In this document: in pieces, positions 1-64,000 of the stretch
Layout of the letters: each line of letters opens with the position of its first letter
Numbering within the stretch: position 1 is the stretch's first letter
DNA from: Sutterella wadsworthensis 2_1_59BFAA
Lineage (GTDB): Bacteria; Pseudomonadota; Gammaproteobacteria; Burkholderiales; Burkholderiaceae_F
NCBI RefSeq assembly: GCF_000297775.1
Contig: NZ_JH815518.1
Span: 73,149-137,148 of the forward strand
Direction: 5' to 3'
DNA: 64,000 nt
Notes under the pieces: generated by a model
What the model was told of the DNA's origin: nothing
Database searches by the model: none
Seen by the model: the letters and a program-made list of their open reading frames with translations, nothing else
Translations under genes and position numbers: made by a program

Positions 1-60
1 TTCGAACCTCCGACTCCTACGTCCCGAACGTAGTACTCTACCAGGCTGAGCTACACCCCG
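1..60 (-). tRNA. tRNA-Pro(CGG), 3' part cut by the window edge
   Basis: Read on the minus strand, position 60 begins CGGGGTG (acceptor stem), followed by a D-arm with GCTCAGCCTGGTAG. The anticodon stem CTACG/CGTAG encloses loop TTCGGGA, giving anticodon CGG (proline). The T-arm starts GGAGGTTCGAA and runs off the window at base 1. All 60 visible bases are identical to the complete copy that ends at 243, so this is a tandem duplicate. The 3' acceptor strand and CCA cannot be seen. Confidence 0.93.
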
Positions 61-166
61 AATTGTCTTGACAGCGTATTCCAACTGTCGAGGAAGAGCA
101 GTATGCCAGAAAAATTCCCAAAAGTAAAGACCACTCCGAAAATTTTTCGGCTTCTTCCGAATGAAG

Positions 167-243
<77 letters not shown>

Positions 244-257
244 ACTTTCCTCACAAA

Positions 258-1256
258 TCAACGATCACGCTGAACCGTGAAGGCGAGCAATTCTAGCAGA
301 GAATCCCTGAAAATGGAAGGGGCGAGATTTTCAAGCGCTGCGCGCCCCCTGTCGAGCTCCTTCTCGGCGCGCAGGCGGCACTTCTCAAGCGCATCGGACT
401 TCAGCACGATGGCGGCGATCGTCGGGAAGTCGCCGTCGCCGAGGCGGATGGCTTCGTCGATCATGGCGCGCTCCTCGGGCGTGCAGGATTCGCGGGCGTA
501 GATGATGGGCAGGGTCACCTTGCCCTCGCGCAGGTCGGCACCGAGGTTCTTGCCCGTGTCGACGGCGTTGCCGCGGTAGTCGAGCACGTCGTCGGCGATC
601 TGGAAGGCGTTGCCGAGGGCGAGCGCATATTCGGCGACGGCCTCTTCCTTTTCAGGACCGCAGTCCGCAATGGCGGCGGCCATGCGTGCGCCCGCTTCGA
701 AAAGGCAGGCGGTCTTGCGCTCAATGACGCGGAAGTAGCGGGTTTCGTCCACGCTGGGGTCGTGTGCATTGACCATCTGCACCACTTCGCCTTCGCTCAG
801 GCGGTTGGCGGCGTCGGAAAGAGCCTCCATGACGCGCAGGTTTCCAGCCTTCACCATCATCTGGAAGGAGCGGGTGTAGAGGAAGTCGCCCACGAGCACG
901 GCCGCGCCGTTGCCCCAGCGGCTGTTGGCCGTCGGGCGGCCGCGGCGCATGTCGCTTTCATCCACGACGTCGTCGTGCATCAGGGTTGCCGTATGCAGAA
1001 GCTCGATCGTGGCGCCGAGATACTGGTGCAGCGTGCCCTCGTAGCCGAGCGCACGGCAGATGAGCATCAGAAGGGCGGGGCGCATGCGCTTGCCGCCCGC
1101 ACTCGTGATGTATTCGCTGATTTCCTTCATGCGGGGCACGTCGCTGGCCAGTTCGCTGCGAATGACCGCATCGACGGCGGCCATGTCTTCGGCGATGGGG
1201 GCGAGAACCTTCTTGATGAGGGCCTTGGGATCCTGTTGGTTTTGCATATCGGACAT
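258..1256 (-). CDS. ispB: Polyprenyl (octaprenyl) diphosphate synthase
   Basis: A trans-isoprenyl diphosphate synthase that condenses isopentenyl units onto farnesyl diphosphate to make the ubiquinone side chain; it is cytosolic and Mg-dependent. The protein has both aspartate-rich motifs: DDVVD (residues 95-99) followed by RRGRPT, and DDVLD (222-226). GGKRMRP (residues 54-60) is the typical substrate-binding stretch. The open frame extends upstream to 1481, but the 75 extra residues overlap the rplU promoter and do not resemble the family. The ATG at 1256 gives 332 residues, close to the usual length of about 325; ATG 1247 is an alternative. It is divergent from rplU, as in many proteobacteria. 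Confidence 0.93.
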   Translation of the reverse strand: MSDMQNQQDPKALIKKVLAPIAEDMAAVDAVIRSELASDVPRMKEISEYITSAGGKRMRPALLMLICRALGYEGTLHQYLGATIELLHTATLMHDDVVDESDMRRGRPTANSRWGNGAAVLVGDFLYTRSFQMMVKAGNLRVMEALSDAANRLSEGEVVQMVNAHDPSVDETRYFRVIERKTACLFEAGARMAAAIADCGPEKEEAVAEYALALGNAFQIADDVLDYRGNAVDTGKNLGADLREGKVTLPIIYARESCTPEERAMIDEAIRLGDGDFPTIAAIVLKSDALEKCRLRAEKELDRGRAALENLAPSIFRDSLLELLAFTVQRDR

Positions 1257-1291
1257 CTGTCTTGAAAAAGCAGTTGAGTGCTGATTCTGGA

Positions 1292-1297
1292 AGTATA
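1292..1297 (-). promoter_or_regulatory. Candidate -10 box for ispB
   Basis: TATACT on the minus strand lies about 36 bp upstream of the chosen ispB start. No convincing -35 hexamer is seen 16-18 bp further upstream, so this is a weak call. It lies in the 309-bp ispB/rplU divergent region (1257-1565), whose only other recognisable element is the rplU promoter. Confidence 0.4.
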
Positions 1298-1394
1298 GCC
1301 AAGCGGAAAGCCTTCCGAAGAAGGCGGAAGATCGGCCGGAAGCGGCCTTCAGCCCCCGTTCCCGCAGGGGCGAGAAGAAAATCGCTGCTTTTGC

Positions 1395-1423
1395 TTGACT
1401 GAATGGAAGGAGCATGCAATAAT
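1395..1423 (+). promoter_or_regulatory. Sigma-70 promoter for rplU-rpmA
   Basis: TTGACT, exactly 17 bp, then AATAAT (5 of 6 matches to each consensus hexamer). Transcription would start near 1430 and leave a leader of about 135 nt before rplU. This is the best consensus promoter in the window and fits a highly expressed ribosomal-protein operon. Confidence 0.8.
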
Positions 1424-1565
1424 CACAAGCTTTCCACGCAACCAAACGTGAGTTGGCGTCATTTGGGGAATGTCTCCTCAAGCGCGCTCACGCGATTACA
1501 AAAAGGTTCTGCAGAATCCGGCCGCATCAGGCGGACGGCGAAGCGGAACGGGCGAGGTTTATTAC

Positions 1566-1877
1566 ATGTACGCTATTATCAAGACTGGCGGTAAGCAGTA
1601 CCGCGTTTCCGTCGGCGACAAGCTCAAGGTTGAAACCCTTGCTGTTGAAGCCGGCGCTCAGGTGACCCTCACCGAAGTTCTCGCCGTCAGCGGCGAAGAA
1701 GGCCTCAAGGTCGGCAATCCGACGATCGAAGGCGCTACGGTCACCGCGACCGTCCTTTCCCACGGCCGTGGCGAAAAGGTCCGCATCTTCAAGTTCCGCC
1801 GCCGCAAGCACTCCATGAAGTCTGCCGGCCATCGTCAGAACTACACCGAGCTCAAGATCGAAGCGATCGCGGCTTAA
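1566..1877 (+). CDS. rplU: 50S ribosomal protein L21
   Basis: Large-subunit protein bL21, which binds 23S rRNA. At 103 residues it has the normal length. It starts [14 protein letters not shown], the classic L21 N-terminus, and the C-terminal half carries the basic [17 protein letters not shown] segment typical of the family. The frame is open to 1470, but the ATG at 1566 is set by homology and by a purine-rich GCGAGG about 10 nt upstream. The next gene is rpmA, 33 bp downstream, the near-universal rplU-rpmA pair. The long leader could allow translational control, but no specific element was recognised. Confidence 0.98.
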
Positions 1878-1910
1878 TTTGCAACCGACTTTTTATAGAG
1901 AAGTACTAAA

Positions 1911-2174
1911 ATGGCACACAAGAAAGGTGGCGGCTCTACCCGCAACGGTCGTGACTCCAAGGCCAAGCGTCTTGGCGTGAAGGTTTTCGGTGACGCTGCT
2001 GTCAACGCCGGCGGCATCATCATTCGTCAGCGTGGCACGAAGTTCCACGCCGGCAACAACGTCGGCATGGGCAAGGACCACACGCTCTACGCCCTCGTTG
2101 ACGGCGTCGTGAAGTTCGAAGTCAAGGGTGCTTTCAACCGTCAGTACGTGAAGGTTGAACCCATCGCTGCCTAA
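1911..2174 (+). CDS. rpmA: 50S ribosomal protein L27
   Basis: bL27 of the peptidyl-transferase region; its N-terminal tail reaches the tRNA 3' ends. It has 87 residues and starts [16 protein letters not shown], the standard proteobacterial form without the Firmicutes-type cleaved leader. [21 protein letters not shown] is the conserved core. It follows rplU directly and is followed by a strong hairpin terminator, so rplU-rpmA is probably a bicistronic unit, with partial read-through or a separate promoter for obgE. Confidence 0.98.
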
Positions 2175-2212
2175 TTGAGGGCAGGCGTCCTCAGGGACGC
2201 GGACGACAGAAG

Positions 2213-2252
2213 AAAAGCCCAGTGCGGATCCTCCGGCTGGGCTTTCTTGTTG
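2213..2252 (+). terminator. Rho-independent terminator after rpmA
   Basis: AAAGCCCAG pairs with CTGGGCTTT around a 14-nt loop, followed by CTTGTTGT. It lies 39 bp past the rpmA stop and about 210 bp before obgE. Confidence 0.8.
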
Positions 2253-2257
2253 TCTGA

Positions 2258-3529
<1,272 letters not shown>

Positions 3530-3547
3530 GAAACGGCTCATTTCCGG

Positions 3548-3588
3548 AAGAGACTCGTCCGCTGCTGCGGGCCGGGTCTCTTTGTTTT
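3548..3588 (+). terminator. Rho-independent terminator after obgE
   Basis: AAGAGACTC pairs with GGGTCTCTT (one G-T pair) with an internal CCGC/GCGG helix, and the stem runs into TTTGTTTTT. It separates obgE from the permease gene 54 bp further on. Confidence 0.8.
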
Positions 3589-3642
3589 TCCCGCAGGCCG
3601 GATACGGCGGGCGGTTTCCTCTCAATTCACTGATCGAACATC

Positions 3643-4956
3643 ATGCAAGCATCAGTCGTTGAACGTCTCTTCAGCCTCAAGGAGAACGGCACTTCGGTTT
3701 CTCAGGAAGTCTCTGCCGGCGTCACCACCTTCATGGCGATGAGCTATCTCATATTCGTCATTCCCTCCATGCTTGCCGACGGCGGCATTCCCCGCGATGC
3801 GGCCACGAGCAGCGTGATTCTCGTCACGGTCGCGGTGACCCTGTTGATGGGCCTGTGGGCCCGATACCCCGTGGGCGTGGCCCCCGGCCTCGGCATTACG
3901 GCGTTCTTCGCCTACTATGTCTGCGGTCCCGCCGGCTTCACCTGGCAGGCGGGTCTTGGTGCGGTGTTCATTTCCGGCCTCGTCTTCTTCCTGCTCACGG
4001 TGACGCGCATCCGCCAGTTCATCGTGAACGCCGTTCCGATCGACCTCAAGCTCTCCATCGTGGTGGGCATCGGTGCCTTCATTGCGCTCATCGGTATGAA
4101 GAGCGCCGGTCTGGTCATTGCCGACCCGAGTACCTTCGTGGCGCTCGGCAACGTGACTCAGCCCGAGGTTCAGCTCTCCGTCTTCTGCTTCTTCCTCACG
4201 GCTGCGCTGATGGTGAAGGGTTTCAGGGCCGCCATGCTCATCGGCATTCTTGCGACGACGGCGCTCGGCGTCATTCTTGGCGTGACGGAGCTTCCGAAGG
4301 GCGCTTGGGTGAGCCTCACGCTTCCCGACATCTCCGCCGTCTTCATGCAGATGGACCTTCAGGGCGCGCTTTCCCATGGCCTTCTCAGCATCATCTTCAC
4401 GCTGACGATGGTCGACCTCTTCGACAACATGGGCGTGCTGATCGGTCTGGCCCGCAAGTGCGGCTTCATGAGGCCCGATGGTGAGATCCGCAACCTCGAC
4501 AAGGCGTTCATCACCGACTCCATCGGCACGATGTTCTCCGCCTGCATGGGCACGACGACCGCCACCTCCTACCTCGAAAGCGCTTCGGGCGTCGCTGCGG
4601 GCGGCCGTACGGGCCTGACCGCCGTCACGACGGCCGGCTGCTTCGTGCTTGCGCTCTTCTTCATTCCGCTTGTGGGCGTCGTGCCCGCATATGCGACCGC
4701 TCCGATCCTCATCATCGTGGGTGCTCTCATGATGCAGGAGGTCGTGCACATCCGCTTCGAAAGGCTTGAAATCGCGATTCCCGCCTTCCTGACCATCATG
4801 ACGATGCCCTTCACGTTCAACATCGCCACGGGCTTCGGCTTCGGCTTTGTGAGCTACACGGTCATCCACGTGCTGATGGGTCGCTGGCGCGAGGTCACGC
4901 CCTTCATGTACCTGATCTCCGCCTGCTTTGTAGCGAACTTCATCATGAGAACCTGA
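3643..4956 (+). CDS. NCS2-family purine (AzgA/GhxP-type) permease
   Basis: An inner-membrane nucleobase transporter of the NCS2 family, AzgA-like branch (hypoxanthine/guanine/adenine; exact substrate not determinable). The 437 residues are rich in hydrophobic helices (about 12-14 expected). Family signatures are GVTTFMAMSYLIFVIPSML near the N-terminus, PVGVAPGLGITAFFAY around residue 75, and LFDNMGVLIGLARKCG then GTTTATSYLESASGVAAGGRTG in the substrate-binding half. It is flanked by the obgE terminator and a hairpin, so it appears monocistronic. In related genomes obgE is usually followed directly by proB, so this gene is an insertion into the conserved order. Confidence 0.88.
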   Translation: MQASVVERLFSLKENGTSVSQEVSAGVTTFMAMSYLIFVIPSMLADGGIPRDAATSSVILVTVAVTLLMGLWARYPVGVAPGLGITAFFAYYVCGPAGFTWQAGLGAVFISGLVFFLLTVTRIRQFIVNAVPIDLKLSIVVGIGAFIALIGMKSAGLVIADPSTFVALGNVTQPEVQLSVFCFFLTAALMVKGFRAAMLIGILATTALGVILGVTELPKGAWVSLTLPDISAVFMQMDLQGALSHGLLSIIFTLTMVDLFDNMGVLIGLARKCGFMRPDGEIRNLDKAFITDSIGTMFSACMGTTTATSYLESASGVAAGGRTGLTAVTTAGCFVLALFFIPLVGVVPAYATAPILIIVGALMMQEVVHIRFERLEIAIPAFLTIMTMPFTFNIATGFGFGFVSYTVIHVLMGRWREVTPFMYLISACFVANFIMRT

Positions 4957-5289
4957 TCCCGATCAGTCGTCCCCTTGGGACAAATCCACGCCTTTGCCAG
5001 ATGCGATCCGGTCCTGACGGACGCCCTTCGGCATGAGGATGGGAGAGGCCCGTGAATTGCTTAATTCACGGGCCTCTCTGCATACTCATGGCAAGAATCC
5101 CCTCAAGTTCCCTTGCCGCAGGCGAGGATTCCGTTCGCTCGAACTCGGATGTTCGGACTCGAAAGGAGCGGTCTGCATGAGGTTGGATGCAACGGGCGGG
5201 AGGGGGCGGTGAAGGAGAGGATACGGCAGAATTTCTTGCTTTGCGCTATGCTCAAAGATCCCGTTCAATCCTTTCCAAAGGCTTTATCC
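4957..5289 (+). other. Intergenic region between permease and proB
   Basis: 333 bp without a credible gene. It contains the 16-bp perfect hairpin at 5043-5078 and the proB leader. An in-frame extension of proB (ATG at 5248 or upstream) is open but not family-like. No clear promoter hexamers were recognised. Confidence 0.6.
5043..5078. terminator. Strong hairpin, probable terminator of the permease gene
   Basis: A perfect 16-bp stem (5043-5058 with 5063-5078) around a GCTT loop. There is no real T-tract on either side, so it could also be an mRNA 3'-end stabiliser or a Rho-assisted site. The position, 87 bp past the permease stop, favours a 3'-end element. Confidence 0.6.
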
Positions 5290-6417
5290 ATGGAATCACT
5301 TCTCAAGAACGCGCACCGGGTCGTCGTCAAGGTCGGCAGCGCGCTCGTCACCAACGACGGTCGCGGTCTCGACATTCAGGCCATCGAACGCTGGGCAACC
5401 CAGATTGCGGAACTGCAGAAGATGGGCCGCGAGGTCATCCTCGTGAGTTCGGGCGCCATTGCTGAAGGAGTCCTGCGCCTTGGCTGGGAAAAGCGTCCTT
5501 CGCATGTCCACCAGCTGCAGGCGGCTGCGGCCGTCGGTCAGATGGGCTTGGTCGAAGCCTATGAACGGCATTTCCGCAATCATGGCATCGGCACCGCCCA
5601 GGTGCTTCTGACGCACCAGAATCTGACGGACCGCGAGCAGTATCTCAATGCACGAATGACGATCAGGGAACTCCTGAGACTCGGCATCGTGCCCGTCATC
5701 AACGAGAACGACACCGTTGTGACGAGTGAAATCAAGGTGGGCGACAACGACACGCTCGGCGCCCTCGTGACCAACCTCGTTGAAGCAGACGTGCTCGTCA
5801 TTCTCACCGACCAGCAGGGGCTTTACACGGCCGATCCGCGCAAGGATCCCGAGGCGATGTTCGTCAGCGTCGCGACTGCCGGCGATCCCGTGCTTGAAAA
5901 GATGGCGGGCGGTGCAGCCAGCTCCCTTTCCAAGGGCGGCATGATCACGAAGATTCTCGCGGCCAAGCGCGCCGCTCGATCCGGTGCGGGCACGATCATC
6001 GCATCGGGTCGTGAGACGGACGTGCTCACCCGTCTGGCCAGAGGCGAGCTCATCGGCACCCATCTTCGTCCCTCCTCCACCGTCCTGCATGCCCGCAAGC
6101 AGTGGATTGCAGACCATCTCCGCGCCTCCGGCAGCCTTGTGCTTGACGAAGGGGCGGCCAAGGCCCTCGTTGCCAAGCACACCTCGCTCCTGCCCGTGGG
6201 CGTCATCGGCGTCAAGGGCGAGTTCGTGCGTGGCGAGGTCGTCTCGTGTCTCACCGAGGACGGATGTGAAATCGCCCGCGGTCTCGTGAACTATTCGAGC
6301 GACGATGCGTCCCGTATTCTGCGCGCACACACGGAGGAGATCGAGGAGCGCCTCGGCTACATGGAACAGCCCGAGATGATTCATCGTGACAACATGGTGG
6401 TGCTCGCAGGCGAATGA
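5290..6417 (+). CDS. proB: Glutamate 5-kinase
   Basis: Catalyses ATP-dependent phosphorylation of glutamate, the first and feedback-controlled step of proline synthesis. The N-terminal amino-acid-kinase domain begins [18 protein letters not shown] and includes VSSGAIAEG and INENDTV. A C-terminal PUA domain is present ([17 protein letters not shown] and following), giving the full two-domain form. The ATG at 5290 yields 375 residues, the normal size; AAAGG lies about 9 nt upstream. proA is not in the window. It is followed by a hairpin and proS, so two proline-related genes lie together. Confidence 0.96.
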
Positions 6418-6512
6418 CCTCGCCCGCATGGCCGCTGCGGCCTCAAAACGCGCCTTTCGGGTTAGCGTTCAGAGGGGCTGGCGGTTAAAATAAACAGATT
6501 GCCTTTATTCAA

Positions 6513-6550
6513 GCGGCTTCCCGACGTCTGACGGAAGCCGCCGTTATTTT
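6513..6550 (+). terminator. Terminator-like hairpin between proB and proS
   Basis: GCGGCTTCC (6513-6521) pairs with GGAAGCCGC (6533-6541), followed by CGTTATTTT. It probably ends proB transcription. Because it stands only 23 bp before the proS start, an attenuation role for proS is conceivable, but no antiterminator partner was found. Confidence 0.65.
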
Positions 6551-6573
6551 CAACAGACACACGTTAAGAAAAA

Positions 6574-8319
6574 ATGCGCGCCCGTTCCTATTTCCTTTCC
6601 ACGCTGAAAGAAGCGCCTGCCGATGCTGATGTGATCAGCCAGCAGTACATGATCCGTGCCGGCATGATCAAGAAGCTTGCCGCCGGCGTTTACACCTACA
6701 TGCCGGTCGGCCTGCGCACGATCCGCAAGATCGAGAAGATCATCCGCGAGGAAATGGACCGTGCGGGCGCGATCGAACTCCTGATGCCGCTCGTGCAGCC
6801 TGCCGAGCTCTGGCAGGAGTCGGGCCGCTGGGAAAAGTACGGTGCCGAACTTCTCCGCTTCAAGGACCGTCATGACCGCGACTTTGTGATTCAGCCGACT
6901 TCCGAAGAAGTCGTCACTGACATCGCCCGTCAGGAAATCAAGAGCTGGCGTCAGCTTCCCGTGAACTTCTACCACATCCAGACGAAGTTCCGCGACGAGC
7001 GTCGCCCCCGCTTCGGCGTCATGCGCGGCCGCGAGTTCACGATGAAGGATGCCTACTCCTTCGACCGTGACGCCGAGGGCGCCGCCGTTTCCTACGACAA
7101 GATGTACCAGGCCTATCAGCGCATCTTCACGCGCCTCGGCCTCATGTTCCGCGCCGTGCGCGCCGACACCGGCGCGATCGGCGGCAGCCGCTCCCACGAG
7201 TTCCAGGTCATCGCCAATGCCGGTGAAGACGTCATCGCCTACTGCCCCGACAGCGACTACGCCGCCAACATCGAGCTGGCCGAGGCCCGTTCGCTCATTG
7301 ACGTGCGCGCCGCCGCTGCTGAAGAGATGGTGAAGCGTCCGACCCCGGGTAAGGAAAAGTGCCACGACGTGGCTGAATTCCTAGGCATTCCCTTTGAAAA
7401 GTCCGTCAAGAGCGTCGTGCTTGCCGCCGACCGCACTGACGAAAAGGGCAATCCGCTTCCCGCCAAGATCGTCCTCATCCTGCTCCGTGCCGACCACGAC
7501 CTCAACGAAGTCAAGGCCGGTCATCTGCCTGAGCTCAAGGACGGCTTCCGCTTTGCGACCGACGCCGAGATCCTCGAGAACTTCGGTTCCAAGCCCGGCT
7601 ATCTCGGCCCTGTCGGCATCAAGGAAGACGTTGCCGTCTATGCAGACCTGACCGTCGCCAACATGTCCGACTTCTGCTGCGGCGCCAATGAAGAGGGCTA
7701 TCACTACACCGGCGTGAACTTCGGCCGCGACCTGCCCGAACCCAAGGTTGCCGACCTGCGCAACGTCGTCGAGGGCGACGCCTCTCCCGACGGCAAGGGC
7801 ATGCTCCGCCTGCAGCGCGGCATTGAAGTCGGTCACGTCTTCTACCTTGGCACGAAGTACTCCGAAGCCCTCAACGCCACCTATCTCGATGAAAACGGCC
7901 AGCCGAAGGTTCTCGAGATGGGCTGCTACGGCATCGGCGTGACCCGTCTCGCCGGCGCTGCCATCGAGCAGAGTCACGACGAGCGCGGCATCATCTGGCC
8001 GGACTCCATCGCCCCGTTCGAAGTGGTGATCTGCCCGATGAACTACTCGAAGAGCGAAGCCGTGCGCGAAGCCGCCGACCGTCTCTATGAAGAGCTCAAG
8101 GCTCAGGGCGTCGACGTCATCCTCGACGACCGCGACATGCGTCCCGGCGTGATGTTCGCCGACTGGGAGCTCATCGGCGTGCCGCACCGCGTCGTCATCG
8201 GCGACCGCGGCCTCAAGAACGGCGAGGTCGAATACGCCAACCGTCGCAACCTTGCCGAAAAGGTGATGGTGAAGACGGAGGAAGCCGTCGAGTTCGTGAC
8301 GAAGCAGATCAAGCGCTGA
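6574..8319 (+). CDS. proS: Prolyl-tRNA synthetase
   Basis: A class II aminoacyl-tRNA synthetase charging tRNA-Pro. It is the bacterial long form with an editing insertion: 581 residues, against about 570 usually. It starts [19 protein letters not shown]. Motif 2 lies in [25 protein letters not shown]; the INS editing domain spans roughly residues 225-405, and motif 3 is in [17 protein letters not shown]. The C-terminal anticodon-binding domain includes [22 protein letters not shown]. It is convergent with tolA across a double hairpin. rppH, often found before proS in Burkholderiales, is absent here. Confidence 0.97.
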
Positions 8320-8331
8320 GCCTGACTGCAC

Positions 8332-8354
8332 GGGTGCTCCGTTGCGGAGCACCC
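8332..8354 (+). terminator. Hairpin after proS
   Basis: GGGTGCTCCG pairs with CGGAGCACCC around a TTG loop, 13 bp past the proS stop. It has no T-tract of its own and is followed immediately by the bidirectional terminator. Confidence 0.55.
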
Positions 8355-8367
8355 AGACGAATGACAA

Positions 8368-8399
8368 AAAAAGAGGAGGTCCGGAGACCTCCTCTTTTT
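8368..8399. terminator. Bidirectional terminator between proS and tolA
   Basis: AAAAAGAGGAGGTC (8368-8381) pairs perfectly with GACCTCCTCTTTTT (8386-8399) around CGGA. The A-tract and T-tract make it functional for both convergent transcripts. Confidence 0.9.
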
Positions 8400-8420
8400 G
8401 CGTGCGGACGATGACGGCGC

Positions 8421-9626
8421 TCAGTGCCTGTCGTCGACGGGGTCGAAGCGCAGGCGCACTTCCTTCGGAATGTTGTAGCCCTTTTCCGGAACGGGGAAGG
8501 GCTTGCACTTCAGGATGGCGTTGCGTACGGCCGAGTCGTAGGCATCCCAGCCTGACTTCTTCGCGTAGACGGGAGCGCCGGCAAGTTCGCCGTTGGGCAT
8601 CGGCCTGACGACGAATTCGGCGATGAACTGTCCGCGGCGGGTGGAGCTGGGCACGTCGATCGAAATGTTCGGACGCACGCAGGCGATGATGCGGGCGTTG
8701 TAGCTGGCCAGAGCCGACCCCGTGAGGTTCTGTCTCTGGTTGCGCTTGTCGCCCGAGGGCGTGCCCGAACGCTGGCTGTCCGGATCGATCTTGGCGTTGA
8801 GTCGTGCGAGTTCCTGCTGTCGGATGGCCTGGCGGATTCGCTCGCGTTCACGACGCTCTTCCGCAGCCTTCTTCTCGGCGGCGACACGCTGGATTTCAGC
8901 CTGACGCTTTTCTTCGGCAATTCGCGCCTCTTCAGCGCGCTTGGCTTCGGCCAGGCGCTTTTCCTCTGCGAGGCGAGCTTCTTCCTGACGACGGGCTTCA
9001 GCCTGAAGTCTGGCTTCCTCTGCGGCCTTGCGCTCCTGAGCAAGCTTTTCCTGAGCAAGACGCTCGGCTTCCTGCTGGGCGCGCTTCTCTTCGGCACGTC
9101 GCTCCGCCTCAATGGCGTCCTGACGGGCCTTCTCGATGCGTTCGGCCTCGGCACGCTCGGCTGCGACGCGAGCTTCCTCCGCGCGGCGGGCCTCTTCAGC
9201 CTCACGCGCCTCCTCGGCGGCCTTCTCGGCCTCGACACGTTCACGCTCGGCGGCGGCAAGCGCCTCCTGACGCTGTGCCTCACGCTGCGCCGCCGCCTCC
9301 TCCTGCATGCGGGCCTGCTGAGCGGCAGCCTCGCGTTCGGCGGCTTCCTGAGCCTCCTGAGACTCGCGTTGCTCGTCGATCTCGTTGGGCTTGGGTTCAG
9401 GCGCTTCGGGCGGCTTGACGGCGACGCCCTTGGGGGCGTTGCCGCCCGAGACCGGCTCGGGAGCCCAGAGCTCCGCGTAGACGGTTTCGGAATCGGTCGT
9501 CCACTGGAAAACGGAGAAGAGTCCGACGAAAAGGATGACGTGCACGCAGCCCGAGAGGACGGCGGCGGGCACCATGTCCCTGCGGTCCTCTTTTCGGAAG
9601 CGGTCGTTGGTCTCTCTGTCGTTCAT
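8421..9626 (-). CDS. tolA: Cell envelope protein TolA
   Basis: An inner-membrane protein that links TolQR to the outer membrane in the Tol-Pal constriction system. The 401 residues show the three-domain layout: one membrane anchor (about residues 19-41), a long Ala/Glu/Arg-rich helical domain II (about 80-290, dominated by EAERxA-type repeats, predicted coiled coil), and a C-terminal TonB-like domain III (GSALASYNARIIACVRPNIS onwards, with YDSAVRNAILKCKPFPVP). It is the last gene of ybgC-tolQ-tolR-tolA; tolB and pal, usually next, are missing because proS is convergent here. Confidence 0.92.
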   Translation of the reverse strand: MNDRETNDRFRKEDRRDMVPAAVLSGCVHVILFVGLFSVFQWTTDSETVYAELWAPEPVSGGNAPKGVAVKPPEAPEPKPNEIDEQRESQEAQEAAEREAAAQQARMQEEAAAQREAQRQEALAAAERERVEAEKAAEEAREAEEARRAEEARVAAERAEAERIEKARQDAIEAERRAEEKRAQQEAERLAQEKLAQERKAAEEARLQAEARRQEEARLAEEKRLAEAKRAEEARIAEEKRQAEIQRVAAEKKAAEERRERERIRQAIRQQELARLNAKIDPDSQRSGTPSGDKRNQRQNLTGSALASYNARIIACVRPNISIDVPSSTRRGQFIAEFVVRPMPNGELAGAPVYAKKSGWDAYDSAVRNAILKCKPFPVPEKGYNIPKEVRLRFDPVDDRH

Positions 9627-9650
9627 GACGAAATTGGGTTGCGTAATGGG

Positions 9651-10082
9651 TTAGCGGGCTTCGGCGCTTCGCTCGATGCGAAGGGCGAGACCGACTCGGG
9701 GCACGTCGGCGCTCTGAAGGAGCTTGAGGACATTGACGACGTCCTCGTAGCGGACGTCCTTGTCGGCGGCAATCACCACGGGAATGTTGCTTTTCTCGCC
9801 CTGAGCCGTCTTGACGGCGGCAACGAGGCCGGGAATGTCGATAGGCTTCATGTCCTTGCCCTGACGGATCGAAAGGCGGCTGTCGGGATAGACGATGACC
9901 TCGATCACCTGCTCGGGGGCCTTGGAGGCCTTGTTGACCGACGGCAGGTTGACGACGCTCGGATTCACGAAGGGCGCGGCGACCATCAGGATCACGACGA
10001 GCACGAGCATGACGTCGATGTACGGCACGACGTTCATCTCGGCCATCATGCCGCGGCGCTTGGTATTTCCACGCAGGGACAT
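9651..10082 (-). CDS. tolR: TolR (ExbD/TolR family)
   Basis: An inner-membrane subunit of the TolQR proton-driven motor. The 143 residues have a short cytoplasmic N-terminus and one transmembrane helix (VPYIDVMLVLVVILMVAAPF) containing the essential membrane Asp of the ExbD/TolR family. A periplasmic domain follows, with VVIAADKDVRYEDVVNVLKLLQ. It begins 3 bp after the tolQ stop and is followed 24 bp later by tolA, so the three are translationally close. Confidence 0.95.
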   Translation of the reverse strand: MSLRGNTKRRGMMAEMNVVPYIDVMLVLVVILMVAAPFVNPSVVNLPSVNKASKAPEQVIEVIVYPDSRLSIRQGKDMKPIDIPGLVAAVKTAQGEKSNIPVVIAADKDVRYEDVVNVLKLLQSADVPRVGLALRIERSAEAR

Positions 10083-10085
10083 GGT

Positions 10086-10757
10086 TTAACTCCGGGCGTG
10101 CTGGCGCTGAAGAATGTTGAGGAACTCTTCGCTGAAGCCTTCGAGGCGGACCGTGAGGCGGCCGACGCGGTTGTTGTAGTAGTTGTAGGCGGCGACCGCA
10201 GGGATGGCGGCGAAGAGGCCGATGGCGGTGGCGACCAGTGCTTCGGCGATGCCGGGAGCAACGACGGCGAGGCTCACGTTGTCGAGGGTGGAGAGGCCCG
10301 TGAAGGCGTTCATGATGCCCCAGACCGTGCCGAAGAGGCCGATGTAGGGAGAGGTGGAGCCGATCGAGGCGAGCAGGGGCAGGCTGCGCTCGAGATGGTC
10401 CATTTCGCGATTGTAGACGGCACGCATGGCGCGGGAGACGCTGTTGAGGGCGTTCGGATCCTGACGGCTCTGCTTGAGGTATTCGGTCATGCCCGCGCTG
10501 AAGATGCGCTCTTCGATGCCTGCGGTGTCGTGATTGCGCTTGGCGGTTTCAAGAAGCTGATTGAGCTCCGTGCCGCTCCAGAAGCGGGCCTCGAACTCCT
10601 CGACCTGTCGCGCGGCGCGGGAGATTGTGAAGTATTTCTGGAAGATGACCGTCCAGCTAGCGAGCGATAGGAAGACGAGAATGGCCAATACGCACTTCAC
10701 CACGAGGCTGGCGTTGGCGACAAGGGTCAGAATCGACAAATCGGCAGTGGGCTGCAT
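10086..10757 (-). CDS. tolQ: TolQ (MotA/TolQ/ExbB proton channel)
   Basis: The proton-channel subunit of the Tol-Pal motor in the inner membrane. The 223 residues have three transmembrane segments (about 20-42, 125-150 and 165-190), and the family core LASIGSTSPYIGLFGTVWGIMNAF is present. The N-terminal MQPTADLSILTLVANASLVVKCVLAIL resembles known TolQ proteins. It sits downstream of ybgC with a 56-bp gap and overlaps no other gene. Confidence 0.95.
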   Translation of the reverse strand: MQPTADLSILTLVANASLVVKCVLAILVFLSLASWTVIFQKYFTISRAARQVEEFEARFWSGTELNQLLETAKRNHDTAGIEERIFSAGMTEYLKQSRQDPNALNSVSRAMRAVYNREMDHLERSLPLLASIGSTSPYIGLFGTVWGIMNAFTGLSTLDNVSLAVVAPGIAEALVATAIGLFAAIPAVAAYNYYNNRVGRLTVRLEGFSEEFLNILQRQHARS

Positions 10758-10813
10758 TTTAGATAACCGCTTTTTGAATGGCGTTGAATGAAAGAGTGTT
10801 CGGCGAGGGGCGC

Positions 10814-11233
10814 TCAGGCTTCCTCTGCCATGAAGGCTTTGATCGTTTCGTAGAGGTCGTCGGGCAGGGGAGTCGGAACGAAGCTCCTTGCGCCGATGAC
10901 GCCGACACGAACCTTGCCCGTGGCGATGGGCTCGTCGCCGCGCACGATGCGTTGCTCGAAGATGAGCGAGGCGCGCCCGAGCTTCTCAATGCTCGTGATC
11001 ACCTCCAGGTCGTCGTCAAGCACCGCGGCGCGGTGATAGGCGATGTTGAGTGAGGCGACGACGAAGAGAACGCCGTCCTCACGGCCGCGCTGATCGTTCT
11101 GACCAAAGCCGATCCGTCGAAGCATGTCGCTGCGGGCGCGCTCCATGAACTTCAGGTAGTTGGCATGGTAGACGATGCCGCCGGCATCAGTGTCCTCCCA
11201 GTAGACGCGGACGGGAAATCTGATGTGGTTCAT
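10814..11233 (-). CDS. ybgC: Tol-Pal-associated acyl-CoA thioesterase YbgC
   Basis: A hotdog-fold thioesterase, usually encoded first in the tol-pal cluster. The 139 residues contain the family active-site block YWEDTDAGGIVYHANYLKFMERARSD (the Asp after TD is the catalytic residue in 4HBT thioesterases). A possible -10 TATACT lies on the minus strand at 11284-11289, with a GGTGCC/GGCACC hairpin (11257-11272) between it and the start. This suggests that the tol cluster has its own promoter, separate from the upstream ruv cluster. Confidence 0.93.
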   Translation of the reverse strand: MNHIRFPVRVYWEDTDAGGIVYHANYLKFMERARSDMLRRIGFGQNDQRGREDGVLFVVASLNIAYHRAAVLDDDLEVITSIEKLGRASLIFEQRIVRGDEPIATGKVRVGVIGARSFVPTPLPDDLYETIKAFMAEEA

Positions 11234-11355
11234 GACGAGTGTTGGTTGTGCATCGGGGTGCCGTCAGGCACCGGAAAGAAACTAGTATAGGGACTCGCGG
11301 CGTGTTCGGGAGACGAGCGGAGGTCGATTTTGCAAACGGATGCTTATGCGTCCGC

Positions 11356-12057
11356 TTAGGCCCTGATGTTGCGCCAGTAGGCGAAGACAAGGTACCAGAA
11401 GGCCGCGCAGGTGCCCCAAGGAAGAAGTCCAGCGACCATCGCCATGACGTCCGTGCCCGCAGCCGTGGTGCCCAGCACGTGCCAGTCGGGCCAGAGCAGC
11501 AGGAGCCACGTGAGAATCATCCAGAGCGCGGTCCCCGTGAGCATCCCGGGACGCCAGTAGAAGCTCGAGAGCATTGTGATGCCCGTTGCGAGATTTTGGC
11601 CTTTGCGCGCGCCGATGATGGCGGCCGTGAAGAGAATCGATGCAAAGCTCGTGACGCCGCCTGCGATCAGGGCGACGAGCGTGTACTTGATGATGTGGAT
11701 GAGCGGAGGCGTCTCGGAGGAGAGCCTTTCGCCTGCGTGCATGAGCTGCCTGCCGTGGTCGTCGACGACGGCAAAGGGGGCGCTGGCGCTCATTTCGGGA
11801 AGACCTGCACCCGTGGCCTCGATGGTGGCCTGCAGCAGAGTGTCGGTCCTGCCGTCCCGATCGATGGGCATGGCGCTCAGAAGGGCTGCTCCGAGCGTGG
11901 CGGCCGCAAAGACGGCGAGCGCCTGACGGGCCGGGTGAGCGAGCAGCTCATGAAGGATGGCGCGGTGGCGTGCGCTTCGGATGAAGAGCACGCAGGCGGC
12001 GAACACGGCGGCTGAGGTGAGGCAGACGAGAACGGAGAGAATCGGGGAAAAGGGCAT
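11356..12057 (-). CDS. Hypothetical inner-membrane protein
   Basis: Not recognised. The 233 residues include about five or six hydrophobic segments (roughly 5-27, 45-62, 122-150, 168-190 and 207-228). A polar loop (about 63-118) lies between segments two and three and holds no known motif. The gene begins 8 bp after the ruvB stop on the same strand, so it is probably the last gene of an ffh-ruvCAB transcript. After it comes a 122-bp gap and then ybgC. There is no signal peptide cleavage site or cysteine motif. The function is unknown, and its position alone does not imply a link to recombination. Confidence 0.75.
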   Translation of the reverse strand: MPFSPILSVLVCLTSAAVFAACVLFIRSARHRAILHELLAHPARQALAVFAAATLGAALLSAMPIDRDGRTDTLLQATIEATGAGLPEMSASAPFAVVDDHGRQLMHAGERLSSETPPLIHIIKYTLVALIAGGVTSFASILFTAAIIGARKGQNLATGITMLSSFYWRPGMLTGTALWMILTWLLLLWPDWHVLGTTAAGTDVMAMVAGLLPWGTCAAFWYLVFAYWRNIRA

Positions 12058-12065
12058 GGCGGAGG

Positions 12066-13103
12066 TCAGTAGGAGCCGAAAAGATCACGCGCGACGGGCG
12101 TGGGCGGCGCCAGGCGGAAGTGCTGCCAGGCGAGCGGCGTGGCGACTCGGCCGCGCGGCGTGCGCTGCACGAAGCCCTGCTGAATGAGGTAGGGCTCCAC
12201 GACGTCCTCGAGCGTATCGCGGTCTTCGCCGACGGAGGCGGCGAGGTTCTCGATGCCGACGGGACCGCCCGAGAACTTCTCGATGATCGTCCTGAGAAAG
12301 TGAGTGTCGATCATGTCGAGGCCTTCGGGGTCGACGTTGAGCATCTTGAGGGCGGCCGCGGCCACTTCCTTCGTGATGCGGCCGTCGTGCTTCACTTCGG
12401 CATAATCGCGCACGCGCCTCAGAAGTCTGTTGGCGACGCGGGGCGTGCCGCGGCTGCGACGGGCGATTTCGAACGCGCCCGTCTCGTCGATGCCGACGTT
12501 GAGCAGGCCCGCCGAGCGGCGCACGATGCGGGAGAGCTCCTCGGGCGTGTAGAACTGCAGCTGGTTGACGATGCCGAAGCGGGCGCGCAGGGGATTTGTG
12601 AGCGAGCCTGCGCGCGTCGTGGCACCGATGAGCGTGAAGGGCGGCAGGTCGATCTTGATCGAACGCGCGGCAGGACCCTCGCCGATCATGATGTCGATCT
12701 GGTAGTCCTCGAGTGCGGGGTAGAGGATTTCCTCAACCACAGGCGAGAGACGGTGGATTTCGTCGATGAAGAGGATGTCGTGCGGCTCGAGGTTGGTGAG
12801 CATGGCCGCCAGATCGCCGGGACGCTCGAGAACGGGCCCCGAGGTCTGGCGGAGATTGACGCCCATTTCGTGCGCGACGATGTGGGCTAGCGTCGTCTTG
12901 CCCAGGCCGGGAGGGCCGAAGAGCAGAAGGTGGTCGAGCGGCTCACCGCGGCGCTTGGCGGCGGCAATGAAGATCTGGAGCTGCTCGCGGATGGCCTCCT
13001 GCCCGACATATTCGTTGAGAAGCGACGGGCGCAGCGCGCGGTCGACGTTCTCTTCGTTGGGACTGGCCGTGCGGCCGTCGATGATGCGTTCTTCCTCAAG
13101 CAT
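12066..13103 (-). CDS. ruvB: Holliday junction branch migration ATPase RuvB
   Basis: An AAA+ motor that drives branch migration with RuvA. At 345 residues it is of usual length. Walker A is GPPGLGKTT (residues 63-71) and Walker B ends in DEIH. Other family marks are the sensor region [20 protein letters not shown] and a C-terminal winged-helix domain with [13 protein letters not shown]. The gene follows ruvA by 12 bp, completing a compact ruvC-ruvA-ruvB order. Confidence 0.97.
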
Positions 13104-13115
13104 TCATGACCTCGT

Positions 13116-13691
13116 TCAGCGTGCAAGCGCCTTGAGGGCGAGACGGATGCCTTCGCTCACCGTCACTTCGGCGGGGAGCGCGCGCACGCTCGCCTGAGCC
13201 TCGCGTTCGGAATAGCCGAGCGCCATCAGGGCGCTCAGAATGTCGGCCTGGGCTGCGGATGCGGCTCCGCCCGCAGGCGCGAAGGCGTTGCCGGCGAGCT
13301 TGCCCTTGAGCTCGAGGACCAGACGGTCGGCCGTTTTCTTGCCGATGCCTGGCACGCGGGTGAGAAGCGTGGCGTTGCCCTGCTCGACGGCGTCTGCGAG
13401 ATCCTGAGTGCTCATGCCTGAAAGCACGGCGAGCGCAATGCGCGGGCCGACGCCTGAAATGCGGATGAGAGCCCTGAAGGTCTGGCGTTCCGCCGCGGTT
13501 GCAAAGCCGTAGAGAAGCTGAGCATCCTCGCGCACGATGAAGTGGGTGAGGAGCGTGATCTCGGAGCCTTCGGCGGGCAGGTTGCAGAAGGTCGACATCG
13601 GAACGTCGACTTCGTAGCCGACGCCGCCGACGTCAACGAGGACCTGAGGCGGGGTCTTTTCAATGAGCTTGCCGTGCAGCCGTCCGATCAT
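13116..13691 (-). CDS. ruvA: Holliday junction DNA helicase subunit RuvA
   Basis: A tetrameric four-way-junction-binding protein, partner of RuvB and RuvC. The 191 residues start [20 protein letters not shown] (OB-fold N-terminus), followed by helix-hairpin-helix motifs ([17 protein letters not shown] and [21 protein letters not shown]). The C-terminal UBA-like domain III ([19 protein letters not shown]) contacts RuvB. Its ATG overlaps the ruvC stop by 4 bp (13688-13691), indicating translational coupling. Confidence 0.97.
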
Positions 13692-14275
13692 GATGTTTTC
13701 CCTTCCTTTGTGAAAAGCGCCGTCCAGGCGCTGCGCGCACCTGCGGCGCTGCGGCCGCGACGGGGCGTCGCATAGGTGCGAGTCGTGCTGCCCGCCTTTT
13801 CAAAGGCGCGCATGCGAATCGAGTTGGCGCAGCATACCGCGCAGGCGAGCGCGTCGGCCTCGTCGGCCTGAATGTCGCCTTCGATGCCGAGCAGCATGCC
13901 GATCATGCGCTGCACCATGGGTTTGTCGGCGCGTCCGGTGGCGCAAACGGCCTCCTTGATTTCGCTTGGCGTGAACTCCTCGACGGGCAGGCCGGCAAGG
14001 TCAGCGGCGACGAGCGCCGCGCCTCTGGCTTGGCCGAGGCGCAGCGTGCTCTGCGGGTTCACGTTGACGAAGACCCGCTCGGCGGAGGCGAGGTCGGGTT
14101 TCGTTCGTTCGATCACCTTCGAAAGCTCGCGTACGATGTGCCCGAGTCTGGCCGAGAGCTCGCCCTCGGGGACGCGGATCATGCCGCTGTCGACGCGGAC
14201 GAACCGTCCGCTGGCGGCGTCGATGACGCCCCAGCCCGTGCGGTTGAGACCGGGGTCGAGGCCGAGGATGCGCAT
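13688..14275 (-). CDS. ruvC: Crossover junction endodeoxyribonuclease RuvC
   Basis: A Holliday-junction resolvase with an RNase H-like fold. The N-terminus [16 protein letters not shown] carries the first catalytic Asp (D7). ASAERVFVN has the conserved Glu, and [13 protein letters not shown] supplies the C-terminal acidic pair. At 195 residues it is slightly longer than the E. coli protein (173), with a basic Arg-rich tail. It begins 8 bp after ffh and overlaps ruvA. GC-rich coding and tight spacing argue for one operon. Confidence 0.96.
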
Positions 14276-14283
14276 CGTGAAGC

Positions 14284-15675
14284 TCAGCGGCCGAAGCTGC
14301 CCATGCCGGGGAAGCCGCCGCGGCCGAACTGGCCGAGCGCGCGCATCATCTTGCCGAGACCGCCACGCTTCATGCGCTTCATCATGTCCTGCGTCTGCTC
14401 GAACTGCTTGAGAAGACGGTTGACCTCCTGCACGGGGACGCCCGCACCGGCGGCGATGCGCTTCTTGCGGCTGGCCTTGATGAGGTCGGGCTTGCGGCGC
14501 TCGAAGGGCGTCATGCTGTCGATGATGCCCATCGTGCGGCGGACGGACTTCTTGGCCTCTTCGTCGTTGACCTTGGAGGCGGCCTCCTGGAATTGCGCGG
14601 GGAGCTTCTCGAGAATGGAGGAGAAGCTCTCCATGTTGTTCATCTGGGAGAGCTGGGCGCGGAAGTCGTTGAGGTCGAACTTGTCGCCCTGACTGATCTT
14701 CTGCGCAAGCTTTTCGGCTTCGGCGATGTTGATCGACTTCTGAACGTCCTTGACGAGGCCGACGATGTCGCCCATGCCGAGAATGCGGGAGGCCATCGCC
14801 TCGGGATCGAAGGCGTCGAAGCCCGTGAGCTTCTCGGCGGTGCCGACGAACTTAATCGGCTTGCCGGTGACGTGACGCACGGAGAGCGCCGCACCGCCGC
14901 GGCTGTCGCCGTCGATCTTGGTGAGGACCACGCCGGTGAGCGGGAGGCGCTCGTTGAAGGCCTTGGCCGTGTTGACGGCGTCCTGGCCGAGCATGGCGTC
15001 GATCACGAAGAGCGTTTCAACGGGCTTGAGGAAGGTGTTGAGCTCGGCAACCTCCTGCATCATCGCCTCGTCGATGGCCAGACGGCCGGCCGTGTCGACG
15101 ATGAGCACGTCGAAGAACTTGCGTCGGGCATGGTCGATGGCGGCAGCGGCAATCTCGAGCGGCTTCTGGCCGACGGTGCTCGGGAACCATTCGGCGCCCG
15201 CCTGTTCGGTCACCGTCTTGAGCTGTTCGATGGCGGCCGGACGATAAACGTCGGCGGACACCGTGAGAACCTTCTTGCGCTTCGTTTCGATGAGGTACTT
15301 GGCCAGCTTGCCAGCGCTCGTCGTCTTGCCCGCGCCCTGAAGACCGGCGAGAAGGATGACAGCGGGAGGCTGGGTGTGAAGATTGATGTCGCGTTCGGCG
15401 GCGGGCACGTCGCCGCCGATGATGGCGGTGAGCTCGCGCTGCACGACGCCCACCAAGGCCTGGCCGGGATTGAGGTTACCGACAACCTCTTCGCCCATGG
15501 CCTTTTCCTTGATGCGGGCGAGCACTTCACGCACGACGGGCAGGGCTACGTCGGCCTCGAGAAGCGCAATGCGAACCTCACGCAGCATGTCCTTCGTGTT
15601 TTCTTCCGTCAGACGCGCTTGACCGCGCATGGTCTTGACGATTTTGGAAAGGCGCTGGCTTAATGAGTCGAGCAT
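14284..15675 (-). CDS. ffh: Signal recognition particle protein Ffh
   Basis: The SRP54 homologue, which binds signal sequences and 4.5S RNA for co-translational membrane targeting. The 463 residues comprise an N domain (1-95), a G domain with G1 GLQGAGKTT (111-119), VDTAGR, TKIDGDSRGG and a GxG region, and a methionine-rich M domain at the C-terminus (MNNMESFSSI and RMKRGGLGKMMRAL). It is the first gene of the minus-strand cluster that continues with ruvCAB, an order I do not know to be common. The leader holds a GGACAGGC/GCCTGTCC hairpin (15700-15724). No 4.5S RNA gene was seen. Confidence 0.97.
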   Translation of the reverse strand: MLDSLSQRLSKIVKTMRGQARLTEENTKDMLREVRIALLEADVALPVVREVLARIKEKAMGEEVVGNLNPGQALVGVVQRELTAIIGGDVPAAERDINLHTQPPAVILLAGLQGAGKTTSAGKLAKYLIETKRKKVLTVSADVYRPAAIEQLKTVTEQAGAEWFPSTVGQKPLEIAAAAIDHARRKFFDVLIVDTAGRLAIDEAMMQEVAELNTFLKPVETLFVIDAMLGQDAVNTAKAFNERLPLTGVVLTKIDGDSRGGAALSVRHVTGKPIKFVGTAEKLTGFDAFDPEAMASRILGMGDIVGLVKDVQKSINIAEAEKLAQKISQGDKFDLNDFRAQLSQMNNMESFSSILEKLPAQFQEAASKVNDEEAKKSVRRTMGIIDSMTPFERRKPDLIKASRKKRIAAGAGVPVQEVNRLLKQFEQTQDMMKRMKRGGLGKMMRALGQFGRGGFPGMGSFGR

Positions 15676-16065
15676 GGTTTATGGATTCCTGGGGTTGACG
15701 GACAGGCGCCTGAAGGGCCTGTCCTGAGGACGGCGGGCGCGCAGCGCCGGCCGTCGCGGCTCCCGAAAGAGCGGGCTTGGGGGAGCGCTTCTGAAAATTG
15801 GAGTCCGAGACGCGATTTCAGGGATATCTAAGCCCGTTGCGGCTAGAATCATGTTTGCAAGGCGTGTCTTCGGATGCTGTTCGGGTCCGCCGCAGGCGTC
15901 GGGAGCGCTTCCGGCCCTTCAAGCCGGAGCGGCTTTCACCGTCCTTCGGCAAACTTCTCATTTTAGTGGGAACGGCCGAGTTTTGCATCGATCTCCAGCC
16001 TCCTCGAGCGCGCCGGCCAACGCCCGCGCCTCGATCGAACAAGTCAAAAAACAAGAGAACACAGA
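15676..16065. other. Divergent intergenic region ffh / ccsA-like
   Basis: 390 bp without a convincing gene; open frames here are shadows of G+C-rich sequence. It should contain the promoters for both directions. A hairpin GGACAGGC/GCCTGTCC (15700-15724) lies in the ffh leader, and TAGAAT (15844-15849) is a possible plus-strand -10. No clear -35 was found. Confidence 0.55.
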
Positions 16066-16878
16066 ATGACCATTCTTACCATCTGCACCATCATTGCTGC
16101 GATCCTTTATCTGGGCTCAGGGATGGCCATCATCGGCTCGATGAAGGGCGAGGGCTCGGGAGCCTCCTCCCTCATCCGCTGGCCCGTGCTTGCCGGTCTG
16201 GTGATGCAGGGCTACGCCCTTCACGGCGAAATGTTCGGCGAAGGTGCAGTCAACTTCGGATTCGGCTTCGCGATGTCCGAAATGTTCTTTTTTGCGGTGA
16301 TCATCCTTCTGATCGAGACGTGGATTCATCGTCTGCACGGCCAGTTCGGCATCGTGCTCATCGCTGCCGCCGTCGGCACGCTGAGCCCGCTCCTGTTCAC
16401 CGGCCAGGTGATCCCCTCCGTCGAGTGGACGACGATCTTCCGCTGGCATCTGCTGCTTGCCATCGCGGCCTACGCCTTCCTCATGATCGCCTTCGTCCAC
16501 GCCGTACTCATGGCGCTGATCAACCGCCGCCTGAAGAGCCCGGCGGTCGGCGAGACGTCGAAGTTCCTCGACTCCATGCCCGCTCTGGTCGTCATGGAGC
16601 GCATCTTCTTTCGAATCGTGGTCGTGGGCTTCCTCTTCATCACGCTCACGCTGATCGTCGGCGCACTTGCCACTCAGGAGGCCAAGGGCGTCTACTTCCT
16701 CTTTGACCACAAGACGATTCTCACGTGGCTTGCGTGGGTGTTCTTCGGCATCCTGCTTGCAGGCCGCCGCGTTGCGGGCTGGCGCGCCCGCACCGCCCTC
16801 AACTGGTTCTGGGCAGGCTTCGTCGTCTTCGTCGTGGCCTACTTCGGCTACAGCTTCATTCAGGAACTGGTCCGCTGA
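16066..16878 (+). CDS. CcsA/YpjD-type cytochrome c assembly family membrane protein
   Basis: A polytopic inner-membrane protein of the CcmC/CcsA (cytochrome c assembly, HemX/YpjD) family. The 270 residues have about eight hydrophobic helices. Family features are histidines at helix ends (GYALHGE, FRWHLLLAIAAYAFLMIAFVHAV) and a C-terminal DHKTILTWLAWVFFGILLAGR segment, where the His of DHKTxLSW is typical. In betaproteobacteria and pseudomonads this gene stands next to ffh, as it does here. A true role in cytochrome c maturation is not proven for this subgroup. Confidence 0.85.
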   Translation: MTILTICTIIAAILYLGSGMAIIGSMKGEGSGASSLIRWPVLAGLVMQGYALHGEMFGEGAVNFGFGFAMSEMFFFAVIILLIETWIHRLHGQFGIVLIAAAVGTLSPLLFTGQVIPSVEWTTIFRWHLLLAIAAYAFLMIAFVHAVLMALINRRLKSPAVGETSKFLDSMPALVVMERIFFRIVVVGFLFITLTLIVGALATQEAKGVYFLFDHKTILTWLAWVFFGILLAGRRVAGWRARTALNWFWAGFVVFVVAYFGYSFIQELVR

Positions 16879-16887
16879 GGAGGATTC

Positions 16888-17169
16888 ATGGGACGCATCC
16901 TCTTTTTCGTGGCGCTGGCTGTCGCCATGTGGGTTGCCTGGACGCTCAGTCGCAGGCGCAACAGTCTTGACAACGAGGAGCGCCGTGAACTCAAGCGCCT
17001 GCGTGCCAAGGAGCGCGAGGCTCAGGGAAAGTCTCGCGAGCCTTCAGGCGAGGTGATGGTCAAGTGCGACCACTGCGGCCTTTACTTTCCCAAACGCGAG
17101 GCCGTGCTCAGCAAGGAGCGCGTCTACTGCTCGAAGCGCTGCCGCGATGCGGCGCGGGACGGGCAATGA
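16888..17169 (+). CDS. PP0621-type small membrane protein with a zinc-finger motif
   Basis: A 93-residue conserved protein of unknown function: one N-terminal membrane helix (residues 3-20), a basic linker (21-50), then CDHC (C60, C63) and YCSKRC (C81, C85), a four-cysteine arrangement likely to bind zinc. CGLYFPKREAV is the family signature of betaproteobacterial PP0621-like proteins found beside ccsA. It starts 9 bp after the ccsA-like gene and its stop overlaps the ampD start (ATGA at 17166-17169), so the three genes are translationally coupled. Confidence 0.85.
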   Translation: MGRILFFVALAVAMWVAWTLSRRRNSLDNEERRELKRLRAKEREAQGKSREPSGEVMVKCDHCGLYFPKREAVLSKERVYCSKRCRDAARDGQ

Positions 17170-17750
17170 CATCCCCCGACCGCGCCTTCGACGGGTGGCT
17201 GCCCGGCGTCGTGCGCCGGCTCTCTCCGCACTTCAACGAGCGTCCCGAAGGGGCGCTCGTTTCGCTGGCGGTCCTTCACTTCATCTCTCTGCCTGCAGGA
17301 CGCTTCGGCGGGGAGGACGTCGACGCCCTCTTCATGGGGACCCTTGACGCCATGAACCGCCCCGAATACGAGTCCCTGAGGGGCCTGAGGGTCTCCTCCC
17401 ATTTCTTCGTGCGCCGCACGGGAGAAGTCAGACAGTATGTGAGCGTTCTGGACAGGGCCTGGCATGCTGGCGTCTCGTCCTTCGAGGGGCACACGGGGTG
17501 CAACGACTTTTCCGTCGGAATCGAGCTCGAGGGCACGGGCGAGACGCCCTATGAAGACGCTCAGTACCTGGCGCTCGGAGAACTTCTGGGGACGCTGACA
17601 AGAGTGCTGCCCGTGGAAGCCGTGACGGGGCACGAGCACATCGCGCCCGGCCGCAAGCAGGACCCCGGCCCCTCCTTTGACTGGGATCGCGTCAGGGAAA
17701 TGGTTCCGGGGCGCGTCAGGATCGTAACCGAACCTCAGGTCATGCCCTGA
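17166..17750 (+). CDS. ampD: 1,6-anhydro-N-acetylmuramyl-L-alanine amidase AmpD
   Basis: A cytosolic zinc amidase that removes the peptide from 1,6-anhydroMurNAc-peptides during murein recycling. The 194 residues from ATG 17166 carry zinc ligands H38 (VLHFISLPAGRFGG), H156 and D166 (GHEHIAPGRKQDPGP), with VGIELEG contributing the conserved Glu. The frame is open further upstream, but that part overlaps the zinc-finger gene. Together with mpl about 7 kb away, it gives the window two murein-recycling enzymes. No ampE, ampR or ampC is nearby. Confidence 0.93.
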   Translation: MTSPDRAFDGWLPGVVRRLSPHFNERPEGALVSLAVLHFISLPAGRFGGEDVDALFMGTLDAMNRPEYESLRGLRVSSHFFVRRTGEVRQYVSVLDRAWHAGVSSFEGHTGCNDFSVGIELEGTGETPYEDAQYLALGELLGTLTRVLPVEAVTGHEHIAPGRKQDPGPSFDWDRVREMVPGRVRIVTEPQVMP

Positions 17751-17804
17751 GGTCGGGATAGTCTGATATAGTCGACTGAATTCAAAATTCAGGTCTCCGT
17801 CGCC

Positions 17805-18365
17805 ATGCCCACCCTTCTCACTGGACTCATTCAGTTTCTCTTCACGTCCGTCATGTCGATTCTCGGCGTGCTGCTTCTGTTGCGCGCCTGGGTCTACGTG
17901 TGGGCCTTTTCCCCGCGTCATCCGATCGTGCAGCTTGCGCGACGCGCGACGGACTGGCTTGTGGAGCCGCTCTCGAAACTCATTCCGAGGAGCGGTTCCT
18001 ACGACTGGCCCAGTCTCGTGGCTGCGCTTGTCGCCGCCGTCATCATGGTGCTCATGCAGCGTGTGCTGACGGGGATGCCCTATACGCCGATCGGTCTGGT
18101 GATCGCCCCGCTGGCCACCGTGCTCCGCTGGGCGCTCGAAATGATGTCCTGGGGCGTCTTCATCTGGGTGGTGATGACCTGGCTGAATCCGCAGAGCCCG
18201 ATGACCTACGCGCTCGGCACGCTTGTGGATCCGTTCGTTCGTCCCGTGCGCAAGATCATTCCGATGTTCGGTCGCTTCGATCTGTCGCCCATTGTCGTGA
18301 TCATTCTGGCCAATGTCCTGCTGATGCTCGTGACGCCGATTTCCCATGGCTTCATTCCGCTTTGA
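17805..18365 (+). CDS. yggT: YggT family membrane protein
   Basis: An inner-membrane protein with two YGGT repeats. The 186 residues contain about four or five transmembrane helices; each repeat ends in a conserved pattern of Asn/Pro and LDPFVRPVRKIIP type (residues about 140-165, VDPFVRPVRKIIPMFGRFDLSPI). The first repeat has the related VEPLSKLIPRSGSYDWPSL. The family role is poorly defined (osmotic tolerance and division-related functions have been proposed). It is likely monocistronic, ending at a shared terminator with the kinase. Confidence 0.88.
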   Translation: MPTLLTGLIQFLFTSVMSILGVLLLLRAWVYVWAFSPRHPIVQLARRATDWLVEPLSKLIPRSGSYDWPSLVAALVAAVIMVLMQRVLTGMPYTPIGLVIAPLATVLRWALEMMSWGVFIWVVMTWLNPQSPMTYALGTLVDPFVRPVRKIIPMFGRFDLSPIVVIILANVLLMLVTPISHGFIPL

Positions 18366-18388
18366 CGCCCGACGGGCTTCAGACAGTG

Positions 18389-18426
18389 AAAAGGCGCTCC
18401 GCTGTTCGGCTTGGAGCGCCTTTTTC
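18389..18426. terminator. Bidirectional terminator between yggT and kinase
   Basis: AAAAGGCGCTCC pairs perfectly with GGAGCGCCTTTT around a 12-nt loop, with TTC following on the plus strand and an A-rich 5' arm for the minus strand. It reaches to within a base or two of the kinase stop codon. Confidence 0.85.
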
Positions 18427-18427
18427 T

Positions 18428-19360
18428 TTATGACCAGCAGTCGAAGGGAGTGCCCTCCCTGACTGCCTTTTCAACCAGCTCGGCGTTGATGCGGTAGCTC
18501 GGTCCCGTGGCCGTTGCCTTTGCGGCTCCCATGACGGTGCCCGCAATGGCGCAGCTGACGGCGTCAAGCCCCCTTTCCATGCCCCACAGAAGGCCGCCGC
18601 GGTAGGCGTCGCCAGCGCCGACTGGGTCGACTGCCTCGACCTTCGGCGCAGGGATGACGGTTTCCTCGCCCTTCTGCCAGACGGAGCTCCCTTGGCTGCC
18701 ATGGGTGCAGAAGACCGCGCCCGTGAGGCGGGAGAGTTCTGCGGGAGAGAGACTCGTGTGCTCCTCGATCATGAGGGCCTCGTAGTCGGAGAATGCAACG
18801 CAGGCCGCCGCTCTTGTCAGGGCGAGAAGCTCGTCGCCAGAAAAGAGGGGCGTCGTCTGGCCCGGATCGAAGATGAAGGGGATGCCGTGCGAGACAAAGG
18901 CCTTGGCGTGCGCCAGAAGCGTGCTTCGCACGCTGGGGGCGAGGATTCCGCAGACTATGCCCGTGTCGTCAGGCCAGGGAAGGCGATCTGCGTGCGCCAT
19001 GGCGCCGGGACTGAAGGTGGCCAGCTGATTGCCGTCCCTGTCGGTGGTGATCATGCACTGCGCCGTCCATTCGTTCGGCATGACGGTCACGCCGTCCGTG
19101 CGAATGCCCTGACGTTCAAGATGCCGGAGATAGTCGTCCGCATCCCTGCCGACGGCGGTCCAGACAAGGGGATCTCCGCCAAGCTGCTTCAGACTGTAGG
19201 CGATGTTTGCGGCGCAACCGCCGTAGGTGCGCCTCATGGAGTCCGCCTGAAGCGTGACGTTGAGTCGGTCGAGCGCCTCTGCCCTGAGCGTGTCGGCAAA
19301 GCGTCCCTCGTGCGTGAAGACCGTGTCGTAGGCGATGGAGCCGGAAATGATGACGGACAT
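18428..19360 (-). CDS. PfkB-family sugar/nucleoside kinase (adenosine-kinase-like)
   Basis: A ribokinase-fold kinase. The 311 residues from ATG 19360 include IISGSIAYDTVF at the N-terminus, the GG switch region YGGCAANIAYSLKQLGG, and PfkB signature 2, DPVGAGDAYRGGLLWGM, with the catalytic Asp and anion hole. Burkholderiales relatives next to the DUF3426 protein are usually annotated carbohydrate or adenosine kinase. The substrate cannot be fixed from sequence. It is the last gene of the accB-accC-prmA-zinc ribbon cluster. Confidence 0.87.
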   Translation of the reverse strand: MSVIISGSIAYDTVFTHEGRFADTLRAEALDRLNVTLQADSMRRTYGGCAANIAYSLKQLGGDPLVWTAVGRDADDYLRHLERQGIRTDGVTVMPNEWTAQCMITTDRDGNQLATFSPGAMAHADRLPWPDDTGIVCGILAPSVRSTLLAHAKAFVSHGIPFIFDPGQTTPLFSGDELLALTRAAACVAFSDYEALMIEEHTSLSPAELSRLTGAVFCTHGSQGSSVWQKGEETVIPAPKVEAVDPVGAGDAYRGGLLWGMERGLDAVSCAIAGTVMGAAKATATGPSYRINAELVEKAVREGTPFDCWS

Positions 19361-19418
19361 GGGTTTGCAAAAAGGCAAAAGGCGCTCCGCCGTACGGCGG
19401 AGAGCCTTGGTCTGAAGG

Positions 19419-20246
19419 TTATTGAAGGGCGGAGACGGCCTTCACGACGGCGCTTGACGCATCGTAGGGAAGCGGCGTCGTGACCGTCAGGCGGACGGCA
19501 ACGTCGGCACCCGGCGCAACGGCGTCGCGGCCGCCGAAGCCGTAGTCGGCAGGCTCGAGCACCCGTTGAGCGAGTGTTTCGCCTGCGGCGTCAAGCAGCT
19601 TCATCTCCAGAATCGGCAGTGCCTGAGGCAGTTCCGAGGTGTTGGAGAGGCGGGCCGTCACGACGGGCAGGCGGCGGGCGACTTCACGGTCGGCGTCGTC
19701 GGCCGTCTCGAGCGGACGCTCGATCTCTGCGGTCACCTTGAAGGCGGCCGCGTTCTGCCAGACGAAGCCGGGGCACGGTGCCTTCATGCAGACCTCTTCA
19801 TAGACGGGGCGCAGCTGCGGCATCGTGCCGAGTACGGTCTTGTGGCCGAGAAGAAGGCCGGTGGCGGACAGAACGACGAGGGCAAGAAGCGTGACGAGCG
19901 TCCAGAGCACGCCATGGGACCGTTCGGCGGACTCGGGCGCACGGGGTGCGGGCTCGGCGGCCGGAGGGGCCTCGGGAGCTTCGGTCCTTGCGTCGAAGTC
20001 CGTGAGCGAATCGGCGATGCGGCTCATGACGGCCTTGCCCTCGCGAGCCTCCTCCTGCATGACGGCCTGACGGCGGGCGGCCTGCTGAAGACGGGCGTCG
20101 AGCTTTTCGTCTGGCACGCTGAGGCTTTCCGTCTTGTCGGCGGAAAAGCATGCCTGACATTCCGTGCAGTGGAGCATGTCGGCGGCGAAGTCGTCCTTGA
20201 CTCGCCACAGGGCCCCGCAGGCGGGACAGCGAAGAACTTTGGCCAT
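19419..20246 (-). CDS. Zinc-ribbon / DUF3426 membrane protein
   Basis: The N-terminal MJ0042-type zinc ribbon has C7, C10, C27 and C30 (RCPACG and HCTEC). A charged, Ala/Glu/Pro-rich linker (residues about 45-125) follows, then one transmembrane helix (about 127-150) and a C-terminal DUF3426 domain, probably periplasmic (PALLRP-like TMPQLRPVYEEVC onwards, beta-rich). It has 275 residues. The family sits beside prmA across betaproteobacteria, and its function is unknown. It is 30 bp downstream of prmA and 58 bp upstream of the kinase, in one run of minus-strand genes. Confidence 0.87.
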   Translation of the reverse strand: MAKVLRCPACGALWRVKDDFAADMLHCTECQACFSADKTESLSVPDEKLDARLQQAARRQAVMQEEAREGKAVMSRIADSLTDFDARTEAPEAPPAAEPAPRAPESAERSHGVLWTLVTLLALVVLSATGLLLGHKTVLGTMPQLRPVYEEVCMKAPCPGFVWQNAAAFKVTAEIERPLETADDADREVARRLPVVTARLSNTSELPQALPILEMKLLDAAGETLAQRVLEPADYGFGGRDAVAPGADVAVRLTVTTPLPYDASSAVVKAVSALQ

Positions 20247-20276
20247 GGAGAAGTCTCCCAGATGCAGTCTTGACGT

Positions 20277-21173
20277 TTACGCGCGGCGTCCGGCGATGCA
20301 GACCCAGTCCTCTTCCTGACGCCAGACGGAGAGCTTGACGGCAGGGTCGATGGCCTGATAGGCGGCGATCACTTCTTCGGCCTGCTTGGCAAGCACGCCG
20401 GAGAGCACGAGCGCGCCGCCCTGCTTCACGCGGCCGAGCAGAGCGGGGGCGAGAAGCTTGAGCGGATTGGCGAGGATGTTGGCGACGACGATGTCGTAGG
20501 TGCCTTCGGGCATGTCGTCGGGAAGGTAGAACTTGGCTTCCACGTGGTTCATGAGCGCGTTGTCGCCTGCGGCCTCGACGGCCTGCGGGTCGATGTCCGT
20601 GCCGGCGACCTCGGCCGCGCCGACGAGTTTGGCGGCAATGGCGAGGATGCCCGTGCCGCAGCCGTAGTCGAGGACACGGTCCGTCGCCTTGACGTTGGCG
20701 TCAAGCCACTGCAGGCAGAGGTGGGTGGTCGGATGGGAGCCTGTGCCGAAGGCGACGCCCGGATCGAGGCGCACGTTGATGGCGTCCTCGTTGGGAAGGT
20801 CGTGCCAGGTCGGCACGATCCAGAGACGGTCGGAGACCTGAGTCGGCTGGAACTGCGCCTGCGTGATGCGGACCCAGTCGGCGTCCTCGACCTCCTCGGT
20901 GCCGAGAAGCTCGGGCTTTTCGCACTTGAGGGCCTTGACGGCGATGGCAAGCGATGTCTCGAGGTCGAAGTCGTCGTCGGCAAGAATGGAGACGATGGAG
21001 CGCGGCCAGGCGCAGTTGTCGGGCTCGAGTCCCGGTTCGCCGTAGAGCGGCTTTTCGTCGGTCGATTCGGCGTCGGCGTCCTCGATGGTGGCGGAGAGCG
21101 CGCCCGCGTCCATCAGCATGTCGGAAAGCGCTTCGGCGCTGCGTTCGTCGGCAAGAATCTTAATCTGGCGCAT
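20277..21173 (-). CDS. prmA: Ribosomal protein L11 methyltransferase
   Basis: SAM-dependent trimethylation of L11. The 298 residues combine an N-terminal ferredoxin-like recognition domain with a Rossmann domain carrying DPGVAFGTGSHPTT and VLDYGCGTGILAIAAKLVGA (SAM motif I), then VVANILANPLKLLAP (the catalytic-loop NIL motif). It lies 63 bp after accC in the accB-accC-prmA order seen in many betaproteobacteria. Length and motifs are normal. Confidence 0.95.
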   Translation of the reverse strand: MRQIKILADERSAEALSDMLMDAGALSATIEDADAESTDEKPLYGEPGLEPDNCAWPRSIVSILADDDFDLETSLAIAVKALKCEKPELLGTEEVEDADWVRITQAQFQPTQVSDRLWIVPTWHDLPNEDAINVRLDPGVAFGTGSHPTTHLCLQWLDANVKATDRVLDYGCGTGILAIAAKLVGAAEVAGTDIDPQAVEAAGDNALMNHVEAKFYLPDDMPEGTYDIVVANILANPLKLLAPALLGRVKQGGALVLSGVLAKQAEEVIAAYQAIDPAVKLSVWRQEEDWVCIAGRRA

Positions 21174-21236
21174 AAATCCTCAACGGATAAAAAGAATGCG
21201 GGAGTCAGGTCAACTCCCGCAGCTGAAAAAACTAGG

Positions 21237-22595
<1,359 letters not shown>

Positions 22596-22610
22596 AGCGA
22601 CGCGTGCGGA

Positions 22611-23066
22611 TTATTCGATGATGAAGAGCGACTGGCCGAACTCGACGGGCTGGCCGTTTTCAACGCAGACTTCCTTGACCGTGCCGTCCATGTCGGCCTC
22701 GACTTCGTTGAGAAGCTTCATGGCTTCAATGATGCAGACAACCTGGCCCTTCTTGACCGTGTCGCCGACCTTGACGAAGGGATCGGCTCCGGGCGAGGGA
22801 GCGCGGTAGAAGGTGCCGACCATCGGGCTGGTGAGCGGCGTGCCGGTCTGCTGCGGCGCGGTGGGAGCGGGCGCGGGGGCGACTTCCGGGGCGGGAACGG
22901 GCACGGGCATCGGCTGGGCGACGGTGACGGGCTGATGGACTTGAACGGGGGCTGCGCCGTTGCGGTTGACGATTCGGACCCGGTCTTCGCCTTCGGTGAT
23001 TTCGAGTTCGGCAACGCCGCTTTCGCTCACGAGGTCGATCAGTGTCTTGAGTTTGCGCAGATCCAT
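22611..23066 (-). CDS. accB: Biotin carboxyl carrier protein
   Basis: The carrier subunit of acetyl-CoA carboxylase, biotinylated on lysine. The 151 residues consist of an N-terminal MDLRKLKTLIDLVSESGVAELEI region, a Pro/Ala-rich flexible linker (about 40-75) and a biotinyl domain with EAMKLLNEVEAD; biotin would attach to K117 within EAMK. It is the first gene of accB-accC-prmA and following genes. aroQ, commonly just upstream in relatives, is absent; a long leader (23067 onwards) precedes it. Confidence 0.97.
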   Translation of the reverse strand: MDLRKLKTLIDLVSESGVAELEITEGEDRVRIVNRNGAAPVQVHQPVTVAQPMPVPVPAPEVAPAPAPTAPQQTGTPLTSPMVGTFYRAPSPGADPFVKVGDTVKKGQVVCIIEAMKLLNEVEADMDGTVKEVCVENGQPVEFGQSLFIIE

Positions 23067-23378
23067 GATGGTTTAGGCCTTGTTATTTGAAGGAGATCCG
23101 GGACGGACGCCGAATGGGGACGGGCGTCCTGCCGCAGCCTCCGTTTTGTATGGAGTTGATGGTTGTGGGCTTGTGCTTAAGAGGCGCGCATCGTACTACT
23201 TCTCCGAAAAAGCGCCAACTTGTTCGCAATTGTCGCTACTTTAGCTCAAAAAGTAAAGACCGGAACACTGCTGTCCGGAGAGGCGGGGGAAAATATTGTC
23301 TTCAAATGTATGCGTCTTGAGCGGCCGGCAGCGTCAATGATACCGAGCGCACGAGTTCATGCACATGCCGAAAAAAGG
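23067..23378. other. Intergenic region upstream of accB
   Basis: 312 bp holding the accB leader and candidate promoter. The stretch 23160-23300 is visibly richer in A+T than neighbouring coding DNA, as expected of promoter DNA. No gene or repeat was recognised. The next gene on the minus strand (stop at 23379) reads toward it. Confidence 0.5.
23190..23218 (-). promoter_or_regulatory. Candidate promoter for accBC
   Basis: On the minus strand TTGGCG (23213-23218), a 17-bp spacer, then TACGAT (23190-23195). The match is moderate (4 of 6 at -10). It would give a leader of about 115 nt before accB. Confidence 0.4.
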
Positions 23379-23963
23379 CTAATCCACGCCGAGGAGCCTG
23401 CGAAGGCCCTTTTCGGAGAGTCCGCAAAGGGCTTCTTCGGGAAGCTGCCATTCGTCAGGCGGGACGGGCTTCGCCGCCCTGTGGGAGTTCGTCACGGTGA
23501 TGAGGACGTCCTCTCCCCTGCATTCAGTCTGAAGCACGGTTCTGAAGGAGCGTCCCCGTTCGGAGGACTCCACGGGTTCGTATTCAACATCCATGGCGAG
23601 AAGCGCGAGCTCCACGGCCTTTTCGTCGTCGGAGCGGATGAGGATGCGCACAGGATCGTCCTCGACGGCGTCTCCTGCAAGAACGGATCCCGTCAGCAGG
23701 GGAGACCAGTCGGAAAGGGACGACAGGACGGAGAGCGCCGCAAGGCGCTTCTTGTCCAGAAGCGCCTTGTGCCCCTCGGGATCGAAGCAGGCGAACCAGC
23801 GCCTGAGCTCGGACGCCACGGCGGCATCGGTCGGCCGAACTCCCGTCGAGCGAACGACGGTCTCGACGGCCCGATCCCTGCTCATGCGGTGGGATGCGAT
23901 CAGGACGGCCGCCTGAGCGGCGGCTGAGGATTCTTTGGAGCGCGGGAGGTCATTGGGTTGCAC
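23379..23963 (-). CDS. Conserved hypothetical protein facing mpl
   Basis: A 194-residue soluble protein with no confident family. The N-terminal half is helical and Arg/Ala-rich; the middle reads LTGSVLAGDAVEDDPVRILIRSDD and is followed by an alternating beta/alpha pattern. That GS...D pattern loosely recalls nucleotidyltransferase-fold proteins encoded next to mpl in Burkholderiales, but the catalytic acid pair is not clearly placed, so the assignment is a guess. It is divergent from mpl; the 137-bp gap between the starts contains TAGAAT at 24053-24058. Confidence 0.65.
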   Translation of the reverse strand: MQPNDLPRSKESSAAAQAAVLIASHRMSRDRAVETVVRSTGVRPTDAAVASELRRWFACFDPEGHKALLDKKRLAALSVLSSLSDWSPLLTGSVLAGDAVEDDPVRILIRSDDEKAVELALLAMDVEYEPVESSERGRSFRTVLQTECRGEDVLITVTNSHRAAKPVPPDEWQLPEEALCGLSEKGLRRLLGVD

Positions 23964-24100
23964 GGATGTCTCCGGAATGAAGGTGCGTGAGGCGTCATGG
24001 ACGATGAGCCAATGATAGTGCGGCGGCTTTCAGGGCGGGGATCCTCCGCGCGGTAGAATGAAGCACCTTCCGCCTCCATCCTGGTTTGAGGAACAAGTAC

Positions 24101-25465
24101 ATGCACATTCATATTCTCGGCATCTGCGGCACGTTCATGGGCGGCGTCGCCCAGCTCGCGTGCGAGGCCGGCCACAAGGTGACCGGGTGCGACGCACACG
24201 TCTACCCACCCATGAGCGACGCGCTCCGCAATGCGGGGATCGAGATCATGGAGGGCTATGACGTCTCGCAGCTTGATGCCGTCCGGCCCGACGTCTTCGT
24301 GATCGGCAACGCCATCTCCCGCGGCAATCCGCTTCTCGAGGCGATTCTCAACAGGGGGCTTTCCTATACGTCCGGTCCCGCCTGGCTCTGCGAGCATGTG
24401 CTTGCGGGCCGCCACGTGCTTGCGGTCGCGGGCACGCACGGCAAGACGACCACCACGTCGATGCTTGCCTGGATCCTTAAGGAGGCGGGACTCGAGCCCG
24501 GCTTCCTGATCGGCGGCGTGCCGCAGTGGAGCCCGCGCTCCGCGTCGCTCGGCCGAGTCGCCCCGATGTCGCCCTTCGTCATCGAGGCCGACGAATACGA
24601 CACGGCCTTCTTCGACAAGCGGAGCAAGTTCGTGCACTATCGTCCCAGAACGGCGATCCTCAACAATCTTGAATACGACCACGCGGACATTTTTGAAAAT
24701 CTGGCCGCCATCGAGAAGCAGTTCCATCATCTCGTGCGCATCATGCCCTCGGAAGGTCTCGTCGTGGCGAACGGCCGCTGCGAGGCGCTTGACCGCGTGC
24801 TTGCGAAGGGCTGCTGGAGCGCTCTAGAGCGCTTTGACTCTCCTCAGGACGGCTGGTCGCTTTCCGATGACGGCGAGGCGGCGTTTGAAGGCAGGAGCTT
24901 CGGCCGTCTGCAGCTCGGCATGCCCGGCCGCTACAACGAGCTCAATGCACTGGCCGCCGTTGCTGCGGCGCGCAGCGTCGCCGTCCCTCCCGAAAAGTCG
25001 CTCGAGGCGCTCGCGGCCTTTGCGGGTGTCAAGCGCAGGATGGAGGTCAGGGGCGTTGAGGACGGCGTGACCGTGATCGACGACTTTGCGCACCATCCGA
25101 CCGCCATCGCCGAGACGATTCATGCCGTCAGGAGCCGCATGACGTCGGGGAGGCTTCTCGCCGTGCTCGAGCCGCGAAGCAACACCATGAAGCTCGGCAC
25201 GATGAAGGACAGGCTTGCGGGTTCTCTGCACGAGGCGGACGAGGTGTTCTGCTTCGCAGGAAAGGGCGTGGCGTGGGAGCCCGCGGAAGTGCTCGACGTC
25301 ATGGGCGAGCGCGCCTTCTGCACGCATGACCTTGACGTGCTCGTCGAGGCCGTTCTCAAGGAGGCCCGTCCGGGAGACACGGTCCTCTGCATGAGCAACG
25401 GCGCGTTCGGCGGCATTCACGGCAAGCTCCTTGCGGGACTCGCCTGCAGGCGCGAAGCGCAGTGA
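24101..25465 (+). CDS. mpl: UDP-N-acetylmuramate:L-alanyl-gamma-D-glutamyl-meso-diaminopimelate ligase
   Basis: A murein-recycling ligase that joins recovered tripeptide to UDP-MurNAc. It is a Mur ligase with 454 residues from ATG 24101; GAGG about 10 nt upstream supports this start over the upstream in-frame one at 24086. The N-terminus MHIHILGICGTFMGGVAQLA is diagnostic. The ATP loop is GTHGKTTTTSML (111-122), with EADEYDTAFFDKRSKFVHYRP and DDFAHHPTAI further on. It works downstream of AmpD (about 7 kb away). Its stop nearly abuts the esterase gene. Confidence 0.96.
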   Translation: MHIHILGICGTFMGGVAQLACEAGHKVTGCDAHVYPPMSDALRNAGIEIMEGYDVSQLDAVRPDVFVIGNAISRGNPLLEAILNRGLSYTSGPAWLCEHVLAGRHVLAVAGTHGKTTTTSMLAWILKEAGLEPGFLIGGVPQWSPRSASLGRVAPMSPFVIEADEYDTAFFDKRSKFVHYRPRTAILNNLEYDHADIFENLAAIEKQFHHLVRIMPSEGLVVANGRCEALDRVLAKGCWSALERFDSPQDGWSLSDDGEAAFEGRSFGRLQLGMPGRYNELNALAAVAAARSVAVPPEKSLEALAAFAGVKRRMEVRGVEDGVTVIDDFAHHPTAIAETIHAVRSRMTSGRLLAVLEPRSNTMKLGTMKDRLAGSLHEADEVFCFAGKGVAWEPAEVLDVMGERAFCTHDLDVLVEAVLKEARPGDTVLCMSNGAFGGIHGKLLAGLACRREAQ

Positions 25466-25479
25466 AGGGTGCACGGGCG

Positions 25480-26058
25480 ATGACTTCCATTCTCTATCTG
25501 CACGGCTTTCTGTCCTCTCCCGAGTCGAACAAAGTGAGGGTGCTCAGGGCGGCGGCCCCCGATGGCGTGCGCGTGTTCGCTCCCGATCTGAACGTCCCGC
25601 CTCTTGAGGCCGACAGGATCATCAGCGGACTGGTCGGGCAGGCGGAGGCCGACGGTCTGACGGTCGTGGGTTCGAGCCTCGGCGGATTCTGGGCCGCGCG
25701 AGCTGCCGTCAGGCACGGCCTTCGCTGCGTGCTGCTCAATCCCTGCTTCAATCCCTGGGTGTTCGTGGGCAGGCACGTGGGCGTGCAGACGATCTACGGC
25801 ACGGACAGGAGGATCGAGGTGAAGGCCTCGGCCGCCGACGAACTCATGGCGCTCGCCGAGGAGGTGTCGCCTCTGGCGGTCGATCCCGGACGCACGCTCG
25901 TCGTGCTGGGAACGGCGGACGAGACGCTTGACTGGCAGGCGGGGGCGAGGGCCTATGCCGCCTGCAGGCAGGTGATTATTCCCGGCGGGGACCACCGCAT
26001 CTCGAACATCGGGGCGGTCATGCCCCGCATCATGGACTTCATTCTCAATGAAGGCTGA
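25480..26058 (+). CDS. YqiA/YcfP-family alpha/beta-fold esterase
   Basis: A small serine hydrolase of 192 residues. It has YLHGFLSSPESNK near the N-terminus (oxyanion region), nucleophile elbow GSSLGG with Ser66, and a C-terminal GGDHRIS with the catalytic His; TADETLDW supplies the likely Asp. I chose ATG 25480 (AAGGG upstream) over GTG 25462, which overlaps the mpl stop. This gene commonly lies between mpl and the RNB nuclease in betaproteobacteria. Physiological substrate unknown. Confidence 0.87.
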   Translation: MTSILYLHGFLSSPESNKVRVLRAAAPDGVRVFAPDLNVPPLEADRIISGLVGQAEADGLTVVGSSLGGFWAARAAVRHGLRCVLLNPCFNPWVFVGRHVGVQTIYGTDRRIEVKASAADELMALAEEVSPLAVDPGRTLVVLGTADETLDWQAGARAYAACRQVIIPGGDHRISNIGAVMPRIMDFILNEG

Positions 26059-26152
26059 GGCGGGCGCACCGCGCCTTGTTTTGGCACAATAGGGGGCGTT
26101 TTCCCCTCGACCATTACTCATTCGCCCAGAGCGGATGTAAAGCGACAGATTC

Positions 26153-28147
26153 ATGAATCTCTTTTTTGAAGAAGACGGCTCCTTCAAGGCGGGCACCGTG
26201 CTCAGCCAGGCAGGCAACGCCTATCAGGTGCAGCTCCCGACGGGACGCCGGACGAAGATCAAGGCCTCGCACTCGTTCTTCGAGTTCGAGCAGCCTGCTC
26301 CCGCAGACCTCGTGACCCGTGCTCAGGCCATGGTGCCCGAGCTCGATCCCGCCTTCCTGTGGGAGGTTGCGCCCGAGGGTGAGTTCACGTACGCGGACCT
26401 TGCAGCCGACTACTGGGGCGGCTCGGCCGGCCCTGTTGAAAAGGCCGCCCTTCTCTGGGCGCTCCACGGCAATCCCGTCTACTTCTACCGAAAGGGCCGC
26501 GGCGGCTACCGCCGCGCCCCCGAGGACATCCTTCAGAAGGCGCTCGAGGCACTTGAGAAGAAGCGCCGTCTGGAGGAGCAGCGCAAGGCTTGGACGGCCG
26601 AGATGGTGGAGGGAACGCTTCCTGACGTCATCCGCCGCAACGCCATGACGCTTCTCATTCGGCCGGACAAGAACGGTATCGAGTGGAAGGCCCTGAACGA
26701 CGCCTCCGCCGAAACGCGCCAGACGCCGCTGCGCCTGATGCTCTCGCTCGGCGGCATCGCCTCGCCATGGCGCTGGCACGTCGACAGCTTCTACGCCATG
26801 AACTTCCCGCAGGGCCGCGGCTTCCCCTCCGACCTGCCTCTGCCGCCCGAGGCGGACTGGTCGCAGTATCCGCTTGCGGACGTCAGGGCCTTTTCCATCG
26901 ACGACTCCGACACGACCGAGGTTGATGACGCGGCGAGCGTCGTGCATCTCGAGGGCGGTCGCACGCGAGTGGGCATTCACATCGCCGCGCCTGCGCTCGG
27001 CATTCTGCGCGACGATCCGCTCGACAAGGTGGCCCGCGCCCGCATGAGCACGGTCTATGCGCCGGGGCTCAAGACGACGATGCTTCCCGATCCGTGGATC
27101 AAGGCCTTTTCGCTTGACGAGGGCCGTGCGGTGCCCTGCCTCTCGCTCTACGTGACGGTGGACGACGAGACCTTCTCCGTTGAGAAGACCGAGACGAGGC
27201 TTGAGCGCGTGAGCGTCACGCGCAATCTGCGCTACGACAAGATCGACTCGCTCGTGACCGAGGAGGCGATTCAGTCGGGCACGCTCGACGTTGAGTTCGC
27301 GGACGAGATCTGCTGGCTCTGGCGCTTTGCCAAAAAGCTTCAGAAGGACCGCGAGGAGGTCAGGGGCCGTCCCGAACCCGTGGGCCGTGTCGACTGGTTC
27401 TTCGCGCTTGAAGGCGAGGGCGAGGATGCGCTCATCCGCGTCAAGGGCCGCCGTCGCGGCGCGCCGCTCGACCTGCTTGTCGCTGAGCTCATGATTTTCG
27501 CCAACAGCACCTGGGGCCTCTGGATGGAGGAACACGGGACGCCCGGCATCTATCGTTCGCAGCGCATGGGCCGCGTGCGCATGAGCACGACCCCGGGGCC
27601 GCACGACGGTCTGGGCGTGGTGCGCTATGCGTGGAGCACCTCGCCGCTGCGCCGCTACGTCGACCTCGTCAACCAGCGCCAGATGATCACGGCCGTGCTT
27701 GGCGAGCCGCCCGCCTATCAGGGCAACGACGTCGAGCTCTTCACGATCGTGAGCCAGTTTGAAAACATCTACACGCTCTACGGCGACTTCCAGACCCGCA
27801 TGGAGCGCTACTGGTCCCTGCGCTGGATCATGCAGGAGAGCGTCGGCCAGATCGAGGCCATCGTCGTCAAGGGCGATCTGGTCCGCATCGACGGGCTTCC
27901 CTTCATGCAGCGCGTGCCCGGTCTTCCCGAGGATCTGCCTCGCGGCCGCAAGGTCCTGTTGCAGATCATGGGGTGCGACCTCGTGGACCTCGTCATGGAT
28001 TCCAGGCTTCTGCGTGTTCTTGACGAAACCGCCGACACCTCGGACGAGGATGAGGACGAGGAGGCGGCTCTTGAAGAGCAGGCCGCAGTCGAAGGGGGAG
28101 AGGAAGCTCAGGGCGGGGACACCGTGTCCGAGTCATCCGCTTCCTGA
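26153..28147 (+). CDS. RNase II/RNB-domain exoribonuclease
   Basis: A 3'-5' exoribonuclease of the RNB family. The 664 residues include the RNB catalytic block FSIDDSDTTEVDDAASV (about 246-262) with the four metal-binding Asp residues, then SPLRRYVDLVNQRQM (the conserved Arg/Tyr region). The N-terminal part is only loosely OB-like, and the C-terminus ends in an acidic Glu/Asp-rich tail (from about residue 625), so it is a divergent betaproteobacterial RNase II rather than RNase R. It is followed by the structured region before mgtE. Confidence 0.9.
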   Translation: MNLFFEEDGSFKAGTVLSQAGNAYQVQLPTGRRTKIKASHSFFEFEQPAPADLVTRAQAMVPELDPAFLWEVAPEGEFTYADLAADYWGGSAGPVEKAALLWALHGNPVYFYRKGRGGYRRAPEDILQKALEALEKKRRLEEQRKAWTAEMVEGTLPDVIRRNAMTLLIRPDKNGIEWKALNDASAETRQTPLRLMLSLGGIASPWRWHVDSFYAMNFPQGRGFPSDLPLPPEADWSQYPLADVRAFSIDDSDTTEVDDAASVVHLEGGRTRVGIHIAAPALGILRDDPLDKVARARMSTVYAPGLKTTMLPDPWIKAFSLDEGRAVPCLSLYVTVDDETFSVEKTETRLERVSVTRNLRYDKIDSLVTEEAIQSGTLDVEFADEICWLWRFAKKLQKDREEVRGRPEPVGRVDWFFALEGEGEDALIRVKGRRRGAPLDLLVAELMIFANSTWGLWMEEHGTPGIYRSQRMGRVRMSTTPGPHDGLGVVRYAWSTSPLRRYVDLVNQRQMITAVLGEPPAYQGNDVELFTIVSQFENIYTLYGDFQTRMERYWSLRWIMQESVGQIEAIVVKGDLVRIDGLPFMQRVPGLPEDLPRGRKVLLQIMGCDLVDLVMDSRLLRVLDETADTSDEDEDEEAALEEQAAVEGGEEAQGGDTVSESSAS

Positions 28148-28205
28148 GTCCCGGACGCAGGTGACAGGGCGGTGATTTCCGCTCCGCCTGCGCCAATAAA
28201 TTTCA

Positions 28206-28295
28206 GGGAGCCCCTACCCGAAGGCTTCATACTCGTGGTAGGCTCCCACCTGCGAAAAGTCATGACGGGTTCCGAGTCCCTCCCTTCAGGGGCTC
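28206..28295 (+). promoter_or_regulatory. Two-hairpin leader upstream of mgtE (unassigned)
   Basis: Helix 1: GGGAGCC (28206-28212) and TACC (28215-28218), with a 2-nt bulge, pair with GGTAGGCTCCC (28237-28247). Helix 2: GAGTCCCT (28274-28281) pairs with AGGGGCTC (28288-28295) just before the mgtE ribosome-binding site. There is no T-tract. A metal-responsive leader is an inference from the downstream gene; it does not match an M-box or yybP-ykoY consensus that I can confirm. Helix 1 could instead stabilise or end the rnb mRNA. Confidence 0.4.
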
Positions 28296-28317
28296 TTCAA
28301 GTGTTTCGGAGAAGGTG

Positions 28318-29808
28318 ATGCCTCACAGTCTGAAGGATTACGACGAGCTGCATGACGGCCAGGGCCACCTTGTCCGCGACTCGGAGGAGGCCTCCCGCGC
28401 CCTCGAGTGGGTGCAGCAGATCCTTGAGAAGGATCAGGACGAGCACCACGGCGGCGTGGAGCGCAAGGGGGACGAGGATGACGAGGCGCTGCCCATCAGC
28501 GACGAGGCTGCAGCCGAGCTCAGGCAACTTCTCGAACCCCTCCATCCGGCCGACGTGGCCTGGATTCTTGAGGCCCTGCCTCTCGACGAACGTCTGGCCG
28601 TCTGGAACCTCGTCAAGAGCGAGTCCGACGGTGACATTCTCGTCGAGGTCAACGACGGCGTCCGTGAAACCCTGATCGACGCCATGGATCGCGACGAGCT
28701 CGTCGATGCCGTCGAGACTCTCGACACTGACGAGATCGCCGACCTTGTGGACGACCTGCCGCCCGACGTGATGGCGCAGGTTCAGGAAGGTCTCTCCCAC
28801 GAGGAACGCGCCCAGCTTCGAGCGGCCATGTCGTATCCGGAGGAGAGCGTCGGCGCGCGCATGGACTTTGAGATCGTTTCGATCCGGGAGGAGACGACGA
28901 TCGAGCTCGTGCTCCGTTACCTTCGCCGCTTCGAGACGCTGCCCGACCACACCGACCAGGTCTTCGTGGTCGATCGTCTGGGGCATCTCAAGGGCACGCT
29001 GTCCCTTTCGCAGATCCTCACGACGGATCCCGCGGTCCCCGTCAAGGACCTGATGCACACCGACATGCTGACGCTCAATCCTCTTGAGGACTCGAGCGAC
29101 GCCGCGCAGGCCTTCGAGCGCTACGACCTCGTGAGCGCTCCCGTGGTCGACGAGGCGGGACGTCTGGTGGGCCGTCTGACGGTCAACGAGATCGTGGACG
29201 TGATCCGAGAGGAAAGCGAGGAGGACGCCTTCGCGGCCGTCGGTCTTGACGATGAGCAGGACATCTTCGCCAGCGTGTGGGAGGCCGCCAGAAGCCGTTG
29301 GCTCTGGCTGGGCGTCAACCTGTGCACCGCATTCTTCGCGTCTCGCGTGATTTCGGCCTTCGACGGCACGATCGAGCGCGTGGTCGCGCTCGCCGCCCTG
29401 ATGCCCATTGTGGCGGGCATGGCGGGAAACTCGGGCAACCAGACGCTCACGCTGCTGGTGCGCTCCCTCGCCATGGGGCAGGTGACCGAGGCAAACAAGG
29501 CGGACCTCATCAAGAAGGAGGTCCTGGTTTCCATCATCAACGGCATCCTCTGGGGGGCGATCGCAGGCCTGTGCGCCTGGGGACTCTACTGGGATGCACC
29601 CGAGGGCAGGATGCTGGGCCTCGTGATGTTCCTCGCCATGCTGCTCAACATCATTCAGGGTGCCGTGGTCGGTCTGGCCGTGCCGCTCATCCTCCGCTAC
29701 TTCGGCCGTGATCCGGCCATGGGCGGATCGGTGCTTCTCACCTTCACGACCGACTCGGGCGGCTTCCTCATCTTCCTGGGGCTTGCCACCTTCTTCTTCG
29801 CGTCGTAA
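28318..29808 (+). CDS. mgtE: Magnesium transporter MgtE
   Basis: A homodimeric Mg2+ channel. The 496 residues comprise a cytoplasmic N domain (about 60-190, with helical repeats such as LHPADVAWILEAL), two CBS domains (about 195-320; LTVNEIVDVIREE ends the second) and five C-terminal membrane helices starting near residue 335. These include the pore helix motif LMPIVAGMAGNSGNQTLTLLVRSLA. The start is ATG 28318 or the adjacent in-frame GTG 28315, after GGAGAAGG. The N domain of this family senses Mg2+; the structured mRNA leader may add a second control layer. Confidence 0.94.
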   Translation: MPHSLKDYDELHDGQGHLVRDSEEASRALEWVQQILEKDQDEHHGGVERKGDEDDEALPISDEAAAELRQLLEPLHPADVAWILEALPLDERLAVWNLVKSESDGDILVEVNDGVRETLIDAMDRDELVDAVETLDTDEIADLVDDLPPDVMAQVQEGLSHEERAQLRAAMSYPEESVGARMDFEIVSIREETTIELVLRYLRRFETLPDHTDQVFVVDRLGHLKGTLSLSQILTTDPAVPVKDLMHTDMLTLNPLEDSSDAAQAFERYDLVSAPVVDEAGRLVGRLTVNEIVDVIREESEEDAFAAVGLDDEQDIFASVWEAARSRWLWLGVNLCTAFFASRVISAFDGTIERVVALAALMPIVAGMAGNSGNQTLTLLVRSLAMGQVTEANKADLIKKEVLVSIINGILWGAIAGLCAWGLYWDAPEGRMLGLVMFLAMLLNIIQGAVVGLAVPLILRYFGRDPAMGGSVLLTFTTDSGGFLIFLGLATFFFAS

Positions 29809-29816
29809 GAGCGGGG

Positions 29817-29839
29817 GACGGGCGCGGTCGAGCGCCGTC
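29817..29839. terminator. Hairpin between convergent mgtE and KTSC gene
   Basis: GACGG plus CGC pair with GCG plus CCGTC with one bulged G, in the 34-bp gap. It lacks a strong T-tract. Confidence 0.45.
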
Positions 29840-29842
29840 TCT

Positions 29843-30127
29843 TCAAAGATCGCCGAAAAGGCGCTTCAGGTCATCCATGCCCTTTTTCCCTGCGGCGGGA
29901 GCGTCTCCCTCCGCTTTGGAGATCTCGCGGATGGTGTAGCCCTCCTCGATGACGTCGCGCCAGTAGCTGCCGGGCGAGCCCGAGTTGAGAAAGCGGTCCG
30001 CGGCTTCAGGACCGATGTTCTCGACGCGCACGAGCCTGTGCGTGTCGAACTCGACGTCGAGATGACGCGCTCTGGCGTCGTAGCCGGCGGACAGAATGCC
30101 GCCGCGGTGAATGAGTCTGCGCTTCAT
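29843..30127 (-). CDS. KTSC-domain protein
   Basis: 94 residues, of which about 1-68 match the KTSC domain pattern: GGILSAGYDARARHLDVEF (beta hairpin), VENIGPEAADRFLNSGSPGSYWRDVI (helix, with the small conserved Ser/Gly) and a Lys/Asp-rich tail. KTSC domains occur alone or fused to lysyl-tRNA synthetase or nuclease-related proteins, and their function is not established. The gene is convergent with mgtE and divergent from the lytic transglycosylase. It has its own 283-bp upstream region, shared with that gene's promoter. Confidence 0.78.
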   Translation of the reverse strand: MKRRLIHRGGILSAGYDARARHLDVEFDTHRLVRVENIGPEAADRFLNSGSPGSYWRDVIEEGYTIREISKAEGDAPAAGKKGMDDLKRLFGDL

Positions 30128-30261
30128 GGTGTGTCCGATGAATCCGTGAACGATGGGTCAGATCATTGTATCCCCGCAGGATCGGATGCCCGGAGAGGGT
30201 AAATACCTCGTATAAAGTGCCCGAAGCTTGAGGCAGACCATGCTTTCGGGCGTTTCAAAAC

Positions 30262-30291
30262 TTGAAAGGGCGGCAACTTTTTTGCTAGCAT
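30262..30291 (+). promoter_or_regulatory. Candidate promoter of the lytic transglycosylase gene
   Basis: TTGAAA (30262-30267), 18 bp, TAGCAT (30286-30291) preceded by TGC, which would make an extended -10. It leaves a leader of about 110 nt. The surrounding 30128-30410 interval holds no gene. Confidence 0.5.
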
Positions 30292-30410
30292 CGCCCCCTG
30301 ATCGAACACTACAAAGGATTTGAGGCTCCTGCGGGAGTTGGAGAAGCATCCGCTCTCCCCGCCGCCTGCCACCCCTCCGGCATGGACGCGCGGCTCACAA
30401 GACAGACTTC

Positions 30411-31319
30411 ATGACCTTCAGAAAACAACCTCGACAATTCCGGATCTCGCATCTTGTTTCGGTGAGCGTGCTCGCCCTGACGCTCGGCGGAGCCGCGTTC
30501 TGGTCGGATTCCGACTATGCAAGCACTGCGCCCGCGCTTTCGTATGCGCAGGAGGACCTGAACGCTCGTGCGGATCTCAGGCAGCGCGAGGGCGTGCTCT
30601 CCGGCGTCACACCGTCCCTGTCGCTGCTCGATGCGCCTGCTGCGGCGAGGGAGGAGGCGACGGCCTCCTCGGAGGAGCTGACGGTCGAGGACAACGTCAT
30701 TCATGAAGGCAGCCCCCGCCATCTAGTGGCGGAATACATCAGCAGAACCTTCCGTGTCTCGATGCGGGATGCCCGCCAGATCACGGACTGGGCCGTGGAG
30801 ATCGGCGAGGCCAGGGATCTTGATCCCCTGCTCATTCTCGCCGTCATCGGAACGGAGTCGAGCTTCAAGCCGACGGCTAGGTCGAATGCGGGCGCAGAGG
30901 GCCTGATGCAGGTCATGACGAGCGTGCATGAGGCGAAATTCGATGCCTTCGGAGGCCCCGAGGCCGCCTTCGATCCCTATGCGAACATGGTGGTCGGCAC
31001 GGACATTCTTTCCTATCTGATCCGCCGGACGGGCAGCGTCAGGCGCGCCCTCAAGTGGTACAGCGGCGCGGCCAATCTCGAGGACGATCGAGGGTACGGA
31101 GCTCGCGTGATGCGCGAGCACGGCCTTCTTACCGTTGCGGCCGAAGGCAGGACCGATGCGGCGGTAAAGCTTCACCGCGCTGGCAAGTCGGCGTCGGAAG
31201 GCGGGGCTGGCAATGCCGCCAAGCTGGGCTTTGCGCACTGGACCAAACTCTCCGAACGGACCGAGGGCGCTCCCCGCGCCCGCAATGCAGACCTGCGCGG
31301 CAAGGCTCAGGCGTCCTGA
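30411..31319 (+). CDS. Lytic transglycosylase (SLT/GH23 domain), exported
   Basis: Cleaves peptidoglycan glycan strands to 1,6-anhydroMurNAc products. The 302 residues start with a basic N-terminus and hydrophobic stretch (about 12-30) that looks like a signal peptide or membrane anchor. The SLT domain (about 120-240) has LILAVIGTESSFKPTARSNAGAEGLMQVM; the Glu of GTESSF is the catalytic acid. ALKWYSGAANLEDDRGYGARVM is the C-terminal family block. It could feed the AmpD/Mpl recycling enzymes of this window. It is convergent with rsmE, with only 3 bp between stops. Confidence 0.92.
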   Translation: MTFRKQPRQFRISHLVSVSVLALTLGGAAFWSDSDYASTAPALSYAQEDLNARADLRQREGVLSGVTPSLSLLDAPAAAREEATASSEELTVEDNVIHEGSPRHLVAEYISRTFRVSMRDARQITDWAVEIGEARDLDPLLILAVIGTESSFKPTARSNAGAEGLMQVMTSVHEAKFDAFGGPEAAFDPYANMVVGTDILSYLIRRTGSVRRALKWYSGAANLEDDRGYGARVMREHGLLTVAAEGRTDAAVKLHRAGKSASEGGAGNAAKLGFAHWTKLSERTEGAPRARNADLRGKAQAS

Positions 31320-31322
31320 CGC

Positions 31323-32075
31323 CTACCGCTCTCCGTAGTCGCCCGTCAGGGTGTTGAGCCAGACGGCTGCGGCGATGCCCGCAGTTTCGGTTCTCAGTAC
31401 GCGCGGGCCGAGCAGGACGGCGAGCCAGCCGGCCTCTTCGGCCAGATCGATCTCCTCAGGCGAGAATCCGCCTTCGGGGCCCACGGCGAATGCCACCGAC
31501 TTCTCCTCGCCCGTCAGCCTCGTGCCGTGCGCGGCCCCGGGAGCCAGAACGAGCCTGCGGTCCGCCTGCGTGCCGAGCATCGCCTCCTTGAAGGAGGATG
31601 CGCCGCGGATTTCGGGCACGACGTTGCGTCCGCACTGTTCGGCGGCCGATACGGCGATGTCGCGAAGCTTCTGAAGGCGCTTTTCGAGACGTTCTCCCGC
31701 GAGCTTCGTCACGCTGCGCGCGGCGGGCGTCAGCACGATTTCGGAGACGCCCGTCTCTACGGCCTTTTCCACGATCCAGTCAAGCTTTTCAGGTGATACG
31801 AGCGCCTGCACGAGCGTCATGCGCACGGGGGGCTCGACCTCGGGCGTCTCGACCGCGTCGAGCGCAACGTAGGCGCCGTCCTGATCGAATCTGATGCGGC
31901 CCCGCCACTGGCGTCCCGTTCCGTTGAAGACGACCGTCTCCTCGCCTGTTCGCAGACGAAGAGCGCGTCCCGCGTGGTGGGCGGCCTTGGGCGGCAGGAC
32001 GACTTCCGCCTGCTCGGCGAGAGCCTTGTCGAGCGCTTCGGTCTCGACTTCAACGTAAAAGCGTGGTGCGGCCAT
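31323..32075 (-). CDS. rsmE: 16S rRNA m3U1498 methyltransferase RsmE
   Basis: A SPOUT methyltransferase acting on 30S subunits. The 250 residues have an N-terminal PUA-like domain (AAPRFYVEVE to about residue 75) and a SPOUT knot with AAEQCGRNVVPEI, FAVGPEGGFSPEEIDLA and LGPRVLRTETAGIAAAVWL. All signature loops are intact. Its ribosome-binding site AAGGAG overlaps the predicted right end of the tnpB element, which therefore lies between rsmE and its ancestral promoter; expression may depend on transcription through tnpB. Confidence 0.95.
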   Translation of the reverse strand: MAAPRFYVEVETEALDKALAEQAEVVLPPKAAHHAGRALRLRTGEETVVFNGTGRQWRGRIRFDQDGAYVALDAVETPEVEPPVRMTLVQALVSPEKLDWIVEKAVETGVSEIVLTPAARSVTKLAGERLEKRLQKLRDIAVSAAEQCGRNVVPEIRGASSFKEAMLGTQADRRLVLAPGAAHGTRLTGEEKSVAFAVGPEGGFSPEEIDLAEEAGWLAVLLGPRVLRTETAGIAAAVWLNTLTGDYGER

Positions 32076-32093
32076 GAGTTCTCCTTGACGTTC

Positions 32094-32115
32094 TCTCCGC
32101 CGTGAACGACGGAGA
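32094..32115 (-). repeat. Right-end hairpin of the tnpB element
   Basis: TCTCCG-C-CGT / ACG-A-CGGAGA with a GA loop, 12 bp beyond the tnpB stop. In TnpB systems the guide RNA is derived from the 3' end of tnpB plus this right end, so this stem is a likely 3' scaffold helix of that RNA. Confidence 0.75.
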
Positions 32116-32127
32116 TTCTCTACTGCG

Positions 32128-33375
32128 TTAGCAACTTGCGCTGCTGATTACTTCGGTGGATTCCTGCTGCTGATTCGGCGCCGGCTTTTTAGACCGACCC
32201 AAATTCACTTGAGCCTGAGCATTCCTCTCAGACTCCCCACAGGCTAACGAGCTTCGTCCGCGCTCTTTGATGTTGATCGCAGCCACGACGTCCGCGTTTC
32301 CCTGATGTCCGCAGGAAACGCATTTGAACAACGCCTGCGTCTTGCGATTGTCTTTGGAAACACAGCCGCATATCGGGCAGGTGCGACTTGTATTCTGCGG
32401 CGGCACCGTATGTACGTGTCCGCCAAGTCTCAACGCCTTCCAATCAAGCTTGGAGAAAAATATCCTCCAACCCTGATCGAGAATGGAACGGTTGAGACCA
32501 CTCTTTTGTGCAACGCGAGTGCCGTGCTCCTCAACAGTTCCCTTCGCGGATGCCGTCATGTTCTTGATCTTCAAGTCCTCTCTGAAAATCTCTGCGTGGT
32601 TCTTGCAGATATTCAGCGAGACCTTTTCGATGAAATCACGACGGACATTGGCGATATGCTGATGTAGCCTTGCAATCGCTGCCTTCTGTTTGCGCCAATT
32701 CTTCTCGAACTTCTGCATTCTTGCGAGCCTGCGCTGCATCCTGGCGAGCTTCTTAAGCGCCTTCTTGAGTGCGCCGCACGGTTCGAAGAACGTGCCGTCG
32801 GAAAGCGTGCAGAAACGGACGCATCCCATGTCAATGCCGATACTGTCGCCGGCATGCTTGGGAGGTTCCATTTCGTACTCGGTCTGGATGGAAACATACC
32901 ATCCGTCGGTTTGTCGGGAAACCGTTACGTTCTTGGCCTTGCCTTGAATGAAGCGGCTTCGCTTGTATTTGACCCAGCCGATGCTCGGCAGATAAATCTG
33001 CCGACGTCCTTCATCAATCTTGAAGCCCTGGGGGAAGCGGAAGGAGTCCGTGGTCACGAACTTCTTGTGCTTCTTCGGGAAAGCCGTCAGACCTTTGAAG
33101 AACTTCTGGAAGCCGTCCATCAGATCCTTCAGCGACTGTTGGAGAACCTGAGAGTGCGTTTCCCTCAACCAGGGATTCTGCTCCTTCCAAACCAGCAGTT
33201 CGGTGCAGAGCTTCGCATAGCTGAGATGAAAGGCAGGATCCGCTGTACGACGCTCTTCATTCCATGCAAGCCCTTGGTTGTACACCCAGCGCGTGCAGCC
33301 GGCGAAGCGGGACATCTTTTTGTCCTGAGCTCCGTTGGGTTTCAGTTTGAACGAAAAGCCTTGGCGAATACTCAT
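32128..33375 (-). CDS. tnpB: RNA-guided endonuclease TnpB (IS200/IS605 family)
   Basis: 415 residues with a complete RuvC-like active site: D182 (SIGIDMG), E266 (FREDLKIKNM) and D362 (GNADVVAAINI). The zinc ribbon has C333/C336 (CPICG) and C352/C355 (CVSCG) inside the split RuvC domain. The N-terminal helix-turn-helix OrfB region (about 1-60) and the basic coiled segment KKALKKLARMQRRLARMQ (about 204-221) are typical. No frameshift or stop is seen, so it could be active. No tnpA is adjacent; the element would need a transposase in trans. Hand counts of its DNA give about 50% G+C, lower than its neighbours. Confidence 0.95.
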   Translation of the reverse strand: MSIRQGFSFKLKPNGAQDKKMSRFAGCTRWVYNQGLAWNEERRTADPAFHLSYAKLCTELLVWKEQNPWLRETHSQVLQQSLKDLMDGFQKFFKGLTAFPKKHKKFVTTDSFRFPQGFKIDEGRRQIYLPSIGWVKYKRSRFIQGKAKNVTVSRQTDGWYVSIQTEYEMEPPKHAGDSIGIDMGCVRFCTLSDGTFFEPCGALKKALKKLARMQRRLARMQKFEKNWRKQKAAIARLHQHIANVRRDFIEKVSLNICKNHAEIFREDLKIKNMTASAKGTVEEHGTRVAQKSGLNRSILDQGWRIFFSKLDWKALRLGGHVHTVPPQNTSRTCPICGCVSKDNRKTQALFKCVSCGHQGNADVVAAINIKERGRSSLACGESERNAQAQVNLGRSKKPAPNQQQESTEVISSASC

Positions 33376-33407
33376 GCCTATATGATACTAGCGTTCATCA
33401 AAAACAC

Positions 33408-33449
33408 GCGGCTTATATCTCCGCCCTGAAGGACGGAGATATAAGCCGC
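33408..33449 (-). repeat. Left-end hairpin of the tnpB element
   Basis: A 16-bp perfect outer stem, GCGGCTTATATCTCCG with CGGAGATATAAGCCGC, a C-A mismatch, then CCT/AGG around a GA loop. The inner 22 nt (33418-33439) match the right-end hairpin at all but one base pair position. This is the strongest structure in the window. Confidence 0.85.
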
Positions 33450-33560
33450 AATTGGGTAAAACAGGATGGGAAGTCTGCGGACATGCGGGTTTCCGCATTC
33501 CGAATCCATGTGCGGAGAGGAGCTCCGTGGTTTCACACTCGGTTGGCCCCCTCCTTTTGT

Positions 33561-33569
33561 TGCTAAAAT
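33561..33569 (+). promoter_or_regulatory. Extended -10 element for tkt
   Basis: TGC followed by TAAAAT, about 105 bp before the tkt start, within an A+T-rich stretch. A poor -35 (TTGGCC) stands 15 bp upstream of the -10, which suits an extended -10 promoter. Confidence 0.5.
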
Positions 33570-33675
33570 AATAGATTAAGTCAGACAGCGGCGTACAAAC
33601 CTTAGGGAAGGTCGCCGCCTTGCCTTTTCGGGGTTTCTTCCCTCCGGTTTTCTTCAATCCGCTCACAGAAATACT

Positions 33676-35688
33676 ATGACCTCTCAAGCCTCTGCTCAGA
33701 TGATGGCCAACGCGATCCGTGCCCTCAGCATGGACGCCGTCCAGAAAGCCAAGTCCGGTCACCCGGGCATGCCCATGGGCATGGCCGATATCGCGACGGC
33801 CCTCTGGTCGCGTCACCTTCGTTTCAATCCGACGAATCCGAAGTGGACCGGCCGCGACCGCTTCATCCTTTCGAACGGCCATGGCTCGATGCTGCAGTAC
33901 GCTCTGCTGCACCTCACCGGCTACGACCTTTCGATCGACGATCTGAAGGCTTTCCGTCAGCTGCACAGCAAGACGCCCGGCCATCCCGAAGTGGATGTCA
34001 CGCCCGGCGTTGAAACGACGACTGGCCCGCTCGGTCAGGGCATCGCCAACGGCGTCGGCATGGCGCTTGCCGAAAAGATGCTTGCGAACGAATTCAACCG
34101 CGAGGGTTTCCCTGTCTTTGACAACCGCACCTACGTCTTCCTAGGCGACGGCTGCATGATGGAGGGCATCAGCCACGAAGTCTGCTCGCTCGCCGGCGTC
34201 TGGAAGCTCAACAAGCTCATCGCCATCTACGACGACAACGGCATTTCGATCGACGGTGACGTCAAGGGCTGGTTCGGCGACGACACGCGCGGCCGCTTCG
34301 AAGCCTACGGCTGGAACGTGATCGGCCCGGTCGACGGCCATGACATCGACGCCATGGACGCCGCCATCGCCGAGGCCAAGCTCTCCGAGGATAAGCCCAC
34401 CCTCATCATCGCCCGCACCACCATCGGCAAGGGCTCGCCCAACCGTCAGGGTACCGCCAAGGTCCACGGTGAAGCGCTCGGCGATGAGGAAATCGCCGCC
34501 ACCCGCGCCGCGATCGGTTGGCCCTACGCTCCGTTCGAGGTTCCGCAGGAGGTCTATGACGCCTGGGATCACCGTGCCGAAGGCGCCCGCATCGAAGCCG
34601 AATGGCAGACGATGTTCGACGGCTATGCCGCCCAGTATCCCGAGCTCGCCGCAGAACTCAAGCGCCGCCTCGCCGGCGACCTGCCCGAAAACTGGTCCGA
34701 CACCGTGATGGACGCCCTCTGCGCCGCCGAAGAGGCTGCCGAGACCGTCGCCACCCGCAAGGCCAGCCAGAAGGCCCTCAACGCTCTTGCGCCCGCGCTT
34801 CCCGAACTGCTCGGCGGTTCCGCCGACCTGACGGGCTCGAACCTCACGAACTGGACCGGCGTCAAGTCGCTTAACAGCGGCGACTTCCTTGCCCGCCACA
34901 TCAGCTACGGCGTCCGTGAGTTCGGCATGTCCGCCATCATGAACGGCATTGCGCTCTACGGCGGTTTCATTCCGTACGCCGCCACGTTCCTGACGTTCTC
35001 CGACTATTCCCGCAACGCCCTGCGCATGTCCTCCCTCATGAAGCAGCGCGTCATCAACGTCTTCACGCATGACTCGATCGGCCTTGGTGAAGACGGCCCG
35101 ACGCATCAGTCCGTCGAGCACGTGCCCAGTCTGCGCCTCATCCCCGGCATGCATGTCTGGCGTCCCGCCGACACGGTCGAGACGATCATCGCCTGGGCGA
35201 GCGCCATCGAGCGCCGCAACGGCCCGTCCTGCCTCGTGTTCACGCGCCAGAACGTTCCGTTCCTCGATCGTGACGAAGTGGATGCCGACGCGATCGCCCG
35301 CGGCGCTTATGTTGCCGCCGAAGCGCCTGCCGGCGCCGGTGAAGCCGAAGTCGTGCTTCTCGCCACGGGTTCCGAAGTTGGTCTCGCCATGAAGGCCCGC
35401 GCCGAGCTGACGGCCCGCAACGTTCAGGTCCGCGTCGTTTCCATGCCCTGTGCGAACCTCTTCGACGAACAGGACGAGGAATACCGCCGCGCCGTGCTGC
35501 CCGAAGGCGTGCCCGTGCTTGCCATCGAGGCTTCCAAGTCCGACCTCTGGTACAAGTACTTCTCCGGCAAGGGCGCCGTGATCGGCGTCGATACCTTCGG
35601 CGAAAGCGCGCCGGCCTGCGTCCTCTGGGAACGTTTCGGCTTTACGGTTGAAAACGTGGTTGCCAAGGTTGAGCAGCTTCTCAAGTAA
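33676..35688 (+). CDS. tkt: Transketolase
   Basis: A thiamine-diphosphate enzyme exchanging two-carbon units between sugar phosphates. The 670 residues include the N-terminal [29 protein letters not shown], the ThDP motif [33 protein letters not shown] (GDG...N), and the middle Pyr domain with [19 protein letters not shown] and [15 protein letters not shown]. It heads a tkt-gap-pgk cluster typical of betaproteobacteria. Spacing to gap is 23 bp, so the two are probably cotranscribed. Confidence 0.97.
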
Positions 35689-35711
35689 CAACAAAGACAG
35701 AAGGATTAGAC

Positions 35712-36728
35712 ATGACCATTCGTGTTGCCATCACCGGTTTCGGCCGCATCGGCCGCAACGTTCTCCGCGCTCACTACGAGGGCGGCAAGAAGCATGACGT
35801 CGAAATCGTCGCGATCAATGCCCCCGGCGACCTCGCCATCCACGCCCATCTTCTCAAGCACGACTCCTGCCACGGCCGCTTCAACGCTGACGTGCAGGTC
35901 GAAGGCACGGACACGCTGATCGTCAACGGCGACCGCATCCGCGTCTTCGCCACGCGCGACCCGAAGGAGATCCCCTGGGGAGAACTCAACGTCGACGTCG
36001 TGATGGAGTGCACGGGCGCCTTCAATTCGAAGGAAAAGAGCATGGTGCACATCGAGCAGGGCGCCAAGAAGGTCCTGCTCTCCGCTCCCGGCAAGACGGC
36101 TGACGCTACGGTTGTCTACGGCGTCAATCAGGAGGTCCTCAAGGCCTCCGACCTCGTCGTCTCCAACGCCTCCTGCACGACGAACTGCCTCGCTCCGCTC
36201 GCCAAGGCCCTGCACCGCACGGTAGGTATCGAACGTGGCCTGATGACCACGGTCCACTCCTACACGAACGACCAGGTCCTCACCGACGTCTATCACAAGG
36301 ACATGCGCCGCGCTCGCGCTGCCACGCTTTCCATGATCCCGACGAAGACCGGCGCAGCCAAGGCCGTGGGCCTCGTGCTTCCTGAGCTCAACGGCCTGCT
36401 CGACGGCTTCGCCGTCCGCGTCCCGACGATCAACGTCAGCTTCGTCGACCTCACCTTCATCGCCAAGCGCGACACGAGCGTCGAGGAAATCAACGCCCTC
36501 GTGAAGGCCGCCTCCGAGTCCGAAGACCTCGCCGGCATCCTCGGCTACAACGACGAGCTTCTCGTCTCCACCGACTTCAACGGCGATGACCACAGCTCGA
36601 TCTTCGACTCCACGCTGACGAAGGTCTCCGGCAATCGTCTTGTGAAGGTCACTGCCTGGTACGACAACGAATGGGGCTTCTCCAACCGCATGCTTGACAC
36701 GGCCTGCGCGATGATGGCCGCCAAGTAA
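35712..36728 (+). CDS. gap: Glyceraldehyde-3-phosphate dehydrogenase, unusual cofactor pocket
   Basis: Interconverts glyceraldehyde-3-P and 1,3-bisphosphoglycerate. The 338 residues have catalytic Cys155 in SNASCTTNC and substrate loop [31 protein letters not shown] is near the C-terminus. Two oddities are visible. The usual INGFGRIGR is ITGFGRIGR, and the Asp normally closing VAIND (which binds the NAD ribose hydroxyls) is Ala37 in VAINAPGD. Bacillus GapB, which prefers NADP, also has Ala there, so this enzyme may use NADP(H) and run in the biosynthetic direction. AGAAGG precedes the ATG. Confidence 0.95.
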
Positions 36729-36749
36729 ACGGCAAGTTCCGATGATCAT

Positions 36750-36795
36750 GAAAGCCATGCCCCGGATCCGCATCCTCGGCGTGGCTTTCGCACTT
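36750..36795 (+). terminator. Terminator between gap and pgk
   Basis: GAAAGCCATGCC pairs with GGCGTGGCTTTC (one G-T pair) around a 16-nt loop, followed by GCACTTTATGTTT. Partial read-through to pgk is possible. Confidence 0.6.
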
Positions 36796-36846
36796 TATGT
36801 TTCCTGAGCGGCGCAATGCGCCGCACTCCCTTTCGGAGAACAAGTC

Positions 36847-38049
36847 ATGCACGTTCTGACTCTTGAAAAGCTTGCCAAGGACGGTCTTCTCGCCGGCAAG
36901 CGCGTCCTGATCCGCAGCGACCTCAACGCGCCGCACGATGAAAACGGCCGCATTACCAACGAAACCCGTCTTGTGGCCAGCGTTCCCGCCATCCGCACCG
37001 CGCTTGACGCCGGTGCCGCCGTGATGGTGATGAGCCACCTCGGCCGTCCGACGGAAGGCACCGTGACGCCGGCCGACAGCCTCGCGGGCGTTGCCCGCCG
37101 CATGGGCGAGCTTCTGGGTTGCGACATGCCGCTCGTCGCCGACTGGGTTGATGGCGTCAAGGTCGGGCCTGGCCATGTCGTGATGCTCGAAAACTGCCGC
37201 TGCAACGTTGGCGAAAAGAAGTGCAACGACGAACTCTCGAAGAAGTACGCCGCCCTCTGCGACGTCTATGTCAACGACGCCTTCGGCACGGCCCACCGCG
37301 CCCAGGCTTCCACGGTCGGCGTCGCCCGCTACGCTGACGTCGCCTGCGCCGGCCCCCTGATGGCTGCTGAAATCGACGCCCTCACGAAGTCCGTCGAGGA
37401 GGCCCGTCACCCGCTCGCCGCCATTGTCGGCGGCTCCAAGGTCTCCACGAAGCTCACGATCCTCTCCAACCTCGCCGAAAAGGTCGACCGCCTGATCGTC
37501 GGCGGCGGCATTCTCAACACGTTCCTTCTCGCTGCGGGCAAGCCGATCGGCAAGTCCCTCGCCGAGCCCGAGCTCGTCGATGAATGCCGCAAGGTGCTCG
37601 CCGTGCTCGCCGCCAAGGGCGCCAGCCTGCCGATGCCCGTCGACGTCGTGGTCGCCAAGGCCTTCTCGGCCGACGCCGAGCATCGCGTTGCCGATGTGGA
37701 CGACGTTGCCGAGGATGAAATGATCCTTGACGTCGGTCCCAAGACCGCCGCGATCCTTGCCAACATTCTCAAGAGCGCCGGCACGATCGTCTGGAACGGC
37801 CCGGTCGGCGTCTTTGAAATGGCTCCCTACGCCGAAGGCACCCGCGTGATGGCCGACGCCATCGCCGAGGCGACCGACAAGGGCGCCTTCTCGATCGCCG
37901 GCGGCGGCGACACGGTTTCCGCCGTGCACCAGTTCGGCATTGCCGACCGTGTCTCCTACATCTCCACGGGCGGCGGCGCCTTCCTTGAGTTCCTGGAAGG
38001 CAAGAAGCTCCCGGCCGTGGCCGTGCTTGAAGAGCGCGCCGCTCAGTAA
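36847..38049 (+). CDS. pgk: Phosphoglycerate kinase
   Basis: Transfers phosphate between 1,3-bisphosphoglycerate and ADP. The 400 residues carry the N-terminal substrate site [22 protein letters not shown] and MSHLGRP, and the C-terminal nucleotide site with GGSKVSTKL and [23 protein letters not shown] and [18 protein letters not shown] are the family glycine-rich loops. It is third in the tkt-gap-pgk order; pyk and fba, which often follow in relatives, are replaced by pepT. Confidence 0.97.
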
Positions 38050-38174
38050 CAGGATCGCTGATCCGCATCCGGACGGCGGCAGGACCCATGGCCTCCGTCC
38101 GGACAACAAGGCGCCCCGCCTGAGGCGGGACGCCAACCGCATGCAGAGAAACCCCTTTGAGGAGAGAAAACATC

Positions 38175-39419
38175 ATGAAGGAAGCCATTCTTGAACGATT
38201 CCTGCGCTATGTGGCCGTCACGAGCCAAAGCGACGGGAAGGCAGGCGTCGTCCCGAGCACCGAAGGCCAGCGCAAGCTCGCCGGCATGCTCGCCGAAGAA
38301 CTTGCCGAACTCGGCTTCGTCAACATTGAGATTTCCGAATACAGCGTGCTGACGGCACTGCTTCCGGGCAATCTTCCCGACAACAAGGCCGTTCCGACGG
38401 TCGGCTGGTGCTGCCATCTCGACACTGTGGATGCCGGCCTCAGCCCCGACGTCCATCCTCAGGTGATCCGCGGCTATCAGGGCGGCGACATCTGCCTGAA
38501 CAAGGAAAAGGACCTGTGGATGCGCACGTCCGAGCATCCTGAAATCGAGAAGTACGTGGGCGACGACATCGTCGTCACCGACGGCACCTCGGTGCTCGGT
38601 GCGGACAACAAGTCGGCCATCGCCAACGTCATGACGGCCTTCGACATCGTCGTGAAGGAAAACCGCCCGCACGGCGACATCTACGTCGCCTTCGTCCCCG
38701 ACGAGGAGATCGGCCTTCTCGGCGCCAAGAAGATCGACTTCTCGAAGTTCCCCGTCGACTTCGCCTACACGGTCGACTGCTGCGAGCTCGGCGAAGTGGT
38801 CTACGAAACCTTCAATGCAGGCAGCGCCACGATCCGCATCAAGGGCGTCACGGCCCATCCGATGTCCTCCAAGGGCGTTCTCGTCAACCCGACTCTCATC
38901 GCCACGGACTTCGTGCAGATGATGGACCGTGGTTCGACGCCTGAATGCACCGAGGGCACCGAAGGCTTCGTCTGGGTCAACAGCATCGTCTCGAACCCCT
39001 CGCAGGCCACGGTTTCGATCAAGATCCGCGACCACAATCGCGAGAAGTACGAGGCCAAGAAGGAGCTCATCGCCTCCGCTGTCGAATACCTGAAGGTCCG
39101 CAATCCGCGCGCCAGGATCGAACTTGAAGTGAAGGACATGTACGGCAACATCGCCGACGCGCTCACGGACGACAACCGCTGCGCCGTCGACCATCTCTAT
39201 CGCGCGCTCGAGATCGCCGGCGTCAAGGCCAACACGATTGCCATGCGCGGCGGCACGGACGGTTCCTTCATCTCGACGCAGGGCGTCATCACGCCCAACT
39301 ACTTCACGGGCGGCCACAACTTTCACAGCAACTGCGAATTCCTGCCGCTTGGTGCGGCCGTGAAGAGCACGGAAGTGACGCTCACCCTGATCGACCTGAT
39401 TGCAGGCACGAAGCACTAA
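38175..39419 (+). CDS. pepT: Peptidase T (tripeptide aminopeptidase)
   Basis: A cytosolic M20 dizinc aminopeptidase that removes N-terminal residues from tripeptides. The 414 residues from ATG 38175 follow GAGGAGAG about 8 nt upstream. Zinc-site blocks are CCHLDTVDAG (His and the Asp pair), GTSVLGADNKSAIANVM, the DEEIGLLGAKK general-base Glu, and GGHNFHSNCEF (C-terminal His). The upstream TTG frame start is not needed. It stands alone between pgk and a terminator. A peptide-based lifestyle would fit an asaccharolytic gut Sutterellaceae, but that is inference. Confidence 0.95.
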   Translation: MKEAILERFLRYVAVTSQSDGKAGVVPSTEGQRKLAGMLAEELAELGFVNIEISEYSVLTALLPGNLPDNKAVPTVGWCCHLDTVDAGLSPDVHPQVIRGYQGGDICLNKEKDLWMRTSEHPEIEKYVGDDIVVTDGTSVLGADNKSAIANVMTAFDIVVKENRPHGDIYVAFVPDEEIGLLGAKKIDFSKFPVDFAYTVDCCELGEVVYETFNAGSATIRIKGVTAHPMSSKGVLVNPTLIATDFVQMMDRGSTPECTEGTEGFVWVNSIVSNPSQATVSIKIRDHNREKYEAKKELIASAVEYLKVRNPRARIELEVKDMYGNIADALTDDNRCAVDHLYRALEIAGVKANTIAMRGGTDGSFISTQGVITPNYFTGGHNFHSNCEFLPLGAAVKSTEVTLTLIDLIAGTKH

Positions 39420-39440
39420 GGTCAGGCTTGCTCTGAACCT

Positions 39441-39478
39441 GAACGGGCGTCCTCACGCTGTGAGTGGACGCCCGTTTT
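39441..39478 (+). terminator. Rho-independent terminator after pepT
   Basis: AACGGGCGTCC pairs with GGACGCCCGTT and an inner TCAC/GTGA helix, followed by TTCG; it lies 22 bp past the pepT stop. Confidence 0.8.
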
Positions 39479-39514
39479 CGTGAGGGCGGCAGGACGGAAA
39501 CGGAAAGGGAAATC

Positions 39515-40057
39515 ATGACGACACAGCTTCATGTGACGGCACTCGGTCTGCCGGGCGTCCTGCTTTTGAAGAGCATCGTTCACGCGGATGCGCGCGGCAG
39601 CTTCACGCAGAGTTGGCAGGCGGCTGACTGGCGCGCGGCGGGCGTGGACATTGCCTTCATGCAGGACAATCTCGTCTGCAACGCCCGCAGAGGGACGCTG
39701 CGCGGCATGCACTGGCAGCGTGAGCCGCATGCGCAGGCCAAGGCCGTGCAGTGCGTCAGAGGAGCGCTCCTTGACGTTGTGGCAGACGTGAGGCCCGAGA
39801 GCTCGCTGTTCGGCAGGTGGATTTCCGTCGAGCTAAAGGCTGGCGAGGGGGAGTCTCTCTATGTGCCAGCCGGCTATGCGCACGGCTACGTGACGACGGA
39901 GGACGATACGATCGTGCTCTACAAGGTCGACAAGCCATGGGTGCCGGGGTCGGAGGCCTCGTGTCGATGGAATGATCCGACGCTGAACATCGACTGGCGG
40001 TGCGAAAATCCCATCCTCTCCGAGAAGGACGCCGCAGCCCCCTTCCTTTTGCCGTGA
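39515..40057 (+). CDS. rfbC: dTDP-4-dehydrorhamnose 3,5-epimerase-like protein
   Basis: A cupin-fold epimerase of the RmlC family, which converts dTDP-4-keto-6-deoxyglucose to the rhamnose precursor. The 180 residues from ATG 39515 follow AAAGGG. Signature blocks are ARGSFTQSW, QDNLVCNARRGTLRGMHWQ (the His of GMHW is the catalytic base), GALLDVVADVRPESSLFGRW and VPAGYAHGYVTTEDDTIVLYKVD. No rmlA, rmlB, rmlD or glycosyltransferase is nearby, so the partner genes must be elsewhere. The exact sugar could differ from rhamnose. Confidence 0.87.
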   Translation: MTTQLHVTALGLPGVLLLKSIVHADARGSFTQSWQAADWRAAGVDIAFMQDNLVCNARRGTLRGMHWQREPHAQAKAVQCVRGALLDVVADVRPESSLFGRWISVELKAGEGESLYVPAGYAHGYVTTEDDTIVLYKVDKPWVPGSEASCRWNDPTLNIDWRCENPILSEKDAAAPFLLP

Positions 40058-40072
40058 GAAAGGTCTGAATGC

Positions 40073-40103
40073 AGAAAAGCCTGCCGATCCGGCAGGCTTT
40101 TCT
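40073..40103. terminator. Bidirectional terminator between rfbC and dedA
   Basis: AGAAAAGCCTGCCG pairs perfectly with CGGCAGGCTTTTCT around an ATC loop; A- and T-rich arms serve both convergent genes. Confidence 0.9.
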
Positions 40104-40114
40104 CACAAGTCGAC

Positions 40115-40786
40115 TTATTTTTGCGGGTCTTCCGCGTCAAGTCCCTTTCGCTTCTGGATGAACTTCCAGACCATGCCCACGAGGACGGGGCCTGAGATGG
40201 CGGCGATGATGCCGAGAAGAAGGATGAGAGAGAGGTTGTTCTTGATGAACGGGATGTTGCCGAAGAGGTAGCCTGCGCCGACGATCGAGACAGCCCAGAG
40301 AATGGCACCTGCGCCGCTGAAGAGCTCGAAGCGGATGCCGTTCATGCGGGCTGCGCCTGCAATGAGCGGCGCGAAGGCGCGGACGATCGGCACGAAGCGG
40401 GCGAGCAGGATGGTCTTGCCGCCGTGGCGCATGTAGAAGTCGTGAGCGTGGCGGAGCTTCTTTTCGTTGATCCAGGAGATGTTGCCGCTGTAGATGCGGT
40501 TGCCGAGCCAGCGGCCCTGCTCGTAGCCGAGCGTGTTGCCTGCGATGGCGCCGACGATGACGGCGAGCATGATGAGCCAGGGACTGGCCGTACCGGAGGC
40601 GGCGACAGTGCCTGCAACGAAGAGAAGAGAGTCTCCCGGCAGGAATGACATGATCACGAAGCCAGTCTCCAGGAAGAAGATGAGGAACATGGCGGCGTAG
40701 ATGAGGGTGCCGTAGTCCGTGGCGAGGGAAACGAGAAAGGCGTCCGTATTGGTAAAGAGGTTGACTACGAGATCGAGGATGTCCAT
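40115..40786 (-). CDS. DedA-family (VTT domain) membrane protein
   Basis: An inner-membrane protein of the DedA/SNARE-associated family, implicated in lipid carrier (undecaprenyl phosphate) or phospholipid translocation and in maintaining the proton gradient. The 223 residues from ATG 40786 include the family core FLPGDSLLFVAGTVAASG, AGNTLGYEQGRWLG, GGKTILLARFVPIVRAFAPLIAGAARM and GAILWAVSIVGAGYLFG. The conserved Arg/Asp/Glu residues are all present. The frame is open to 40894, but the upstream part is not family-like. It is divergent from mutL. Confidence 0.92.
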   Translation of the reverse strand: MDILDLVVNLFTNTDAFLVSLATDYGTLIYAAMFLIFFLETGFVIMSFLPGDSLLFVAGTVAASGTASPWLIMLAVIVGAIAGNTLGYEQGRWLGNRIYSGNISWINEKKLRHAHDFYMRHGGKTILLARFVPIVRAFAPLIAGAARMNGIRFELFSGAGAILWAVSIVGAGYLFGNIPFIKNNLSLILLLGIIAAISGPVLVGMVWKFIQKRKGLDAEDPQK

Positions 40787-40924
40787 CTGAGAATCCCAGG
40801 TGATTGTTTCCTGCCCCCGAGGGAGGGCCGGCCATGTGCAAGGAGCGGAGATTGCACATATCATACTGAATGCAGTCCCCGGCTGACGGGGCATATCTTA
40901 ACGAATTGAAATTGCCCGAGGCTT

Positions 40925-43057
40925 ATGCAAAACCTGATGCCGCGCACGCTTGCGCCCAAACGAAGCATTGCTGAACTACCGAGCCAGCTCATCAGCCAGA
41001 TTGCGGCAGGCGAAGTGATCGAGCGTCCTGCCTCCGTTGTGAAGGAGCTGGTGGAGAATGCAATCGACGCTGGCGCCGGTGAGATCGACGTCAAGCTCGA
41101 TGGCGGTGGCCTCAAGCGCATCGTCGTAACCGACAACGGCTCAGGCATTCCGAAGGACGAGCTGGCGCTAGCCCTCAGACGGCACGCCACCAGCAAGATC
41201 CGCGACCTTCTTGAGCTCGAGCGCGTCGGAAGCCTCGGCTTTCGCGGCGAGGCCCTGGCGTCGATTGATGCCGTTGCCGAGATGAGCATCCGTAGCCGCA
41301 CGCCTGAGGCCGACAGCGCATGGGAGATCTCCGACGGAGAGGTGCATCCCGCCGCAGGCGTCGTCGGCACGCGCGTGGAGGTGCTCGACCTTTTCTACAA
41401 GACGCCGGCTCGCCGCAAGTTCATGAAGTCCGACGCGACGGAAACGGCTCATGTGACCGAATATCTCGAGCGCCTGGCGCTCGCCAACCCCGACATCGGC
41501 TTCACGCTTTCGGCAAACGGTCGCAATGTTCTGAAGCTTCCTGCCGCCACGAACGTTGTTGACCGCATTGAGGCGCTGATGCCCAGAGCCTTCAAGGGAC
41601 AGCACCGCGAGGTGGCGGCCGAGGAGGACGGCATGACGATTCGAGGACTCGCCGGCATTCCGGCCATCGCCCGCAGTCGTGCGGACGGGCAGTACTTTTT
41701 CGTCAATGGCCGCTATGTGCGCGACAAGACGCTCATGCATGCCGTCAAGGCCGCCTATCAGGACGTGCTGCACGGCCAGAGCCAGCCCGTCTTCTGTCTC
41801 TATCTGACGCTGGATCCGACTGCGGTCGACGTAAACGTACATCCCGCCAAGCTTGAGGTCAGGTTCAGGGAGTCGAGCAGGGTACACCAGTTCGTCATGC
41901 ATGCCGTGAAGGCGGCTCTCGCGCCGCCCACCGCCTCGCTTCTGAATGGTGAGGAGACCGAGGCAGCCCTGCCTGCTCAGAAACGGCAGGAGGCCGCACG
42001 TCCCGTGCAGTCGTCTGCACCGTCCGTTTTTTCATCAGGCTCGCTCGGTAGCACTCCCGCATTCACCGCACCTTTGCGTCCCGTGTTCAAGCCCGAATCC
42101 TGTCCTGACGTCAGCACGGCTATGCGCCTTTTCGGCGCGGACGTCGATACTGCCAGAGCGGCTGCGCAGGGCAGAGTTCCTGAGGGACGCTTCTCGGGAC
42201 GGAAAGACGGCAATTGGCTCAAGAGCGAGAAAGTGCCGCCTGCCGAACCCGAATCCGGACGTCTCGACCTTCAGGGAGGATCCTTCCTGAAGGAGACGAA
42301 TGAGGCAACGTCTCTCGGGCCGATTGACGTGCCCCCGCCCGAAACGGCCGAGGGCATGAGCTTCGAGGAGATTGCCGAGGCGGTTCCGTCCGCTTCCGAC
42401 AAGACCTCGGCATGTGTTGCGGCCACTCCCGCATCTGAAGCTTGCAAGCCCGCGACGCTTCCTCCGGGGACGCTCGGCCGCGCCATTGCCCAGATCGGCG
42501 GCATCTACATTCTGGCGGAGAATGAGCGCGGGCTCGTGGTGGTTGACATGCACGCGGCGGCTGAGCGAATCACCTACGAGCGTCTCAAGCGCGAGATGGA
42601 CGCCCGCGGCATCGCCGTACAGCAGGTTCTGATCCCGCAGGTCTTCCGCGTGAACCCGCTTCTCTTTTCCGTCTTTGAGGAAAACCGCGAGCTTCTTTCC
42701 ACGCTCGGCCTTGAGCTCACGGGGGCCGGAGACTGCGCCGTCGCCGTGCGTGCGCTCCCGATGCTCTGCAAGGACATGCCGTCCCAGACGGTGGAGACCA
42801 TGGTGAAGTGTCTTCTAGAGGATCTTCAGAACTTCGGTGAGACGTCTGTCATCGAGGAGCTCAGAAACAGGCTTCTCGCCACGGTCGCCTGTCATGGCTC
42901 CGTGCGCGCGCACCGCCGTCTCACCCTGCCCGAAATGGACAGGCTTCTGAGGGACATGGAGGAGACCGAGCGGGCCGACCAGTGCAACCACGGCCGTCCG
43001 ACATGGCGGCAGATGACGCTTACAGACTTGGACAAGCTCTTCATGAGGGGCAAGTGA
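40925..43057 (+). CDS. mutL: DNA mismatch repair protein MutL with endonuclease motif
   Basis: A GHKL ATPase coordinating mismatch repair. The 710 residues begin the N-terminal ATPase with [36 protein letters not shown] (motif I), VTDNGSGIP and [11 protein letters not shown] poorly conserved Pro/Ser linker spans about 330-520. The C-terminal domain carries [12 protein letters not shown], matching the metal-binding DxHA(x)2E(x)4E nuclease motif absent from E. coli MutL, and QQVLIP, resembling the beta-clamp-binding QxxLIP motif. ATG 40925 or 40937 could be used. It overlaps miaA by one base. Confidence 0.96.
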
Positions 43058-44016
43058 TGGACGCGATTGAAAAGGTCCTGCATGAATGCGGGCAAAAGCC
43101 GCAGGCGCTGATGATTCTTGGGCCTACGGCGGGCGGCAAGTCCGCTCTTTCTCTGGAGATCGCCCGACGTCATGACGTTGAGATCATCTCCATGGATTCT
43201 GCGCTTGTCTACAGGGGCATGGACATCGGCACGGCAAAGCCGACGAAGGAGGAAAGGGCGGTATGCCCGCACCATCTGATCGACATCCGTGACATTGGTG
43301 AGGCCTACAGCGCCGCCGATTTTCTGGAGGATGCCGTGAGACTCGTGGGTGAGATCCGCTCGAGAGGGCGGCTTCCGCTCATCGTGGGCGGCACGATGCT
43401 CTACGCCAAGGCTCTCAGGGACGGCATCAACGACATGCCGTCAAGCACGCCTGAGGTTCGCGAGGCGGTGGCGACTGAGGCGGCTGAGCGCGGCTGGCCA
43501 GCCATGCATGCAGAACTCGGGAGGATCGATCCCGTGACGGCCGCCAGACTGGCGCCCAACGACAGCCAGCGCATCGGGCGCGCTCTGGAGGTCTGGAAAA
43601 TGACGGGCAGGCCGATCTCGGCCTTCCATGCAGAGAGTGTTCGCAGACCTGCGGTGGAGACGTTGACGATGGGGCTGCTGCCCTCGGACAGAAAGTGGCT
43701 GCATGCCCGAATCGAGGCAAGGTTTGAACAGATGCTTGCCGATGGCTTTCTGGATGAGGTTAGGTCTCTGATGATGCGTCCAGACTACGATCCTGACAGC
43801 CCGGCCATGCGGGCCGTAGGCTATCGACAGGCAATTGATTTCATCGAGGGGCGCACCGACATGGCGGCCTTTTATCTGGCAGGCGTTGCGGCCACCCGAC
43901 AGTTGGCCAAGAGACAGATGACCTGGATGCGCAGCATGCAGGATGCCTTGCTGGTGGATCCATTGGCTACCGAAGTGCTGGACAAGGTGGAAGGCTTGAT
44001 CCGATCATTGAACTGA
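43057..44016 (+). CDS. miaA: tRNA dimethylallyltransferase
   Basis: Adds a dimethylallyl group to A37 of tRNAs reading UNN codons. The 319 residues have P-loop [12 protein letters not shown], the [16 protein letters not shown] substrate loop, [13 protein letters not shown], and [24 protein letters not shown] further on. The start at 43057 overlaps the mutL stop (TGATG) after GAGGGG, so translation is coupled. mutL-miaA is a widespread proteobacterial pair. The tRNA-Leu(CAA) in this window is a plausible substrate, since it has A at position 37. Confidence 0.95.
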
Positions 44017-44024
44017 TGAAGTTG

Positions 44025-44060
44025 TAGGGGAGGCGCCTGAATCAGGCCCTCCCTATCTTT
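44025..44060. terminator. Hairpin between convergent miaA and phosphoethanolamine transferase
   Basis: TAGGG and AGG pair with CCT and CCCTA (bulged G and C), enclosing GCCTG/CAGGC with an AAT loop, followed by TCTTTG. Confidence 0.6.
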
Positions 44061-44068
44061 GAGTTGCT

Positions 44069-45730
44069 TTATGGGTAGACGTATTGGTAGGTACCGTCTT
44101 TGTAGAGCAACCATCCAGCATCCCCCGTCAGGATGTTGCCATTGACCGTTGCGGTTTGAGGATCTGAGATTTTGACGTCGTAGCCTAGGAGTTGGATGAC
44201 GGATGTTGAAACCTGTTGATGGAAGGCAGCGAGATCGTTGTCAAAGACCTTGCGATAGGTTGCCATAACTTCCGCATTGTCACTGGCAATGAAGAGAGGA
44301 ACTGTATAGCTATCCCTCTGAACAGTGCCTTGATTGTAGGTTTTGTTGGTGACGTAAGCTCCGTGATCAGACGTATAGAGCAACAACCAGTTTTTGAGCC
44401 CCTTCTTCTGGATGCTCTCGTAAACAGTTTGAATAAGCTTGTCGGTCTTGAGGATAGTGGCGTCATAGTGGTCGACGATGCTATCGCCGTACACTGAGAC
44501 CTCTTCTGTAGATAGCAGGGTTCCGTACGGAGTGTGGGAACCTCGCTGATGAAGAATCACAAACTGCCTTCCCGTATTGAAGTTGACCGTATCAAACTGG
44601 GTAAGAAGGTTGAAGTCGGGCATGCTTTCCCGGTCCGAAAGCCCGAAGGCTTCAGGAAAGGTGATTTTATCGATCCACTTTCCGCCGATCAGGTTCAAGA
44701 TGTTCATCTCATTTCGAGCTTGAGCTGTGAACCAATAGGTTTGAAATCCTTGATCCTTGGCGAGCCTGAATAGGTTCGTTGTTCCGTGCATGATCTGCAC
44801 CATGCCGTTGGGTTGTGGAATGGCGTTGAAAAGCGTCGGAAGAGCAACAGCCGTCATGAAGGCTGCGGAATGGATGGGGCGGACAATGAAGTCGTCGCGT
44901 CCCTTGATTTCAGAGAAAAAGGGCGTCGTGTTGCGTTCGTAACCGAAGGCTCCTACATGGGCTGCAGATTCACTTTCGCCTACGATGAAGATGATGTGGT
45001 CGATTTTGGGATCACTGAGTCGAGTAGGGGCGAGTGACCTGTAGTCGGTGATCTTGCTGAGGTTGAACACTTTGTAGGGCAAAACTCGTCCAAGAAAATA
45101 GCCGAATGAGAAATAGTTCGACTTGACCTTGCCGTAGGAGGTTTTGGGTGAGATGCCGTGCTCTTGACAGGTGTCGAAGGAGCGAACGCTGACGATGGCG
45201 ATCAAGAGGACGAACAGCACATCTAAAATCGGCCATCGGCTTTTTCCCTGACGAATCTTCTGGGAGTACTTATAGAGAAGCACAACGATAAGAAGGTCAA
45301 CAAGACCCCAGAGAATCGTAGGAATGAGCTTAGGAATCATTGAGACGCCAGTGTTGGCAACCTCGGACCACTCGGCCAGGGCCAAGTAGTAGTTGATCCC
45401 ATTGATCCAACTCTGATAGATCTCGAAATGAACGGGATTGACGATCAAGCAGAGGAAGAGAAAGAATGCGGCGCAGACTTTGGTAAACGCCCAACGGGAA
45501 AAGCAAAGTATGGACGTGAAGGTCAGAAGGTAGAGAAACTCTTCCCAAGGGCGGCCTAACGGAACTATGTCGAAATACAAGCGATGCAAGCATTCACTTC
45601 CAACGAGCATGGCACTCGCGGCAGCTGTCATGATGAAAAGCTTAAGGTAGGTGTTGGAGAGCTTGAACGACATGGAGGAAATGGCTTTAAGGCAAGGGCC
45701 GAAAATAGAAAAAGCAGCATGATAAATCAC
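44069..45730 (-). CDS. Phosphoethanolamine transferase-like sulfatase-fold membrane protein
   Basis: An EptA/CptA/OpgE-type enzyme that would transfer phosphoethanolamine from phosphatidylethanolamine to an envelope glycan or lipid A. The 553 residues have five N-terminal membrane helices (to about residue 185) and then a periplasmic sulfatase-fold domain. This has IFIVGESESAAHVGAFGYERNTTPFF (the Ser of GES at 251-253 as likely nucleophile), HQRGSHTPY and SDHGAY (metal ligands). The start is uncertain: GTG 45730 or ATG 45673. Hand-counted lines give about 48-55% G+C, lower than flanking genes, suggesting transfer. No pmr/mcr-type regulator is adjacent; the acceptor is unknown. Confidence 0.85.
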   Translation of the reverse strand: MIYHAAFSIFGPCLKAISSMSFKLSNTYLKLFIMTAAASAMLVGSECLHRLYFDIVPLGRPWEEFLYLLTFTSILCFSRWAFTKVCAAFFLFLCLIVNPVHFEIYQSWINGINYYLALAEWSEVANTGVSMIPKLIPTILWGLVDLLIVVLLYKYSQKIRQGKSRWPILDVLFVLLIAIVSVRSFDTCQEHGISPKTSYGKVKSNYFSFGYFLGRVLPYKVFNLSKITDYRSLAPTRLSDPKIDHIIFIVGESESAAHVGAFGYERNTTPFFSEIKGRDDFIVRPIHSAAFMTAVALPTLFNAIPQPNGMVQIMHGTTNLFRLAKDQGFQTYWFTAQARNEMNILNLIGGKWIDKITFPEAFGLSDRESMPDFNLLTQFDTVNFNTGRQFVILHQRGSHTPYGTLLSTEEVSVYGDSIVDHYDATILKTDKLIQTVYESIQKKGLKNWLLLYTSDHGAYVTNKTYNQGTVQRDSYTVPLFIASDNAEVMATYRKVFDNDLAAFHQQVSTSVIQLLGYDVKISDPQTATVNGNILTGDAGWLLYKDGTYQYVYP

Positions 45731-45783
45731 GTTGCTTTCCGAAGAGATCGTTTGTATTGACTTCTAGGTCAATGCGGGCGCGA

Positions 45784-46812
45784 TCAGCGGACGACGCAGG
45801 GAGCTTCACCTTCGGGAAGTTTGGCGACCGTGCCGATCGTGAAGACCTTTTCGCCCTGAGCTTCAAAGGCGCCGCGGGCCTTTTCGGCGTCTTCGGCGGA
45901 GACGATCACGACGAGACCGATGCCGTTGTTGAAGACGCGGTGCATTTCATGGCTGTCGATGTTGCCCTTTTCCTGAAGCCAGTCGAAGATGGCCGGGCGC
46001 GTCCAGGACTTGCCGTCGATGACGGCCTGAACGCCTTCGGGAAGAACGCGGGGCACGTTCTCCACGAGGCCGCCGCCCGTGATGTGGGCCATGCCCTTGA
46101 TCTTCACGGACTTCATGACTTCGAGAACCTGCTTGACATAGATGCGGGTGGGTTCCATGGCGCGGTCGGCGAGCGTGGCACCGTCGAACGGCATGTTCCA
46201 GTCAGCGCCGGCGACTTCGACCACCTTGCGGATGAGGGAGAAGCCGTTGGAGTGCGGACCGCTCGAGGCAAGGCCGAGAATCGTGTCGCCCGGCTGGATC
46301 GTGCGGCCGTCGATGATCAGGTCCTTTTCGACAACGCCGACGGCGAAGCCTGCGAGGTCGTATTCGCCTTCCGGATACATGCCCGGCATTTCGGCGGTTT
46401 CACCGCCGATAAGAGCGCAGCCAGCGAGTTCGCAGCCCTTGGCGACACCGGCGACAACGCGACCGGCGACGTCAACGTCAAGCTTGCCGCAGGCATAGTA
46501 GTCGAGGAAGAAGAGGCTGCGGGCACCCTGCACGAGGATGTCGTTGACGCTCATGGCAACGAGGTCCTGGCCGACCGTGTCGTGACGGCCGAGCTTGAAG
46601 GCGAGCATGAGCTTGGTGCCCACGCCGTCCGTGCCGGTGACGAGAACCGGGTTCTTGTATTCCTTGCTGACTTCGAAGAGCGCGCCGAAGCCGCCGATGG
46701 AGCCGAGGACGCCCGGGATCATCGTGCGCTTGGCAAAGGGCTTGATGCGTTCAACGAGTTCGTCGCCGGCATCGATGGAAACGCCGGCAGCCGCGTAGGA
46801 AAGTTGGCTCAT
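45784..46812 (-). CDS. purM: Phosphoribosylformylglycinamidine cyclo-ligase (AIR synthetase)
   Basis: The fifth step of purine synthesis, ATP-dependent closure of the imidazole ring. The 342 residues show [52 protein letters not shown] (the ATP/Mg site) and [31 protein letters not shown] and [13 protein letters not shown] complete the family pattern. It is divergent from hda. Its upstream region has a -10-like TATACT and a perfect palindrome. The next gene on the same strand is the transferase-like gene, 53 bp away. Confidence 0.97.
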
Positions 46813-46919
46813 GGAAAGTATCTCGAGTAAAGAGGGTCCGCGGGCACACGCAGAAGAGGGGGCACGTCGTGCCGAAGGGTGTGACCGGGGACGGGTTGCC
46901 TAATAAAAGAGTTTGCGAA

Positions 46920-46951
46920 AGTATAAGCCAAAGAGCCGCCTCATGAGGCGG
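46920..46951 (-). promoter_or_regulatory. purM upstream element: -10 box with 16-bp palindrome over the -35
   Basis: On the minus strand TATACT (46920-46925) would be the purM -10. The perfect palindrome CCGCCTCATGAGGCGG (46936-46951) covers where the -35 would be. It may be an operator for a dimeric regulator, or a short hairpin. The sequence does not resemble the E. coli PurR box. The remaining 46813-47110 interval holds no gene. Confidence 0.45.
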
Positions 46952-47110
46952 ATAAGACGATTTTTGAGCAGGGGAGGTCGCAGGCGGAGCAAGGGTTTGA
47001 GTGAAGCGGAGGCATGACAAATGGAGCAGACGAAAACAATGTTTTCGAGGTAAACTCTAAGATTCTGGACGTGTGCGCATCATGCGCTCAGATTTCCACC
47101 GCCCGAGATT

Positions 47111-47788
47111 ATGTACGAACACGAACCCGATCAGTATCTGCTCGACCTGCAGGAGCGCGACAAGCCGACGCTCGACAACTTCGTTGTCGGTGCCAACGGC
47201 GAAGCCGTCAGTGTTCTGCGAGAAGTGGCCGCAGGCTGCGGGCCCACCTTCGTGTATCTGTACGGTCCCAAGGGGGCGGGCCTCACGCATCTGCTGAGAA
47301 GTCTGGTGCCTGAAGAGGGCTTCCGCGTGCCGATGTTCGATCCGAAGGTGCCGCTCTACGTCGTTGACGACGTGGACGAACTGGATCCTGGCTGGGCATT
47401 GCAGCTGCTTGCACTGCAGAATGCCGTGCGCGGAACGCCGGGCATGCATCTCGTGTGTGCGGGCAGGGTGCCCGCCGCTCAGCTTCCGCTTCCTGAAGTC
47501 GTCAGAAGTCGTCTGGCTTGGGGACTCTGCTATGCAATTCGTCCGCTTGACGATGAGGAGCGTCTTGCCGAGCTTCACCGTCAGGCCGCACGACGCGGCA
47601 TCGAGCTCACGCCCGACATCCTTCACTGGATGGGGGCCAACCTGCCGCGCGACATGCGCACGCTCACCTGTGTGCTTGATGAGGCGGACCGCCTCGGGTT
47701 GCAGAAGCAGCGTCGTGTGACGCTTCCTCTGTTGCGCGAGGCCGTGACCTCTCTTGATGAGAGGCAGCACGCTCGTCAGGCATACTGA
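47111..47788 (+). CDS. hda: DnaA regulatory inactivator Hda-like protein
   Basis: An AAA+ DnaA-domain protein that, with the DNA-loaded beta clamp, stimulates ATP hydrolysis by DnaA. At 225 residues it has Hda size. The N-terminus contains QYLLDL (8-13), matching the clamp-binding QLxLxL pattern. The Walker A region is GPKGAGLT (52-59) with the usual Lys missing, as in other Hda proteins. VDDVDELD is the Walker B region, and RSRLAWGL matches the DnaA-like arginine-finger block. It heads a run with HAD phosphatase, pcnB and folK, as in other betaproteobacteria. Confidence 0.92.
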   Translation: MYEHEPDQYLLDLQERDKPTLDNFVVGANGEAVSVLREVAAGCGPTFVYLYGPKGAGLTHLLRSLVPEEGFRVPMFDPKVPLYVVDDVDELDPGWALQLLALQNAVRGTPGMHLVCAGRVPAAQLPLPEVVRSRLAWGLCYAIRPLDDEERLAELHRQAARRGIELTPDILHWMGANLPRDMRTLTCVLDEADRLGLQKQRRVTLPLLREAVTSLDERQHARQAY

Positions 47789-47805
47789 TCCCGTTTTTTC
47801 ACGAC

Positions 47806-48492
47806 ATGAAGTTTGCAGTCTTCGATCTTGATCACACGCTCCTCCCCGTCGACAGCGGAGAGAACTGGAGCCGCTGGCTCGTGAGAGCCGCAGGCATGGA
47901 TGTCGCCCTGATGGACGCCCGGATCGAGGCCTATGCCGAAGCCTACCGCAAGGGTGCATTCAGTGCCGACGAGTTCATGGGCTTTCAGGCGGGGCTTCTG
48001 GCTGCCTGCAGGCGGCAGGATCTGGAGAAGTGGCGCGCAGCCTATATCGATGCCTGCGTCAGGCCGCACCTCCGCCCCGAAGCGCTCGATCTGGTCGAGT
48101 CCCGCAGGAAGGCGGGGTTTGAGCTTGTGCTTGCTTCAGGCACGCATGCCTTCGTGACGGGGGCGATTGCGCCGCTCTTCGGCATCAGGCATCTTGTGGC
48201 GGCTCGACCTGAAGAGGACGCCTTCGGAGAGTTCACGGGCCGAATTGCAGGGTCCCACTCATACGGCGAGGGCAAGCTGGTGCTCCTCAGGGGGTTTCTG
48301 GAGAGTCTGGGCGCTGCTGATGACGGCCTCAGGCTGGAGGCCTACAGCGACTCGATCAACGATCTGCCGATGCTGGCCTTTGCCGCTGAACGCGGCAAGG
48401 CGTTCGCCGTCAATCCAGACGGCATGCTTCGGTCGGAAGCCGCCTGCAGAGGCTGGCGAATCATGGATATTTTCAAAAAGGACAGGGCGTAA
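47806..48492 (+). CDS. HAD-superfamily IB phosphatase
   Basis: A phosphoserine-phosphatase-like hydrolase. The 228 residues have motif I DLDHT (D7, D9), a four-helix cap (about 20-90), motif II LVLASGT (Ser/Thr), a conserved Lys in YGEGKLVLL (motif III) and motif IV SDSINDLPML. The subfamily IB pattern includes GIRHLVAARPEEDAFGEFTGRI. The gene sits between hda and pcnB with 17 bp and 0 bp spacing, a conserved betaproteobacterial arrangement. True substrate unknown; SerB activity is not implied. Confidence 0.88.
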   Translation: MKFAVFDLDHTLLPVDSGENWSRWLVRAAGMDVALMDARIEAYAEAYRKGAFSADEFMGFQAGLLAACRRQDLEKWRAAYIDACVRPHLRPEALDLVESRRKAGFELVLASGTHAFVTGAIAPLFGIRHLVAARPEEDAFGEFTGRIAGSHSYGEGKLVLLRGFLESLGAADDGLRLEAYSDSINDLPMLAFAAERGKAFAVNPDGMLRSEAACRGWRIMDIFKKDRA

Positions 48493-49932
48493 ATGTTTGG
48501 CCGTATTGTCAACCGGGTGAGGGACATGTTCGCCCCACGTTCCGTTGTCGTCAAGAATCCCCGCGTGATTTCCGCAGATGAGCACCGCATCGATCCGGCC
48601 TTGGTGTCGGCTGAGGCGCGGGCGACCTGCGAGGCGCTCAAGCGTCGCGGCTTCCAGGCCTACATCGTGGGCGGTGCCGTTCGCGACCTGATGCTCGGCG
48701 TCACGCCCAAGGACTTCGACGTGGCGACCGATGCGACGCCCGAACAGGTGAAGCGCTGCCAGCGCCGCGCCGTGATCATTGGCCGTCGCTTCAAGCTCGT
48801 ACATGTGATTTTCGGGCGCGAGGTCATCGAGTGCTCGACCTTCCGTGCGCTCGAGGGCGCGGGCCAGCGCAAGGACGCCACGGGGCGCGTCGTCTCCGAC
48901 AACGTCTTCGGCGAGATGTGGGAGGACGCGGCTAGGCGCGACTTCACGATCAATGCGCTGTACTACGATCCCCAGACGCAGGAGCTCTTCGACTATCACC
49001 GCGGCTTTGAAGATCTCGCCGCAAAGCGCCTTCGCATGATCGGTGATCCAGCCGAGCGCTACAGGGAAGACCCCGTGCGAATGATGCGCGCCGTGCGCAT
49101 CGCGGCGAAGCTCGGCTTCACGATCGAGCCCGCCACTGAAGCGCCGATTCCCAAAATGGCGAAGCTTCTCGAAAACGTGCCCTCCGCCCGTCTTGTCGAC
49201 GAGGTACTCAAGCTTCTGACCAGCGGTCATGCCGTGGCCTGCCTCTCGAAGTTGCGTCAGGAGGGACTTCACAAGGCGCTTCTGCCGTTGCTGGACGTGA
49301 TCGTCTCCGAGCCTGACGGCGAGGAGTTCCTGATGCTCGCCCTGAAGCGCACCGACGAGCGCATCGCCGTCGGCAAGAAGATTTCGCCCTCCTTCCTTTT
49401 TGGCACGCTGCTCTGGCCGCAGGTCGTCAAGCGCTGGCGTTACAACGAGGATGAAAAGGGCATGAGCCGCATGGCCGCCCTTCATGCGGCCTGCGTCGAC
49501 GTGCTTGCCACCCAGTGCCAGCAGCTGAACATCCAGCGACGCTATCAGGCGGACATCCACGATCTGTGGATGCTTCAGGCGAGGTTCGAGCGCCGCACGG
49601 GCAAGACTGCCTATGCGCTCGTCTCCCATCCCCGCTATCGTGCTGCCTATGACTTCATGCTGCTTCGTTCGCTACTCGGTCATGTGCCCGAGTCTCTCGT
49701 TCAGTGGTGGGACGCTTTTGCGCTCTCCGACGAGGAAACTCGTGCAGGCATGATCGCAGAGGCTCAGCGCGAGGCCCGCATGACGGGGGACGCCGCCCGC
49801 AGCCATCGACGCCGCGCAGCGTCCGCCGGCGGCGAGACGCCTGCCGAGGATGGCGAGCGCCGCTCGTCGAGAAGGCGTCGCCGTTCGCCGCGACGCTCCT
49901 CCCGCAGCCGTCAGGAGCGCAGTGATGCCTGA
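48493..49932 (+). CDS. pcnB: Poly(A) polymerase I
   Basis: Adds poly(A) tails to RNA 3' ends, promoting decay. A class II nucleotidyltransferase: the head domain has YIVGGAVRDLMLG and DFDVATDATPEQVKR (catalytic D74 and D76), then RRDFTINALYYDP, DLAAKRLRMIGDPAERYREDPVRMMRAVRIAAKLGF. The 479 residues end in a very basic Arg/Ser tail (from about 440, RRSSRRRRRSPRRSS), typical of PcnB rather than CCA-adding enzymes. It starts directly after the HAD stop and overlaps folK by 8 bp. Confidence 0.94.
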   Translation: MFGRIVNRVRDMFAPRSVVVKNPRVISADEHRIDPALVSAEARATCEALKRRGFQAYIVGGAVRDLMLGVTPKDFDVATDATPEQVKRCQRRAVIIGRRFKLVHVIFGREVIECSTFRALEGAGQRKDATGRVVSDNVFGEMWEDAARRDFTINALYYDPQTQELFDYHRGFEDLAAKRLRMIGDPAERYREDPVRMMRAVRIAAKLGFTIEPATEAPIPKMAKLLENVPSARLVDEVLKLLTSGHAVACLSKLRQEGLHKALLPLLDVIVSEPDGEEFLMLALKRTDERIAVGKKISPSFLFGTLLWPQVVKRWRYNEDEKGMSRMAALHAACVDVLATQCQQLNIQRRYQADIHDLWMLQARFERRTGKTAYALVSHPRYRAAYDFMLLRSLLGHVPESLVQWWDAFALSDEETRAGMIAEAQREARMTGDAARSHRRRAASAGGETPAEDGERRSSRRRRRSPRRSSRSRQERSDA

Positions 49933-50434
49933 GGCGATCATCGCGCTCGGGGCCAATCTGGGGCAGCCCGTTGAGGCACTCAGGTCTGCTGTGCAGGCGC
50001 TCGGACGGACGGACGGCATCCGCGTGCTCGGCACGAGTCGCTTCTATACGACGAGTCCCGTCGAGTCTTCCGGTCCCGACTACGTCAATGCTGCGGTGCT
50101 GGTCGAGACGACGCTTGAGCCTATGGCGCTTCTGCGCGCCTGTCAGGCGATTGAGAACGCACACGGTCGCGTTAGGCCGGCGGGCGTTGTCAATGCGCCC
50201 AGAACGCTCGATCTGGACGTGATTGCCTATGAGGGGACGGTTTCCGACGATCCCGTGCTGACGCTTCCTCATCCTCGCATGCACGAACGCCTCTTCGTGC
50301 TGGTGCCGATTGCGGATCTGCTGCCTGACTGGAGACTGCCTGACGGGCGCACCGTCGGAGAAGCCGTCAGGGACGTGCGGGAGGCTCATCCCGATCATCT
50401 GATCCGCCCACTGGGCCCGGAAAATATGGCATAA
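49925..50434 (+). CDS. folK: 2-amino-4-hydroxy-6-hydroxymethyldihydropteridine pyrophosphokinase
   Basis: Pyrophosphorylates the pterin precursor in folate synthesis. The 169 residues start MPEAIIALGANLGQPVEAL, and RFYTTSPVESSGPDYVNAAVLVETTLEP is the second family block. The signature loop RVRPAGVVNAPRTLDLDVIAYEG carries the catalytic Asp pair, and LPHPRMHERLFVLVPIADL follows. The ATG at 49925 lies inside the end of pcnB, a translationally coupled start; pcnB-folK is common in betaproteobacteria. Upstream in-frame codons overlap pcnB and are ignored. Confidence 0.95.
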   Translation: MPEAIIALGANLGQPVEALRSAVQALGRTDGIRVLGTSRFYTTSPVESSGPDYVNAAVLVETTLEPMALLRACQAIENAHGRVRPAGVVNAPRTLDLDVIAYEGTVSDDPVLTLPHPRMHERLFVLVPIADLLPDWRLPDGRTVGEAVRDVREAHPDHLIRPLGPENMA

Positions 50435-50458
50435 TTCACTTCTTAATTTGAAAGGGTT

Positions 50459-50543
50459 CCCCGGATGGCGGAATGGTAGACGCAGCGGATTCAAAATCCG
50501 CCGGTGAACAACCATGAGAGTTCGAGTCTCTCTCTGGGGACCA
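50459..50543 (+). tRNA. tRNA-Leu(CAA)
   Basis: An 85-nt class II tRNA. Acceptor stem CCCCGGA pairs with TCTGGGG (one G-T pair), discriminator A, encoded CCA at 50541-50543. The D-arm GGCGGAATGGTAGACGC is typical of tRNA-Leu. The anticodon stem GCGGA/TCCGC encloses TTCAAAA, giving CAA, and a variable arm (CGGTGAACAACCATG) precedes the T-arm AGAGTTCGAGTCTCT. It is followed 9 bp later by a terminator; it starts 24 bp after folK and may be processed from that transcript. Confidence 0.97.
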
Positions 50544-50552
50544 TCAAAAGCT

Positions 50553-50590
50553 AAGGTCGATGCAGTCGTTGCACCGGCCTTTTCTTTTAT
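50553..50590 (+). terminator. Terminator after tRNA-Leu
   Basis: AAGGTCGATGCA pairs with TGCACCGGCCTT (one G-T pair, one A-C mismatch) around GTCGT, followed by TTTCTTTTAT. Confidence 0.8.
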
Positions 50591-50600
50591 CCTGCAAGCG

Positions 50601-50634
50601 GCAAAGCCTGCGCGGAAGTCCGCACAGGCTTTGC
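50601..50634. terminator. Second hairpin before the convergent fusion gene
   Basis: GCAAAGCCTG pairs with CAGGCTTTGC, with an inner GCGGA/TCCGC helix and a C-A mismatch. It stands 22 bp beyond the stop of the convergent gene and probably ends that transcript. Confidence 0.6.
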
Positions 50635-50656
50635 GTAATGAGAGTTGGGTCCTGTC

Positions 50657-52015
50657 TCAGAGATGTTGGCGGAGGAACTGTGCCAGCGCCGCGAGCTCGT
50701 CCTGACAGATTTCGTGGTCCATGTCGAACGGAAGCCAGCGGAAGTCGGGGTTGATCTCCTGAATGACCTGAGCGCTGCGCTTGGCGGTCAGTGGCGAAAT
50801 AACGGAGTCGAAGAGACCGTGCGCCATGAAGACGGGCGTCTTGCGGCCGGCGGGCGTGATTTCTGAGAACAGAGTGCCCGCGAGCGGCAGGTAGCCCGAA
50901 AGGGCCACGATGCCCGCGACAGGTTCTTCTTCACGAAGTCCCGCGTAGAGTGCGGCGGCCGCGCCCTGAGAGAAGCCTCCGAGGAAGATGCGGCTGCGGG
51001 GGATGCCCGCCTTTTCGACGTCCGTGATGAGAAGACTGATGCGGGCTGCGGTTTCCCTGATGCCTGCACGGTCCTCGTTGTCGTCGATCTTGTCCGAGCG
51101 CACGTCGTACCAGGCGCGGAGCGGATAGCCCGGATGCGCGGAGATTTCACGCACGGGGGCGTTGGGCAGAATGAATCGGCAGACGGGACCGCCGAAGTCA
51201 AGGATCTCGTCAGGGAAGGGCGCGAAGTCGTTGTTGTCGACGCCCATGCCGTGGAGCCAGATGACGGCGGCTTCAGGCGCATTCTGCGCGCGCCGCGGGG
51301 AGACCATCAGGATGTCCTTCGGATCGAAGGGCTTGACGGCGGGTTCCGCAGGCTTGGCGGGTTGGGAGGGTTGGACCGGTTCGGCCTGCTTCTCCTCTGC
51401 GGGCTTCAGGCGCTGAGCGCTCTTGGGGCGGAAGGCCCTGACGACTTCCTCGCGGGTCTCGACGTAGGGACCGCCGATGAGGTCGATGCAGTAGGGCACG
51501 GCTGCAAAGATGCCGTTGACGACGGACTTGCCGTCCTTGCCCCTGAGGCCCTCAAGCGTTTCAGCAATGGCCTTTGGCTGGCCGGGAAGATTGATGATGA
51601 GCGCCGCATGATCGGGCGTTTCGCGAAGCACGGCCGTCTGGCGCGACAGAATGGCGGTCGGGACGAAGTGGCCTGAGATCGCTCGCATCTGTTCGCCGAA
51701 GCCCGGCATCTCGCGCGTACCGACGGCAAGCGTCGCTTCGGGCGTGACGTCGCGGCGCGAGGGGCCCGTTCCGCCCGTCGTGAGGACGAGGTCGCAGCCG
51801 ATGATGTCGACGAGCTCGCGCAACGTTTTCTCGATCTCGAAGCGCTCGTCGGGGATGAGGCGCTTGTGCACGGCCATCGGGTTGATGATGGCCTTCCTGC
51901 ACCAGGCTTCGAGCTCGGGAATGCCGCGGTCGTCATAGACGCCCTTGCTGGCGCGGTCAGACACGGACACGAGGCCCAGAATCAGTTCGTTTTCACTTTT
52001 GCGAGGCGGCTTCAT
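50657..52015 (-). CDS. Fusion of MogA-type molybdopterin adenylyltransferase and carboxylesterase
   Basis: A 452-residue, two-domain protein. Residues about 10-195 are a MogA/MoaB domain: LGLVSVSDRASKGVYDDRG, LVLTTGGTGPSRRDVTPEAT with GGTG 81-84, and INLPGQPKAIAETLEGL. A Pro/Ala/Lys linker (about 200-232) follows. Residues about 235-452 are an Abhydrolase_2 (phospholipase/carboxylesterase) domain: VIWLHGMGVDNNDF, GGFSQGAA (Ser349), GLFDSVI (Asp403) and DMDHE (His434). All catalytic residues are present. darP is 24 bp upstream on the same strand; mog next to darP and pmbA is a known order, but the fused esterase is unusual. MogA activity is likely; the esterase substrate is unknown. Confidence 0.88.
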   Translation of the reverse strand: MKPPRKSENELILGLVSVSDRASKGVYDDRGIPELEAWCRKAIINPMAVHKRLIPDERFEIEKTLRELVDIIGCDLVLTTGGTGPSRRDVTPEATLAVGTREMPGFGEQMRAISGHFVPTAILSRQTAVLRETPDHAALIINLPGQPKAIAETLEGLRGKDGKSVVNGIFAAVPYCIDLIGGPYVETREEVVRAFRPKSAQRLKPAEEKQAEPVQPSQPAKPAEPAVKPFDPKDILMVSPRRAQNAPEAAVIWLHGMGVDNNDFAPFPDEILDFGGPVCRFILPNAPVREISAHPGYPLRAWYDVRSDKIDDNEDRAGIRETAARISLLITDVEKAGIPRSRIFLGGFSQGAAAALYAGLREEEPVAGIVALSGYLPLAGTLFSEITPAGRKTPVFMAHGLFDSVISPLTAKRSAQVIQEINPDFRWLPFDMDHEICQDELAALAQFLRQHL

Positions 52016-52039
52016 CGAAATCGTCCTTTGGCCTGATGG

Positions 52040-52600
52040 TTATTCTTCGTTCTCGTCGTCTTCGGCGAAGAGGCTGATGGGCTCTTCGAGAAGATCATGA
52101 AGGTAGCGGTAGAGCTCGCGGGCGCTCTTGGGCGGCTTCTGTGCCTCGCGCTCCTTGCGAGCTGTACGCACAAGCGTCCGAAGGCGTGGGATGTCAGCTT
52201 CGGGATGCTCGCTGATGAATTTGGTGAGCGCTTCGTCGCCTGCAAGCATTTGGTCGCGCAGCGTCTCGCAGCGGTGAAGCAGGGCGACGGCGGCGCGGGA
52301 TTCGCCCGTGACGCGGTCGATCGCTTCGCGAACGGCGACGGGATCCATGTTGCGCATCTTCTTGCCGATGAGCTGGAGCTGGCGTCGCTGCGCGCCGAAG
52401 CTTCTCATGCGGCGGAATTCGACGATTTCCACGAGAACCTCGTCGGGAAGGCCGATGCGCTTGAGCTGCTCGTCGCCGAGCTTCGTCATCTCGCGTCCGA
52501 GATCCTGGAGCGCGTTCTGCTCGCGCTTGAGCTGGGATTTGGAGGGGCCGCGGTAGCCGTTTTCGTCAACGTCGTCTTCGTAGATCTGTTCCTGGCGCAT
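52040..52600 (-). CDS. darP: Ribosome biogenesis factor DarP (YjgA, DUF615)
   Basis: A small, mostly helical protein that associates with 50S assembly intermediates in E. coli. The 186 residues carry the family blocks GPSKSQLKREQNALQDLGREMTKL and LPDEVLVEIVEFRRMRSFGAQRRQLQLIGKKMR (residues about 20-90), followed by charged helices. It is divergent from pmbA (107-bp gap between starts), the usual pmbA/yjgA arrangement of proteobacteria, and is followed by the MogA fusion gene. Function here is by family assignment only. Confidence 0.92.
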   Translation of the reverse strand: MRQEQIYEDDVDENGYRGPSKSQLKREQNALQDLGREMTKLGDEQLKRIGLPDEVLVEIVEFRRMRSFGAQRRQLQLIGKKMRNMDPVAVREAIDRVTGESRAAVALLHRCETLRDQMLAGDEALTKFISEHPEADIPRLRTLVRTARKEREAQKPPKSARELYRYLHDLLEEPISLFAEDDENEE

Positions 52601-52707
52601 GGCAAAGCTCTTGCGTTAAAAAGTCATCAAAACCCTTATGATAGCGGGATCGCGGGCAGGACGTCGGATGTCCGAAGGCCCGTGAAGGCGGAGGAAGGAG
52701 AGTGAAA

Positions 52708-54048
52708 ATGCAGGATGAAGTCGAAATGCGCACGGAGGAGCTCGCCCGATGGACGGTGGAGCGTTCGAAGTCGCTTGGGGCGGACTGCGCAAGCGCCGAG
52801 GTGAGCCACGACAAGGGGCTGAGCGTGACGGTGCGCATGGGGGAGGTCGACGCCGTAGAGCACACCGAGGAGCGTGTCCTGACGCTCAACGCGTGGATCG
52901 GAGGGCGAAAAGGCTGCGCAAGCACGGCGGACTTTTCCGAACGCTCGCTCGAGGCGGCCGTGCAGGCCGCCGTCGACATCGCCCGCGTCTCGGCGGAGGA
53001 CCCTGCTGCGGGACTTCCCGAGGCGGAGGATCTGCAGGCCGACATGCGTGACCTGTCGCTCTGGCATCCGTTCGAGGGAGGCGTCCAGGAGGCCGTAAGG
53101 CTGGCCTCGGCCGTAGAGGAGGCCGTCTTCGAGGCGGACGAGCGGATCGTCAACTCCGATGGCACGAACTTCTCGACCTCGTCGGGGGAGTTCACGCTGG
53201 CCAATTCGCTCGGGTTCTGCGCTGGCTACAGGTATTCGCGTCACGACATGGACGCTGCGCCCATTGCCGAGGACGACTCCGGCATGCAGCGCGACGGCTG
53301 GTGGACGCAGGGGCGCGCCGTCGAGGATCTTCTGGACCCCGCCGAACTCGGACGCACGGCTGCCGGGCGCACGGTCGCTCGCCTTGGCGCAAGGCCGCTG
53401 TCGAGCCGTCGTGCGCGGGTGCTCTTTGATGCGCCCGTGGCGACGGGACTTCTGGACATTCTTGAAGAACTCCTCAACGGGCGCGCCTGGTACAGGCATG
53501 CGAGCTGTCTCGAGGGAAGGCTTGGCGAGCGGATTCTTCCTGCTCATGTCTTCGTGGAGGAGGATCCCTATCTCATGAGGGCGCTCGGTTCCGGAGTCTT
53601 CGACGACGAAGGGTGCGCGGGACGAAGACGCATGATCGTGTCGGACGGACGGATTGAGGGGATCTTCCTCTCCAGCTATTCCGCCCGAAGGCTCGGAATG
53701 AGGACGACGGGAAATCTCGGCGGAGCCTACAACCTGAGGCTTTCCAGCACCGAGACTCGACCTGAGGACACGAGGCGGGCGATGCTCGAGCGCCTTGGCA
53801 CGGGATTCCTCGTGACGGAGCTGATCGGGCAGGGGCTCAACGCGGTCTCGGGAGACTATTCGAGGGGAGCCTCGGGCTTCTGGGTCGAGAACGGGCGGAT
53901 CGTCGCCCCCGTCGAAGGGGTGACCATTGCCTCGAACATTCTCACGATGATGAAGACGATCGAGGCGATCGGAGCCGACGAACACGACACGGGCGTGCGT
54001 CGATCGGGAAGCCTGCTGATTCCCGATCTGATGCTCGCGGGCGAATGA
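52708..54048 (+). CDS. pmbA: Metalloprotease subunit PmbA (TldE)
   Basis: TldE partner of the TldD/TldE zinc protease, which degrades unfolded peptides and matures microcin-like peptides in enterics. The 446 residues from ATG 52708 follow GAGGAAGGAG at good spacing; GTG 52702 is too close to it. Family blocks are LGADCASAEVSHDKGLSVTVR, ADFSERSLEAAVQAAVDIARVS and NSDGTNFSTSSGEF. Further on are LFDAPVATGLLDIL and GAYNLRLSSTETRPEDTRRAML. TldE lacks the HExxH motif of TldD, and none is seen here. tldD is not in the window. Confidence 0.94.
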   Translation: MQDEVEMRTEELARWTVERSKSLGADCASAEVSHDKGLSVTVRMGEVDAVEHTEERVLTLNAWIGGRKGCASTADFSERSLEAAVQAAVDIARVSAEDPAAGLPEAEDLQADMRDLSLWHPFEGGVQEAVRLASAVEEAVFEADERIVNSDGTNFSTSSGEFTLANSLGFCAGYRYSRHDMDAAPIAEDDSGMQRDGWWTQGRAVEDLLDPAELGRTAAGRTVARLGARPLSSRRARVLFDAPVATGLLDILEELLNGRAWYRHASCLEGRLGERILPAHVFVEEDPYLMRALGSGVFDDEGCAGRRRMIVSDGRIEGIFLSSYSARRLGMRTTGNLGGAYNLRLSSTETRPEDTRRAMLERLGTGFLVTELIGQGLNAVSGDYSRGASGFWVENGRIVAPVEGVTIASNILTMMKTIEAIGADEHDTGVRRSGSLLIPDLMLAGE

Positions 54049-54177
54049 GCTCTGACGAATGAGCCTCGAAGGGGCTTCTTCGCAACGAGGTGCAAAGTCA
54101 GGCGTCTTTGTCGAGACAGTCGCGGGCAAAGCGGGTAGAATGCCGCTTTTCTCAAATTCCCACTGGCCTGTCAAGCC

Positions 54178-55224
54178 ATGCAAGAACAGCACTTATCCGA
54201 TTTCGATTTCGAGCTCCCGCCGGAGCTCATCGCCCAGTATCCCCTTGAAAACCGCACTGCATCTCGTCTTCTGCACATCACGAAGGACGTGATCGAGGAC
54301 TGCACGTTCACGGACATCGAGGGCTTTCTTCACGAAGGCGACCTGCTTGTCGCCAACAACACCAAGGTCATCAAGGCCCGCCTGCTCGGCCGCAAGGCCA
54401 CGGGCGGCAACGTCGAGGCCCTGATTGAGCGCGTCACGGGCGAGCGCACCGCTATCTCCATGGTTCGCGCCAGCAAGTCCCCGAAGCCGGGCACTGTCCT
54501 CTACTTCGAGGCCGACGGCATCGAGGAGCCCGTCATGGTGACGGGCCGTCAGGGCCAGTTCTTCGAACTTGAGTTCGAGCGTCCCGTACTCGACGTTCTC
54601 GAGGCGTTCGGTCGCGTTCCGCTTCCTCCCTACATCACGCATGCGGCGCAGAAGTCCGACGAGAGCCGCTATCAGACGGTCTATGCCCGCTATCCCGGCG
54701 CCGTGGCCGCTCCAACGGCCGGCCTTCACTTCACCGAGGATCTTCTCGGCAGGCTTGCGGCCAAGGGGGTCGACATCGAGTATGTCACGCTTCACGTCGG
54801 CGCGGGGACCTTTCAGCCCGTTCGCGTCGAGAATCTTTCTGAACACCAGATGCATTCGGAATGGTTCAACATGCCCGAGGACGTGGCCGCGCGCATCAAT
54901 CGTGCGAAGGCCGAGGGCCGCCGCGTGATCGCCGTCGGCACGACGTCGCTGCGCACGATCGAGAGCGCGGCCGACGCCGTCGGGCACGTGGCCGCGGGCG
55001 CCCGCGACACCTCGCTCTTCATCATGCCCGACTATCGCTTCCGCATCATCGACGCGCTCATCACGAACTTCCATCTTCCGAAGTCGACGCTCGTCATGCT
55101 GGTCTCCGCCCTTGCGGGCCGCGAGCGCATTCTGGAGGCCTACCGCCATGCCGTTGAGGAGAAGTACCGCTTCTTCAGCTACGGCGACGCATGCTTCATC
55201 GAAAACGCCCGTCTTGCAGGCTGA
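54178..55224 (+). CDS. queA: S-adenosylmethionine:tRNA ribosyltransferase-isomerase
   Basis: Forms epoxyqueuosine on tRNA by transferring ribose from SAM onto preQ1. The 348 residues include [74 protein letters not shown] and [10 protein letters not shown]-like [29 protein letters not shown] possible -10 TAGAAT lies at 54136-54141. It is followed by tgt (45 bp) and the sec genes, an order common in proteobacteria. Confidence 0.96.
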
Positions 55225-56403
<1,179 letters not shown>

Positions 56404-56527
56404 ATCCTCCCGGAGTTTCTCAGTCAGAGATAAGGCAAGATCCTTATAATGTCTCAAATCTCCTTCGGCGGGACTCGCTTCCGCCGAAGGTTCCGATTTC
56501 ACACATTCCTGAATCACTGGAGTTCAA

Positions 56528-56875
56528 ATGTTTTTTGTTAGCGATGCCATGGCTGCCGGCGAGGCCGCCGCTCAGGTGGGCGGCATGGAAGGCTTCCTCA
56601 TGCAGGTCGTTCCGCTCGTCGTCATCTTTGCCGTGTTCTGGTTCTTCCTGATCCGTCCTCAGCAGAAGCGCCAGAAGGAACACATGCAGATGTGCGAAGG
56701 CCTGACGCGCGGCGATGAAGTCACCACGCTCGGCGGCATTTCCGGCCGCATCGAGTCCGTCGATGAACAGACGATCGGCCTTCAGGTGGCTTCCGTCGAC
56801 GGCAAGCCCGTCGTGATCCGCATGCAGCGCACCTCGGTCAGCGTCGTCCTCCCGAAGGGCACGCTGAAGATCTGA
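56528..56875 (+). CDS. yajC: Preprotein translocase subunit YajC
   Basis: A small single-span membrane protein associated with SecDF. The 115 residues have one transmembrane helix (about 27-50, VVPLVVIFAVFWFFLIRP) followed by QQKRQKEHMQMCEGLTRGDEVTTLGGISGRIESVDE, the YajC family block. It stands 124 bp after tgt and 180 bp before secD; the latter gap contains three hairpins, so secDF may be partly uncoupled from yajC. Confidence 0.95.
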   Translation: MFFVSDAMAAGEAAAQVGGMEGFLMQVVPLVVIFAVFWFFLIRPQQKRQKEHMQMCEGLTRGDEVTTLGGISGRIESVDEQTIGLQVASVDGKPVVIRMQRTSVSVVLPKGTLKI

Positions 56876-56885
56876 GCAGCATCAA

Positions 56886-56968
56886 CGTGCACGCACTGAA
56901 GTGCACGAAGCGCTGAGAGCAGATGCTCTTGGCGCTTTTTTAAGCCCGGACGAGCGTCCGGGCTTAAA
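56886..56968 (+). terminator. Triple hairpin array between yajC and secD
   Basis: H1: CGTGCAC (56886-56892)/GTGCACG (56901-56907). H2: AAGCGCTGAGAGC/GCTCTTGGCGCTT (56908 to about 56937) followed by T6, a good Rho-independent terminator. H3: TTTAAGCCCGGACG (56939-56952)/CGTCCGGGCTTAAA (56955-56968), perfect 14 bp. The T-tract of H2 forms the base of H3, so H2's pause tract and H3 overlap. It could terminate or attenuate read-through into secD. Confidence 0.7.
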
Positions 56969-57055
56969 CCCATTTTCGAACCCCACTTTCTTCAAGTGGT
57001 TTTCACAACGGTTGCGCCTGAGGAAAAATCCTGCGGCGCAACGGAGTAACATGCG

Positions 57056-58948
57056 ATGAACCGCTATCCTCTCTGGAAATACATCGTCATCGTTGTCGCC
57101 CTTGTGATCGGTCTGGTCTACACCCTGCCGAACTTCTACGGCGAGTCTCCTGCAGTGCAGGTCTCGTCCGGCAAGGCGACGGTGAAGGTGACGGAGCAGA
57201 CCCTGAAGACGGTCGAGGATCTTCTGCGCAATGCAGACCTGCATCCCAACGGCATCTTCTTCGAACAGGGCGCCCAGCAGAACACCGTGCGCGTACGCTT
57301 CGAGCCGACTGAGGCCGAAAAGCAGCTTCAGGCCCGCGAGGTCCTTGAAAAGGCGCTCAACCCGAACCGTGAGGACCCCGCCTACGTGGTGGCCCTGAAC
57401 CTCACCCCGAACACCCCGCAGTGGCTGCTTTCGATCAGGGCGCTGCCGATGTATCTCGGCCTTGACCTTCGCGGCGGCGTGCACTTCCTGCTTCAGGTCG
57501 ACATGCGCGCGGCCATTACGAAGCGCGCCGAAGCGACGCTCGCCGACCTTCGCACGCAGCTTCGCGACAAGCGCATCCGCCACACGGGCATGAACCGCGT
57601 GGGCAACGTGGTTGAAGTGAGCTTCGCTTCCGAAGAGGAACGCGCCCGCGCCAATGACCTGCTGCGCAACACGCAGCCTGATCTGGTGCTCTCGCTCCCC
57701 GAGGCTTCCGCCGCTCCGTACCTCCTGCGCGCCGAACTCTCCCAGAAGGCCGTCCAAAACGTCCAGTCCTACGCCCTGAAGCAGAACATCTCGACCCTGC
57801 ACAACCGAATCAACGAACTCGGCGTTGCCGAGCCGGTGATCGCCCAGCAGGGTGCGGACCGCATCGTGGTTCAGCTTCCCGGCGTGCAGGATACGGCCAA
57901 GGCCAAGGACATTCTCGGCCGCACCGCTACGCTTGAAGTCCGTCTTGTCGACGACTCTCCTGAGGCGCTCGCCCAGCTTGCACAGGGCAACGTGCCCTTC
58001 GGCGATGAGAAGTTCATGGACCGCGAGGGCAACGTGCTTCTCGTCAAGCGCCGCGTGATCCTCACGGGTGAAAACCTCAACGACGCCCAGCCCGGCTTTG
58101 ACAGCCAGACGCAGGAGCCGACCGTCAACCTCGAGCTTGACAGCCGCGGCGCCCGCATCTTCCAGGACGTGACCCGCGACAACGTCGGCAAGCGAATCGC
58201 CATCATCCTCTTTGAAAAGGGCAAGGGCGAAGTCGTGACGGCTCCCGTCGTCCGTCAGGAAATCGGCGGCGGCCGCGTGCAGATCTCCGGTCGCATGTCG
58301 ACGGTCGAGGCGACCGACACGGCCCTGCTGCTGCGCGCCGGCTCGCTGGCTGCTCCGATGGAAATCGTCGAAGAACGCCTGATCGGTCCGTCGCTCGGCG
58401 AAGCCAACATTTCCGCGGGCTTCAAGTCCACGCTCTACGGCTTCATCGTGATCGCGATCTTCATGGCCGTCTACTATCAGGTCTTTGGTCTTGTGAGCGC
58501 CGCCTCGCTCGTGTGTAACGTGATGATGCTCATCGCGCTCCTGTCCATGCTTCAGGCTACGCTGACGCTGCCCGGCATCGCCGCCATCGCGCTGACGCTC
58601 GGCATGGCCGTTGACTCGAACGTGCTGATCAACGAACGCATCCGCGAGGAACTGCGTCTCGGTCGTCTGCCTCAGACCGCCATCAGCGAAGGCTACGATC
58701 GTGCCTTTGCGACGATTCTTGACTCGAACATCACGAGTCTCATCGCCGGTCTGGCGCTTCTGATCTTCGGTTCCGGTCCCGTCCGCGGCTTTGCCGTGGT
58801 GCACTGTCTGGGCATCATGACCTCGATCTTCACGTCGGTCGTGGTCTCCCGCTCGATGATCAATCTGATCTACGGCCGCCAGAAGAAGCTGACGAAGGTT
58901 CACATCGGTCAGATCTGGCGTCCGGACGCAGAGAAGACTGCTCGCTGA
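57056..58948 (+). CDS. secD: Protein translocase subunit SecD
   Basis: An inner-membrane RND-like subunit that uses the proton gradient to help release translocated proteins. The 630 residues have one N-terminal helix (about 8-25) and a large periplasmic P1 domain including LGLDLRGGVHFLLQVD. Five C-terminal membrane helices start near residue 460, with ALTLGMAVDSNVLINERIREELRLGR holding the conserved Asp/Arg proton-path residues. It is followed 15 bp later by secF. The start is ATG 57056 after GGAG. Confidence 0.97.
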   Translation: MNRYPLWKYIVIVVALVIGLVYTLPNFYGESPAVQVSSGKATVKVTEQTLKTVEDLLRNADLHPNGIFFEQGAQQNTVRVRFEPTEAEKQLQAREVLEKALNPNREDPAYVVALNLTPNTPQWLLSIRALPMYLGLDLRGGVHFLLQVDMRAAITKRAEATLADLRTQLRDKRIRHTGMNRVGNVVEVSFASEEERARANDLLRNTQPDLVLSLPEASAAPYLLRAELSQKAVQNVQSYALKQNISTLHNRINELGVAEPVIAQQGADRIVVQLPGVQDTAKAKDILGRTATLEVRLVDDSPEALAQLAQGNVPFGDEKFMDREGNVLLVKRRVILTGENLNDAQPGFDSQTQEPTVNLELDSRGARIFQDVTRDNVGKRIAIILFEKGKGEVVTAPVVRQEIGGGRVQISGRMSTVEATDTALLLRAGSLAAPMEIVEERLIGPSLGEANISAGFKSTLYGFIVIAIFMAVYYQVFGLVSAASLVCNVMMLIALLSMLQATLTLPGIAAIALTLGMAVDSNVLINERIREELRLGRLPQTAISEGYDRAFATILDSNITSLIAGLALLIFGSGPVRGFAVVHCLGIMTSIFTSVVVSRSMINLIYGRQKKLTKVHIGQIWRPDAEKTAR

Positions 58949-58963
58949 TGAGGGGATAACATC

Positions 58964-59896
58964 ATGGAATTTTTCCGCATTCACAAGACGATTCCGTTCA
59001 TGCACTACAGGCATGTGCTGAATCTGATCTCTCTGGTGAGCTTCATCGTCGCCGTCTTCTGGATCTTTACGCACGGCCTTGCGTTCTCGATCGAGTTCAC
59101 CGGCGGCACGCAGATGGAGGTCCGCTATCCGTCCGCGGCCAACACCGAACAGGTTCGACAGGACCTCAAGGCCGTCTCCAACGAAGTGCTCGTCCAGACC
59201 TTCGGCACGGCCTCCGACATCGTGATCCGCGTGCCGACCAAGCAGGGCTACACCTCGGGCCAGGTGGCCGAGGAGGTCATGAAGGTCATTCACCAGAAGA
59301 CCCCTGAAGCCCAGCTCACCCGTACCGAATACGTCGGTCCCCAGGTGGGCGAGGAGCTTGCCCGCGACGGCGGCACGGCGCTTGCGCTCGTCGTGGCTGG
59401 CATCATGATCTACCTTGCCTTCCGATTCGAATGGAAGTTCTCGGTGGCGGCCATCATCGCCAACCTGCACGACATCTTCATCGTGCTGGGCATCTTCTCG
59501 GTGATGCAGTGGGAGTTCTCGCTTCCTGTGCTCGCTGCGGTGCTGGCGGTCCTCGGCTACTCCGTGAACGAGTCGGTGATCATTTTCGACCGCGTCCGCG
59601 AGCACTTCCGCACGATGCGTCGCGCCGACACGATGGAGGTCATCAACTCGGCCATTACGGCGACGATTTCGCGTACCGTGATCACGCATACGTCGACGCT
59701 CTGCATGACGCTCTCGATGTTCTTCTTCGGCGGTCCGGCGCTGCACTACTTCTCGCTCGCCCTGACGATCGGCATTCTGCTCGGCGTCTACTCCTCCGTC
59801 TTCGTCGCGGCGGCCATTGCGCTCTATCTTGGCGTGAAGCGCGAGGACCTCGTGCGTCCGGTCAAGAAGGACGAGGTTGAGGAAATGGTGCCGTAA
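58964..59896 (+). CDS. secF: Protein translocase subunit SecF
   Basis: Partner of SecD. The 310 residues have a first helix at about 18-38, a periplasmic domain starting with FSIEFTGGTQMEVRY, and five further helices. These carry YVGPQVGEELARDGGTALALVVAGIMIYLAFRFEW and LGYSVNESVIIFDRVREHFR, the conserved block with Asn, Glu and Asp. It ends at a strong terminator shared with the convergent DMT-like gene. Confidence 0.97.
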   Translation: MEFFRIHKTIPFMHYRHVLNLISLVSFIVAVFWIFTHGLAFSIEFTGGTQMEVRYPSAANTEQVRQDLKAVSNEVLVQTFGTASDIVIRVPTKQGYTSGQVAEEVMKVIHQKTPEAQLTRTEYVGPQVGEELARDGGTALALVVAGIMIYLAFRFEWKFSVAAIIANLHDIFIVLGIFSVMQWEFSLPVLAAVLAVLGYSVNESVIIFDRVREHFRTMRRADTMEVINSAITATISRTVITHTSTLCMTLSMFFFGGPALHYFSLALTIGILLGVYSSVFVAAAIALYLGVKREDLVRPVKKDEVEEMVP

Positions 59897-59923
59897 GGTT
59901 GCTGCATCCTGCACCTCAAAATG

Positions 59924-59962
59924 AACAATGCCGTCCGGGCTTCGTGTTCGGGCGGCATTGTT
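59924..59962. terminator. Terminator between secF and DMT-like gene
   Basis: AACAATGCCGTCCG pairs with CGGGCGGCATTGTT (one G-T pair) around GGCTTCGTGTT. The short T-rich right arm and A-rich left arm suit both directions. Confidence 0.8.
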
Positions 59963-59996
59963 CGTTATGGCGTTGATGAGATGCCGATCTGAGCCC

Positions 59997-60368
59997 TTAC
60001 TTCATGAAGACGAAATAGACGGCCGCCACCAGACAGGCGAAGGCGGCGAAGTGGTTCCAGGCCAGATGCTGCTGAAAGGCGATGACGGAGAAGAGCGTGA
60101 AGACTGTCAGGGTGATGACCTCCTGAATGATCTTGAGCTGAATGAGCGAGAAGGGACCGCCGTTGCCCTCGAAGCCGATTCTGTTGGCGGGCACCATGAA
60201 GCTGTATTCAAGAAGCGCGATCGCCCAGGAAAAGAGCACGACGGTGTAGAGCGGCCAGTTGCTGATGAGTTTGGCGCTCTGGAGCTTGAGATGGGCGTAC
60301 CAGGCGAGCGTCATGAAGACGTTCGAGACGAGCAGAAGCCCGACGGTTGCAAAGCCTTTGGAGAGCAT
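59997..60368 (-). CDS. DMT-family (DUF486) small membrane protein
   Basis: A 123-residue protein with four hydrophobic helices (about 5-25, 35-58, 73-95 and 103-121). The blocks NVFMTLAWYAHLK, SWAIALLEYSFMVPANRIGF, QLKIIQEVITLTVFTLFSV and HFAAFACLVAAVYFVF match the DUF486 branch of the drug/metabolite transporter superfamily. Function unknown. Its start is 5 bp from the stop of the DUF3482 GTPase gene, on the same strand, so it is probably the last gene of the DUF2868-DUF3482 transcript. Confidence 0.87.
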   Translation of the reverse strand: MLSKGFATVGLLLVSNVFMTLAWYAHLKLQSAKLISNWPLYTVVLFSWAIALLEYSFMVPANRIGFEGNGGPFSLIQLKIIQEVITLTVFTLFSVIAFQQHLAWNHFAAFACLVAAVYFVFMK

Positions 60369-60373
60369 GTCGG

Positions 60374-61834
60374 TCAGATGCTCCGTTCATAGAGTTGCAT
60401 GAAGACGCCCCTCAGCAGGGAGTCCGTCATGCGGGTGAGCTGTTCGACACCCTCTTCGGGCGTGAGCTTGCGGATGGCCTGAAAGCTCACCTTCTGTTCG
60501 GTCATGGCGTCCTGCACGGCTTTCTTCCAGAATTCGGGGCTTTCGCCTTCCTGCCAGTCGCCGCGGCCGCGCCCAAAGTGGGCGACGGCCAGATAAAGGA
60601 GCAGGCTTTCCAGCATGAAGTCCTGAGCGGCACGTTCGCTCCAGGAGATGTCGATGCCCTCCTTGCGGTGGCGGGAGTTGTAGATGGTGGCCGCGCCGAC
60701 GCCGCCGATGGCACCGATGATGCCGCCGAGCAGCGTGCCGAGTCCGAGCGAGAGTCCTGCGCTCGCCATGTCGGCTGCGGCTCCCGCTGCAGCGCCGCCC
60801 GCTACGCCCACGCTAGCGCCGACAGCGGCGGCGGGGCCGGGGGAGATGCTGTGCGAGGCCATCTGCCAGTCGGTCTTCATGCGGCGCAGGATTTCGCGAG
60901 AAACGCCGCTTCCCGTGAGACCGTTGATTCCGATGAGCTTGTCCGTGAGCGAGCACAGGCTGTCGGCGGCCATGGCCGAGAGTGCGGTCTGGGCGTCCTC
61001 AAGCGCCTCGTTGCGCGTCTTGATGAGGCCGATCTGTGAGCCGAAGGAGCGCAGATGGTCCTTGAGCGTGGGAGTCGGGACGAGTTCGTGGGCCTGAAGC
61101 AGACGCCACATGTGGCGGGCCATGGCGTCGACGGAGGAGAGGTAGAGGGCGCGGCGGCTGCGTGTCCAGATGTCCCGAAGCGTGTCGAACGTCGAGTGCA
61201 TCTGAGCGGGCAGCGCCCTGCCGATCGAATCGAACAGCGCCGTTTCCTGCACCCAGCAGCGGGCGAAGGCGTCCATTGGAAGGATGTCCTTCACGAAGGG
61301 GTACGGAGCCATGGCCTCTCGCCAAGTGGCGACGTCTGCCTGTTCCTCAGCATGCGTTCTGGGCTTGCCCATTTGGTTGAGCAGCACGATGACGGGTTTG
61401 TCTATCCAGGATAGGATCTGCATCTCCGCCGTGATGTATGGGGCTGTCTTGGGCAGGTCCGAGGCGTTGACGAGGTAGAGCACGACGCTGGAGATGTCGC
61501 GCACGTGCTTGATGGCCCTCTGGTTGAGCCAGAAGGCCTTGTTTGTCATGCGGTCCCAGATTTCGGAGAGGAACCATCCGATCGGGTTGCTTCGACCTGC
61601 AAGGCGCTTGGCGAGCGCGACGGAGTTGCCGAATCCCGGGGTGTCCCAGAGAACAAGCTCGCAGCCTGCCGAATCGCGGGCGAGCACGTAGTCGTCTGTC
61701 GTCTCCGTCACGTGGGCGCGGTCGGCGACCTCGCCCACGTCCCGCATCAGCAGGGTGCGGGCAAGCGTGGTCTTGCCGATGTTGGTGTGGCTCACGAGGC
61801 TGAGGTGAATGCGGAACTGATCGTGATCGGACAT
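60374..61834 (-). CDS. DUF3482 GTPase
   Basis: A dynamin/Era-like GTP-binding protein with a membrane-active C-terminal region. The 486 residues have G1 SHTNIGKTTLAR (about 15-26), G3 DTPGFGNSV and a G4 NQMGKP-like motif (VLLNQMGK, a variant of NKxD). A helical middle follows. A Gly/Ala-rich segment (about 330-390, GASVGVAGGAAAGAAAD then LGLGTLLGGIIGAIGGVGAA) looks like a paired membrane hairpin. It follows DUF2868, 34 bp downstream; the pair co-occurs across betaproteobacteria with no firm function. Confidence 0.87.
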   Translation of the reverse strand: MSDHDQFRIHLSLVSHTNIGKTTLARTLLMRDVGEVADRAHVTETTDDYVLARDSAGCELVLWDTPGFGNSVALAKRLAGRSNPIGWFLSEIWDRMTNKAFWLNQRAIKHVRDISSVVLYLVNASDLPKTAPYITAEMQILSWIDKPVIVLLNQMGKPRTHAEEQADVATWREAMAPYPFVKDILPMDAFARCWVQETALFDSIGRALPAQMHSTFDTLRDIWTRSRRALYLSSVDAMARHMWRLLQAHELVPTPTLKDHLRSFGSQIGLIKTRNEALEDAQTALSAMAADSLCSLTDKLIGINGLTGSGVSREILRRMKTDWQMASHSISPGPAAAVGASVGVAGGAAAGAAADMASAGLSLGLGTLLGGIIGAIGGVGAATIYNSRHRKEGIDISWSERAAQDFMLESLLLYLAVAHFGRGRGDWQEGESPEFWKKAVQDAMTEQKVSFQAIRKLTPEEGVEQLTRMTDSLLRGVFMQLYERSI

Positions 61835-61868
61835 GTTTTCTTCTGCGCGTTTTCGGACTGTTCCTGAA

Positions 61869-63332
61869 TTATCGCACCTGACCTGAAAGGAGCGTGCAGA
61901 TTCGGTCGACGTCTTCAGGAATGCTCATGTCGGTGGCCAGCGTTCTGAGGCCCCGCTCTGCGGCAAAGGTCTGCCAGAGGGCCGTGCGACTGCCTGCGGC
62001 GGGGCTGTCCCTGCCGAAGCGCCTGTTGATGCGTGAAAGATCAAGCACGACGACGGGGGCGGGACTCTGCTTCGAGGTGCACCAAGAGGCTGCCGCATCC
62101 ATCATGGCCCCGTGCACCTCCACTTCTGGAGTGGAGGACGGGTCGAAGGCAAGAAGCAGGCGGTGGATGATCGCGGGTTTGATGGCGGCGAGAACTTCAC
62201 TCGTTGTGCCGTCCCAGGCACTGTCGGCCAGCAGGTCGACGTCTCCTGAGCCGGGCTCGGCAGTCTTGAGCTTTGCCTTGAAGTCATGCCAGCGTGCGGG
62301 AAGGCCGTCGACCGAATCCGTGCTGTCGACGATGACGGTGGTTCTGACAGCGGGAGCGTCGGATACCGAGAGAATGGAACGGTAGTAGGGAGACTCAAGG
62401 TCGATGCGGACGCGACGACGGCTTGCTGCGAGCCCGACGGTGCACTTCAGGACGAGCAACAGGCGGGGAAGAATGATTGCGAGTGCAAGCAGGCACATTA
62501 GGCGCAGAAGCCATGGTGCGGCGTCGACTGCGGAGGCGGTCTGCGCGTCGAAGGCGAGCGCGGCGACCGCGCTGACGTCGGGCACTGGCGGGCAGAAAGG
62601 AAGATGACCGTAAATCGTATTAAGGACGGTGTGGACGGCCTCGGGGTTGTCGGCGAGCCAGGTGCTTTCCCAGCCGACGTGGTAGGCGGTGCCGATGCCG
62701 CGTACGGCCATGCCTGCGAGAAGGCCTGAGGCGAACAGGATGGCTGCAATGTGCAGGGCGCGGGCGACAAGCCAGCGGCATTGGGGCAGGAACAGCGCAG
62801 TTCCTGCTTCAACGGAGACGGCGGAGGAGCCTGCGGCCTTCAGAAGGCTTCTGGAGAGGAACTCCCTGACGGACAGAGGCCGTCGGGAGATGCCGCTCGG
62901 CATCAGGGGCTTGAGAATGATCAGCAGGTAGACCGCAAGGTTCCAGACGATGAGAAGAAGGAGAGGCGGCGAGAGAAGGTTGATCCTTGCACCCTCGGTG
63001 GCGAGGTGGTCGGTGAGCATTCCGCTCATCAGGGCGGCAAGACCGAGAATGACGGTCAGCGCGAGGCTTGCGCGGCGAAACGACGTTGTCCCGAACGCAT
63101 TGGCGGGATCCTCGTGCAGGCGGGCGGCCACAAGCCTGGCTCTCAGGGGGAGAAAGTCTCTTGCGCATACCCCCTCGCCCGCGAGCCTTTTGGCGTCGCG
63201 CGTGGCCGCATCCCGGGTTCCGGCACTCCAGCGTCCGTCGCCTCCCGCCCTTTTCTCGAGCATTTCGGCAAAAAGGACGTCGCGGGCATCGCTTTCGGAG
63301 AGGTGAACGAATTTTGGGGTGGAGTCGGACAT
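61869..63332 (-). CDS. DUF2868 inner-membrane protein
   Basis: 487 residues with a cytosolic N-terminal region (1-85), about four or five membrane helices (roughly 88-110, 118-142, 188-210 and 262-285), and a C-terminal soluble Rossmann-like domain (about 310-487, with TTVIVDSTDSVDGLPARWHDFKAKL and VVVLDLSRINRRFGRDS). This fits the DUF2868 family, nearly always encoded upstream of a DUF3482 GTPase. No enzymatic motif was recognised. It probably heads the three-gene minus-strand transcript with the GTPase and the DMT-like protein. Confidence 0.85.
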   Translation of the reverse strand: MSDSTPKFVHLSESDARDVLFAEMLEKRAGGDGRWSAGTRDAATRDAKRLAGEGVCARDFLPLRARLVAARLHEDPANAFGTTSFRRASLALTVILGLAALMSGMLTDHLATEGARINLLSPPLLLLIVWNLAVYLLIILKPLMPSGISRRPLSVREFLSRSLLKAAGSSAVSVEAGTALFLPQCRWLVARALHIAAILFASGLLAGMAVRGIGTAYHVGWESTWLADNPEAVHTVLNTIYGHLPFCPPVPDVSAVAALAFDAQTASAVDAAPWLLRLMCLLALAIILPRLLLVLKCTVGLAASRRRVRIDLESPYYRSILSVSDAPAVRTTVIVDSTDSVDGLPARWHDFKAKLKTAEPGSGDVDLLADSAWDGTTSEVLAAIKPAIIHRLLLAFDPSSTPEVEVHGAMMDAAASWCTSKQSPAPVVVLDLSRINRRFGRDSPAAGSRTALWQTFAAERGLRTLATDMSIPEDVDRICTLLSGQVR

Positions 63333-63360
63333 GGTCGGAACTGCTTAGGCAAGGGACAGT

Positions 63361-63396
63361 GCGGGCCCCGGAGGAACGCTCCGAAAAAGGGCCCGC
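63361..63396. terminator. Hairpin between thiE and DUF2868
   Basis: GCGGGCCC pairs with GGGCCCGC, enclosing CGGAG/CTCCG and an unpaired A5. It lies in the 114-bp gap downstream of thiE on the minus strand. There is no T-tract after the stem, so termination is only likely, not certain. Confidence 0.5.
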
Positions 63397-63446
63397 TTCT
63401 GCAGTCATCATGCCACGTCTCGAGGATCGGCGGACGTGGGGAAAGG

Positions 63447-64000
63447 TCAGGACGGCATGGCGTCGAGAAGCGCCTTGACGGAGGCGGGGATGTCGGGCGT
63501 ACCGCAGATGGCGGAGACGACGGCGACGCCGTCGACGCCCGACTGCATGACGCTGCCGACGTCGGCAGCCTTGATGCCGCCGATGGCGACCGAGGGACAG
63601 GGCGCACGGCTGACGATGTCCGTCAGGCCCGAAAGACCGATTTCGGCAGCCGCATCCTTCTTGGTGGGCGTAGCCCTGTAGGGACCGATGCCGATGTAGT
63701 CGACGAGCGCGGGATCCACGCCGAGGCATTCCGACACGTTGGAGACCGAAAGCCCGAGCATCATGTCGGGCGTCATCAGGCGATGGCAGTCTTCAGGCGA
63801 GAGATCCGACTGGCCGACATGCACGCCGTGAGCGCCGATGGCGACGGCGACGTCCGCGTGGTCGTTGATGAAGAGCGGCACGTCGTACGGGGCGAGCACC
63901 TTGAGGAGCTCCCTGCCGCATTCGGCATAAAGGCGCTTCTTCCAGTTGGGAGCCCTGAGCTGCACGGCCGTGACGCCTGCCGCGGCAGCGGCTTGCGCCG
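63447..64000 (-). CDS. thiE: Thiamine-phosphate synthase, 5' end outside the window
   Basis: Couples the pyrimidine and thiazole moieties into thiamine phosphate. The frame is open through the window edge; upstream of the internal GTG (63965) it reads AAAAAGVTAVQLRAPNW, the conserved ThiE GVTxVQLR strand, so the true start lies beyond 64000. Visible motifs are FINDHADVAVAIGAHGVHVGQSDL, GLSVSN, YIGIGPYRATPTKKDA (phosphate-binding loop) and PSVAIGGI. Its upstream partners, thiD or a ThiD-ThiE arrangement, cannot be seen. Confidence 0.93.
   Translation of the reverse strand, partial: AQAAAAAGVTAVQLRAPNWKKRLYAECGRELLKVLAPYDVPLFINDHADVAVAIGAHGVHVGQSDLSPEDCHRLMTPDMMLGLSVSNVSECLGVDPALVDYIGIGPYRATPTKKDAAAEIGLSGLTDIVSRAPCPSVAIGGIKAADVGSVMQSGVDGVAVVSAICGTPDIPASVKALLDAMPS

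What the first reader, a model, noticed from the sequence alone, without database searches (positions are those of the whole stretch)
32085..33459. tnpB element inserted exactly at the rsmE ribosome-binding site
On the minus strand the element is bracketed by TTAC on the left and TCAA on the right, the cleavage tetramers known for IS608. Immediately after TCAA comes GGAGAACTC and the rsmE ATG. Removing the element would join TTTTAC to GGAGAACTCATG and restore a normal rsmE leader with its Shine-Dalgarno intact. The insertion therefore separates rsmE from its ancestral promoter by about 1.37 kb, and rsmE may now be read from tnpB transcription.
Basis: partly seen in the sequence, partly recalled or inferred. 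Interest (0 to 1): 0.7.

Follow-up and report, generated by a model that had tools for sequence, protein, structure and literature searches.

The report
Immobilised TnpB element at rsmE start
A small mobile element carrying an RNA-guided DNA-cutting enzyme sits directly in front of the ribosome-binding site of a housekeeping gene, and the DNA word that should let it be cut out on one side has been erased, so it is probably stuck there and may now influence that gene.

Summary
A 1371-bp tnpB-only IS200/IS605 element of the IS608 type occupies 32085-33455 on the minus strand. TTAC (33456-33459) lies outside its left end; TCAA is its last four bases; GGAGAACTC and the rsmE ATG follow. Other copies fix both ends, and unoccupied sites were found for two related copies, but not for the rsmE site, for lack of a same-species genome.

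Two things were missed. First, this copy's left hairpin has become a near-perfect palindrome, which removes the guide that reads TTAC in IS608. Of 16 other left ends, 13 keep AAAG and 3 have AAAA beside TTAT instead of TTAC, so guide and target change together; only this copy has ATAT. The one same-family tnpA found in the genome is split. The copy is predicted to be locked in place. Second, TnpB keeps its catalytic residues and its 3' end encodes a covarying guide-RNA scaffold whose predicted guide is the rsmE ribosome-binding site and start codon.

Loss of the old promoter and read-through from tnpB are plausible but untested. The element is a new member of a known kind. The boldest open reading is that TnpB, bound to its guide RNA in a tnpB-rsmE transcript, gates rsmE translation.

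The parts
33456..33461 (-). TTTTAC left flank; TTAC (33456-33459) is the IS608-type left cleavage/target tetramer and likely TnpB TAM
   Evidence: 13 of 17 located left ends border TTAC, 3 TTAT, 1 neither
32085..33455 (-). tnpB-only IS200/IS605 element (IS608-type ends), 1371 bp
33407..33450 (-). left-end hairpin, here a near-perfect 20-pair palindrome followed by TGTTTTT (terminator-like); AAAG guide replaced by ATAT
32128..33375 (-). tnpB, 415 aa, RuvC D/E/D and zinc-ribbon cysteines retained
32085..32264 (-). omega-RNA scaffold (start approximate), overlapping the 3' end of tnpB and running to the right end
   Evidence: covariation on 15 sequences, 13 distinct
32085..32119 (-). right end: GAAT guide, hairpin CTCCGTCGTTCACGGCGGAG, terminal TCAA (32085-32088)
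32065..32084 (-). predicted 20-nt TnpB guide = rsmE Shine-Dalgarno, ATG and first codons; only match in the genome with up to 3 mismatches
   Evidence: position from the right end; uniqueness
32081..32084 (-). rsmE Shine-Dalgarno GGAG, extended to AAGGAG by the last AA of the element
31323..32075 (-). rsmE, 16S rRNA m3U1498 methyltransferase, 250 aa
33676..35688 (+). tkt, transketolase, divergent neighbour

Best explanation
An IS608-type, tnpB-only IS200/IS605 element inserted 3' of a TTTTAC on the rsmE-sense strand, directly against the rsmE Shine-Dalgarno. It later lost the left guide (AAAG to ATAT) when its imperfect left hairpin became a near-perfect one, so a Y1 transposase should no longer recognise TTAC at the left end and the copy is fixed. 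TnpB is predicted to remain an active RNA-guided nuclease. Its omega-RNA, made from the 3' end of tnpB and the right end, carries the rsmE ribosome-binding site and start codon as guide, so it would cut TTAC-GGAGAACTCATG empty alleles and favour the filled allele. rsmE is probably transcribed from within the element or by read-through; the long ORF beyond it (30411-31319) runs the other way. Shown: anatomy, ends, guide change, catalytic residues, RNA covariation. Inferred: order of events, loss of mobility, nuclease activity, guide use, rsmE transcription.
For: Ends. Unoccupied sites of related copies. IS608 code CL TTAC, CR TCAA, GL AAAG, GR GAAT: PMC5934647 passages. Guide: of 16 other left ends, 13 have AAAG and 3 have AAAA; the three with AAAA border TTAT instead of TTAC, the change the guide code predicts at the last base. 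This copy alone has TTATAT for GTAAAG, the exact complement of the opposite arm ATATAA. TnpB: NF040570 304.5 bits against cutoff 100; RuvC residues aligned to ISDra2 TnpB structures; dN/dS 0.18-0.21 against the two other full copies. Omega-RNA: 93.9% of cells paired, 20 of 44 pairs with two-sided changes, 0 of 500 shuffles as high on four of five measures, slid versions 34-45% paired. Guide 20-mer unique in the genome.
Against: No empty allele of the rsmE site itself was available. Mobility loss is extrapolated from IS608 biochemistry. No promoter for tnpB or rsmE was recognised on the minus strand. dN/dS includes history before this insertion. The fifth covariation measure, further pair types, was not above shuffles (215 of 500), and the structure tested was derived from the same alignment. 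No curated Rfam match in the element; the best weak one on this strand is sot0042, 20.3 bits against a cutoff of 88. The C9 left end borders neither TTAC nor TTAT.
Confidence: 0.85

Rival explanations
1. TnpB as cis regulator of rsmE: TnpB trims the tnpB-rsmE transcript at the 5' side of its scaffold and stays bound, so the guide segment (the rsmE Shine-Dalgarno and ATG) is held in the ribonucleoprotein and rsmE translation falls as TnpB rises.
For: The predicted guide is the ribosome-binding site and start codon. The scaffold covaries. [quoted passage not shown] The scan found no terminator-like site on the minus strand between tnpB and rsmE. The Shine-Dalgarno is predicted stronger than in the empty form.
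Against: No expression data. Co-transcription not shown. The arrangement follows automatically whenever a tnpB element lands in front of a start codon, so it may be without effect.
Confidence: 0.12
2. Inert passenger: a dying insertion with little effect; tnpB is intact only because it is recent or was selected while mobile, and rsmE is weakly expressed or not needed.
For: Left guide lost; the same-family tnpA is split in C9; partial copies in the genome.
Against: tnpB is open in all three full-length copies at pairwise dS 0.10-0.18 with dN/dS 0.10-0.21; the rsmE frame is intact.
Confidence: 0.4
3. The left-end change is an assembly or sequencing artefact of a hairpin, and the copy is still mobile.
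For: Palindromes are prone to errors (recalled); reads are not available here.
Against: Apart from the loop tip, the difference from the other copies is confined to the six bases GTAAAG/TTATAT; the assembly has 11 contigs at 98.42% completeness; the loop tip CCTT resembles the G007 copies rather than the other copies of this genome.
Confidence: 0.07

Closest known systems
IS608 (IS200/IS605 family, Helicobacter pylori)
   Same: TTAC left and TCAA right cleavage tetramers, GAAT right guide, subterminal hairpins; AAAG left guide in most other copies (IS608 features from PMC5934647 passages)
   Different: No tnpA in this copy; left guide replaced by ATAT; left hairpin almost fully paired
IS1341-type tnpB-only elements (name recalled)
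   Same: tnpB with left and right ends and no tnpA
   Different: Relatives with a divergent tnpA exist in G009 and G010 and a split one in C9, so the tnpB-only state here looks derived
ISDra2 TnpB (OMEGA nuclease)
   Same: RuvC residues and zinc ribbon aligned; 3'-end RNA scaffold with flank-derived guide (PMC8612924 passages)
   Different: Target motif expected TTAC/TTTAC rather than TTGAT
TldR, TnpB-derived RNA-guided transcription factors (PMC13418256, start of abstract in the listing)
   Same: TnpB-like protein; regulation of a gene through a guide
   Different: TldR proteins are nuclease-dead (recalled); here all three catalytic residues are kept, and the guide lies in cis

Membership tests
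IS200/IS605, IS608 type | Left cleavage tetramer TTAC next to the left end | tested here: met
   13 of 17 located left ends border TTAC, 3 TTAT, 1 neither
IS200/IS605, IS608 type | Right end terminates in TCAA | tested here: met
   17 of 18 located right ends, some located with that string
IS200/IS605, IS608 type | Right guide GAAT 5' of the right hairpin | tested here: met
   GAATC invariant in 15 of 15 aligned right ends
IS200/IS605, IS608 type | Left guide AAAG 5' of the left hairpin foot | tested here: not met
   ATAT in this copy; AAAG in 13 and AAAA in 3 of 16 other left ends. Read as a secondary loss in this copy, so membership rests on the family and the other features
IS200/IS605, IS608 type | Y1 transposase TnpA encoded | tested here: not met
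   No Y1_Tnp match on C6, where the window lies; split in the C9 copy, open in G009 and G010
IS1341-type (tnpB-only) | Both ends and tnpB, no tnpA | tested here: met
RNA-guided TnpB nuclease | Guided-TnpB profile above curated cutoff | tested here: met
   NF040570, 304.5 against 100 bits
RNA-guided TnpB nuclease | RuvC catalytic D, E, D | tested here: met
   alignment to 8h1j/8bf8; D191 named in PMC8612924, the E and second D positions recalled
RNA-guided TnpB nuclease | 3'-end structured RNA scaffold next to a flank-derived guide | tested here: met
RNA-guided TnpB nuclease | TAM-dependent DNA cleavage | not testable with these tools
   needs a biochemical or plasmid interference test
TldR repressor | Inactivated RuvC residues (recalled definition) | tested here: not met
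   all three residues kept

The most novel reading that the evidence does not exclude
A nuclease-competent TnpB, immobilised by palindrome correction of its left end, has become a cis-acting translational regulator: the tnpB-rsmE transcript contains the omega-RNA, its guide is the rsmE Shine-Dalgarno and start codon, and TnpB binding to its own guide RNA gates rsmE translation while the same complex destroys incoming empty rsmE alleles.
Probability: 0.1. Interest if true: 0.8.

Novelty: new member of a known kind. Interest (0 to 1): 0.42.

Why it matters
It is a clean natural case in which the predicted guide of a TnpB element is a gene's ribosome-binding site and start codon, in an element that seems unable to leave. 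That allows two direct tests: whether a TnpB that can no longer serve transposition is still kept for allele exclusion, and whether omega-RNA formation on a read-through mRNA changes translation of the gene behind it. The family also offers a natural test of the IS608 guide code: AAAG goes with TTAC and AAAA with TTAT, while this copy has a guide that fits neither.

Tried and rejected
Empty allele of the rsmE site: sought in 11 genus relatives. None has the element in its rsmE locus, but the leaders are too diverged to show the exact join, so this stays open. Promoter by consensus scan: one plus-strand site (33543-33572), close to chance, none on the minus strand. Rfam: no curated match in the element; weak sot0042 similarity not used. 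TldR reading rejected because the catalytic residues are kept. A rule that these elements sit at gene starts: by inspection 3 of 10 right junctions lie 3-9 nt before a likely gene start (rsmE, an ORF I read as dgkA, a 252-aa ORF in G011), and 4 of 10 by the mechanical criterion if a doubtful C8 frame is counted, against 1 of 57 TTAC sites in the window. The criterion was chosen after seeing the data and two of the ten junctions are the same site in G009 and G010, so I do not claim it. The C8 site against G005 gave no clear join.

Left guide count: my first count, 13 of 13 with AAAG, was partly circular, because four of those ends (G020, G012, G013a, G026) had been located with strings containing AAAGC. 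I repeated the search with the opposite arm GATATAA plus hairpin instead, over the window and 27 loci. It found 10 other ends with AAAG (three of those four among them; G020 was missed for a mismatch in its arm), and 3 more distant ends (L075, L077, L090) with AAAA. L061 and L062 have lost that arm, so their AAAG comes, where they were located by DNA similarity. In 14 of the 27 loci it found nothing, which includes L061, L062 and L071; L034-L037, L063, L064, L073, L076, L086, L088 and L092 give no left end by either search.

Right ends: 18 were located; 15 were aligned and three divergent ones (G060, G033, G063a) left out. TnpA: 7 of the 8 Y1_Tnp places were compared with the G010 TnpA; the weakest, below the family's cutoff (C7:151101), was not. 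Whether another TnpA could act in trans was not tested. Literature: searches (12 of 17 listed; 1 of 1; 15 of 23 listed; none found) showed no title or abstract start on a TnpB guide at a downstream ribosome-binding site or on hairpin correction in IS605 ends. The library holds open-licence papers only, so absence is weak.

Full report
What is there. On the minus strand the window reads CCTGTTTTAC, then CCAATTGCGGC... to ...GAGAACGTCAA, then GGAGAACTCATG, the start of rsmE. Between the two tetramers lies one long sense ORF, tnpB of 415 aa, which matches the guided-TnpB family at 304.5 bits against a cutoff of 100. There is no tnpA in the element: the Y1 transposase profile finds eight places in this genome, none on C6 where the window lies. 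The neighbours are rsmE and the divergent tkt. The window's genus is Sutterella by kinship: G007 has the contig length of LR994475.1, an uncultured canine Sutterella.

Are the ends real? The genome holds a second full copy (C8) whose match to the query ends exactly at TCAA and just outside TTAC, a third (C9) with its left part rearranged, an internal deletion derivative (C10) and a left-end fragment (C1). The four right ends read in this genome agree in GTCAA with unrelated flanks. In the wider family I located 17 left ends: 13 border TTAC, 3 border TTAT and C9 borders neither. I located 18 right ends, 17 of them ending in TCAA; part of these were located with strings that contain GTCAA. Unoccupied sites exist for two related copies. 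G009:C25 carries both flanks of the G010:C22 insertion side by side, meeting at CTCTAC-GAC where the filled site has CTTTAC | GAC. The C10 site is unoccupied in G005 and G007, though the TTAC itself is not conserved there. The C8 site gave no clear join. For the rsmE site I had no close genome. The 11 relatives of the genus have rsmE at 54-72% identity and none has the element in its rsmE locus. The rsmE-tkt spacing is 129-211 bp in eight of them, 233 bp in L017 and about 187 bp in G007; in L019 it is 1314 bp by the script and another reading frame lies between. Removal of the element would leave 229 bp.

The left end of this copy is altered. In IS608 a tetranucleotide guide 5' of each hairpin pairs with the cleavage site: AAAG with TTAC on the left, GAAT with TCAA on the right (PMC5934647, passages). 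Here GAAT is present; it is invariant in the 15 aligned right ends. On the left, 13 of 16 other ends have AAAG inside a GTAAAG / ATATAA internal loop (the ATATAA arm is missing in the two G007 derivatives), and 3 have AAAA. Those three, in G060 and G063, border TTAT instead of TTAC: the last guide base and the last target base change together, as a base-pairing guide predicts. Their exact left boundary is inferred by comparison. In this copy GTAAAG has become TTATAT, the exact reverse complement of the opposite arm. Pairing in the loop rises from 3 of 6 to 6 of 6, and the hairpin goes from -20.6 kcal/mol (C1 form) or -14.4 (C8) to -37.3. By my own arithmetic, three independent changes falling on exactly the three mismatches and all to the pairing base would have a chance of about 1 in 540, so a single hairpin-templated correction is the simpler account; that mechanism is recalled from general knowledge. 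The predicted result is a left end that a TnpA cannot read at TTAC. The hairpin followed by TGTTTTT also looks like a terminator on the tnpB strand (4 terminator-like sites found in the region against 2.4 expected), which could block transcripts coming from the old rsmE side.

TnpA. The only tnpA in this genome close to the family (58-59% to that of G010) is in C9 and is split into two pieces about 370 bp apart. The others compared (six further places, seven of eight in all with the two C9 pieces) are 34-45% identical over their main stretch, and were not tested for activity in trans. The complete element is seen in G009 and G010: divergent tnpA and tnpB between the same kind of ends.

TnpB and its RNA. 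The RuvC residues align to the ISDra2 TnpB structures. tnpB is open in all three full-length copies, with pairwise dN/dS 0.10-0.21; part of that history may predate this insertion. The 190 nt before the right end form a covarying structure in 15 sequences, 13 of them distinct: 93.9% of cells paired, 81 cells with changes on both sides against 27.5 in shuffles, 0 of 500 shuffles as high on four of five measures, and 34-45% paired when slid. The fifth measure, further pair types, was not above shuffles (215 of 500), and the structure was derived from the same alignment. This is what a TnpB guide-RNA scaffold should look like. In ISDra2 the guide is the roughly 16 nt derived from DNA next to the right end (PMC8612924, passages). 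Here that is the rsmE Shine-Dalgarno, ATG and first codons. The 20-mer occurs once in the genome with up to 3 mismatches, at this flank, where it follows GTCAA and not TTAC, so self-cutting is not expected.

How it most likely works. TnpB with this guide would cut the empty allele TTTTAC-GGAGAACTCATGG and favour the filled one, the role proposed for TnpB generally (PMC8612924, passages; PMC11870625, abstract). rsmE keeps its Shine-Dalgarno; the last AA of the element extends it to AAGGAG, with predicted pairing of -8.5 against -6.6 kcal/mol for the empty form. Because a TnpB has been shown to process the 5' but not the 3' side of its own mRNA (PMC10278001, passages), a tnpB-rsmE transcript could carry a bound TnpB right at the rsmE start. 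That is the most novel reading and is untested.

Verdict. The element is a new member of a known kind in an informative position.

Noticed in passing
L075, L077, L090 (G060, G063) left ends: Three distant family members have left guide AAAA and border TTAT, where the rest have AAAG and TTAC: guide and target appear to covary.
   Followed up: partly
L040 (G000:C10:24907-25134): A 228-bp derivative that keeps the left end and the 3' RNA scaffold but not the body of tnpB, inserted 7 nt before an ORF I read as dgkA: a possible guide-only element.
   Followed up: partly
L038 (G000:C9:152299-157457): Copy with divergent tnpA split by about 370 bp; its apparent left end lies about 3 kb beyond tnpA, past other ORFs, and borders neither TTAC nor TTAT.
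   Followed up: partly
L061 and L062 (G007): Two derivatives that join the left end directly to about the last 40% of tnpB; L061 keeps the right end, L062 has lost it.
   Followed up: no
right junctions of the window, L040 and L064: Three of ten right junctions lie 3-9 nt before a likely gene start; post hoc and small.
   Followed up: partly
left flanks of L040 and L041: By eye, the left flanks of the C10 and C1 copies look like terminator hairpins ending in TTAC; not folded.
   Followed up: no
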